Source: Dehalococcoidaceae bacterium (GTDB lineage Bacteria; Chloroflexota; Dehalococcoidia; Dehalococcoidales; CSSed11-197). From it: DNA of 36,935 nucleotides. This document shows, piece after piece, positions 1 through 36,935 of the stretch; position 1 is the stretch's first letter; each line of letters starts with the position of its first letter. The notes under the pieces are model-generated. The model saw only the letters and a list, made by a program, of their open reading frames with translations, was not told where the DNA came from and made no database searches. Position numbers and translations under genes: made by a program. The stretch spans positions 1 to 36,935 of the forward strand of contig JAFGLQ010000020.1 in assembly GCA_016928015.1 (NCBI GenBank). Reading direction: 5' to 3'.

Positions 1-1
1 T

Positions 2-637
2 ATCGGCGCCAAGGGTCCGGGCTTGTTTTTCATCATCCCCTTTGTCGACCGGATGGTAAAAGTCGACCTCAGGGTCGTAACCATGGATGTGCCTTCCCAG
101 GATGTTATCACCAAGGATAACGTTACTGTGAGAGTCAATGCCGTGGTTTATTTCCGGGTGGTGAACCCGAATGACGTGGTAGTCAAAGTCCTTGACCACA
201 TCAAGGCTACTTCCCAGATCTCCCAAACCACTCTGCGCAACGTGCTGGGCCAGTCCGAACTGGACGAACTGCTTAGCAAAAGAGAGCAGCTCAACCAGAC
301 TCTGCAGGAAATTATCGATGAACACACCGACCCCTGGGGTGTGAAAGTGAGCACGGTTGAAATCAAGGATGTCGAACTGCCTGAATCCATGCGCCGTTCA
401 ATGGCACGCCAGGCGGAAGCCGAACGGGAAAGAAGAGCCAAGGTTATCCATGCCGATGGTGAGTTCCAGGCTTCGGCCAGGCTCGCCGATGCTGCCAATA
501 TTATCGCCAAAGAACCGGTAACCCTGCAGCTTCGTTATCTGCAGACTCTTACTGAAATCGCCACCGAAAAAAGCAGCACCATCGTTTTCCCGCTTCCCAT
601 AGATATACTCAGCGTTTTCGCTAAAAAAACGGAATAA
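2..637 (+). CDS. Slipin / stomatin-like SPFH (band 7) protein, 5' end outside window
   Basis: The gene is open at the left edge: the frame is uninterrupted from base 2, so the N-terminal membrane anchor and start codon lie outside, and the TTG at 23 is not a convincing start. About 211 residues are visible. They begin in the conserved slipin stretch ([17 protein letters not shown]), continue through the SPFH core ([20 protein letters not shown]) and end in the charged helical part rich in Arg, Glu and Ala ([15 protein letters not shown]). Slipins are membrane-bound scaffolds, often encoded beside an NfeD-type partner and linked to membrane microdomains and membrane protein quality control. 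The C-terminal residues after the coiled coil are short, as in bacterial slipins. Family assignment is firm; the specific role is unknown. Confidence 0.88.
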
Positions 638-648
638 CTCTTGACCCG

Positions 649-682
649 AGCCGCTGCTCCTGGTCCGAAGGGAGCAGCGGCT
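649..682. terminator. Stem-loop between convergent slipin and birA genes
   Basis: AGCCGCTGCTCC (649-660) and its exact complement GGAGCAGCGGCT (671-682) form a 12-bp GC-rich stem with a 10-nt loop. It lies between the slipin stop and the birA stop and overlaps the birA stop codon. There is no clear U-tract on either side, so it is a bidirectional terminator or 3'-end protecting hairpin rather than a textbook intrinsic terminator. Confidence 0.6.
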
Positions 683-1427
683 ATCCGGAACGCAGGCTTA
701 TATCGCCCGCTGCGACCAGTCGCACCTCCCCGGTACTCAAGCGAAGTTTCAAACGCCCTTCAGGCGTGACATCTTCCGCTGTGGCGCAAATAATGCCTTC
801 AGGTCCGGTGGCTTCCACTTGATCGCCCAGCATAAGCATGTGCCGGCGCCACAGCGGATACACGGACTCCCCTTTTTTCAAGCGGGTATAAAGAACATCG
901 GCCGTGTGTAAAAGCTGATGTAAAAACGTTTCCCGGGAAACGTTTTTACCGGCAACACCGGATATATTTCCTGGTGGCAGGGGCAGGCTCCCCAGTCTTT
1001 TTAAATCCACATCAATGTTCACGCCGATTCCGAGGATGGCGTAAATCAGTTCCTGTTTTACTACCCGGCTTTCGATAAGCACCCCGGCTGTCTTTTTACC
1101 GTCTATCAGCACGTCGTTAGGCCATTTAATCCCGGCGCCGCTTAATCCTAATACTTCGGCAGTCAATACCACCGCTACCGCTCCCAGCATAAACAGTTCA
1201 TGTAAATATTTCAACTCGGGGTAAAGAAGCACCGATACTGCCAGTCCCCCTTCGGGAGTTTGCCATGCCCGGCCGAGCCTGCCCCGGCCGTGGGCCTGGT
1301 GAAAGCTCACCACCACGAGTCCTTCTCCGGCTTTCTTGAGAGCATATTCCCGGAGCGTGTCCATGGTAGAGTCAAGGGTCGGGAAATAGAGTATCTCCCT
1401 GCCGATTACCGGGGGTTTCGTTTCCAT
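681..1427 (-). CDS. birA: Biotin--[acetyl-CoA-carboxylase] ligase, monofunctional (class I)
   Basis: This cytoplasmic enzyme activates biotin to biotinoyl-AMP and attaches it to the acceptor lysine of carboxylase biotin carrier domains. The 248-residue protein has the biotin/ATP loop GRGRLGRAW at residues 47-55, the KWPNDVL motif at 101-107 followed by the GKKTAGVLIE strand, and a C-terminal SH3-like domain from about residue 195. There is no N-terminal winged-helix domain, so it should not be a DNA-binding repressor like E. coli BirA. The ATG shares one base with the stop codon of the upstream pilT gene (TGATG) and has no Shine-Dalgarno of its own, so translation is probably coupled. A perfect 30-bp palindrome lies inside the coding sequence at 920-949. 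Confidence 0.93.
   Translation of the reverse strand: METKPPVIGREILYFPTLDSTMDTLREYALKKAGEGLVVVSFHQAHGRGRLGRAWQTPEGGLAVSVLLYPELKYLHELFMLGAVAVVLTAEVLGLSGAGIKWPNDVLIDGKKTAGVLIESRVVKQELIYAILGIGVNIDVDLKRLGSLPLPPGNISGVAGKNVSRETFLHQLLHTADVLYTRLKKGESVYPLWRRHMLMLGDQVEATGPEGIICATAEDVTPEGRLKLRLSTGEVRLVAAGDISLRSG
920..949. other. Perfect 30-bp palindrome with ParB/Noc-like core inside birA
   Basis: Every base from 920 to 949 pairs with its mirror position, giving two 15-bp arms with no spacer. The core at 928-941 is GTTTCCCGGGAAAC. For comparison, the general parS consensus is GTTTCACGTGAAAC and the Bacillus Noc site is ATTTCCCGGGAAAT. The core has the outer G/C of parS and the CCCGGG centre of the Noc site. 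It lies in coding DNA (residues around KNVSRETF of BirA). A chromosome-partitioning or nucleoid-occlusion protein site is the favoured reading; no parA/parB/noc gene is in the window. Confidence 0.55.
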
Positions 1428-2509
1428 CAGTAAGATCTGCCGCCGCTGGCGTTGAAATCAAACATTTTCTGCAGACGTTCCGGATTGGAACTCTTGGAGA
1501 TGGCCTCCTCTTTTGAAACCAGGTTTCTTTTAACCAGGTCGGCCAGGGACTGGTCAAGGGTCTGCATACCGTCTTTGTTGTTGAGTTGAATTACGTTGGG
1601 AAGTTCGTACGTCCGCCCATCTCGTATAAGGTTTCTCACGGCCGCGTTGGCCAGCATTATTTCAAAGGCACCAACCCGGCCCTTATCGGATGCCCGGGGC
1701 AACAACGCCTGTGAAAGGATGCCTTCGATACTCTGAGAAACTTGCAGTCTTATCTGGGGCTGCTGTCCAGGTGGGAACATGTCTATAATCCGGTCGACGG
1801 TCTGGGCGGCGTCCCGTGTGTGCAGTGTGCCCATTACCAGGTGCCCTGTTTCAGCCGCCCGTATGGCTATTGACATGGTTTCGGTATCCCGCATCTCACC
1901 GACTACAATTACATCAGGGTCCTGTCGCAGAGAATGCTTCAAGGCCGCATCGAATGAATGGGTATCATCTCCGAGGTCCCGCTGGGCGATAAGGCATTTT
2001 TTATTTCGATGCAGGTATTCAATAGGGTCTTCAATCGTAATTACGTTACACGCCCTGGTTTCGTTAAGATAGTCCAGCATCGCCGCCATCGTGGTAGATT
2101 TACCACTGCCGGTTGGCCCGGTTACCAGGATCATGCCTCTGGGTTTTAATATCAGCTGCTTACACACCTGCGGCAAACCCAGTTCTTCAATGGTAAGTAT
2201 TTTGAACGGAACCATCCTGAAAGCCATACTCAATGTTCCCCGCTGCTGCATTACGTTGACCCTGTACCTGGCAAGACCGGAAACGGAATAGGCAAAATCA
2301 AGCTCCCTCTCCCTTTCGAAAACCTGGCGCTGTTCGGAAGAAGTGATGTGTTCAAACAGTTTTTCCAGGATTTCCTGGGTCATAGCGGGAAATTCCGTCT
2401 GAACTACCAGGTTTCCATCAATCCGGAAAACCGGCGGGCTGGGAACGCGTAAATGCACGTCCGAAGCCTTGAACTCGACCATGCGCCGTAAAATGTCGTC
2501 TATATGCAC
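1427..2509 (-). CDS. pilT: PilT-type twitching motility ATPase
   Basis: This is a hexameric secretion-superfamily ATPase that retracts type IV pili by driving pilin depolymerisation at the inner membrane. The 360-residue protein shows an N-terminal PAS-like region beginning MHIDDILRRMVEFKASDVHL, Walker A GPTGSGKST at 131-139, the Asp box (TIEDPIEYLH), Walker B (DVIVVGEMRD), the His box (GHLVMGTLHT) and, near residue 290, AVRNLIRDGRTYELPN. That last stretch is the PilT version of the AIRNLIRE motif and argues against PilB or GspE. The start is GTG with GGGGGAG five to six bases upstream. It is followed directly by birA, and no other pilus gene is in the window, so its partners must lie elsewhere or its role differs. 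Confidence 0.9.
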   Translation of the reverse strand: MHIDDILRRMVEFKASDVHLRVPSPPVFRIDGNLVVQTEFPAMTQEILEKLFEHITSSEQRQVFERERELDFAYSVSGLARYRVNVMQQRGTLSMAFRMVPFKILTIEELGLPQVCKQLILKPRGMILVTGPTGSGKSTTMAAMLDYLNETRACNVITIEDPIEYLHRNKKCLIAQRDLGDDTHSFDAALKHSLRQDPDVIVVGEMRDTETMSIAIRAAETGHLVMGTLHTRDAAQTVDRIIDMFPPGQQPQIRLQVSQSIEGILSQALLPRASDKGRVGAFEIMLANAAVRNLIRDGRTYELPNVIQLNNKDGMQTLDQSLADLVKRNLVSKEEAISKSSNPERLQKMFDFNASGGRSY

Positions 2510-2645
2510 TTGTACTCCCCCTGCATGCTTTATAATCCTGGTTCCCGGCAGCCGTAACAGTTATCATCGCCGCGACTGAAACAAACCGGCATATATTTTA
2601 CCATGATTTCAACCTGCGGGCTTGTGCCAGCAGGCAAGCCCATAA

Positions 2646-2674
2646 TTGACAGTTGCAAGCCGGAATATTATCAT
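2646..2674 (+). promoter_or_regulatory. Sigma-70-type promoter of the DUF39 operon
   Basis: TTGACA (2646-2651), a 17-base spacer and TATCAT (2669-2674) form a near-consensus promoter. Transcription should start near 2681. This falls inside the longest reading frame, so the upstream ATG at 2603 is excluded and translation starts at 2708. Confidence 0.75.
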
Positions 2675-2707
2675 TTAGGTTCAGTTGAATATGGCTGGTT
2701 GATAATT

Positions 2708-3928
2708 ATGCCTAAGACTATCGAAGAAATAAACGCTAAAATCAAGGCCGGCAAGGCTGTGGTGGTCAATGCCGAAGAAGTCATCGGCATTGTCCGTGAA
2801 AAGGGTATCGCCCGCTCAGCCGTTGATATCGATGTGGTAACTACCGGAACATTCGCCCCCATGTGTTCTTCCGGGATTTATTTTAATATCGGCCACTCCA
2901 AGCCGCGCATCAAACTCGAAGCCGCCCGAACTTACCTGAACGATGTGCCCGCTTATTCAGGGTTTGCCGCTATCGACATCATGCTCGGGGCTACCGCCCT
3001 GCCGGAAAGCGATCCGAGAAATAAAATACACCCGGGAGATTTCAATTACGGCGGCGGCCATGTAATCGAAGAACTGGTATCCGGCAAGGATGTATGCCTT
3101 TCGGCTGCCACTTATGGAACTGATTGCTACCCGCGTAAAAAACTGGAAACGTGGATAAACATCCGCGACTTAAACGATGCCGTTCTTTACAACTTCAGAA
3201 ATGCTTACCAGAACTACAACGTAGCGGTCAACGTTTCCGACAAGACTATCTATACCTACCTGGGTATATTGAAACCCCGTATGGGGAATGCTGTATACTG
3301 CTGCGCCGGCCAGCTGTCTCCACTGCTTAACGACCCCTGGTATAAAACTATTGGCATCGGCACCAGGGTCTTTTTAGGCGGAGGCTCAGGGTATATAGCG
3401 TGGCCGGGAACTCAATTCAACCCGTCGGTTCCGCGCACTGAAGCCGGCATTCCCAAACGGGGAGCGGCAACTCTTTCTCTTATAGGTGATCTTAAAAACA
3501 TGCAACCGCGCTGGCTGAGAGGGGTTAGTATGCAGGGTTACGGAGTTTCACTTTCGGTAGGTGTCGGTATCCCCATTCCAGTCCTGAACGAGGAAATTCT
3601 TGCACATACCGCCGTTACCGATGACGATATACCTGCCACGATAATTGATTATTCAAGGGATTACCCCCAGAACCTGCCCGATGTTCTGGGTGAAGTAACC
3701 TATGCCCAGCTGCGCAGCGGCAGGATTCGGTTTAATAACAGAGATATCCCCACGGCTTCGCTCTCGAGCTATTCCAGGGCGCTGGAAATTGCCAATATTT
3801 TAAAGGAGTGGATGAATCAGGGCGCGTTTCTGCTTTCCCAGCCGGTAACCCCGCTTCCGGGAATCGAAAGCGGTTTGGCCTTCAAGCCCCTTAACTACCG
3901 TCCGGTCGAGAGGAACAATTCCAGCTAA
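2708..3928 (+). CDS. DUF39 / COG1900 homocysteine biosynthesis protein
   Basis: In methanogens, COG1900 (DUF39) proteins take part in making homocysteine from aspartate semialdehyde and a sulfide source, together with a NIL-domain ferredoxin; a homolog of that ferredoxin follows here. The protein has 406 residues from the chosen ATG. Cysteines lie at 53 (PMCSSG), 130 and 140 (KDVCLSAATYGTDCYP) plus a CC pair later (YCCAGQLSP). C53 and C130 sit where the conserved functional cysteines of the family are expected. Gly-rich stretches such as FLGGGSGYIAWPGT are also typical. There is no C-terminal CBS pair, unlike some archaeal homologs. The start at 2708 follows from the promoter at 2646-2674 and from the family-like N-terminus MPKTIEEINAKIKAGKAVVV. 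The Shine-Dalgarno is weak. Confidence 0.88.
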   Translation: MPKTIEEINAKIKAGKAVVVNAEEVIGIVREKGIARSAVDIDVVTTGTFAPMCSSGIYFNIGHSKPRIKLEAARTYLNDVPAYSGFAAIDIMLGATALPESDPRNKIHPGDFNYGGGHVIEELVSGKDVCLSAATYGTDCYPRKKLETWINIRDLNDAVLYNFRNAYQNYNVAVNVSDKTIYTYLGILKPRMGNAVYCCAGQLSPLLNDPWYKTIGIGTRVFLGGGSGYIAWPGTQFNPSVPRTEAGIPKRGAATLSLIGDLKNMQPRWLRGVSMQGYGVSLSVGVGIPIPVLNEEILAHTAVTDDDIPATIIDYSRDYPQNLPDVLGEVTYAQLRSGRIRFNNRDIPTASLSSYSRALEIANILKEWMNQGAFLLSQPVTPLPGIESGLAFKPLNYRPVERNNSS

Positions 3929-3945
3929 CTGCCCGATGTAAATAT

Positions 3946-4356
3946 ATGAAAGTTTCACGAAAAATCGTTCTGCACTTTCCCGCCCGGCTGGTCGAAGAAG
4001 CTATTGCCTACCGCCTGGTCAAGGAATACAACCTCCAGTTCAACATTTTAAAGGCCTCGATTATACCCGACAGTGAAGGTTTCATTGTCCTTGAACTCAC
4101 CGGTGAGCAGGAGGATTATGACCGGGGTGTCCGTTTTTTAACCAAAATCGGAGTCAATATCGAAGCGCTCAGCCAGAATGTGGTAAGAAATGAAGACAAA
4201 TGCACCCATTGCGGCGCCTGTCTGACGGTATGTCCTACCGGGGCATTCGAAATTGAACCGGGTACCCGGCGTGTCCTTTTTATGCATGACAGGTGCATAG
4301 CCTGTTCCATGTGTCTGAAAGCCTGTCCACCCAGAGCCATGGAACTTCACTTTTAA
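3946..4356 (+). CDS. NIL domain / 2x[4Fe-4S] ferredoxin protein
   Basis: This 136-residue protein has an N-terminal NIL (ACT-like, ligand-binding) domain at about 1-80 and a C-terminal ferredoxin domain. The ferredoxin has two complete cluster motifs, CTHCGACLTVCP and CIACSMCLKACP. It lies 17 bases after the DUF39 gene and abuts the next gene (TAA directly followed by ATG). The family is the recognised partner of COG1900 proteins in the anaerobic homocysteine route, where it is thought to supply electrons or help in sulfur delivery. The NIL domain is otherwise best known from MetN methionine transporters, which suggests sensing or binding of a sulfur amino acid. The Shine-Dalgarno is weak, so translation may depend on the upstream gene. 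Confidence 0.88.
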   Translation: MKVSRKIVLHFPARLVEEAIAYRLVKEYNLQFNILKASIIPDSEGFIVLELTGEQEDYDRGVRFLTKIGVNIEALSQNVVRNEDKCTHCGACLTVCPTGAFEIEPGTRRVLFMHDRCIACSMCLKACPPRAMELHF

Positions 4357-5082
4357 ATGTATGAGCCTAGAAACTACCGCCACCATGTTCAAGCCCGCGG
4401 TCTGATATCCTTCCAGGTTGGTATGCAGGAAAGCGATCTTTTCATTCTGGCAGGCACGGACCTCTCGCGCGAAGCCATTGTTTTCCTGGAGGAATGCCGT
4501 TCCGTTATTTCCGGCTATATCCGGACAAACCCTGAATTCGGCTCGTCTCTTTCGCCCCTGCCTCTGGACCAGCAGGCACATGCAATAGTTCGCGAAATGT
4601 ATTCGGCTTCCCTGAAAGCAGGAGTAGGCCCCATGGCCGGCGTAGCCGGCGCCATCGCCGAATTTATCGGCCGCCGCCTGTTGGCAATGACTCCGGAAAT
4701 AATAATAGAAAACGGCGGCGATATTTTTATAAAAACTGCTATATCCCGCCGGATAGGCATATATGCCGGAAACTCTCCGCTTTCGGGTAAAATCGGACTG
4801 GCGATCTCGCCTGAAGCAACGCCCGCAGGAATTTGCACTTCATCCGGTACGGTCGGCCCTTCCCTGAGCTTTGGAAAGGCCGATGCCGCTGTAGTCCTCA
4901 GCCATTCCTGCACGCTGGCGGATGCGGCTGCTACCGCTATCGGCAACACGGTTACCTGTCCTGATGCAATTGCAGGCGGCCTTGACCTGGCGAAAAACAT
5001 AGAAGGCATCAGTGGCGCGGTTATTATTATTGGTGACAGCATGGGCGCCTGGGGCGACATAGAACTGGTAAGACTTGATTAG
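4357..5082 (+). CDS. UPF0280 / COG2122 ApbE-like protein
   Basis: The 241-residue product matches the UPF0280 family, distantly related to ApbE flavin transferases. Typical stretches are GVGPMAGVAGAIAEFIG near residue 90, the EIIIENGGDIFIK strand, and the GLAISPEATPAGICTSSGTVGPSLSFGKADAAVV region. It ends with DAAATAIGN and a SMGAWGDIELV tail. COG2122 genes co-occur with COG1900 and NIL-ferredoxin genes in anaerobes and have been tied to homocysteine synthesis or sulfide assimilation. The exact reaction is not established. The start codon follows the previous stop with no spacing, so the three genes form one translational unit. An out-of-frame ATG four bases on is rejected because only the 4357 frame gives the family sequence. 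Confidence 0.87.
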   Translation: MYEPRNYRHHVQARGLISFQVGMQESDLFILAGTDLSREAIVFLEECRSVISGYIRTNPEFGSSLSPLPLDQQAHAIVREMYSASLKAGVGPMAGVAGAIAEFIGRRLLAMTPEIIIENGGDIFIKTAISRRIGIYAGNSPLSGKIGLAISPEATPAGICTSSGTVGPSLSFGKADAAVVLSHSCTLADAAATAIGNTVTCPDAIAGGLDLAKNIEGISGAVIIIGDSMGAWGDIELVRLD

Positions 5083-5104
5083 TGCATTTCGATGCATCTA
5101 TAAT
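5075..5104 (+). promoter_or_regulatory. Candidate internal promoter giving a leaderless rpe mRNA
   Basis: TTGATT (5075-5080), an 18-base spacer and a perfect TATAAT (5099-5104) would start transcription near 5111, about three bases before the rpe ATG at 5114. The spacer holds a small stem-loop, TGCAT-TTCG-ATGCA (5083-5096). No Shine-Dalgarno precedes the ATG, which agrees with a leaderless message. Confidence 0.5.
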
Positions 5105-5113
5105 TCCAACCAT

Positions 5114-5776
5114 ATGAGAAGTGAAACACTAATTGTACCGGCTGTTCTCACTGATGAGCCGGCTAAACTCGCTTCGATGGTTGAAAGTTCACGCCAGTTT
5201 ACCGACTGGGTACAAATAGACCTGATGGACGGGCAGTTTGTCTCCTCAGTGAGCGTCACACCGGGTGACATTGAAATGTTATGCCCTGAAATCGGCTGGG
5301 AAGCCCACATCATGGCGATGCACCCGGAACAAATGTTCGAACAGATAAACCGGGCTGGTGCCAAAAGGGTTATTTTTCATCACGAAGCCACCACCAGGCA
5401 TGCTGATGTGATCCGCAAAGCTCGTGAATTCAATTTAAGAGTTGGTGTAGCCCTTAATCCCGAAACGCCTGTTGAGGCCATGAAGGAATATGCCCCGGGC
5501 ATTGATTGCGTTCTTCTCATGACGGTCAACCCCGGTTATTACGGAGCGCCTTTTATACCTGGCGTCCTGGATAAAATCAGCCGGATAAGAAAACGTTTTC
5601 CCGGTGTTGATATCGGTATAGACGGTGGCATTAAACCGGGTAACATAACTCTGGTCGCCCGGCACGGGGTAGATTTTATCTGCGTCGGCAGCGCCATATT
5701 TTTAAGCCCCGAACCGGCACGCAGTTACCTGGAACTTTACCAACAGGTTAACAGTCCCCAGCAGGGAACATCTTAA
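5114..5776 (+). CDS. rpe: Ribulose-phosphate 3-epimerase, divergent
   Basis: The enzyme interconverts ribulose 5-phosphate and xylulose 5-phosphate in the non-oxidative pentose phosphate pathway, in keeping with the facing transketolase gene. The 220-residue TIM barrel keeps the main signatures: [11 protein letters not shown] (catalytic Asp), HIMAMHPEQ, a FHHEA strand, [12 protein letters not shown] and the phosphate-binding IGIDGGI plus GSAIF loops. It is divergent: the usual N-terminal PS(I/L)LSADF reads PAVLTDEP, and NPGFGGQ reads NPGYYGA. The ATG at 5114 is preferred to the upstream in-frame TTG at 5075, because the extra 13 residues match nothing and overlap both the COG2122 gene and a promoter. 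The 3' end overlaps transketolase by 29 bases, tail to tail. Confidence 0.82.
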
Positions 5777-7754
5777 GGGCTGCTTTTACAATATTGTCCA
5801 CATTTATCCCCAGAGATTGATACACCTGCTCCCAAGGGGCTGATGCTCCGAACTTATCCACAGCAATATTAACGCCTTCGGTTCCGGTATATCGCTGCCA
5901 GCCCAGGCTGCGGCCGGCTTCAACAGAGATACGCCTGGTGATGCCCGGAGGGAGCACGCTGTCTCGGTAATCTTGCGGCTGGATGTTAAAAAGTTCCCAT
6001 GAAGGCATCGAAATCACGCTGGACTCTATGCCCTTGTCTTTCAACTGCCTGCCCGCTTCCAGCGCCAGGTTTACTTCAGAACCGGAAGCCATAATTAATA
6101 ATTCCGGTTCTTTTCCGGATTGCCAGAGTACATAGGCGCCTTTATCAACCGCCCTTTTTTCACCTGTGGCAGTATCGATAACGGGCAGTTTCTGCCGCGT
6201 GAGCACCAGAGCCGTGGGACCATGCCGCCGTTTAAGGGCCACTTTCCAGGCTTCCAGCGTTTCAAAGCCATCCGCCGGTCTGAGCGTTACCACGCCCGGA
6301 ACCAGCCTCAATCCCATCAACTGTTCAACTGGTTGATGAGTAGGACCGTCTTCACCCAGCCCGATGGAATCGTGGGTATATACATAAATTACACCAAGCC
6401 CCATCAAAGCAGCCAGCCTTACCGGCGGGCGCATGTAGTCGTAAAATATCAAAAAAGTGCCCACGTAGGGGATAACTCCGCCGTGCAGGCACATACCGTT
6501 GGCGATCGCCCCCATGGCGTGTTCTCTGACCCCGAAATGAAGATTGCGCCCGTTGTAGTCCTGCCGGTTGAAATCCCCTGCACCTTTCATAATCGTTTTG
6601 TTGGATGGTGCCAGGTCAGCCGAACCTCCCATCAGGTTATCCACAGTTTGAGCCAGGGCGTTGAGAACAACTCCGGAAGCTTCCCGGGTGGCCATCGGCT
6701 TTACCAGGTCCTTCTCAATGTTTTCCAGGCTTTCTTCCCATCCCTGGGGTAAGTTTCCCTCAATTTGCCGGAAATAACGGCCGGCATCATCCGGATACTG
6801 CATGGCATAGTCTTCGATCATTGCTTGCCATTGTTTCCGGGCCAGCCTGCCCTGTTCTTTAACCAGGGAAAACTGGTCTCTGGCTTCCGGCGGCACTTCG
6901 AAAGGTCCCCATTTCCAACCCAGGTTGTGCCGGGTCAGCGTGACTTCTTCCGGGCCCAGAGGCTCACCGTGAGCCGAAGCCGTTCCGGCCTTGCCGGGAC
7001 TGCCATAACCGATGCAGGTGGTACAAACAATCAGGACGGGCTTATCTTTGATACTCTTCGCCCGGTTCAATGCCATATCGACCGAATCTGCGTCGAGCCC
7101 GTCGATCGGACCGATGACGTGCCAGCCGTAGGCTCTGAACCTGGCGCCGACGTCCTCGGTGAAAGTAACATCGGTAGAACCCTCTATGCTTATGTTGTTG
7201 TCGTCATACAGGCAGATAAGGTTATTCAAACCCAGGCTGCCGGCCAGCGAAGCCGCTTCGGAAGTTACGCCTTCCATCATGTCCCCATCCGAGGCCATAA
7301 CGTAAGTATAATGATCAACAATATTGAAACCGGGTTTGTTAAACCTGGCAGCCAGCCATCTCTCAACGATTGCCATTCCGACCGCGTTGGCAAATCCCTG
7401 CCCGAGCGGCCCGGTCGTGGTTTCTACACCGGTATCCGGGTCGTATTCAGGATGGCCGGGAGTCATACTGCCAAGCTGGCGAAATTTCTGCAGTTCTTCG
7501 AGGGGCATAGGGTAACCATAAAGATGAAGCAATGAGTAAAGCAAAGCCGATGCGTGGCCTGCGGACAGAACGAATCTGTCCCGGTCGGGCCAGCCGGGTT
7601 CGTGGGGATCATGCCTGAGATGTTTATGCCACAGGGTATAGGCCATGACAGCCATACCCATCGGCGCCCCGGGATGGCCCGAACGGGCTTTTTCCACGGC
7701 ATCAATAGAAAGAAATCTCAGCGCGTTGATGCATAATTCGTCTAAATTCGTCAT
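5748..7754 (-). CDS. tkt: Transketolase
   Basis: This thiamine diphosphate enzyme moves two-carbon ketol units between sugar phosphates in the non-oxidative pentose phosphate pathway. At 668 residues it is full length. Visible motifs are [11 protein letters not shown] near the N-terminus, the [16 protein letters not shown] loop, the ThDP motif starting [10 protein letters not shown] and continuing to DDNNISIEG, the pyrimidine-domain stretch [13 protein letters not shown], and [15 protein letters not shown]. The C-terminal domain is complete. The ATG at 7754 gives the family N-terminus [20 protein letters not shown]. No Shine-Dalgarno precedes it, and the -10 box ends about ten bases upstream, so the mRNA looks leaderless. 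It diverges from a LysR-type gene that may regulate it, and its 3' end overlaps rpe. Confidence 0.95.
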
Positions 7755-7764
7755 AACGGTAAAA

Positions 7765-7793
7765 ATTCTATACTACTGGACCGGTCATTTCAA
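7765..7793 (-). promoter_or_regulatory. Promoter of tkt, close to the start codon
   Basis: On the minus strand TTGAAA (7793-7788), a 17-base spacer and TAGAAT (7770-7765) precede tkt. Transcription should start near 7758, only about four bases before the ATG. An 8-bp palindrome, GACCGGTC (7779-7786), lies in the spacer and could bind a regulator such as the divergent LysR protein. Confidence 0.55.
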
Positions 7794-7908
7794 ATCAGTA
7801 TGCACTCAATAACCGGCGCTCCAGGTCTGTATATTAATAAGGCTTGTGAGTTTATTTTGAATGGTTTAAAATTACGATAAGATTATTTTATATTACCGGG
7901 GGAACGAA

Positions 7909-8838
7909 ATGAATCTCGACTACCTGGAAACCTTCAGGGAACTCGTCAGGCTGGGCAGTTTTTCAGCGGTAGCCAAATACCTTTCCATCAGCCAGCCGGC
8001 CGTGTCCTTTCAGATACAGAAAATGGAAGCCGACCTTGGCACAACCCTTATTGACAGAAGCCAGAAAAAACTGAAGCTGACTGATTCAGGGCACCGCGTA
8101 CTTGATTTTGCCGAAAATGTTCACCATGAATACGCTGCTCTTGGAAGCGATCTGGATAAATTCAGGACCGATATCGTGGGAGAATTGAAAATTGCCGCCA
8201 GCACTATCCCCGGAGAATTTCTGGTGCCCCCGCTGTTGGGAGAATTCATGTCGTTTCATGCAGATACTACCGCACACGTGGATATCATGGATTCGATTAC
8301 CGTCATAGACAGCGTAAAATACGGCGACTACAAACTGGGTTTCTGCGGCACCACTCCGCCGGAAAAAGACGGGATGTCAGGCTTTAAAATTGCTTCTGAC
8401 GAGATCATCCTCATCGCCTCGCCCTCTCACCCGCTGGCACGGGACGTATCGGTAGAGTTTGCCCGGCTTAAAAATGAGTCGTTTATCGGCCGAGAAGTTA
8501 CCTCCGGCACCCGTCAAAGCCTGGAACATGCGCTGCAGAGCCGTGGCATGAGCATAAACAGTCTTGGGTTTCGCCTGATTTTATCGCACACTCATTCGGT
8601 TATTTCTGCAGTCGAGGCGGGCAGCGGTTTAGCATTCGTTTCCAGCCTTGGGGCGCAAAAAAGCTTGATGCTGGGCACCGTCAAAAGGCTGAACGTAGCT
8701 GGTTTGAACATAAAACGGGATTTTTATTGCATCTATTACTCGTCGGGAGATGACCTCAGGCTGATCGAGGAATTTCTATCTTTTATTAAACTTAAGTCAT
8801 CCAGCCCTGACTGGTACATAAGCCGCCGCGCAGCTTAA
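7909..8838 (+). CDS. LysR-family transcriptional regulator
   Basis: The 309-residue protein has an N-terminal winged helix-turn-helix (MNLDYLETFRELVRLGSF, then VAKYLSISQPAVSFQIQKME) and a C-terminal periplasmic-binding-protein-like effector domain of the CysB/CbbR type, from about residue 90. GGGGGA seven to eight bases before the ATG is a good ribosome binding site. It is transcribed away from tkt with 154 bases between them, the usual arrangement for an LTTR controlling its neighbour. A loose dyad AATAA-N11-TTATT at 7836-7856 is a possible operator. By family knowledge the effector would be a small metabolite; which one cannot be read from the sequence. Confidence 0.9.
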   Translation: MNLDYLETFRELVRLGSFSAVAKYLSISQPAVSFQIQKMEADLGTTLIDRSQKKLKLTDSGHRVLDFAENVHHEYAALGSDLDKFRTDIVGELKIAASTIPGEFLVPPLLGEFMSFHADTTAHVDIMDSITVIDSVKYGDYKLGFCGTTPPEKDGMSGFKIASDEIILIASPSHPLARDVSVEFARLKNESFIGREVTSGTRQSLEHALQSRGMSINSLGFRLILSHTHSVISAVEAGSGLAFVSSLGAQKSLMLGTVKRLNVAGLNIKRDFYCIYYSSGDDLRLIEEFLSFIKLKSSSPDWYISRRAA

Positions 8839-8858
8839 TCCGGTGCTTACATCCGGTT

Positions 8859-11366
8859 TTATGCCGGATAATGTTCGCGATGCGACGTTCGAATAATTTC
8901 GCAGAATACTGTGACCAGAGCGGGATCGAACTGGGTGCCGGCATGTTTCTCCAGTTCGCCAAGAGCCTGTTCAAAATCCATCCGGCCTCGATAAGGCCTG
9001 GGGGTCGTCATGGCATCATAAGCATCCGCAATGGCCATAATACGCGCACCCAGCGGTATGCTTTCTCCGCTGAGCCCCGCCGGGTAGCCCCTGCCGTCAT
9101 AGCGTTCGTGATGATGCAGAATCAGAGGCAGGCAGTCGGCAAGCTCGCTGACATGCCGGAGTATCTCTGCTCCTATTTCGGGGTGTGTTTTGATGGGGCC
9201 CCATTCAGCCAAAGTCAAGGGTGACTGTTTATTCAGTATAGTGTCCGGAACTCCTATTTTACCAATGTCGTGCAGCAACCCGGCAGCACGTATGGTGTTG
9301 ATCTGTTGCTCGGGCAGATTCATCTTTTCGGCAATGGATACGGCATATTCGCTGACTTTTCTTGAGTGACCGTAGGTATAACTGTCCTTGGCATCCACGG
9401 TTGCTGCCAGGGCATAAATAATGCTTATTGACCGCGATTGACCGGTCGAGTCAATCGGCAAAGCCGGGGAGCGGGTTCCCGATATTTCACACGAAAGGCT
9501 GGTACGATTGCGCCCGTTGTTCTTGGCATGGTAGAGGGCAATATCGGCTGCGCCGATTATCTCTTCCCGCATTACTCCGTCGCCGGGCCAGTTAGCTACC
9601 CCGATGCTGACAGTAATGGGCATGGCCCGCGAACTGGTTTTGGCTTCGATTGTCTTGCGGATACGCTCGGCAACCTTGTGAGCATCCTGCAACCCGGCTT
9701 CGGGCAGAATGATGGCAAATTCTTCACCCCCGTAACGAAAGGCCAGGTCGATATTGCGGATGGAGGTTTCGATATACTTGGCAGTTTTTCTCAGAACCTG
9801 GTCGCCGGCAAGATGTCCGTATATGTCATTGTAGACCTTGAAAAGGTCGATATCCAGCATTATCATCGAAAAAGTGCCGCCGAACCGGGAGCCGCGGGCT
9901 ATTTCCTGTTCCAGGCGCTCATGAAAATGGCGATGGTTGTAAAGCCCGGTGAGCTCATCGGTGTTGGCTTTGATCATGGCAAAGCTGTACAGCTGGGCGT
10001 TTTCCAGTATAACACCCACCTGCCTGGCGATGCCGTCCACAATGGAAATATCCTCTGCCAGGTAATACTTTCTCTTATGCTTTTCTCCCAGGCTGAGAAT
10101 AGCTACCAGCTTGTCCCGGCTTTTAACCGGAAAAAGCATCCTTATACCCATTTTATCCAGTTGTTCCCGCTCGTCCTTCCAGAGTGCTTTGAACTGCGGC
10201 AACCTGTCGATATTATCCAAACTCAGGGGGGTATTGTGTTTATCCAGCCAGTTTACAATAGGAGAATCGGGGTCGAAAGTGATCTGGCTTGAATCATCGA
10301 CATTGTCAGACCTGGGATAATGATAGCGGTGCTTGAACTCACCCGAATCTGAATCTCTTAATATTAAATAGCTTCGCGAAATGTTTATAGCGTTGGTAAT
10401 CATGGGCAACAGTTCGCGGGCAAGCTCGTCCAAATTCAGATTTCCGCCCATTTTACTGCAAAAATCGTTGAGCGCCTGGCGGTAATCGTAGGTATGCCGG
10501 TAAAACAACCTGTCTATGCTGGTTTCAACCAGTTTCCTCAAAGGCCGGGCGGCAATCGACATTGCTATGACAATAATAGATACGGCTGTATATACTACTA
10601 TTTGCGGGATATCCGGCAGGAATCTCAAACCGGCAAATATCAAGCCGGCATATACCCCGGCGAAAGCCAGCAATAGGATAAACCAGCCGAGTCCCCGCCG
10701 GGCAACCAGGCGCACATCCAGCAGGTCATACTTGGTGATAGCGTAAGCAATAATGGCCACATTGATGAAACTGCCGACATGGTCCAGCGGCAGGCCTTTT
10801 AATACCGGCAGCAGGTTGGTATAGGCCATGGGCGCCATAACACCCCAACCGGCTAAAAGGTAAGCGGTCCGGTTACGCTCAATGGGGTCGTGTGAAGAGC
10901 GATATTTATGCCATAGCAAATACAGAACGGAAAAAGTATAAAAAAGACTCAGCGCTCCTATGACATAGATGGCAGGGCCGAGGTTGTGGTACAACGTTCC
11001 GTCATGTACATAAGATGATTCGATTACCCATGGGGTGGTTATGGATACGATCGCCAGAATCGGCAGAGAGATATAGCCGGCGACAACCCCGGGTCCGGGT
11101 TTTCTCCCGGTATACAGGCGCACAAAATGAAAGTAGGCAACCAGGGCGGCAATAAGAGCGGTTGCCAGCAGGCGGTTCCAGAACAGGGCCAGTTCGGGGC
11201 TGTTTTGCAGCCGCAGCATGAACGAAGTAAAGCTCCAGAAAGCCGCCAGGGCCAGGTAGTACACGAATGCCCGGTTGACCCGTTTTTCTATTCGCTGAAT
11301 TGCGAATAGAAAAACCAATGCATACGCTATACATGTGCCCAGAGGAATAGCGGCCCAGATACTCAC
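8859..11366 (-). CDS. Membrane GGDEF / HD-GYP c-di-GMP signalling protein with GAF domain
   Basis: The 835-residue protein starts with about 270 residues of membrane helices resembling the 7TM sensor region of some histidine kinases. A GAF-like domain follows at roughly 310-450, then a GGDEF diguanylate cyclase domain and a C-terminal HD-GYP phosphodiesterase domain. The cyclase signature is GGEEF at 546-550, with an intact inhibitory I-site RNID at 537-540, five residues before it. The HD-GYP domain has HD at 699-700 (HDIGK) and HHERYDGRGYP at 752-762. Both catalytic halves look active, so it could make and break c-di-GMP depending on its input. The start is GTG with AGGGGTG upstream. An inverted repeat lies in its upstream region (11386-11412). 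Confidence 0.92.
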   Translation of the reverse strand: MSIWAAIPLGTCIAYALVFLFAIQRIEKRVNRAFVYYLALAAFWSFTSFMLRLQNSPELALFWNRLLATALIAALVAYFHFVRLYTGRKPGPGVVAGYISLPILAIVSITTPWVIESSYVHDGTLYHNLGPAIYVIGALSLFYTFSVLYLLWHKYRSSHDPIERNRTAYLLAGWGVMAPMAYTNLLPVLKGLPLDHVGSFINVAIIAYAITKYDLLDVRLVARRGLGWFILLLAFAGVYAGLIFAGLRFLPDIPQIVVYTAVSIIVIAMSIAARPLRKLVETSIDRLFYRHTYDYRQALNDFCSKMGGNLNLDELARELLPMITNAINISRSYLILRDSDSGEFKHRYHYPRSDNVDDSSQITFDPDSPIVNWLDKHNTPLSLDNIDRLPQFKALWKDEREQLDKMGIRMLFPVKSRDKLVAILSLGEKHKRKYYLAEDISIVDGIARQVGVILENAQLYSFAMIKANTDELTGLYNHRHFHERLEQEIARGSRFGGTFSMIMLDIDLFKVYNDIYGHLAGDQVLRKTAKYIETSIRNIDLAFRYGGEEFAIILPEAGLQDAHKVAERIRKTIEAKTSSRAMPITVSIGVANWPGDGVMREEIIGAADIALYHAKNNGRNRTSLSCEISGTRSPALPIDSTGQSRSISIIYALAATVDAKDSYTYGHSRKVSEYAVSIAEKMNLPEQQINTIRAAGLLHDIGKIGVPDTILNKQSPLTLAEWGPIKTHPEIGAEILRHVSELADCLPLILHHHERYDGRGYPAGLSGESIPLGARIMAIADAYDAMTTPRPYRGRMDFEQALGELEKHAGTQFDPALVTVFCEIIRTSHREHYPA

Positions 11367-11385
11367 GGCTAAAACACCCCTGCAG

Positions 11386-11412
11386 GTGAAGGTAAACTAA
11401 AGTAACCTTCAC
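11386..11412. repeat. Inverted repeat upstream of the GGDEF/HD-GYP gene
   Basis: GTGAAGGT (11386-11393) and its exact complement ACCTTCAC (11405-11412) are separated by 11 AT-rich bases, 20 to 46 bases before the GTG start at 11366. It could be an operator or a leader hairpin. It does not match the c-di-GMP riboswitch core as far as can be judged by eye. Confidence 0.45.
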
Positions 11413-11488
11413 TGATGTTATTTCCAGACATTATCCCCTGTGTGCAGTGGCTTGTCAATGAGAATTCCGTTCAAACCCGATTCACAAT

Positions 11489-11516
11489 TTAAGGCCGGGC
11501 AAATGCCCGGCCTTAA
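11489..11516 (-). terminator. Terminator hairpin after the ICMT/GH3 gene
   Basis: TTAAGGCCGGGC (11489-11500) pairs perfectly with GCCCGGCCTTAA (11505-11516) around a four-base loop. It begins 27 bases beyond the stop codon at 11543. The downstream minus-strand tract is AT-rich but has no long U run. Confidence 0.7.
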
Positions 11517-11542
11517 TTACCCGAGTTACTGACTCTGATTGC

Positions 11543-13780
11543 CTACACTTTGACGGCTTCTCCGGTAACAACCGGCACTTCAGCTGGCTGTATCAATACG
11601 GCAATCATATCATCGGTCGGATTGAGATGCGGTGGTTTGAGCCTGGTGATGTCTGCCCCCTGTGCCACCTGGTGCTGCTTGTAGGCGGCGAATGCCCCGC
11701 GGGGCAGTAATGTAACCGTCAACGGATTGAGGCCGGTAAAGGTTTCCAGCTCTGAATAAGGCACATCCAGCTTCTTGAGCTGCTTGTGTATCAACATCGC
11801 AGCCTGCTGTGCCGAAAGCCCGGTTCCACCTTTTAGTTCGAGGTAAATATTGAGTACCGGCTTCTCCTCAATTTCTTTCCTGGCCGTCCAGCCCACGTAT
11901 TCGATTCCAGTTTTTTCCACCGCCTGCCAGATGACTTTCTCCGATAAACGGGTAAAACCTGCAATGTCTATCTGGTCGTCGATCCTGCCTATAAAAGACA
12001 TTTGCGGTATATCAATATCCAGCTTTTCATTGCGAATTGAATGGATTTTAATCAGATGCCCCAGCCGGTATCTTATAAATGGGCCTCCATGAAAGCTGGT
12101 GATAACCAGTTCGTAATTACCGGGTTTGATTTCACTCAACAGATAGGTCGGCGGCACGAAATCCGGATCTTGACTTGATCTTATGCTGTCCTGTTCGGTG
12201 ATGAATTCAAAAAAGTTCAGGTTGGGAACAAATGTCATGCCTTCATAATCCCAGGTCTGCGTGGCGATAACGACCGCCTCGGTACAGCCGTGAAAATCCA
12301 GTGGGTAGCGCCCCCACATTTCCTTGATTTTTTCCCGGTAAACCTCCCCATCCAGCCCGAAGGTTATCATGCCTTTCAGGTTCCACACATCCCTGGGCAG
12401 CATTTTCCGCTTCTCCATTTTGCTTTTTATCATTCCACGCAGCAGGCGCACCGCCATTCCCGGGTGGGCCATCAGGTATTTCCGGTTAAGGGTTGACGAA
12501 CTGCCGCCGCCACTGAAGCGATTTCCAATGGCAACCGCCACGCTTGACATGGCAAAACACAGGTCGAGCCCGTCCTCCAAAGCCATTTTGAAGCCTACTT
12601 TGGTTCGTTCTTCGAAACTGACCTGCTCAGACATCTCTACCGGCGGCAGGAATTCGAATATTTCATGCGGCAGCACCCGGGTCATGGTTCCGGTTGCATA
12701 CGGTGGCGGTGCCATGCCGTAAAAAACCTTATCGCCTTCCTTAAATTTGATCTCTCCGCGGTTCTGGCAGCTTGAAAAGAAAATCAGGGCAAATATCAGC
12801 GGTTCGATCTCATCGAGCTGACGGGATGTTACCGGAACCCATCTGAAGGTGGATTCTCCCGATTTACCGGATGTACACTGCCACAGTATGGGCTTGCGGG
12901 GTAGACCTTCCATACGCCGTTTCAGCAAATGCGGGGCATAATCGGCATAGGTGGTTAATGGTACGGTGCGGCGAAATTCCTCAAGGGTTTCCGGGTTGGT
13001 CCCGCCAAGGATTTTTTGTCCCAACTCGCATTTTTTTACCATTTCCAGTTGTTCCAGCAACAGGCGTTTCTGTATCAGCATGAATTCTTCGATGCTAAGG
13101 TCGATAAAACCACAGCATCTTTGCCACATTTCCTGGTGCTCGCCTTTTTTGAAAAGTTCTACGTTTCTGCTCATGTTCCCGCTCCTTATATAGGTTTTGT
13201 TTTTATCTAATTGGATGAATGCCAATCTTTTTTGAATGAGTATCTTCAACACCGCAATAGACGGAACCAGCATGGGAGTTTCGGCCTGGTAGTGCCGGTA
13301 GCCGGCAAACATGCGCGGAAAAACAAATTTGTCCTGAATCCAGATCAAGCCCAGGTCGGCCAGCAGCCATATTCCGGCCGCCATCAGCATATCGGCAGAA
13401 GGGAACAGTATTACCATGGAAAACGTCACCCCGGCATAAGGATAAATCCCCGGATGGCGCACCAGACCGTACAAACCGGTCGTTACCAGGTCCTGCCCGA
13501 TTCCCGCATCCAGATAAGTTTGGCGAAAGGGTAAATTACCGAATAAGGCATACGCCAGTGTTGCCAGCGAGACCGCCATCAGCAGATACCCCGCTCCGGT
13601 TAACCAAACGGGCAGGTCAATATGGTCCGCGTTAACTGCGATACCGTAAGCGGCAAAAACCAGCAGCCCGGTGCCGGTTATCCACATAAGCGGTTTCAAA
13701 TATCTAACCCGGCAGATAGCCACCAAGTCAAACAGGTGGATAATACCGAATCCCATAATGCCGATCAAAATGTATGTCAT
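11543..13780 (-). CDS. Fusion: ICMT-like membrane methyltransferase + GH3-family acyl-adenylating enzyme
   Basis: The first ~190 residues form membrane helices with an isoprenylcysteine/phospholipid methyltransferase-like signature: GLYGLVRHPGIYPYAG and later AGYRHYQAETPMLVP. From about residue 203 to the end (745) it is a GH3-family protein. GH3 enzymes activate a carboxylic acid as acyl-AMP and couple it, usually to an amino acid in plants; bacterial roles are mostly unknown. GH3 landmarks are WQCTSGKSGESTFRWVPVT, the FHGCTEAVV to VPNLNFFEF region and the YRLGHLIKI motif. The start at 13780 (GGAAAAAT upstream, MTYILIGIMGFG) is preferred to the ATG at 13819. An internal ATG at 13174 with a strong Shine-Dalgarno could also yield GH3 alone. 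A palindromic operator lies upstream and a hairpin downstream, so it is probably a single-gene unit. Confidence 0.8.
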   Translation of the reverse strand: MTYILIGIMGFGIIHLFDLVAICRVRYLKPLMWITGTGLLVFAAYGIAVNADHIDLPVWLTGAGYLLMAVSLATLAYALFGNLPFRQTYLDAGIGQDLVTTGLYGLVRHPGIYPYAGVTFSMVILFPSADMLMAAGIWLLADLGLIWIQDKFVFPRMFAGYRHYQAETPMLVPSIAVLKILIQKRLAFIQLDKNKTYIRSGNMSRNVELFKKGEHQEMWQRCCGFIDLSIEEFMLIQKRLLLEQLEMVKKCELGQKILGGTNPETLEEFRRTVPLTTYADYAPHLLKRRMEGLPRKPILWQCTSGKSGESTFRWVPVTSRQLDEIEPLIFALIFFSSCQNRGEIKFKEGDKVFYGMAPPPYATGTMTRVLPHEIFEFLPPVEMSEQVSFEERTKVGFKMALEDGLDLCFAMSSVAVAIGNRFSGGGSSSTLNRKYLMAHPGMAVRLLRGMIKSKMEKRKMLPRDVWNLKGMITFGLDGEVYREKIKEMWGRYPLDFHGCTEAVVIATQTWDYEGMTFVPNLNFFEFITEQDSIRSSQDPDFVPPTYLLSEIKPGNYELVITSFHGGPFIRYRLGHLIKIHSIRNEKLDIDIPQMSFIGRIDDQIDIAGFTRLSEKVIWQAVEKTGIEYVGWTARKEIEEKPVLNIYLELKGGTGLSAQQAAMLIHKQLKKLDVPYSELETFTGLNPLTVTLLPRGAFAAYKQHQVAQGADITRLKPPHLNPTDDMIAVLIQPAEVPVVTGEAVKV
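13172..13187 (-). promoter_or_regulatory. Internal ribosome binding site and start at the GH3 domain boundary
   Basis: On the minus strand AAGGAG (13187-13182), seven bases and ATG (13174-13172) lie in frame exactly where the GH3 part begins (MSRNVELFKKGEHQEMW). This site is stronger than the one before the full-length start. It may give a separate 543-residue GH3 protein, or be left over from two once-separate genes. Confidence 0.55.
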
Positions 13781-13835
13781 ATTTTTCCTGCCAGCCAATA
13801 TGACACATGTCCCGGGCATTGGGAAGGTTTTGTAT

Positions 13836-13854
13836 ACTAGAACAATGTTCTAGT
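13836..13854. promoter_or_regulatory. Perfect palindromic operator upstream of the ICMT/GH3 gene
   Basis: ACTAGAACAATGTTCTAGT is a 9+1+9 perfect dyad. On the minus strand it directly abuts TATACA, a likely -10 box, so a bound TetR- or MarR-type repressor would block transcription of the fusion gene starting at 13780. No repressor of that type is encoded next to it. Confidence 0.6.
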
Positions 13855-13870
13855 GAAGCTGAAGTGGTAT

Positions 13871-13900
13871 TAAAAAAGCCCCTCCTTGCCGGAGGGGCTT
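13871..13900 (-). terminator. Intrinsic terminator of the winged-helix / RHH-like operon
   Basis: AAGCCCCTCC (13876-13885) and GGAGGGGCTT (13891-13900) form a 10-bp stem with a five-base loop. Read on the minus strand, the stem runs into a T tract (13877-13872). It lies 26 bases after the stop codon at 13926. Confidence 0.85.
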
Positions 13901-13925
13901 ATCTGCAGACCGTTTTAAGGCTGTT

Positions 13926-14354
13926 TTACTGCGTTTTCTTCCACTTGATTTTCACCTGGTTGCCTTCCCCGCTGTCATCCTCAAGTTTATCCAGGGTTGA
14001 AGAAAGGTCCTTTAAATCACCGCTCAGAGAATGGCTGCCCAGTTCCAGGCCGTAACCGACGAAAAAATCCAGAAAACTTTTCAGCAGTTTGCGGGTATCT
14101 TCCTGGAAAGCGAGAACCTCTTCCTTGGTTGCGGCTTTCTTCTCGTTGAGCTCCAGCTTGCCTTTCACCTCTCCCAGCAGCTGTTTCAGGCTTTCGATTT
14201 CCTGGCGGTCGATGCCGGTTCCGGCCTCTTTTTCAGCCTGAAAATGGCTTTCGATAAGGAAGTCGATAAACTCGCCCTGCGCAAGGTCTCCCCGGTTTTC
14301 GTTGATTTTCCTGATGACCTCTGCATCCAGGATAAGCATTCTTTTATCGCTCAT
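13926..14354 (-). CDS. Small protein, ribbon-helix-helix-like N-terminus plus coiled coil
   Basis: I do not recognise this 142-residue protein as a named family. Residues 5-40 (RMLILDAEVIRKINENRGD, then GEFIDFLIESHF) resemble a ribbon-helix-helix DNA-binding fold: a short strand followed by two helices. Residues 45-110 are charged and heptad-like, probably a coiled coil, and the tail is acidic and Ser-rich ending in a basic KIKWKKTQ. Its ATG lies inside the end of the upstream winged-helix gene (11-base overlap), so the two are translated together and may work as a regulator pair. It is followed by a good terminator. The functional call is weak. Confidence 0.6.
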   Translation of the reverse strand: MSDKRMLILDAEVIRKINENRGDLAQGEFIDFLIESHFQAEKEAGTGIDRQEIESLKQLLGEVKGKLELNEKKAATKEEVLAFQEDTRKLLKSFLDFFVGYGLELGSHSLSGDLKDLSSTLDKLEDDSGEGNQVKIKWKKTQ

Positions 14355-14649
14355 TATTCTCCTCGCTACTGTGGGGCTCCAAAGTTTCTTTCAGTTCCAG
14401 GGCTTCCAAAACACCATCAATGCTTCTGAGCACGCCCAAACCCTTCTTGGTTACCCTGTAGGTCACCGAAGGGTTGCCTAATGCTACCCTATCGATAAGT
14501 CCGCGTTCAAGTAAAAAGTTGAGATATTTTTGCAACTGGAAATAGCTCATGTTGACACTGTACATTATCTCCGTCTTGCCTGCCTCGCCCAAACGGAGCA
14601 TGTCAGCTATGATTTCCAGGCTTGATCTTCTTTTATCGAGTTTTTCCAT
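14344..14649 (-). CDS. Archaeal-type winged-helix regulator (HTH_45-like)
   Basis: This 101-residue protein is a single winged-helix domain of the kind common in archaea and scattered in Dehalococcoidia: KRRSSLEIIADMLRLGEAG, then a recognition region KTEIMYSVNMSYFQLQKYLNFLLERGLI, then a wing (GNPSVTYRVTKKG). It is probably a DNA-binding regulator acting as a dimer. It is the first gene of a two-gene operon and overlaps the next gene by 11 bases. A palindromic block between its predicted transcription start and its ATG (14660-14679) is a likely autoregulatory site. Its ribosome binding site is weak. Confidence 0.8.
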   Translation of the reverse strand: MEKLDKRRSSLEIIADMLRLGEAGKTEIMYSVNMSYFQLQKYLNFLLERGLIDRVALGNPSVTYRVTKKGLGVLRSIDGVLEALELKETLEPHSSEENNER

Positions 14650-14659
14650 GCTTCAATAC

Positions 14660-14712
14660 AGTACTTACGTAATAGTACTTTATCATTATACCTTAGCTGT
14701 CAATACTTACAA
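14660..14712 (-). promoter_or_regulatory. Promoter and palindromic operator of the winged-helix operon
   Basis: On the minus strand TTGTAA (14712-14707), 16 bases and a perfect TATAAT (14690-14685) give a predicted start near 14677. Just downstream lie three self-complementary hexamers: AGTACT (14660-14665), TACGTA (14666-14671) and AGTACT (14674-14679). Placement over the transcription start suits repression, perhaps by the winged-helix product itself. Confidence 0.5.
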
Positions 14713-14713
14713 A

Positions 14714-14740
14714 GAGCCCTCTCATTGAAAGAGAGGGCTC
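14714..14740 (-). terminator. Terminator after the universal stress protein gene
   Basis: GAGCCCTCTC (14714-14723) and GAGAGGGCTC (14731-14740) form a perfect 10-bp stem with a seven-base loop, 33 bases past the stop at 14774. On the minus strand it is followed by a short T run (CTTTGT). Confidence 0.75.
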
Positions 14741-14773
14741 AAAATATAGGCTGATATGGAATACGGGTAAAAT

Positions 14774-15664
14774 TTACTTTGTTCTTACCAGGAGAATGGG
14801 GGTCGTCACGCCCATCAAAACCTTTTCGGCAACACTGCCAAAAGCCCAGCGGCTGAAACCGCTCCGGCCGTGGGTTGCCATGACAATAAGACTGAAATTA
14901 TTCCGGTTGGCATAATCGACAATTTCAACTGCCGGATTGCCCATCAACACTTCGTATGAGGCTTTAATACCTTTTTGTTCCAGCTGGACGGCAGTTTCTT
15001 TAAGGTAGTTGGAGGTGTCCAGCTGGCATCTCTCCTGTTCGGCTGCAACGTGTTCGTCCCAGCTCATGGGCATATCCGAAGGGTAGTCGGAGGCAACTTC
15101 CGGCTGGCTGCAAACGCTTACCAGTACAACATCGGTAAATTCCGGACCCAGTTGTTTGGCCAGTTCTTCGACATGCGGTAACGAAGCTTCAGCCTTTTTC
15201 GAGCCGTCCAGCAGCAGCATAACCCTGCCTTCCCTGGAAGTATCCTTGACCTTTTTTTCCGGGATACCGGCACGAATCAGCCAAATGGGTATCCGTGATT
15301 CCCTGAGCAGGGCATCGGCCACACTGCCCATTACAATCCGTGAAAATCCGCTTCTGCCGTGAGTAGCCATGAGGACGAAATCGATATTGTTTTTCCTGGC
15401 AAACTTTTTAATGGAATCTACCGGGCTGCCGATAACGACTTCTCCCCAGGCTTTCACCGGCCTGTCACCGGAGGCAGCGACGATTTTTTCGGCAGCTCGT
15501 TCAACGTATGCCTGGTGCAAAGGCAGCAGGGCTTTTTCCTCCGGTCCAAGCACATTCAAAACAATAGTCTCTATCCCCATAACAGATGTGAGCTTAACTG
15601 CGTATTCCATGAGAACTTCGGCCAGAGTCGAGCCGTCCAGCGGCACAAGCATTCTTTTATACAA
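14774..15664 (-). CDS. Tandem universal stress protein (two UspA domains)
   Basis: The 296-residue protein holds two UspA folds in tandem. The first runs from MLVPLDGSTLAE to the ATP-binding segment MATHGRSGFSRIVMGSVAD; the second from MLLLDGSKKAEASLPH to MATHGRSGFSRWAFGSVAEKV. Both keep the G-x2-G-x9-G-(S/T) nucleotide motif, so both halves should bind ATP. Family members are cytoplasmic and help survive starvation or other stress by poorly defined means. The TTG start at 15664 is chosen because GGAGG lies seven bases before it; an ATG four codons on is the alternative. It is a single-gene unit with its own promoter (15692-15719) and terminator. Confidence 0.92.
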   Translation of the reverse strand: MYKRMLVPLDGSTLAEVLMEYAVKLTSVMGIETIVLNVLGPEEKALLPLHQAYVERAAEKIVAASGDRPVKAWGEVVIGSPVDSIKKFARKNNIDFVLMATHGRSGFSRIVMGSVADALLRESRIPIWLIRAGIPEKKVKDTSREGRVMLLLDGSKKAEASLPHVEELAKQLGPEFTDVVLVSVCSQPEVASDYPSDMPMSWDEHVAAEQERCQLDTSNYLKETAVQLEQKGIKASYEVLMGNPAVEIVDYANRNNFSLIVMATHGRSGFSRWAFGSVAEKVLMGVTTPILLVRTK

Positions 15665-15691
15665 AATCCTACCTCCTGAAACAATAATAAT

Positions 15692-15719
15692 AGTATACAG
15701 TTACAGCTATAAAATGCAA
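15692..15719 (-). promoter_or_regulatory. Promoter of the universal stress protein gene
   Basis: On the minus strand TTGCAT (15719-15714), 16 bases and TATACT (15697-15692) lie just upstream of the AGGAGG ribosome binding site. It diverges from the mog promoter 18 bases away, so the two could share regulation. Confidence 0.6.
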
Positions 15720-15736
15720 GAGTAACCCGGCATGAT

Positions 15737-15765
15737 TTGGCACTTTCCTAAGCGTAGGTTATAAT
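15737..15765 (+). promoter_or_regulatory. Promoter of mog-moeA
   Basis: TTGGCA (15737-15742), a 17-base spacer and a perfect TATAAT (15760-15765) put the transcription start near 15772. The GTG at 15776 would then have almost no leader, which favours the ATG at 15785. Confidence 0.75.
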
Positions 15766-15784
15766 TACCGCGGGGGTGCAGTAT

Positions 15785-16288
15785 ATGGGGTACCACGACC
15801 ACAAAGAAGCTTCACCGGTTGTCGTTTCGGCCGGTGTTCTGGTTATATCCGACAGCCGTACCGAATACAGTGATGAATCCGGCAAACTTATCTGCCGTCT
15901 TCTGGAATCAAACGGCCATGACCTTGGGGGGTTCGAACTACTAAAGAACGAACCATTAAGCATCACTGCCTCGGTTAATAAACTCATTGAATCCGCCCAT
16001 GTACAGGCGATAATTATCAGCGGTGGCACCGGCCTCAGTGCCCGGGATGTAACCGTTGAAACGGTCGCCCCGATGCTGGATAAAAAACTCGACGGCTTCG
16101 GCGAACTCTTCCGGAGCTTGAGCTACCGTGAAATCGGTTCGGGCTGCATCATGAGCCGCGCCATGGCGGGTGTCTGTCGGAAAAAGGTAATAATTTGTCT
16201 GCCGGGTTCCTTAAAAGCAGTGCGTCTTGCCATGGAAAATATCATTCTGCCTGAACTCGGCCATATGGTCAGGGAAGCCACCCGGTGA
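15785..16288 (+). CDS. mog: Molybdopterin adenylyltransferase (MogA/MoaB family)
   Basis: The enzyme adenylates molybdopterin before metal insertion by MoeA, whose gene follows. The 167-residue protein has the family core: GVLVISDSRTEYSDESG near the N-terminus, the nucleotide/pterin loop IISGGTGLSARDVT at about 77-90, and LSYREIGSGCIMSRAMAG followed by a LPGSLKAVRLAM segment. The start at 15785 is chosen because the predicted transcription start is near 15772 and GGGGG lies upstream; the GTG at 15776 is the alternative. The stop overlaps the moeA start by four bases (GTGA), so translation is coupled. MogA and MoaB cannot be told apart with certainty by eye. Confidence 0.9.
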   Translation: MGYHDHKEASPVVVSAGVLVISDSRTEYSDESGKLICRLLESNGHDLGGFELLKNEPLSITASVNKLIESAHVQAIIISGGTGLSARDVTVETVAPMLDKKLDGFGELFRSLSYREIGSGCIMSRAMAGVCRKKVIICLPGSLKAVRLAMENIILPELGHMVREATR

Positions 16289-17484
16289 AATGGCTCGACG
16301 AACTCCTGCCGCTTGAGCAAGCCCTGGATCGCATCCTGAAACACGTCCTCCCGGTTGACAGGCAGGAAAATGTAACCCCGGATAAAGCCATCAACCGTGT
16401 GCTTGCCGAAGACCTCACAGCCATGTTGAACGTACCCCCGTTCAACCGCGCTTCAATGGACGGCTATGCTGTCTTGTCCGGTGAAACCACCGGTGCGGGC
16501 CGGTTAAAACCGGTCAGGCTCACACTTGCCGGAAGTATTTATGCCGGTATGGCTCCGTTATTTTCCGTACACGCCGGAGAGTGTGTGTATGTTGCCACCG
16601 GAGCAGCCATTCCTGCCGGTGCGGATGCTGTCGTCAGAATAGAAGACTGCCGGCGAGAGGAAGCGGATATAGATGTATACGCCCCGGTCAAACCCGGAGA
16701 CAATATCGCCCCCGCCGGTGAAGATATACGTTGCGGCTCTACGGTTCTTGAACAAGGCGCGCTGTTAAATCCGGCCCGGATGGGAGTAATTGCGTCCCAG
16801 GGAATCAATGAGGTCAAGGTTTATGCAAAGCCGGAAGTAGCCATTGTCACTACCGGTGAAGAGCTGGCTCAACCGGGAGCGCTGCTGCAACCGGGCCAGA
16901 TATACGATGTAAATGCTGCTACGCTCAGTGCTCTTTCTGTCCGGTCAGGAGCGACCGCCAAAGCCTTCCTTTCGGTGAATGATTGCCTCGAAGACCTTGA
17001 AGAATCACTGTTTGAGGCCCTCAGGTCGGATATCGTAGTTGTTTCCGGCGGTTCTTCAGTGGGCGAAAGAGACCATATGTACGAATTGCTCTCTTCCACA
17101 GGCAAGGTATGGTTTCATGGCATCAACATAAAGCCCGGCAAGCCGACCCTGTTTGCCACGATCAAGGGAAAGCCGGTACTCGCTCTGCCCGGCTACCCGA
17201 CATCCTGCCTGATAAATGCCTACCTGCTTTTGAAACCTGCTTTGGAAAAACTGGCTCGACTGCCTCGATTAAAAGCCCGGACGGAAAATGCCAAAATATC
17301 CTGCGATATCTCCGCCAGCAAACGCCGGCAGTTTGTTCCGGTACGCGTAGATGACCATGAAGCCGTTCCAATTGGCAAGGAATCAGGCGCAATAACGGCA
17401 ACCGCTTATGCATCAGGTTACGTTATTATCATGGAGAATTCAGCTCTCAGCCGTGGTTCGAATGTCGAGGTAGTGTTGTTTTAA
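16285..17484 (+). CDS. moeA: Molybdopterin molybdenumtransferase MoeA
   Basis: MoeA inserts molybdate (or tungstate) into adenylated molybdopterin to form the active cofactor. At 399 residues it is full length and shows NVPPFNRASMDGYAV (about 47-61), the TGAAIPAGADAVVRIED segment, the MoCF domain stretch PEVAIVTTGEEL through GQIYDVNAATL, VVVSGGSSVGERD and LPGYPTSCLINAYLLLKP. The C-terminal domain IV is complete. It starts at a GTG that overlaps the mog stop by four bases. Its 3' end overlaps the convergent MOSC gene by four bases with no terminator visible. With mog, moaA and moaC nearby, the organism must make molybdo- or tungsto-enzymes; none is encoded in this window. Confidence 0.95.
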   Translation: MKWLDELLPLEQALDRILKHVLPVDRQENVTPDKAINRVLAEDLTAMLNVPPFNRASMDGYAVLSGETTGAGRLKPVRLTLAGSIYAGMAPLFSVHAGECVYVATGAAIPAGADAVVRIEDCRREEADIDVYAPVKPGDNIAPAGEDIRCGSTVLEQGALLNPARMGVIASQGINEVKVYAKPEVAIVTTGEELAQPGALLQPGQIYDVNAATLSALSVRSGATAKAFLSVNDCLEDLEESLFEALRSDIVVVSGGSSVGERDHMYELLSSTGKVWFHGINIKPGKPTLFATIKGKPVLALPGYPTSCLINAYLLLKPALEKLARLPRLKARTENAKISCDISASKRRQFVPVRVDDHEAVPIGKESGAITATAYASGYVIIMENSALSRGSNVEVVLF

Positions 17485-17915
17485 CAGCGCAATACGCTGT
17501 TGCCGGCCCTTAAGCGCCCGCCTCTGATAACCCGGGCGAATACGCCTTCCAGTGGCATGATACAGGTCCCTACCTGTTTAAAGATGGCGCACCGGTCATG
17601 GCACTCTTTGCCTATCTGGGTAATCTCGAGTTCCACATCATCCCCCAGTTTGAGATGCGTACCCAGAGGCAGATGGCACACATCCATCCCCTCAACGGTA
17701 ATATTTTCGGCAAAATCACCCGGCTTGACGTCAAGTCCAAGCTTTTTCATCTTATCTATACTGGAAACAGCCAGCAGGCTGACCTGCCGGTGGGTTTGCG
17801 AATCAGCATGCCCATCTCCCTGTATGCCGTAATTTGCCACCAGGTCAACGTGCTCAACCGGGTGTTTTTTGGCACCCTTTTTTTGAGATGTGCATACCGC
17901 TTTGATTTCTGCCAA
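17481..17915 (-). CDS. MOSC-domain protein
   Basis: MOSC domains are small beta-barrels found in Moco sulfurases and in mARC/YiiM-type proteins; stand-alone ones lie beside moa genes in many anaerobes. This 144-residue protein is one MOSC domain: GIQGDGHADSQTHRQVSLL near residue 30, then PGDFAENITVEGMDV, LPLGTHLKLGDDVELEITQIG and the cysteine-containing segment CHDRCAIFKQVGTCIMPLEG with VFARVIRGG. The last part carries the conserved sulfur-accepting or cofactor-binding cysteine. The start is TTG with GGAG seven to eight bases before it. It is the last gene of the moaA-moaC-MOSC run, two bases after moaC. A role in cofactor sulfuration or handover is inferred from context. Confidence 0.88.
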   Translation of the reverse strand: MAEIKAVCTSQKKGAKKHPVEHVDLVANYGIQGDGHADSQTHRQVSLLAVSSIDKMKKLGLDVKPGDFAENITVEGMDVCHLPLGTHLKLGDDVELEITQIGKECHDRCAIFKQVGTCIMPLEGVFARVIRGGRLRAGNSVLRC

Positions 17916-17916
17916 A

Positions 17917-18399
17917 TTATTCTCCGTCCTGCCGAATAAACGTACCGCTTTTGCCGCCGGATTTTTTTTGCAGGCAAATGTCGGTTATCGACATGGCCCT
18001 GTCGACCGCCTTGCACATATCGTATATGGTAAGGGCACACACGGCTACTGCGGTAAGGGCTTCCATCTCCACCCCTGTCTTGCCGCTGCATTTTACCCTG
18101 GCTTCTATATTAACCGTATCCGGCCCGGAGAAAGAAAACTCGATATTGACCTGGTCGAGCATTAAAGTATGACACAGGGGAATCAAGCCGGGTGTGTGTT
18201 TGGCAGCCATGATACCGGCAACCCGTGCTACGCTGAGCACATCCCCTTTTTTAAGTTCCTGGTTTCTTATCAGTTCAAGGGTAGCCGGTTTCATTACAAC
18301 CCTACCGCTGGCAACAGCTTCACGCGGGGTATCGGCTTTGGGGGAGACATCAACCATATGAGCTTCGCCCTTGTAATTCAGGTGGGTCAATTCATCCAT
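17917..18399 (-). CDS. moaC: Cyclic pyranopterin monophosphate synthase MoaC
   Basis: MoaC acts after MoaA in the first step of molybdenum cofactor synthesis and converts 3',8-cyclo-7,8-dihydro-GTP to cyclic pyranopterin monophosphate. The 160-residue protein is full length. It shows [50 protein letters not shown] and [26 protein letters not shown], which hold the conserved active-site Lys, His, Cys and Glu residues. It starts three bases after the moaA stop and ends two bases before the MOSC start. Confidence 0.96.
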
Positions 18400-18402
18400 A
18401 TA

Positions 18403-19401
18403 TCAACCGCCAATCTGCCACATCTGCCGGGCTGCCGGTAAAACATGTTCACCTAAACGATGCTTTTCGTGTTTGATATCGGCCGCCTGTGACATTAGTT
18501 TTCTTAACTCTTCGTCGCTCATGCCTCTACGCATAGGCGTTTTTATATCTATTTCTTCATCGTCCAGCAGGCAGGGCCGCAACCGGCCATCGGCTGTCAG
18601 GCGCATACGGTTGCATTTGGAGCAAAAACAATCCGTTACCGCCCCTATAAATCCAATAGTGCCTGTGGCGTTTTCCAACTGGTAGTATTTGGCCGGACCG
18701 TAACCCTTTGACGGCATAACCGGGGTAAGCTCACCCATGTTACCGGCGATTATGTCCTTTATCTCGGCATCGGAAACGGTCTGGTTGTGAGCAAAAGTCG
18801 ACCCCTGGCTGCCATCGCAAGCAAAAGGCATATACTCAATGAAACGAACATGCCAGCCGTCGGTTACAGTTTTGGCGGCGAAATCCAGTATCTCTGAATC
18901 ATTAATGCCTTTGAGCAGGACTGTATTGATTTTAACCGGGTTGAGGCCGGCTTTACGGGCAGCCTCGATGCCTTCTAAAACAGTCGACAGCTTGCCGCGC
19001 CCGGTCATGTAATGAAATTTTTCTGCATTAAGGCTGTCCAGGCTTATATTAACCCTGTCCAGTCCGGCAGCCGCCAAATTTTCGGCATGCCTGGCAAGTA
19101 CGGTGGCATTGGTGGTCATGGAAATATCATCAATTCCGTCGATATTTTTCAGCATACCGACCAGCACCTCGAGGTGCGGCCGCATCAAAGGCTCTCCACC
19201 TGTTAGCCTTAAACTGGTAATGCCCATTTGTGCTCCCGCGCGCACAATACGCTCTATTTCTTCGTAGCGCAGGATATCGTCATGGCTGAGGCGTGGTACC
19301 TGGTGAGCAGTGCAATAGATACACCTGAGGTCGCAATGGTCGGTAACTGAAATGCGCAGATAATTAATGCGCCTCTGAAAATTGTCAACTAAACAGGTCA
19401 T
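18403..19401 (-). CDS. moaA: GTP 3',8-cyclase MoaA (radical SAM)
   Basis: MoaA uses S-adenosylmethionine and iron-sulfur clusters to cyclise GTP at the start of molybdenum cofactor synthesis. The radical-SAM cluster motif C-x3-C-x2-C is at residues 23, 27 and 30 (CDLRCIYC). The substrate-side cluster is CSKCNRMRLTADGRLRPC (C-x2-C-x13-C). The protein ends in the functionally important Gly-Gly (QIGG). Length is 332 residues, as usual. Shine-Dalgarno pairing is poor. It lies 41 bases downstream of a tubulin-family gene on the same strand with no terminator between, so both may be on one transcript. Confidence 0.96.
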   Translation of the reverse strand: MTCLVDNFQRRINYLRISVTDHCDLRCIYCTAHQVPRLSHDDILRYEEIERIVRAGAQMGITSLRLTGGEPLMRPHLEVLVGMLKNIDGIDDISMTTNATVLARHAENLAAAGLDRVNISLDSLNAEKFHYMTGRGKLSTVLEGIEAARKAGLNPVKINTVLLKGINDSEILDFAAKTVTDGWHVRFIEYMPFACDGSQGSTFAHNQTVSDAEIKDIIAGNMGELTPVMPSKGYGPAKYYQLENATGTIGFIGAVTDCFCSKCNRMRLTADGRLRPCLLDDEEIDIKTPMRRGMSDEELRKLMSQAADIKHEKHRLGEHVLPAARQMWQIGG

Positions 19402-19442
19402 TATATTCTATTCTATCTCAATCGAACCAAAGCGGCAAGAAA

Positions 19443-20615
19443 CTACAGAAGTGATGGCACGTCTCTGCCAGCTTCTTCGGTCAGGTCGGTTTTTACCCGC
19501 CTGTCTTCAGCCCGCTTTTCCTGCACTTTGGGCAATTTACTGGCCTTAGCATATATCTGACTGACACGCGGGACACAGGCAATCTTGGAAAGAATCACGG
19601 TAATATCGATGGATGCCTTGTTCCTCGGGTAGTCCCCATTGCGTATTACCGCCTGCGGAGCAAAAGCCCTCAGGTGGTCCCCGAGTTCTTTTACGAGATC
19701 CATGTTGAGTTCCCGGTGAGGTGCAGATATAAGGAATAGGCCGTTATAGGCTTCCTCCGGATTGAAGTCGATGCTCATTTCACTCAAAGCCTGGTCCATT
19801 GCTTCTATGCCCCGGTGGACGGAAGAACCCCGTTTTCTGAAATTTGGGCTGTAATCCCATGGCAGAGGAATAAACGGTATTTTTACAACCCCGTAACTTA
19901 ACGCCGACCAGCCTTCGAGTGTCTGGATTATATCACCGGCATCCAGCAGCCTGGCGCCGATATTTCCCCGGCGCTTCTCTTCCCCGGCGGACAGCGGGTT
20001 TAAGAACGGCTCGGCAATTAAACGGTTGATGCCTGAAATGTTGCCCTTAAGCGAATGGTCCTTGCGCACAAACCTTTGATTGTCTACCAGAAATACGGCG
20101 TCGGCTATGGAACTGGTAGCCTTCAAGCACAATGCCGAATTGTATACAGCCCTTTCTTCGGTATTTTCTTCATGTTCAAAGGGCAGTACCAGCAAAGAAT
20201 AAACGGGTTTGTCGAAACGCTTTTTCAGTTCCTGTACCAGTACCGGCGTACCGCCGCTTCCGGTTCCTCCGGCAGTGCCGGCGACCACCATGAATGCATC
20301 GGCTTCGAAAAATCGTGATGTTGAGCGCATGGCATCTATTATCTTATCGGCATCGTCACGAATAATTTCAGCCCCCATTTCGCCTATCTTGGCGACGCCG
20401 TGGCCCCGGGTTTTACCGGCTCCGGCCAGTATCATATGCTGATAATCGTTGCGTATACTTCTGATGGATGCCATATCGGCTGCATCAGTATTTACCGCAA
20501 ATGTATCAAGAATAATTTCAAGCCGGCGAAACTCCATTGCCCTGTCCTGAACACGGGCAAATTCATCGGCTATACGCCCGCCGCACTGGCCTATCCCTAT
20601 GACTACCAGCTTCAT
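19443..20615 (-). CDS. Tubulin/FtsZ-superfamily GTPase, CetZ-like rather than canonical FtsZ
   Basis: The 390-residue protein has the tubulin-superfamily GTPase fold: GIGQCGGRIADEF (residues 7-19, T1 loop), AGAGKTRGHG (64-73, T3) and the signature loop GGTGSGG (116-122, T4). Further landmarks are LVLPFEHEENTEERAVYNSAL, VDNQRF and a GINRLIAEPFLNP stretch. The FtsZ T7 catalytic pattern (N-x-D-x2-D/E) is not evident, and the C-terminal FtsA/ZipA-binding tail of FtsZ is missing; instead there is a charged tail rich in Lys, Glu and Arg. This looks more like CetZ or other non-canonical FtsZ-like proteins that shape cells. It has a good promoter and AGGAGG site, and heads a run of moa genes. Whether it polymerises cannot be told. 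Confidence 0.82.
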   Translation of the reverse strand: MKLVVIGIGQCGGRIADEFARVQDRAMEFRRLEIILDTFAVNTDAADMASIRSIRNDYQHMILAGAGKTRGHGVAKIGEMGAEIIRDDADKIIDAMRSTSRFFEADAFMVVAGTAGGTGSGGTPVLVQELKKRFDKPVYSLLVLPFEHEENTEERAVYNSALCLKATSSIADAVFLVDNQRFVRKDHSLKGNISGINRLIAEPFLNPLSAGEEKRRGNIGARLLDAGDIIQTLEGWSALSYGVVKIPFIPLPWDYSPNFRKRGSSVHRGIEAMDQALSEMSIDFNPEEAYNGLFLISAPHRELNMDLVKELGDHLRAFAPQAVIRNGDYPRNKASIDITVILSKIACVPRVSQIYAKASKLPKVQEKRAEDRRVKTDLTEEAGRDVPSLL

Positions 20616-20642
20616 GGCAAACCTCCTGGATTTTCTTTCTGA

Positions 20643-20671
20643 AGTCTAGGGCTAATCGCATTCTTTGTCAA
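20643..20671 (-). promoter_or_regulatory. Promoter of the tubulin-family gene
   Basis: On the minus strand TTGACA (20671-20666), 17 bases and TAGACT (20648-20643) predict a start near 20636, some 21 bases before the ATG, with AGGAGG between. A short dyad, ACGCCT-TTTC-AGGCGT (20680-20695), lies just upstream of the -35 box in the region shared with the divergent nuo promoter. Confidence 0.7.
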
Positions 20672-20732
20672 CCGCTTTAACGCCTTTTCAGGCGTATTTG
20701 TTGGCAAAACGGCTGGACGGCAATTTCTTCAC

Positions 20733-20762
20733 TTGAAACCCGCCTATCAAAAGTGATATACT
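20733..20762 (+). promoter_or_regulatory. Promoter of the nuo operon
   Basis: TTGAAA (20733-20738), 18 bases and TATACT (20757-20762) predict a start near 20769, leaving a 43-base leader with a GGAGG site before nuoA. It is the only good promoter found ahead of the eleven-gene operon. Confidence 0.65.
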
Positions 20763-20811
20763 AGCCCACTTTTTCCACTCCTGAAGCTAAAACCTCTAAA
20801 CCGGAGGACAA

Positions 20812-21183
20812 ATGCTCTCAGAATTCAGCTTGATAGCCTTGTTTATTTTAATAGTTCTGGGTTTTGCTACCAGCCTGGTGCTTATTCCGGTGGCTCTCAG
20901 AAAACTGGGCATAGTTCCCAGCCAGCCGAGTGCGGTTAAATCCGAACCATACGAATGCGGCCTCGAAACTACCGGACCTACATGGATTCAGTTTAAAATC
21001 CGCTACTATTTTTATGCGCTGCTGTTGATCAGCCTGGATATCACGGTCGTCTTTTTATATCCATGGGCGGTTGAACTGACGAGCCTGGGGCCGGCCGGCC
21101 TGATAACGATTTTTATTTTCCTGGGAATCCTGGCGGTTGGATATCTTTACGCCTGGCGCAAAGGGGCACTGGAATGGAAATAG
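20812..21183 (+). CDS. nuoA: NADH-quinone oxidoreductase subunit A
   Basis: This is a small membrane subunit of respiratory complex I at the junction of the membrane and peripheral arms. It has 123 residues and three predicted transmembrane helices. The family signature [20 protein letters not shown] and the [13 protein letters not shown] helix are both present. The ATG has GGAGG six bases before it. It is the first gene of the nuo operon, and its end overlaps nuoB. Confidence 0.95.
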
Positions 21184-21761
21184 GCTCGGGGATAAACAGC
21201 ATGGATTTAGACCTGCATGAGGGCCATGTTATCGAGGATCTCAAGAATTCGGCTGCCAGCGCACTGCCTGAGCCTTCCAGGTGGCTGGACGAAGAAATAG
21301 AACGCAATATAATAACGACTACTGTGGACAAGCTCCTGAACTGGGGCAGAAAAACTTCCCTGTGGACCGAGACTTCCTTCACCGCCTGCTGCACGTTCGA
21401 ATTCATCAGTACTTCTTCCTCTCGTTTCGACATCGCCCGTTTCGGTATGGAAGTCCTCAGGAGTTCACCCCGGCATGCCGACCTGATGATAACCGCCGGA
21501 ACATTGACCTGGAAAATGGCTCCCCAGATAAAAAGGGTATACGAGCAGATGGCCGAGCCCAAGTGGGTCATTGCCATGGGAGCCTGCGGCATCAGCGGCG
21601 GGATTTTTGCCGATTCTTATGCGGTAGTCCCCGGTTATAACCGTATTCTGCCGGTCGATGTATATATCCCGGGTTGCCCCCCGCGTCCCGAGGCACTTCT
21701 GGCCGGGATCGAACTCCTAAGAAAAAAGATTGAAAAACGAAGTATCGCAAAGGGTAATTAG
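21174..21761 (+). CDS. nuoB: NADH-quinone oxidoreductase subunit B (N2 cluster)
   Basis: NuoB carries the terminal [4Fe-4S] cluster N2 that passes electrons to quinone. The ligand cysteines are present: the tandem pair in TACCTFEF, one in [10 protein letters not shown] and one in [11 protein letters not shown]. The 195-residue length includes an N-terminal extension of about 40 residues with an acidic stretch ([13 protein letters not shown]). The start at 21174 overlaps the end of nuoA and has AAAGGGG before it; an ATG at 21201 is a reasonable alternative. Confidence 0.95.
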
Positions 21762-21770
21762 CTTTCAATA

Positions 21771-22220
21771 ATGACTGTCCAACTTGAATACAACCGAATA
21801 GTTGAAGCTCTGCCTCAGAACCTGGCATCCAGCGTAATCGCTATCGAAGACCATGGTCTGATTATCCAGCCGGAGCGCTTAACCGATATCGCCGCATTTC
21901 TCAAGGTTGAACCCGGCATGGAACTGGACTATCTGTGTTCCATTACCGGCGTCGACTGCATTAATTATTTTGAGATCGATTATCTTTTGTACTCAATTAA
22001 ATTAAACCATCGCTGCACGCTTAAGGTCCGGCTGGCTGACAAATCTGAACCCGCAGTCCCTTCTCTTGCCGGGTTGTGGCTGGGTGCCGAACTTCAGGAA
22101 AGGGAGATTTTCGACCTTCTGGGCATCAATTTTTCCGGGCACCCCGACATGAAAAGGATATTCCTCTGGGAAGGTTTCCCCGGACATCCCCTGCGAAAGG
22201 ACTACGGCCATGGCTGTTAA
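21771..22220 (+). CDS. nuoC: NADH-quinone oxidoreductase subunit C
   Basis: NuoC is a 30-kDa-type peripheral-arm subunit that packs against NuoD. The 149-residue protein ends with the family signature EREIFDLLGINFSGHPDM followed by RIFLWEGFPGHPLRKDY. It is encoded as a separate gene, not fused to nuoD, and overlaps the nuoD start by 11 bases. No strong ribosome binding site precedes it. Confidence 0.94.
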   Translation: MTVQLEYNRIVEALPQNLASSVIAIEDHGLIIQPERLTDIAAFLKVEPGMELDYLCSITGVDCINYFEIDYLLYSIKLNHRCTLKVRLADKSEPAVPSLAGLWLGAELQEREIFDLLGINFSGHPDMKRIFLWEGFPGHPLRKDYGHGC

Positions 22221-23313
22221 AACCGAACCCTTGTTTTTGAACCTGGGTCCGGTTCACCCCAGCACGCACGGCGTTTTCCGGATGCGTGCCCTGGTCGATG
22301 GCGAGGTTATAACCGACATCGAGCCCGTATTCGGCTACCTGCACCGTGGAATCGAGAAACTGGCCGAAAGCAAGAGCTACCGCCAGTTCCTGCCGCTTAC
22401 CGACCGGCTGGACTATGTATCCTCGATGAACAACAACATGGCCTACGTCATGGCGGTTGAAAAGCTCGCCGGCATAGAAGTGCCCCAGCGGGCTGAATAT
22501 ATACGGGTAATTATGGCCGAGCTTCAGCGAATCATCGCCCATCTCCTGGCCATTGGCTCATTTTTCAACGACATGGGCACCTTTTTTACCCCGTTTTTCT
22601 ATATGTTTATCCAAAAAGAAAAAATCACCGATCTTTTCGAAATGGTTTGCGGACAGCGGCTGCTCTACAACTACATGCGCTTCGGAGGAGTCAGTCACGA
22701 TTTGCCTCCTGAATTCATACCGGCGCTTACCCGGTTTCTGGACGAAATGCCGGCTGAAATCAAGAAATATGAACGCCTGCTGGCGGAAAATGAAATCGTT
22801 CTTGCCAGGAGCAAAAATGTCGGTGTCCTCACACGCGAGATGGCCGTCAATGCCTCAGCAGCCGGGCCGGTACTCCGGGCTTCAGGCGTAGACTGGGATA
22901 TCCGCAAGGTTGACCCTTATTCCATTTATGACCGTTTTGATTTCGACGTGCCCACCGGCGCCAATGGTGACTGCTACGACCGCTACCGGGTCAGGGTGGA
23001 AGAACTGACCCAGAGCCTAAATATTATAAGACAAGCCGTGAACGGCCTGCCTAAAGGCAAGGTCCTGAACCCGGTACCTTTAAGATTCCGCCCGCCGGCA
23101 GGTGAGGTTTACAGCCATATCGAAGGCAACAAGGGCGAGCTCGGTTTCCATGTAATTTCGGATGGTTCGGATAAACCTTACCGTATCCATGTCAGGGCTC
23201 CTTCTTTTATAAACCTGACGGCTCTGAAGAATATGCTGATCGGCTGGAAACTGGCTGATGCCATCATAATATTCGGCAGCATCGATATCTGCCTGGGAGA
23301 GGTCGACAGGTAA
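22210..23313 (+). CDS. nuoD: NADH-quinone oxidoreductase subunit D (quinone site)
   Basis: NuoD is the 49-kDa-type subunit that, with NuoB, forms the quinone-reduction site. The 367-residue protein has LNLGPVHPSTHGVFRM with the quinone-site His, YLHRGIEKLAESKSY, DRLDYVSSMNNN, ELQRIIAHLLAIG and the C-terminal RAPSFINLTALKNML with GSIDICLGEVDR. The [NiFe]-hydrogenase CxxC nickel ligands are absent, so it is a complex I subunit and not an energy-converting hydrogenase. AAGGA lies eight bases before the ATG. Its stop overlaps the nuoH start (TAATG). Confidence 0.95.
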   Translation: MAVKTEPLFLNLGPVHPSTHGVFRMRALVDGEVITDIEPVFGYLHRGIEKLAESKSYRQFLPLTDRLDYVSSMNNNMAYVMAVEKLAGIEVPQRAEYIRVIMAELQRIIAHLLAIGSFFNDMGTFFTPFFYMFIQKEKITDLFEMVCGQRLLYNYMRFGGVSHDLPPEFIPALTRFLDEMPAEIKKYERLLAENEIVLARSKNVGVLTREMAVNASAAGPVLRASGVDWDIRKVDPYSIYDRFDFDVPTGANGDCYDRYRVRVEELTQSLNIIRQAVNGLPKGKVLNPVPLRFRPPAGEVYSHIEGNKGELGFHVISDGSDKPYRIHVRAPSFINLTALKNMLIGWKLADAIIIFGSIDICLGEVDR

Positions 23314-24416
23314 TGGTGGAGCTGTTATTGCTACCGGCCAGTATACGCTCTGAACTACCCTTCGGTTACTGGTTGCATTTGCTGATTTTCGGACTGGGTA
23401 TAATTACCCTGTTGCTGACCAGCGTTATTATATTTATCTGGCTGGAACGCCGGCTGGTGGGCCGTTTCCAGCTCAGGCATGGCCCTAACCGCGCCGGCCC
23501 ATTCGGCCTTCTACAGTCGGTGGCTGATGTTATTAAAATTCTTACCAAGGAAGACATCATCCCGTCCCGTGCCGACAAACTGGTCTTCTGGATGGCACCC
23601 GTCATCGCCTTCACACCGGTGGTTCTTATGCTGGGTGTAGTCCCGGTTGCCGACGGCGCTTTGCTTGCCGACCTGAATATAGGCATATTGTTTGTAGTTG
23701 CTATTAGTTCCGTCACCTCCCTGGGTGTTTTCATGGCCGGCTGGTCTTCATATAACAAGTATTCCCTTTTAAGCGCCATGCGGACCGTAGCCCAGCTGGT
23801 AAGCTATGAAATGCCGCTTATCCTTTCCATGGTGGGTGTGGTTATCCTGACCGGCTCATTATCTCTCAATGAGATGGTTAAAGCCCAGTCTATTCCGTTT
23901 ATCCTGCTGCAGCCGGCCGGGTTTTTCATTTTCTTTACCGCGTCCCTGGCCGAAATAAACCGGACCCCGTTCGACCTGCTGGAGGCCGATTCCGAACTGG
24001 TAGCCGGATATAATATCGAGTATTCCGGTATGAAGTTCGCCACTTTCTATCTCACCGAGTACTGCGAAGCCATAGTCCTTTCCACGCTGACCGCCACCCT
24101 GTTTCTGGGCGGCTGGCAGGGACCCTGGCTGCCACCGATGATATGGCTTCTTTTAAAAATAGGCCTGGTATTTTGTGTCATCGTCTGGATAAGGGCTACT
24201 CTTCCCAGGTTGAGAATAGACCAGGTGATGAACTTCGCCTGGAAATTCCTGTTGCCGCTGGCCATCCTGAACCTGCTGCTTACCAGCCTGAGCGTAATCT
24301 TCTGGCCGACAGCTCCGGCATGGGCATCCGGCCTTATCAACCTTTCCATGCTGGCGGTGTTTATTCTTGTTTACTCCAAGTTTTTCAAACCGGGAGGCAA
24401 AACAGTTGCCGTTTAA
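23313..24416 (+). CDS. nuoH: NADH-quinone oxidoreductase subunit H
   Basis: NuoH is the membrane subunit that contacts the peripheral arm and lines the quinone channel. It has 367 residues and about eight membrane helices. Signatures are WLERRLVGRFQLRHGPNRAG, QSVADVIKILTKEDIIP and, near residue 210, the loop EINRTPFDLLEADSELVAGYN. The loop keeps its acidic residues. The last codons overlap the ribosome binding site and TTG start of the following NuoI chimera. Confidence 0.96.
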   Translation: MVELLLLPASIRSELPFGYWLHLLIFGLGIITLLLTSVIIFIWLERRLVGRFQLRHGPNRAGPFGLLQSVADVIKILTKEDIIPSRADKLVFWMAPVIAFTPVVLMLGVVPVADGALLADLNIGILFVVAISSVTSLGVFMAGWSSYNKYSLLSAMRTVAQLVSYEMPLILSMVGVVILTGSLSLNEMVKAQSIPFILLQPAGFFIFFTASLAEINRTPFDLLEADSELVAGYNIEYSGMKFATFYLTEYCEAIVLSTLTATLFLGGWQGPWLPPMIWLLLKIGLVFCVIVWIRATLPRLRIDQVMNFAWKFLLPLAILNLLLTSLSVIFWPTAPAWASGLINLSMLAVFILVYSKFFKPGGKTVAV

Positions 24417-26286
24417 GAGATATGGAAACGGTATAGCCAGAGGTATGGCCATCACCCTGAGCCATGTTGTCAAAAAACCGGTTACCACCCAGTATCCGGA
24501 CGAAAGACTGAGCACATCGAAGCGAATCCGCGGTACCGAACTGGGCTGGTCGGCACATGAATGCTCGGCGTGCCTGTTGTGCCAGGACAGCTGCCCTCAT
24601 GGCTGTATAGAAATCAAAACTTCCGGATGCCGGAGCGAAACCATGCCGGCGCCCTGCTCCAGTAAATGCCCGGCCAACGTAGACGCGGCCAGATATATCA
24701 ACCTGCTGTCGCAGGGCAAACCCGGTGAAGCGGTCGCGGTCATCAGGGAGAGAATACCTTTCCCGGTGGTATGCGCCTATGTATGCGCCCACCCGTGTGA
24801 AGCAGCCTGCACCCGCGGGCATCTTGACGAACCTATAGCCATCCGCATGCTGAAGCGTTATGCGGTGGACAATGACAACGGCGTCTGGAAAAGCCGGACT
24901 GCACCCGCACCTCCCAGCGGTAAAAAGGTGGCCGTAATAGGCTCCGGGCCTGCCGGGCTTACTGCCGCCTATTACCTTGCCAAAAAAGGCGGCCATTCGA
25001 TTACCGTTTTTGACGATTTGCCCCAACCGGGCGGCATGGTGCGCGTAGGGATTCCGGATTACCGCCTGCCCAAGCATTTACTCGATAGAGACATTGATGA
25101 AATCAAGGCTCTGGGGGTAGTGTTTAAAATGAACACATCCATCGATTCTGCCCATGAGCTCTTAAAACAAGGCTTCGATGCCGTGTTTGTCAGCATCGGA
25201 GCCCATCAGAGTTCCCGCATGAAAGTACCCGGAGACGATGATCCCAGAGTTCTGGGCGGAGTAGAATTTTTAAGGCCGGTCAATTCAGGTCAAAAGGTAG
25301 AAATCGGCAAGCGGGTAGTGGTTGTCGGCGGCGGTAATACCGCCATGGATGCCGCCCGGACCGCCGTAAGGCTGGGCGCAAAGGAAGTAAGTATCGTATA
25401 CCGCCGCTCCAGGACTGAAATGCCGGCAGCCAACGAAGAAATCGAGGATGCCGAGGCCGAAGGGGTCAAAATGATGCTCCTGGCCAACCCTTCCAGGATA
25501 TTCGATGACAACGGCCAGCTTAAGGTCGAATGCCTCAAGATGCGCCTGGGCGCTCCCGATGAGAGCGGCAGGAGGAAACCCGAGCCTGTTGAAGGCAGCG
25601 AATTCATTGTCGAAGTTGACAATGTCATCGCCGCAATCGGCCAGAAACCGGTTATCCCCAAAGCTTTCGATTTCGAACTCGAGTGGGGAAATATCAAGGT
25701 AGGCTCCGACATGGCAACCTCCGTACCCGGCATCTTTTCAGCCGGTGATTGCGCTACCGGCCCGGCAACCATTATTGAAGGAATTGCCGGCGCCAGAACA
25801 GCGGCTGAATCGATCGATAAATTCCTTGGCGGTACCGGTGATATTTCCGAAAAGCTGGCTGAGGACCAGTCATGCCCGGCAGGAGATAACGCCTCGGTAA
25901 CCTGGGGCACCCGCCCGGCTTTTCCCATGATTGACATTACCCTGCGCCGCACCACCTTCGAAGGCGCCGAAAAGAGCTGGGATAGGGATACGGCAGGTTT
26001 CGAGACCTCCCGGTGTTTGAAATGCGGCCAGTTCGAAGTTGCCCATTACCAGCTGGATGCCGGGCGATGTATTTTTTGCGGTTTATGCGTTGAATCCTGT
26101 AATTTCCACGCCCTGTTTATGGGCAGGGGATATGAGAGAACCGGCTACCTGCTCGAAGAAACTGTCCTGCAAAAAGAAGACCTCGCAGTTGACCGGCTCG
26201 TAACACCCAGCGCGTATTATCATACCGAGCTTGAAGAGGGCCTACCGGCACAAACTCTGCTAGTAGAAGGAAAGCTGAAGGCATAA
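24406..26286 (+). CDS. NuoI chimera: NuoI halves flanking an inserted GltD-like FAD/NAD(P) oxidoreductase
   Basis: Residues 1-66 look like NuoI: GMAITLSHVVKKPVTTQYP, then a full cluster motif C53-x2-C56-x2-C59-x3-C63-P. A GltD-type module follows: an N-terminal Fe-S region (Cys at 75, 84, 88, 123, 127, 131, 135), the FAD loop GSGPAGL (179-185), the NAD(P) loop GGGNTAMDAAR (308-318) with YRRSRTEMPA (suggesting NADPH), and the FAD tail GIFSAGDCATGP. From about 520 it returns to NuoI: C555-x2-C558-x2-C561-x3-C565 and ALFMGRGYERTGYLLEETVL, the usual NuoI C-terminus. It occupies the nuoI slot between nuoH and nuoJ. The TTG at 24406 has GGGAGG eight bases before it. The operon lacks nuoE/F/G, so the insert may be the complex's NAD(P)H site; that is inference. 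The frame is continuous, so a simple assembly error is unlikely. Confidence 0.88.
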   Translation: MPFKRYGNGIARGMAITLSHVVKKPVTTQYPDERLSTSKRIRGTELGWSAHECSACLLCQDSCPHGCIEIKTSGCRSETMPAPCSSKCPANVDAARYINLLSQGKPGEAVAVIRERIPFPVVCAYVCAHPCEAACTRGHLDEPIAIRMLKRYAVDNDNGVWKSRTAPAPPSGKKVAVIGSGPAGLTAAYYLAKKGGHSITVFDDLPQPGGMVRVGIPDYRLPKHLLDRDIDEIKALGVVFKMNTSIDSAHELLKQGFDAVFVSIGAHQSSRMKVPGDDDPRVLGGVEFLRPVNSGQKVEIGKRVVVVGGGNTAMDAARTAVRLGAKEVSIVYRRSRTEMPAANEEIEDAEAEGVKMMLLANPSRIFDDNGQLKVECLKMRLGAPDESGRRKPEPVEGSEFIVEVDNVIAAIGQKPVIPKAFDFELEWGNIKVGSDMATSVPGIFSAGDCATGPATIIEGIAGARTAAESIDKFLGGTGDISEKLAEDQSCPAGDNASVTWGTRPAFPMIDITLRRTTFEGAEKSWDRDTAGFETSRCLKCGQFEVAHYQLDAGRCIFCGLCVESCNFHALFMGRGYERTGYLLEETVLQKEDLAVDRLVTPSAYYHTELEEGLPAQTLLVEGKLKA

Positions 26287-26288
26287 AT

Positions 26289-26780
26289 ATGGGACTGCAA
26301 ATCGCATTCTGGATGCTGTCTGCTGCCGCCGTTATTGCTGCAGCTGGCGTAGTATGGCAAAAGAACCTCTTCAGAGCGGCTCTGCTGCTGGTTGTCTGCT
26401 TCCTGGCAACCGCCGGTATTTTCGTAACGCTGAGCGCCGACTTTCTGGCAGCCGCCCAGGTTATAATCAATGTCGGGGCGGTAGCCATTCTTATTATCAT
26501 GTCTATCATGCTTACCCGCGAGGTCACCCGCGGCAGCCCGGCCAACCGTCTGGGTGTTCCCGCTTTTTTCCTGACGGGCATCGTTGCCGCGGCTATTATT
26601 TTTGCCGTCTTTAAAACCAGCTGGCCCCTTTCCGGGGATTTGCCGGCCGAGCCCACTTCCAGTGCTTTGGCTCACCTGCTGCTGGGGGCGGAAGGTTTTG
26701 AACTGGTTATACAAATGGGAGCACTGTTATTACTGGCCACCATAATCGGAGCCATAGTACTTTTAAAGGAGAATAAATAG
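26289..26780 (+). CDS. nuoJ: NADH-quinone oxidoreductase subunit J
   Basis: NuoJ is a small membrane subunit with five helices. The 163-residue protein shows the NuoJ helices AALLLVVCFLATAGIFVTLSADFLAAAQVIINVGAVAILIIMSIML (positions about 30-76), which include the conserved glycines of the pi-bulge region. AAGG lies seven bases before the ATG. It sits two bases after the stop of the NuoI chimera. Confidence 0.93.
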   Translation: MGLQIAFWMLSAAAVIAAAGVVWQKNLFRAALLLVVCFLATAGIFVTLSADFLAAAQVIINVGAVAILIIMSIMLTREVTRGSPANRLGVPAFFLTGIVAAAIIFAVFKTSWPLSGDLPAEPTSSALAHLLLGAEGFELVIQMGALLLLATIIGAIVLLKENK

Positions 26781-26781
26781 C

Positions 26782-27093
26782 ATGGTACCCGGCCTGGAAC
26801 AGTATCTGATATTATCCGCTTTTATCTTCTCCATCGGTTTATTCGGCGCGGTCACCAAAAGAAGCGCCGTGGTAATCCTTATTTGCATTGAAATCATGCT
26901 CGCCGGAGTTAATATTGCCCTGGTGGCCTTTTCCAGGTTTATCACTCCGGTTGAACTTACCGGTCAGTCCTTCAGCGTCTTTGTCATCGTAGTTGCCGCC
27001 GCGGAAGTCGCCGTGGGCCTGGCTATAATTCTGGCTTTGTACCGGCAGAGGCATACGATAGATACCGATAAAATTGATTTGCTCAAGTGGTAA
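26782..27093 (+). CDS. nuoK: NADH-quinone oxidoreductase subunit K
   Basis: NuoK is a three-helix proton-path subunit homologous to MrpC. The 103-residue protein has FSIGLFGAVTKRSAVVILICIEIMLAGVNI, which keeps a membrane Glu as in the family, and VVAAAEVAVGLAIILALYRQR with the second conserved Glu. AGGAG lies nine bases before the ATG. Confidence 0.95.
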   Translation: MVPGLEQYLILSAFIFSIGLFGAVTKRSAVVILICIEIMLAGVNIALVAFSRFITPVELTGQSFSVFVIVVAAAEVAVGLAIILALYRQRHTIDTDKIDLLKW

Positions 27094-27096
27094 ACT

Positions 27097-28980
27097 ATGA
27101 ATAACATACCTGAACAATTAATCTGGATGATACCGGGCCTGCCCCTGGCAGCCTTTGTGGCGCTTTTTATCCTGGTGCGTTCTTTGAAAATACGTTCCAA
27201 CCTGAACGGATACCTGGCAATTGCAGCCACAGCGGCATCCTTCGCCTTGTCACTTTGGGTAGCCGCCGGCTTGTTCAATGCTCCGGCCGAACACGGCATA
27301 ACAGGGTTTGAATGGCTCAACCTGGGCGGCATCCTGGTTATAGAGCTTGGTCTTACTATCAATCCGCTGACGGGTATAATGCTGGTGGTGGTAACACTGG
27401 TAAGCCTTCTGGTTCAAATCTACTCACTCGGATACATGCACGGCTCAAAAAGCCTGAACCGTTATTTCGCCTTCATCTCTCTATTCACCTTCGCCATGCT
27501 GGGCCTGGTAATGGCGGATAATCTCTTGATAATGTTCATGTGCTGGGAACTGGTAGGTTTGTGTTCTTACCTGCTTATCGGTTTCTGGTATCACCGCCCG
27601 GCGGCTGCACAGGCTGCAAGGAAAGCTTTTTTCATTACCCGTATCGGCGATTTCGGTTTTTTGGCAGCTATCCTCCTGCTTTTCACCTCTGCCGGTACCC
27701 TTAATGTTAACGATATTCACGCGGCCGCCATAGCCGGCGCCGTTTCCTCCACAGTCATAACATGGGCAGCTCTGGGTATATTTATGGGCGCCATGGGCAA
27801 ATCAGCCCAGTTTCCTCTTCATACCTGGCTTCCGGATGCCATGGAAGGCCCTACACCTGTCAGCGCCCTGATACACGCCGCTACAATGGTAGCCTCCGGG
27901 GTGTTTCTGGTTGGACGCATGTACCCGCTATTCGAACTGTCCCCAACCGCGCTGAGCACAGTGGCCACAATCGGGGCGGTTACTGCCCTGTTTGCCGGTA
28001 CCATCGCTTTGGTAATGCACGATATTAAAAAGGTACTTGCCTATTCCACCATAAGCCAACTGGGTTATATGATGCTCGGCCTGGGACTGGGCGATGTAGC
28101 CATTGCCCTGTTCCACCTGTTTACCCACGCTTTTTTCAAAGCTCTCCTTTTTATGGGGGCCGGTTCGGTAAACCACTCCACAGGAACTTTCGATATGCGC
28201 AAAATGGGCGGCCTCGCCCGGCTTATGCCCTGGACCTGTGCCACATTTGTAATCGGGTCTCTCAGCCTGTCCGGCATCTGGCCCCTGGCCGGGTTCTTCT
28301 CCAAGGAAGAAATACTTAACAGCGCCCTGTCAAACCAGCCCGTGCTGTTTGCCATGGCTCTTCTTACCGCGTTTATGACGGCTTTTTATATGTTCCGGGT
28401 GGTGTTCCTAACTTTCGGAGGTGAATACCAGAGCCGCCTCAAACCCCATGAATCCGGCAAAGTAATGATTATCCCCATGCTGGTGCTGGCGGTGCTGGCC
28501 GTGTCAGCCGGATGGCTTAACCTTACCGGCAGGTTGACAACCATACTGGGGCACGGCCATGAACAGAGCTGGATATACGGTTTTCTGGGTATCTTTACCC
28601 ATCCGCTGGCATGGATATCACTGGCAGTGGCCGGCAGCGGGATTTTCCTGGCATGGGCGATGTACCAAAAGCGCTGGTTATCAGCCAGGAAAGTCGCCTG
28701 GACTTTCCGTTCCGCTTACACGGTGTTTTTCCACAAATACTGGATCGATGAATTGTACGAAAAATATATCGGAGCAAGGCTTTTCAATAACGGCCTGTTC
28801 AACCTGTTTAACAGATTCGATGCAGTGGTTATCGACGGCACCGTGAACGACGTTGCCGGTTTGAATTTAAAATCAAGCAAAGCCATTCGAACACTACAGA
28901 ACGGCAGGCTTACCCAGTACGGGCTCGTTTTCCTGTTCGGGATAGCCGCCATTGCATTACTGGTCATATTTACAGGCTAA
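27097..28980 (+). CDS. nuoL: NADH-quinone oxidoreductase subunit L
   Basis: NuoL is the distal antiporter-like proton-pumping subunit with the long lateral helix. It has 627 residues and about 16 membrane helices. Signatures are FMCWELVGLCSYLLIGFW (Glu of the proton path), GKSAQFPLHTWLPDAMEGPTPVSALIHAATMV and KKVLAYSTISQLGYMMLGLG with its Lys/His residues. The C-terminal amphipathic helix region is present. It starts three bases after nuoK with no strong ribosome binding site. Confidence 0.96.
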   Translation: MNNIPEQLIWMIPGLPLAAFVALFILVRSLKIRSNLNGYLAIAATAASFALSLWVAAGLFNAPAEHGITGFEWLNLGGILVIELGLTINPLTGIMLVVVTLVSLLVQIYSLGYMHGSKSLNRYFAFISLFTFAMLGLVMADNLLIMFMCWELVGLCSYLLIGFWYHRPAAAQAARKAFFITRIGDFGFLAAILLLFTSAGTLNVNDIHAAAIAGAVSSTVITWAALGIFMGAMGKSAQFPLHTWLPDAMEGPTPVSALIHAATMVASGVFLVGRMYPLFELSPTALSTVATIGAVTALFAGTIALVMHDIKKVLAYSTISQLGYMMLGLGLGDVAIALFHLFTHAFFKALLFMGAGSVNHSTGTFDMRKMGGLARLMPWTCATFVIGSLSLSGIWPLAGFFSKEEILNSALSNQPVLFAMALLTAFMTAFYMFRVVFLTFGGEYQSRLKPHESGKVMIIPMLVLAVLAVSAGWLNLTGRLTTILGHGHEQSWIYGFLGIFTHPLAWISLAVAGSGIFLAWAMYQKRWLSARKVAWTFRSAYTVFFHKYWIDELYEKYIGARLFNNGLFNLFNRFDAVVIDGTVNDVAGLNLKSSKAIRTLQNGRLTQYGLVFLFGIAAIALLVIFTG

Positions 28981-28995
28981 AGGAAAGGGGTAGAT

Positions 28996-30474
28996 TTGGG
29001 AATTCTTTCATTGACAATATTTCTACCGGCTCTCGGAGCTCTGGCTATCGGGGCAATACCCGGCCTTAGCGCCCGTTTCAGCCGCCTTATAGCCCTGGCA
29101 GCCGCCACGGTATCTCTTTGCCTGAGTTTTTACATGTTTGCTGTATATGACTCCGCAGCCGGTGGATTTCAATTCGAAGACTCGTTTCAGTGGATTCCCT
29201 CCATCAACGCCGGCTACCATGTAGGCATTGATGGCCTGAGCCTTCTGCTGGTCCTGCTAACCAGCCTTCTGGGTTTTATATCGGTGCTGGTTTCTTATAA
29301 AACCGAACTCCGTCCACGGGCTTTCTTTGCCTGGCTGCTGCTGCTTGAAACAAGCATTCTGGGCGTATTTTCTTCTCTTGACCTGCTGCTCTTTTTCGTC
29401 TTCTGGGAAATCGAAGTGATTCCCATGTACTTTTTAATCTCCAACTGGGGCAGCGGTCGCAAGGAGTATTCAGCCTTTAAATACGTTCTGTATACACTAT
29501 TCGGCAGCGCATTTATGCTTGCCGGCATAATGGGCCTTTATTTTACCGCCGGTACGTTCAACCTGCCGGAGCTTTACCAGACAGAACTTAGCCTGGTGGC
29601 CGGATCCCTGCCGATGGCCGCCATGTTCTTCCTGCTGATAATCGGTTTTGCAGTTAAACTGCCGGTATTCCCTTTGCATACATGGCTGCCGGATGCCCAC
29701 ACAGATGCGCCTACCGCAGCCAGTATCATGCTTGCCGGTTCGCTCATCAAGATGGGAGGATACGGTATTTTCAGAATCTGCCTGGGGCTTTTCCCCGGCG
29801 AAGCCCAGCACTTTGCGCCTCTTTTTATGGGGCTGGCTATGGTCAGCATCGTTTACGGCGGAGCAATCACCTTAAGGCAAACCGATATAAAGCGCTTGAT
29901 TGCATATTCTTCAGTCAGCCATATGGGTTTCGTCTTGCTGGGCCTTTTTTCGCTTCACTATATCGGGCTTACCGGAGCCTGCCTACAGTTGGTAAGCCAC
30001 GGCCTTATCACGGGTTTGCTCTTTGCCGGCGCCGGAATACTGATGCACAATACTCACGAGCGCCATATAAAGAAACTCGGCGGCCTGGCCCGCCAGATGC
30101 CGGTTCTGGCAGGCGTATTTACCATTGCCAGTATCGGCGCCATGGGGGTGCCCGGTACCAGTGGTTTTATCGCTGAAGTGAGCGTTTTCCTGGGGGCTTT
30201 TTCGGCCAGTTCGATTGCCGGGTCTGCGGTATTTACCATCATTTCCCTTACCGGCATTCTGCTGGCAGCCGCTTACATGCTGACTACGCTGCTCAAGGTT
30301 TTCTTCGGGCCGGCCAAGCCCTCTTTCGACAGCGTCGCCGACCTGACCCGGCTGGAGAAATTCTATTGCGGCCTATTAATCGCCGGGATTTTTCTTATCG
30401 GCCTGTACCCGGCAATAGCTACTGATGTTCTTGAGCCGGCAATTGCCCCGCTGGCTTCATTGTGGGGAGGTTAA
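28996..30474 (+). CDS. nuoM: NADH-quinone oxidoreductase subunit M
   Basis: NuoM is an antiporter-like proton-pumping subunit. It has 492 residues and about 14 helices. Key stretches are FFVFWEIEVIPMYFLISNWG with the proton-path Glu, FAVKLPVFPLHTWLPDAHTDAPT with its Lys, and DIKRLIAYSSVSHMGFVLLG. The start is TTG with AGGAAAGGGG before it. Confidence 0.95.
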   Translation: MGILSLTIFLPALGALAIGAIPGLSARFSRLIALAAATVSLCLSFYMFAVYDSAAGGFQFEDSFQWIPSINAGYHVGIDGLSLLLVLLTSLLGFISVLVSYKTELRPRAFFAWLLLLETSILGVFSSLDLLLFFVFWEIEVIPMYFLISNWGSGRKEYSAFKYVLYTLFGSAFMLAGIMGLYFTAGTFNLPELYQTELSLVAGSLPMAAMFFLLIIGFAVKLPVFPLHTWLPDAHTDAPTAASIMLAGSLIKMGGYGIFRICLGLFPGEAQHFAPLFMGLAMVSIVYGGAITLRQTDIKRLIAYSSVSHMGFVLLGLFSLHYIGLTGACLQLVSHGLITGLLFAGAGILMHNTHERHIKKLGGLARQMPVLAGVFTIASIGAMGVPGTSGFIAEVSVFLGAFSASSIAGSAVFTIISLTGILLAAAYMLTTLLKVFFGPAKPSFDSVADLTRLEKFYCGLLIAGIFLIGLYPAIATDVLEPAIAPLASLWGG

Positions 30475-30480
30475 GCAGAT

Positions 30481-31920
30481 TTGAACTGGCCTTTTATACT
30501 ACCGGAAATCATCATAGCCGTTTCTGCCGTTATTATAATTTTAGCAGACCTGGCCAAGCCCAACCGATGGCTGAGCAGTGTTCTGGCTCTGGCCGGAATT
30601 ACTGCGGCGGCGGTTTTTACCTTTGCCGGTGATTATTCGCAACCCGCGAGTGTTTTTAACGGCATGCTGACCATCGACGGCTGGAGCCAGTTTTTGCGCC
30701 TGCTGCTGCTGGCGGTGAGTCTCGGCGTTCTGGCTGTTTCGATCGAATATTACCGCAAACTTGAATACACCTGGGCGGAATTCCATGCGCTGTCTCTTTT
30801 CGCGCTGGCCGGAATGATGCTTATGTCCAGTGCGGCAGACCTTGTTTCTGCCTTTATAGCCATAGAAATCACCGCTATTTCCTTCTTTGTAATGGTCGGG
30901 ATGTTGAAAGATGCCCGTTCCAGCGAAGCGTCTCTGAAAATGATGCTCATCGGCGGTATTGCCTCCGCGATAATGCTTTATGGTATGGCGCTGGTATTCG
31001 GTTCTACCGCAGGTACCCGGTTAAATGAAATCAGCCTGGCAATCGGTGGTATGTCGAACCCGTCCGCCGGGTTATTACTGGGCATGCTGCTCTTGCTGGC
31101 CGGTTTATTGTTTGAAGCAGCAGCAGTTCCCTTTCACATGTGGGCACCCGATGCTTATGAGGGAGCACCTACACCGATTACGCTGTACCTCTCCGCAGCC
31201 TCAAAGATAGCCGGCATAGCCATTATCGCCCGCGTGTTTACCACTGCCTTCAGCCAGCCTCAGAACCTGAGCGCCGACTGGGGCGTGGTGGCAGCGGTGA
31301 TAAGCGCCCTGACCATGACCCTGGGAAATATCTTGGCGCTTTCTCAAACCAACATCAAGCGCCTGCTTGCATATTCCGGCATTGCTCATACCGGTTATAT
31401 GCTGATAGGTATTTCGGTTATAGGTCTGAGCCAGGGGTCGGCCGGCCAGGCCAACCTGCTTTTTTACATGGCGGCTTTTGCACTGGCGGAGTTGAGCGTA
31501 TTTTCCATGGTTATCGTGATTACCAGGTACCTGAAGACGGATGAAATTTCCGGTTTCGCCGGTCTCTCCCGTCGTTCTCCACGAATGTTTGCCTTGCTTT
31601 GCGTGGGCTTGTTTTCTCTCACCGGCCTGCCGCCGACAGCCGGTTTTATGGCCAAGCTTTTTATCTTCACCGGCGCCGTTAACCACGGGTTGCTGTGGCT
31701 TATAATCATCGCCGTGCTCAACACGGTTATATCAGCCTATTACTACCTTAAGATAATTAAGGTAATGTGGATGGATGAACCAGCAGGCTCTGGCGAAATA
31801 AGGCCGGGTACCCCTGCCGGTATGGTGGCTTTTATCAGCGCTGCCGGTATCATACTGCTTGGCATCGCCCCCTATATGTTGTTAAAACTGGCCGAAGGCT
31901 CGCTGTTAAGCCTGCCTTAG
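30481..31920 (+). CDS. nuoN: NADH-quinone oxidoreductase subunit N
   Basis: NuoN is the antiporter-like subunit nearest the quinone end. It has 479 residues and about 14 helices. Signatures are DLVSAFIAIEITAISFFVMVG, AAAVPFHMWAPDAYEGAPTPITLYLSAASK and NIKRLLAYSGIAHTGYMLIG. The start is TTG with GGGGAGG upstream, six bases after nuoM. It completes the A-B-C-D-H-I-J-K-L-M-N order; no nuoE, F or G follows. Confidence 0.95.
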   Translation: MNWPFILPEIIIAVSAVIIILADLAKPNRWLSSVLALAGITAAAVFTFAGDYSQPASVFNGMLTIDGWSQFLRLLLLAVSLGVLAVSIEYYRKLEYTWAEFHALSLFALAGMMLMSSAADLVSAFIAIEITAISFFVMVGMLKDARSSEASLKMMLIGGIASAIMLYGMALVFGSTAGTRLNEISLAIGGMSNPSAGLLLGMLLLLAGLLFEAAAVPFHMWAPDAYEGAPTPITLYLSAASKIAGIAIIARVFTTAFSQPQNLSADWGVVAAVISALTMTLGNILALSQTNIKRLLAYSGIAHTGYMLIGISVIGLSQGSAGQANLLFYMAAFALAELSVFSMVIVITRYLKTDEISGFAGLSRRSPRMFALLCVGLFSLTGLPPTAGFMAKLFIFTGAVNHGLLWLIIIAVLNTVISAYYYLKIIKVMWMDEPAGSGEIRPGTPAGMVAFISAAGIILLGIAPYMLLKLAEGSLLSLP

Positions 31921-31942
31921 CGGCTGTATATTAGAGCGGAAT

Positions 31943-32734
31943 ATGCTGACAGACTGCCACGCCCATTTATATCTAAAAGAGTTCGACCACGACTTTTCAC
32001 AGGTGCTTGACCGGGCCGCGCACGCGGGCATAGATCGTATGGTCAATGCGGCGATAGACATTGCTTCTTCCAGGAAAGTAATAGACATGGCTACCGCTTT
32101 TCCACCGCTCTATGCTGCTATCGGGATTCACCCTAATTCGTTAGATGCTTTACCTGCCGGGTATATGGACAGGCTGGAACAGATGGCTGCGGAGCCTGAA
32201 GTAGTTGCTATAGGTGAAATAGGCCTGGACTACTACCTCGGCGCCGAGCACAAAGAAGCTCAAATGGCTCTTTTTAAAAATCAGCTGGACCTGGCCGGTT
32301 CAATGGGACTGCCGGTAATACTGCACTGCCGCGATGCTGAAGATGACATGCAGGCGCTGCTTGCTGATTGGATCAGCCGTACTCCCCCCTGCCGGGGCAA
32401 ATGGAGAGGCATCAGGCACTGCTTTAACGCTGATTTGCCGACTGCCGGTTTTTATATCGATGCAGGTTTCATGCTTTCCTTCGGGGGTTACATCGGATAC
32501 CCTTCGTCTACCGGGTTGCGCAGGACCGTCGAACAGATTCCGATTGAAGCAATTCTGCTGGAAACCGACTGCCCCTACCTGCCGCCGCAGGAGTTCCGGA
32601 GGAAAAGAAATGAGCCGGCATACCTTGCCTTTACCGCCCGGGTAATGGCCGAAGTCAAGGGAATGGCCTACCGGGATACTGCCAGAATCACCACCGCCAA
32701 TGCCGGTATATTATTTAATTTCGAGCCTGCCTGA
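31943..32734 (+). CDS. tatD: TatD-family metal-dependent hydrolase/DNase
   Basis: TatD proteins are TIM-barrel metallohydrolases with 3'-5' exonuclease activity on DNA, involved in repair and nucleic acid turnover. The 263-residue protein has the metal-binding DCHAHLYL at the N-terminus, AIGEIGLDYYLG, LPVILHCRDAEDD, GIRHCFNAD and LLETDCPYLPPQ. The ATG lies 22 bases after nuoN, so it may be read from the nuo transcript. Its last 20 bases overlap the convergent nth gene. Confidence 0.94.
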   Translation: MLTDCHAHLYLKEFDHDFSQVLDRAAHAGIDRMVNAAIDIASSRKVIDMATAFPPLYAAIGIHPNSLDALPAGYMDRLEQMAAEPEVVAIGEIGLDYYLGAEHKEAQMALFKNQLDLAGSMGLPVILHCRDAEDDMQALLADWISRTPPCRGKWRGIRHCFNADLPTAGFYIDAGFMLSFGGYIGYPSSTGLRRTVEQIPIEAILLETDCPYLPPQEFRRKRNEPAYLAFTARVMAEVKGMAYRDTARITTANAGILFNFEPA

Positions 32735-33362
32735 TAACTGTATATGCCGAAGGGCACAAGGCAGCCAGGATACAGCGCTCACACTGCGGCCGCCTGGCTA
32801 TGCAGACCCGCCGCCCGTGCTCTATGAGTAAATATGTTATATGCCCCCAGTGCTCCCGGGGCACAATTTCCATCAGATCATTTTCTATCTTTTCAGGGTC
32901 GTTGTGCCGGCTCAGTCCCAGCAGACGGCTCAGCCTTTTTACATGCGTATCGACAGCTATTCCCTCCCTAACCCCGTAGCCGTTATACAGCACGACATTG
33001 GCGGTTTTACGGGCAACTCCCGGCAGAGTTACCAGTTCGGCCATGGTTTGGGGAACCCTGCCCTGATATTTATCGTATATAATCCCGGCCGCCCCGATAA
33101 TGCTGCGGGCTTTGGCATGATAGAAACCACATGGTTTTATTATCTGCTCCAGCTCTTCGATCTCAGCCCCGGCGTATTGTCCGGCATCGTGGTAGCGGGC
33201 AAAAAGGCGCGGGGTTATCTTGTTTACGGTAACATCGGTGCACTGGGCTGAGAGAATGGTAGCGATTAAAAGCTCCAGGGTATTGGAATAATTGAGGGCT
33301 ATGCGGGCATCGGGGTACTCCTGGTCCAAAAGGATTATTATCCGGCTGATTCGGTTTTTCAT
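32715..33362 (-). CDS. nth: Endonuclease III (DNA glycosylase/AP lyase)
   Basis: The enzyme removes oxidised pyrimidines and nicks the abasic site in base excision repair. The 215-residue protein has the helix-hairpin-helix TLPGVARKTANVVL with catalytic Lys119, VDTHVKRLSRLLGL with Asp138, and the [4Fe-4S] loop C187-x6-C194-x2-C197-x5-C203. These positions are almost identical to those of E. coli Nth. GAGG lies five bases before the ATG. It is convergent with tatD, with a 20-base overlap. Confidence 0.96.
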   Translation of the reverse strand: MKNRISRIIILLDQEYPDARIALNYSNTLELLIATILSAQCTDVTVNKITPRLFARYHDAGQYAGAEIEELEQIIKPCGFYHAKARSIIGAAGIIYDKYQGRVPQTMAELVTLPGVARKTANVVLYNGYGVREGIAVDTHVKRLSRLLGLSRHNDPEKIENDLMEIVPREHWGHITYLLIEHGRRVCIARRPQCERCILAALCPSAYTVIRQARN

Positions 33363-33388
33363 ATTTACCTCAAAATTGCCCGGATAAT

Positions 33389-33423
33389 ATTATAGCAGGC
33401 AAAAGCATCTTGCCTGCTATAAT
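33389..33423. terminator. Long hairpin between the DUF5679 gene and nth
   Basis: ATTATAGCAGGCAA (33389-33402) and TTGCCTGCTATAAT (33410-33423) are perfect complements around a seven-base loop. It lies after the DUF5679 stop on the minus strand and 27 bases before nth. There is no U-tract. Both arms carry TGCTATAAT, an extended -10 box, so on the minus strand it may also act as the nth promoter. Confidence 0.6.
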
Positions 33424-33444
33424 AAACCCCTTTGTAAATCTGGT

Positions 33445-33585
33445 TCAGGCTTTTCCAATCTTAAACATCTTGGTACCACATACCGGGCAAACCCCTTGCG
33501 TGGCGGGACGCCCGTTCTTCATGGTGATACTCCGGGCATCTTTCATTTCCCTCTTGGCACGGCATTTGACGCAGTAACCCTGCAT
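33445..33585 (-). CDS. Small zinc-ribbon protein, DUF5679-like (46 aa)
   Basis: A 46-residue product, shorter than usual gene-finding cutoffs, begins MQGYCVKCRAKREMKDA and ends CPVCGTKMFKIGKA. Two CxxC pairs (residues 5/8 and 33/36) form a zinc-ribbon, and the middle holds a basic TMKNGRPATQG loop. This matches the small DUF5679 family common in Chloroflexota and archaea; its function is unknown, though such ribbons often bind nucleic acid. Support for a real gene is strong: GGAGGTGA three bases before the ATG, a near-consensus promoter at 33616-33644 with an operator-like repeat, and a hairpin after the stop. Confidence 0.85.
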   Translation of the reverse strand: MQGYCVKCRAKREMKDARSITMKNGRPATQGVCPVCGTKMFKIGKA

Positions 33586-33598
33586 TGCTCACCTCCGT

Positions 33599-33644
33599 AT
33601 GTTTGCTAGATAGCAAGCATAAACCAATTACCCTGCAGTGTCAA
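33599..33644 (-). promoter_or_regulatory. Promoter and inverted repeat of the DUF5679 gene
   Basis: On the minus strand TTGACA (33644-33639), 17 bases and TATGCT (33621-33616) predict a start near 33609. An inverted repeat, ATGTTTGCTA-GA-TAGCAAGCAT (33599-33620, one mismatch), covers the -10 box and the start point, a position suited to a repressor. Confidence 0.65.
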
Positions 33645-33667
33645 TAGTTTTTATGTGTAATTTAAAC

Positions 33668-34246
33668 TTATTTTAAACGCTTGCCGACAGCCGCCCAATC
33701 GATGCATCCGAAGAAGGCGTCTATGTAATCAGCCCGTTTGAGGCCATAGTCGGTAATGTAGGCATGCTCGAACACATCCATTACCAGCAGAGGCTCGCAG
33801 CCGGCCAGGTGGCCTGTTTCGTGCTCGTTTATCCACTGGTTGAACAACCAGTTGGAGACAGAGTCCCGGTACAATATGACCCAGCCGATGCCCCTCATCT
33901 TGCCCGTAGCCTTGAAGTCGCTTTCCCACTGCTCGTAACTGCCGAAAGCCTGTTCGAGTAAACGGCCGGCTCCCGAACCGGTGTCCAGGTTCCCGTGTCC
34001 GCCCAGGTTGGTAAAGTACAGTTCATGCAGTCTCATTCCGTTAAACTCAAAACCAAAACGCCGCTTCATTTCAGCATACTCCGGAGAACCGCTACCTCCC
34101 GCACTGGAAAGGGCAGCGATGTTTTCGGCAAGCTTGTTGGTCCCGGCCACGTATCCCTGGTACAGTGTGAAGTGGTTGGAAAGCAATACCTGGCTGAAAC
34201 CCGGCATGCCCTGAAGATGGGAAAAGTCTTTTGCCGTATACGTCAT
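33668..34246 (-). CDS. Superoxide dismutase, Fe/Mn family (divergent)
   Basis: The enzyme disproportionates superoxide in the cytoplasm. The 192-residue protein has candidate metal ligands H25, H74, D157 and H161 (LSNHFTLYQGYV, RLHELYFTNL, MDVFEHAY), nearly the canonical spacing. It departs from the usual family: the first His motif lacks the HH pair and is one residue shorter than in E. coli SodB, and NHxFFW reads LHELYF. Metal preference (Fe or Mn) is not clear. The ATG at 34246 is chosen because AAGGAGG lies six bases upstream; the longer frame from 34321 overlaps the preceding gene and has no family match. It follows the ferritin-like gene by 32 bases, a natural oxidative-stress pair. Confidence 0.9.
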   Translation of the reverse strand: MTYTAKDFSHLQGMPGFSQVLLSNHFTLYQGYVAGTNKLAENIAALSSAGGSGSPEYAEMKRRFGFEFNGMRLHELYFTNLGGHGNLDTGSGAGRLLEQAFGSYEQWESDFKATGKMRGIGWVILYRDSVSNWLFNQWINEHETGHLAGCEPLLVMDVFEHAYITDYGLKRADYIDAFFGCIDWAAVGKRLK

Positions 34247-34278
34247 TTCAGGCCTCCTTGATGTATTATCTTCTAATA

Positions 34279-34809
34279 TCACGCACCATCGAGAGAATGA
34301 TGCTCCTTTTGCGCAAACCATCCGGCGGGGTCTTTCAGGTACTCCCGGTAATCGTTAAGCAGCAGATAATGCTCCCTTTCTTCTGCCATTATTTTTTCAA
34401 AAAAACCGCGTTCCAGGTCTGACCCGGCATCATCGGCCAAACTGCTGTAAAGCTCATAGGATTCATTTTCCATCTGCATGGCTTTATCGACGGCTTGTAA
34501 TTCGGTAGCGGCTACCTCTTTGCCGGCTTTCAAATCTGCCAGGCAATCGGCAAAAAAGGTACCCGAGGCGTGTTTTGGACCGGTTTCGGGAATAATGTCA
34601 GCCGGCCAGCCCTGGTTGTCCATAACCCGCTGGTAAATAATCTGAAAGCGCCTGGCATGTTCAGTTTCATCATTTGCCAGAGTTTCAAAGAGCTTCCGGC
34701 CGGCCATACCGGCGCTTTGCCGGGCGGCCTGCTGGTAATACTCTTTACCTTCAGCCTCCATTTTTAACGCATTCTGTAAAGCGACTGCCAACTTTTCTTT
34801 TTCGTTCAT
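34279..34809 (-). CDS. Ferritin-like / rubrerythrin-type diiron protein without rubredoxin domain
   Basis: The 176-residue protein is a four-helix ferritin-like bundle with a diiron site: E20 in LKMEAEGKEYYQ, E48-x-x-H51 (DETEHARRF), a Glu in MENESYELY and E144-x-x-H147 (EEREHYLLL). In anaerobes such proteins reduce peroxide or handle iron. There is no rubredoxin CxxC domain, so electrons must come from elsewhere. The ATG at 34809 with GAGGAGG six bases before it is preferred to the frame opening at 34827. It shares a promoter and probably an mRNA with the superoxide dismutase gene downstream. Confidence 0.88.
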   Translation of the reverse strand: MNEKEKLAVALQNALKMEAEGKEYYQQAARQSAGMAGRKLFETLANDETEHARRFQIIYQRVMDNQGWPADIIPETGPKHASGTFFADCLADLKAGKEVAATELQAVDKAMQMENESYELYSSLADDAGSDLERGFFEKIMAEEREHYLLLNDYREYLKDPAGWFAQKEHHSLDGA

Positions 34810-34844
34810 CCGGATCCTCCTCAGCAACTTGAATGTTCTGCCTT

Positions 34845-34872
34845 ATTATATGTTATTACCGGCTGGATTTAA
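34845..34872 (-). promoter_or_regulatory. Promoter of the ferritin-like / superoxide dismutase operon
   Basis: On the minus strand TTAAAT (34872-34867), 16 bases and a perfect TATAAT (34850-34845) predict a start near 34838, leaving a 29-base leader that carries GAGGAGG. Confidence 0.55.
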
Positions 34873-34915
34873 TGCTACGGATCATAATTCGGGCTGGCCT
34901 CAGTTACGGCTTTCA

Positions 34916-35926
34916 TTATACAATAGACCGAAAATCAACCAGTTCCGAGTACTCGATCAGGCCACTCATCGCTTTTGATGTAATGCCCAGGCCTGCTTCA
35001 ACCGCTGCGGCAACCGGGTTCAATCCGCCGATTAGAACAAGCCCCACTTTTCCCAGACCGACGGGAACCCCGCATACGGGTTTGCCAGCGTCTCCGGTAA
35101 TCAGCGGGGGATTTATGCCAGCGTTTGCCAGGTTCTCGAATACCGAGTTGACGTCATCCATGCAAATGGAGGGCACCTCCCTGAAATTTGCCAGTATCTT
35201 GCCATCACCCCGGTTGAGCACTTCCTGTACGCTGGTCATCTGGCCTGATATGAATATCTCGGACGGGTCCAACGAGGAGCCGCTGTATTCGATAAGGTCA
35301 GTAAACCTGAGCGGCACTTTATTCTTAAACTGCAAGATTCCCCCAAAACGTGAATCTATAGGTATACCGGCCTTCAGCAACACGCCGTTTATGACCAGGC
35401 TGCATACCGTTGCAAATGCCACTTTTGCTTCGGGCACAATCATCTCACCCAGTTTTTCTCCTTCCCGGGCGACTGCTACCAGGTTGGAAGCGCTTAACTT
35501 AACCTTTAACGCCGCCGACATCACTTTCAAAGCCGATTGAAAGTCCTCGATTGACACCAGAGATATGTTAATCGGCAATTTACCCGTTTGAGTAGAGGGA
35601 TTGAAGGTAACCTGATACGATAGCAGTTCGATGCGGTCGATAACGAAGCCTACTTTGTCAGCCACCATGGCGTCTTCAATTTCGGCAAGCCCCTGCGGGG
35701 TAATGACCCTGCCATCCCGGCGGCTTACCTTTGCAGTCAGTTCTCTTTCGTCCATAAGATTGAGATGGTAGCGTACACCGCGTTCGGATAACACGATGCC
35801 GTAATTTTCATTCAGCAGGCGCGCTATGACCTTGCTGCCTACCGCTCGGCGAGAATTGGCAATAATCTTGAGGATGGCCATCCTCTGGCGCTCTACCTCG
35901 ACCCCCTCCTGGTTGACAAGTCTCAT
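34916..35926 (-). CDS. NrpR-like transcriptional regulator (winged helix + one NRD/DUF128 domain)
   Basis: NrpR was defined in methanogenic archaea as the repressor of nitrogen-assimilation genes, released by 2-oxoglutarate; homologs occur in some anaerobic bacteria. This 336-residue protein has an N-terminal winged helix (ERQRMAILKIIANSRRAVGSK, then VLSERGVRYHLNLMDERELT) and one NRD domain, with DKVGFVIDRIELLSYQV at its start, DSRFGGILQ, SGQMTSVQEVL and GLGKVGLVLIGGLNPVAAA. Many archaeal proteins carry two NRD copies. GGGAGGA lies just before the ATG. It follows the HisF-like gene by 45 bases on the same strand, so the two form an operon. Target genes cannot be named from this window. Confidence 0.85.
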   Translation of the reverse strand: MRLVNQEGVEVERQRMAILKIIANSRRAVGSKVIARLLNENYGIVLSERGVRYHLNLMDERELTAKVSRRDGRVITPQGLAEIEDAMVADKVGFVIDRIELLSYQVTFNPSTQTGKLPINISLVSIEDFQSALKVMSAALKVKLSASNLVAVAREGEKLGEMIVPEAKVAFATVCSLVINGVLLKAGIPIDSRFGGILQFKNKVPLRFTDLIEYSGSSLDPSEIFISGQMTSVQEVLNRGDGKILANFREVPSICMDDVNSVFENLANAGINPPLITGDAGKPVCGVPVGLGKVGLVLIGGLNPVAAAVEAGLGITSKAMSGLIEYSELVDFRSIV

Positions 35927-35971
35927 CGATTCCTCCCGCTGCCTGTTGCCCTGATGCCGGCTCTGCGCCGG

Positions 35972-36742
35972 TTAGATTGTCTCAATTCCTTGGCTCTGCA
36001 AGTATTCTTTCACGCTACGAGGGGTAAGCTTGCCCGATATAAATACCGAGGCGGCCGCTACTCCGCTGGCTCCGGCATTAACGACTGCAGCAGCAAAATC
36101 GGCCAGCTTTCCGGCTCCGCCACAGGCGATAACCGGAATGGATACAGCGGCAGTCACCGCCTTTAACAACTCGATATCGTATCCAACCCCCGTTCCCGCC
36201 TTTTCCTGGCTGTTGAGGATAACAGAGCCGGCTCCCAGCATTTGGGCCATTTTAATCCATTCAACCAGGTTAAGCCCTGTGGCCACTTCCCCCGTGCGAT
36301 GCAGTATTTCAAACCGAGGGAGGCCGGTATCAGGTGCGTTCTTCCTGGCGTTAAGTGCAACCACAACTCTTTTACTGCCATAAGTTCTGGAAAGCCGGTC
36401 TATGATCGATGGATCGGTATCGGTATATACATCGACAGCAACCTTATCTGCTCCTGCTTTCAATATCTTTTCACAGTCTTCGAATGTGTTCATGCTGTTG
36501 CCAAAGATAACCGGAATACCGGCATTTTCAGCTGCTTTTGCGACAACAGGTGCCCACTTTTCAAATCGTTCCCGCGGTGAGTCAATATCGAAAAAAGCAA
36601 TTTGCGAAGCGCCGTTCTTGCCAAAATATCCGGCTAAGCTTATCGAATCGTCGCCGGTTCCGCCAGCGATCTGTCTGGAAAACCCCGTCAATTTCATGTT
36701 TTGCAGGTTAAAACAGGGTATGACTTGAACTTTTAAGGGCAT
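35972..36742 (-). CDS. HisF-like TIM barrel with both catalytic aspartates replaced by Asn
   Basis: The 256-residue protein aligns end to end with HisF, the cyclase subunit of imidazole glycerol phosphate synthase. Shared stretches include KAGADKVAVDVYTD, VVVALNARK, TGLNLVEWIKMAQMLGAG, GYDIELLKAVTAAVSIPVIACGGAG and VKEYLQSQGI. The catalytic Asp11 of HisF (PCLDV) is Asn12 here (PCFNL) and Asp130 (AIDAKR) is Asn131 (ALNARK). The first phosphate loop VGGGI is replaced by FGNSM, and the MDRDGT loop by QEKAGT. The second phosphate site (CGGAG) is kept. It is therefore unlikely to be a working HisF; a new reaction or a binding role is possible. The ATG at 36742 has GGAGG five bases before it, which excludes the ATG at 36754. 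Confidence 0.85.
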   Translation of the reverse strand: MPLKVQVIPCFNLQNMKLTGFSRQIAGGTGDDSISLAGYFGKNGASQIAFFDIDSPRERFEKWAPVVAKAAENAGIPVIFGNSMNTFEDCEKILKAGADKVAVDVYTDTDPSIIDRLSRTYGSKRVVVALNARKNAPDTGLPRFEILHRTGEVATGLNLVEWIKMAQMLGAGSVILNSQEKAGTGVGYDIELLKAVTAAVSIPVIACGGAGKLADFAAAVVNAGASGVAAASVFISGKLTPRSVKEYLQSQGIETI

Positions 36743-36786
36743 TGTTTCCTCCATGCGGGCGGCTAATATTGAACCACGATCGACAT

Positions 36787-36815
36787 ATTAAAGCACAACA
36801 AAATAGCAGTGTAAA
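36787..36815 (-). promoter_or_regulatory. Promoter of the HisF-like / NrpR-like operon
   Basis: On the minus strand TTTACA (36815-36810), 17 bases and TTTAAT (36792-36787) predict a start near 36780, 38 bases before the ATG at 36742. Each box differs from consensus at one position. Confidence 0.6.
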
Positions 36816-36834
36816 GCCGTTTATTCAGGCTTAA

Positions 36835-36864
36835 TTGAAACATACGCCTATGATTGGCTATAAT
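36835..36864 (+). promoter_or_regulatory. Promoter of the tRNA-His gene
   Basis: TTGAAA (36835-36840), 18 bases and a perfect TATAAT (36859-36864) predict a start near 36871, five bases before the tRNA. The same -35 box and 18-base spacing are seen at the nuo promoter. Confidence 0.75.
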
Positions 36865-36875
36865 AACACAGGCAT

Positions 36876-36935
36876 GGTGAGTGTAGCCCAGTGGTCTAAG
36901 GCGCCAGGTTGTGGCCCTGGAGATCGAGGGTTCAA
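36876..36935 (+). tRNA. tRNA-His (anticodon GTG), 3' end outside window
   Basis: The sequence begins with the extra G-1 typical of tRNA-His (GGTGAGTG acceptor strand, then TAG). It has a D-arm (GCCCAGTGGTCTAAGGC) and an anticodon stem CCAGG/CCTGG around TTGTGGC, with anticodon GTG at 36911-36913. It ends in the T-arm (GAGGGTTCAA) at the window edge. The 3' acceptor strand is not visible. Confidence 0.93.

Follow-up and report, generated by a model that had tools for sequence, protein, structure and literature searches.

HisF has long been known to use ammonia in vitro, and HisH is regarded as its normal source of nitrogen in vivo. The use of ammonia in vivo has been described in hisH mutants of K. 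pneumoniae, in which HisF supports histidine synthesis with ammonia (PMC5919458), and in C. glutamicum, where HisF uses ammonia without HisH (PMC3896937). The catalytic pair of the enzyme is formed by D11 and D130 (PMC11350729; we use the T. maritima HisF numbering throughout). Other HisF paralogues have another role, as is the case of the acetamidino-modification proteins WbuZ and AglZ-HisF2. Archaeal NrpR (MMP0607, MJ0159) has a winged helix and NRD, and belongs to the family of the 2-oxoglutarate-regulated repressor. Homologues of NrpR were already reported in Dehalococcoides (PMC1852104). In the papers that we searched, there was no work on a bacterial NrpR regulon, nor on HisH-free HisF in Chloroflexota.

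Here, we studied a locus where genes related to these two families are neighbours. The window, i.e., the whole stretch of DNA that was analysed, comprises 36,935 nucleotides of contig JAFGLQ010000020.1 of a Dehalococcoidaceae bacterium (GCA_016928015.1, hereafter G000; 1.6 Mb, 92% complete). Its closest named relatives are MAGs of Dehalococcoidales (Chloroflexota). This assembly encodes three HisF paralogues and, as far as was found, a single copy of nrpR. A check of the sequence confirmed that both open reading frames of the pair are real. The HisF-like gene (35972..36742, (-)) encodes a (beta-alpha)8 barrel of 256 aa (PF00977, E=9.4e-42). The NrpR-like gene (34916..35926, (-)) encodes a regulator of 336 aa with the domains of NrpR, a winged helix (PF08461, residues 16-83, E=6.3e-17) and one copy of the NRD (PF01995, residues 92-329, E=3.7e-82). 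The latter aligns with the structure of the MJ0159 domain (3nek, E=1.1e-18). Like its archaeal relatives the protein thus combines winged helix and NRD, but it is bacterial and has one NRD. These results bear out a preliminary description of this DNA, which placed a HisF-like barrel 45 bases ahead of a single-NRD regulator. The gap of 45 bp (35927..35971, (-)) contains the Shine-Dalgarno of nrpR (GGGAGGAATCG-ATG, 35924-35937). A good Shine-Dalgarno precedes the HisF-like gene as well (36740-36752), and a further ATG at 36754 overlaps it.

The same description proposed that the two genes share a promoter. A promoter-like TTTACA-N17-TTTAAT lies ahead of the HisF-like gene (36787..36815, (-)), and was not listed by a general sigma-70 scan because its score is below the scan cut-off. 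The conservation of this element and of the surrounding sequence in the four members of the genus carrying the pair (G000, G002, G003, G004) supports a shared promoter, short of proof. From this layout, the two genes are probably co-transcribed. On the other side of this region, the 5' part of a divergent tRNA-His (GTG anticodon; 36876..36935, (+)) was recognised by alignment to the tRNA-His of related loci and ends at the window edge. The tRNA-His also adjoins hisF-nrpR in G002, G003, G004, G012, G013, G048, and G049. Downstream of nrpR, the next gene is rubrerythrin-like (34279..34827, (-); PF02915, E=1.1e-13), in an order conserved in the genus, and is possibly on the same transcript. It is followed on the same strand by an Fe/Mn superoxide dismutase ORF (33668..34321, (-); PF02777, E=2.9e-23), whose true start is probably near 34246, and by an endonuclease III gene, the three genes spanning 32715-34827. 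Superoxide dismutase and endonuclease III also follow nrpR in this order in another family (G012).

The window protein resembles T. maritima HisF (1thf/1gpw) in its barrel fold, its length, its sequence (about 30-37% identity), and the phosphate-site residues of the C-terminal half. Yet, its active site is changed, as the preliminary description had noticed: D11 is replaced by N, K19 by G, D130 by N, D176 by A, and the GGG motif (80-82) by GNS. It also lacks N103 and the HisH-side Q123/E167. Its score with the HisF family profile (TIGR00735) is 182.5 bits, below the cut-off of 294.55. The AlphaFold model is a confident barrel (pLDDT 88), except for a loop of low confidence (residues 22-30), and its top Foldseek matches are all HisF or HisF-based designs (TM of ~0.9 to 1thf). 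Given the loss of these residues and the confident model, it is very unlikely that the protein is an IGP synthase, although it is predicted to be folded as a barrel. We rejected its identification as WbuZ (159.9 bits for a NCBIfam cut-off of 299.7) or as AglZ-HisF2 (144.4 bits for a cut-off of 310). The scores are far below these cut-offs and no sugar-modification genes were noted nearby.

To place this protein among its homologues we searched 61 genomes and fetched the neighbourhoods of the matches, which provided about 100 HisF sequences. They were classed in three types. Type A clusters with the T. maritima enzyme, follows HisH in its distribution, and is located in GOGAT/AmtB/GlnB/GlnA clusters. 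Type B includes most copies adjoining nrpR, and is located with nrpR and usually also with glutamate dehydrogenase (GDH) or a GltB-like protein. Type C includes the window protein and is one group of four sequences (support 100/100). In a smaller tree, types C and B were set against type A and T. maritima HisF (100/97), and the closest sequences to type C were the B' copies of two genomes of family f9, which occupy the same tRNA-His locus (84/82). Because type C has long branches, its position within B is uncertain; its grouping with A was disfavoured, short of rejection by the AU test (p-AU 0.066). Of the cells of type C at the 21 positions distinguishing A and B, 25 show the state of B and 7 that of A. 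The arrangement tRNA-His / hisF / (gltB) / nrpR is common to the type C genomes and to G012, G013, G048, and G049. Hence, type C sits at the ancestral position of type B. We found type C only in the genus of the window among 156 genomes of the order, with 446-472 bits in four genomes and 249 bits for the next best match. On these sequences, the changed active site is a derivation of this genus only. All four genomes encode an intact type B elsewhere (on contig C59 in the genome of the window).

The residues lost in type C (D11, K19, GGG80-82, N103, D130, and D176) are present throughout the core sets of types A and B; D11, K19, D130, and D176 are found in 52/52 type B sequences. The three type B proteins that were tested have family scores of 314-322 bits with TIGR00735, whereas two other type C proteins have 155-160 bits. 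Among the four type C proteins, position 11 is V/E/N/D, position 19 is N/Y/G/L, position 130 is S/G/N/R, and position 176 is E/A/A/A (N, G, N, and A in the window). They all have D at position 103 and lack the GGG motif. They keep D51 and the phosphate-site residues of the C-terminal half (G177, G202-G203, and, in three of the four, S225), and they have invariant residues of their own (W63, FGxxMN, and DxDxxR). The HisF-B' adjoining nrpR in family f9 (L083:7330-8079 and L076:7211) have kept the catalytic Asp and lost E167 and D98, and the one of L083 is below the HisF cut-off with 247 bits. From their sequences, they are perhaps intermediates between B and C. We also observed a divergent HisF with a long branch adjoining HisH at L268:1638 and L269:4365 (G020, G050; MLSKRLIVCLDV...).

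We then analysed the conservation of the pair. hisF and nrpR adjoin each other on the same strand in 18 fetched loci, one of them that of the window. In a scan of public genomes, hisF was encoded at most two genes from nrpR and on the same strand in 30 of 60 nrpR loci of Dehalococcoidia/Chloroflexota; the association of the two genes is therefore neither restricted to this genome nor a matter of chance. GDH was found at 17 of these 60 loci and a GltB-like protein at 26, and we confirmed the GDH and Glu_synthase domains of the neighbours of nrpR. A stand-alone protein of 520-560 aa with a glutamate-synthase domain and a Cys-rich N-terminus is repeatedly found beside nrpR (e.g., L163:2566-4161, and many other nrpR loci). 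In deltaproteobacterial nrpR loci, hisF was found in none of 20 and GDH in 12 of 20, and in Syntrophaceae-type genomes nrpR as a rule pairs with gdh without hisF. Hence, the association of NrpR with GDH is the wider theme, to which HisF was probably added in Dehalococcoidia, judging from gene content.

These data bear on the function initially proposed for the pair, i.e., that the barrel protein makes, removes, or senses 2-oxoglutarate or another ligand of NrpR and thereby feeds the regulator. The layout suggestive of co-transcription and the long-term pairing of HisF with NrpR would fit this idea. However, the conserved partners of NrpR have the family score and the catalytic residues of ordinary HisF, and the pairs of nrpR and gdh lacking hisF indicate that NrpR does not need the barrel. 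We regard it as highly improbable; the relatives account better for the pairing. The other suggestion, an uncharacterised nitrogen-linked route, is supported in part. The link to nitrogen is upheld by the neighbouring GDH, GltB-like, GOGAT, AmtB, GlnB, and GlnA genes and by a shared palindrome (see below). The route itself is most likely histidine biosynthesis, because the conserved versions are ordinary HisF and, in genomes lacking HisH, no other IGP synthase accompanies HisB and HisD.

The latter genomes are informative on the role of type B. In the 61 genomes, HisH (TIGR01855) and type A were found together in 36, apart in 4 (1/3), and neither was found in 21 (p=3e-12). No such link with HisH was seen for type B. 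HisH was absent in 14 of the 36 sampled genomes with type B, and in 23 of the 60 genomes of the whole order with matches to the type B/C profile (type A was checked in the first 61 genomes only); absence was judged from MAGs, whose gaps can mimic it, several being 90-95% complete and G021 being a single contig. Type B is the only HisF in 14 genomes lacking HisH, and 11 of these 14 encode HisB and HisD. These 11 genomes are presumably capable of histidine synthesis, in which case the HisF step must fall to type B. Since type B is also found in 20 sampled genomes having type A, it is more than a mere replacement. The sequences also fit work without HisH: Q123 is present in 39/39 type A and 0/52 type B proteins, and R5 in 39/39 and 16/52. 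The pre-strand segments, on the face of the barrel turned to HisH, hold more than their share of the positions fixed in A and changed in B (8/20 vs 41/248, p=0.008), in a test where we assumed the limits of the strands and the HisH-contact roles of R5 and Q123. Type B is therefore probably, as far as sequences and gene content can tell, an ammonia-dependent IGP synthase working without HisH, although another glutaminase could serve it. The use of ammonia without HisH would make it similar to the HisF of K. pneumoniae hisH mutants and of C. glutamicum. Yet, hisH is native to those bacteria, whereas type B is found here where HisH and type A are absent, and is associated with NrpR and GDH.

To identify a candidate operator of NrpR, we searched for gapped palindromes upstream of 101 operons containing nrpR. 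The motif GGCAA-N4-TTGCC was found upstream of 13 of the 101 operons, and at most 2 in shuffled sequences. It extends to TACGGCAA-N4-TTGCCGTA, for which the 1.74 Mb of loci contained 26 sites when up to 2 mismatches were allowed, and one shuffle contained 0. Many of these sites immediately precede nrpR, gdh, the gene of the GOGAT ferredoxin, or similar genes, in Chloroflexota and in Syntrophaceae-type genomes. The strict pattern TACGGYAA-N4-TTRCCGTA matched 12 sites in the six genomes of the genus and 0 in the backward control. Sites with 3 mismatches were no better than the backward-read control in single genomes, and we therefore used only sites that match the strict degenerate pattern or are directly before nitrogen genes. 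The methanococcal NrpR operator is GGAA-N6-TTCC, which is unlike this palindrome. It was present in 3 of the 101 upstream regions, with no enrichment. The palindrome TACGG(C/T)AA-N4-TT(G/A)CCGTA is probably the operator of NrpR in these bacteria, given its enrichment at nrpR, gdh, gltB, GOGAT, and hisH genes.

In the genome of the window, hisH has a perfect palindrome (TACGGTAAACGTTTACCGTA) 39 bp upstream (G000:C3:13495-13514; L270:4496). The palindrome is also present before hisH in G001, G003, and G004, before gdh in G003 and G004, and before the GOGAT ferredoxin gene in G002 and G005. A weaker site is found 60 bp before hisF-B in G002, and none before hisF-B in G000. Since hisH is preceded by the palindrome, the supply of glutamine to histidine synthesis is probably under the control of NrpR, as far as this candidate operator indicates. 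The genome of the window has other sites, one before the gene of an 876-aa protein with a PPDK_N domain (G000:C61:4614, L298) and one between the MTHFR and SurE genes (G000:C115:3085, L299). The palindrome is absent before the type C-nrpR pair of the window (36743-36830), where the best match has 5 mismatches, and likewise in this genus. Autoregulation by such a site is therefore unlikely there.

What, then, is the role of type C? Its reading frames are intact and of full length in four species at 45-66% amino acid identity, with synonymous sites near saturation. The simplest reading of these sequences is that type C is kept by purifying selection, a qualitative statement since saturation makes the values of dN/dS inestimable. 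The gene evolves about twofold faster than its neighbour (dN of 0.23-0.49 vs 0.13-0.24 for NrpR), which also fits the slow decay of a dying, functionless duplicate, carried along because it lies between the promoter of the operon and nrpR, with intact type B elsewhere. The variation of the catalytic positions among the four species (N/V/E/D; N/S/G/R) would be expected of such a duplicate, and type C is apparently missing in G005 (an assembly 77% complete), where nrpR is in another context. However, a decaying gene accounts poorly for full-length frames at such divergence, for the new invariant residues specific to type C, and for a barrel predicted with good confidence. We thus consider decay rather unlikely. 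Alternatively, type C might be an active enzyme catalysing a new reaction on a phosphorylated substrate, tied to nitrogen metabolism. This would agree with the residues it has kept and with the conserved set that it has gained, but there is no evident conserved acid-base pair to replace the lost one, and, nrpR, rubrerythrin, and superoxide dismutase aside, no partner enzyme is conserved next to it. An active enzyme is therefore still harder to credit. The most likely function of type C, on its residues, would be a non-catalytic role with retained phosphate binding.

Taken together, we favour the reading that the window carries a derived form of a nitrogen module of Dehalococcoidia, with an ammonia-using type B ancestor, NrpR acting over both sets of HisF, and type C retained in a role other than IGP synthase. 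We give it a probability of roughly 0.55. The ancestral module would consist of NrpR, type B HisF, and a glutamate enzyme (GDH or the GltB-like protein). Type B would act alongside GDH on free ammonia and need no HisH, whereas type A and HisH would take glutamine and are placed with GOGAT. The common palindrome suggests that NrpR may control both sets. In the genus of the window, type C would have arisen from the type B HisF of the nrpR locus by loss of the catalytic residues, with an intact type B elsewhere in the genome. Type C would be kept by selection, probably still binding a phosphorylated ligand through the preserved half site at the C-terminus, and its role would be either regulatory, as a pseudoenzyme, or a new reaction. 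One may speculate further that there are two IGP synthases for two nitrogen routes, both under NrpR, with type C as a dead partner reporting a histidine or purine intermediate to the regulator; this is a long shot.

Our results suggest that these bacteria couple histidine synthesis to the nitrogen source that the cell chooses. If the proposed module is correct, it would add a bacterial NrpR regulon with a candidate operator. In a lineage with a sole HisF and no HisH, the ammonia-only reaction would occur naturally, and the location of type B near NrpR and GDH would neatly illustrate an enzymatic step for which each nitrogen source has its own isoform. Finally, B, B', and C may represent a natural series of loss of catalysis, leading from a metabolic barrel to a regulator or to decay.
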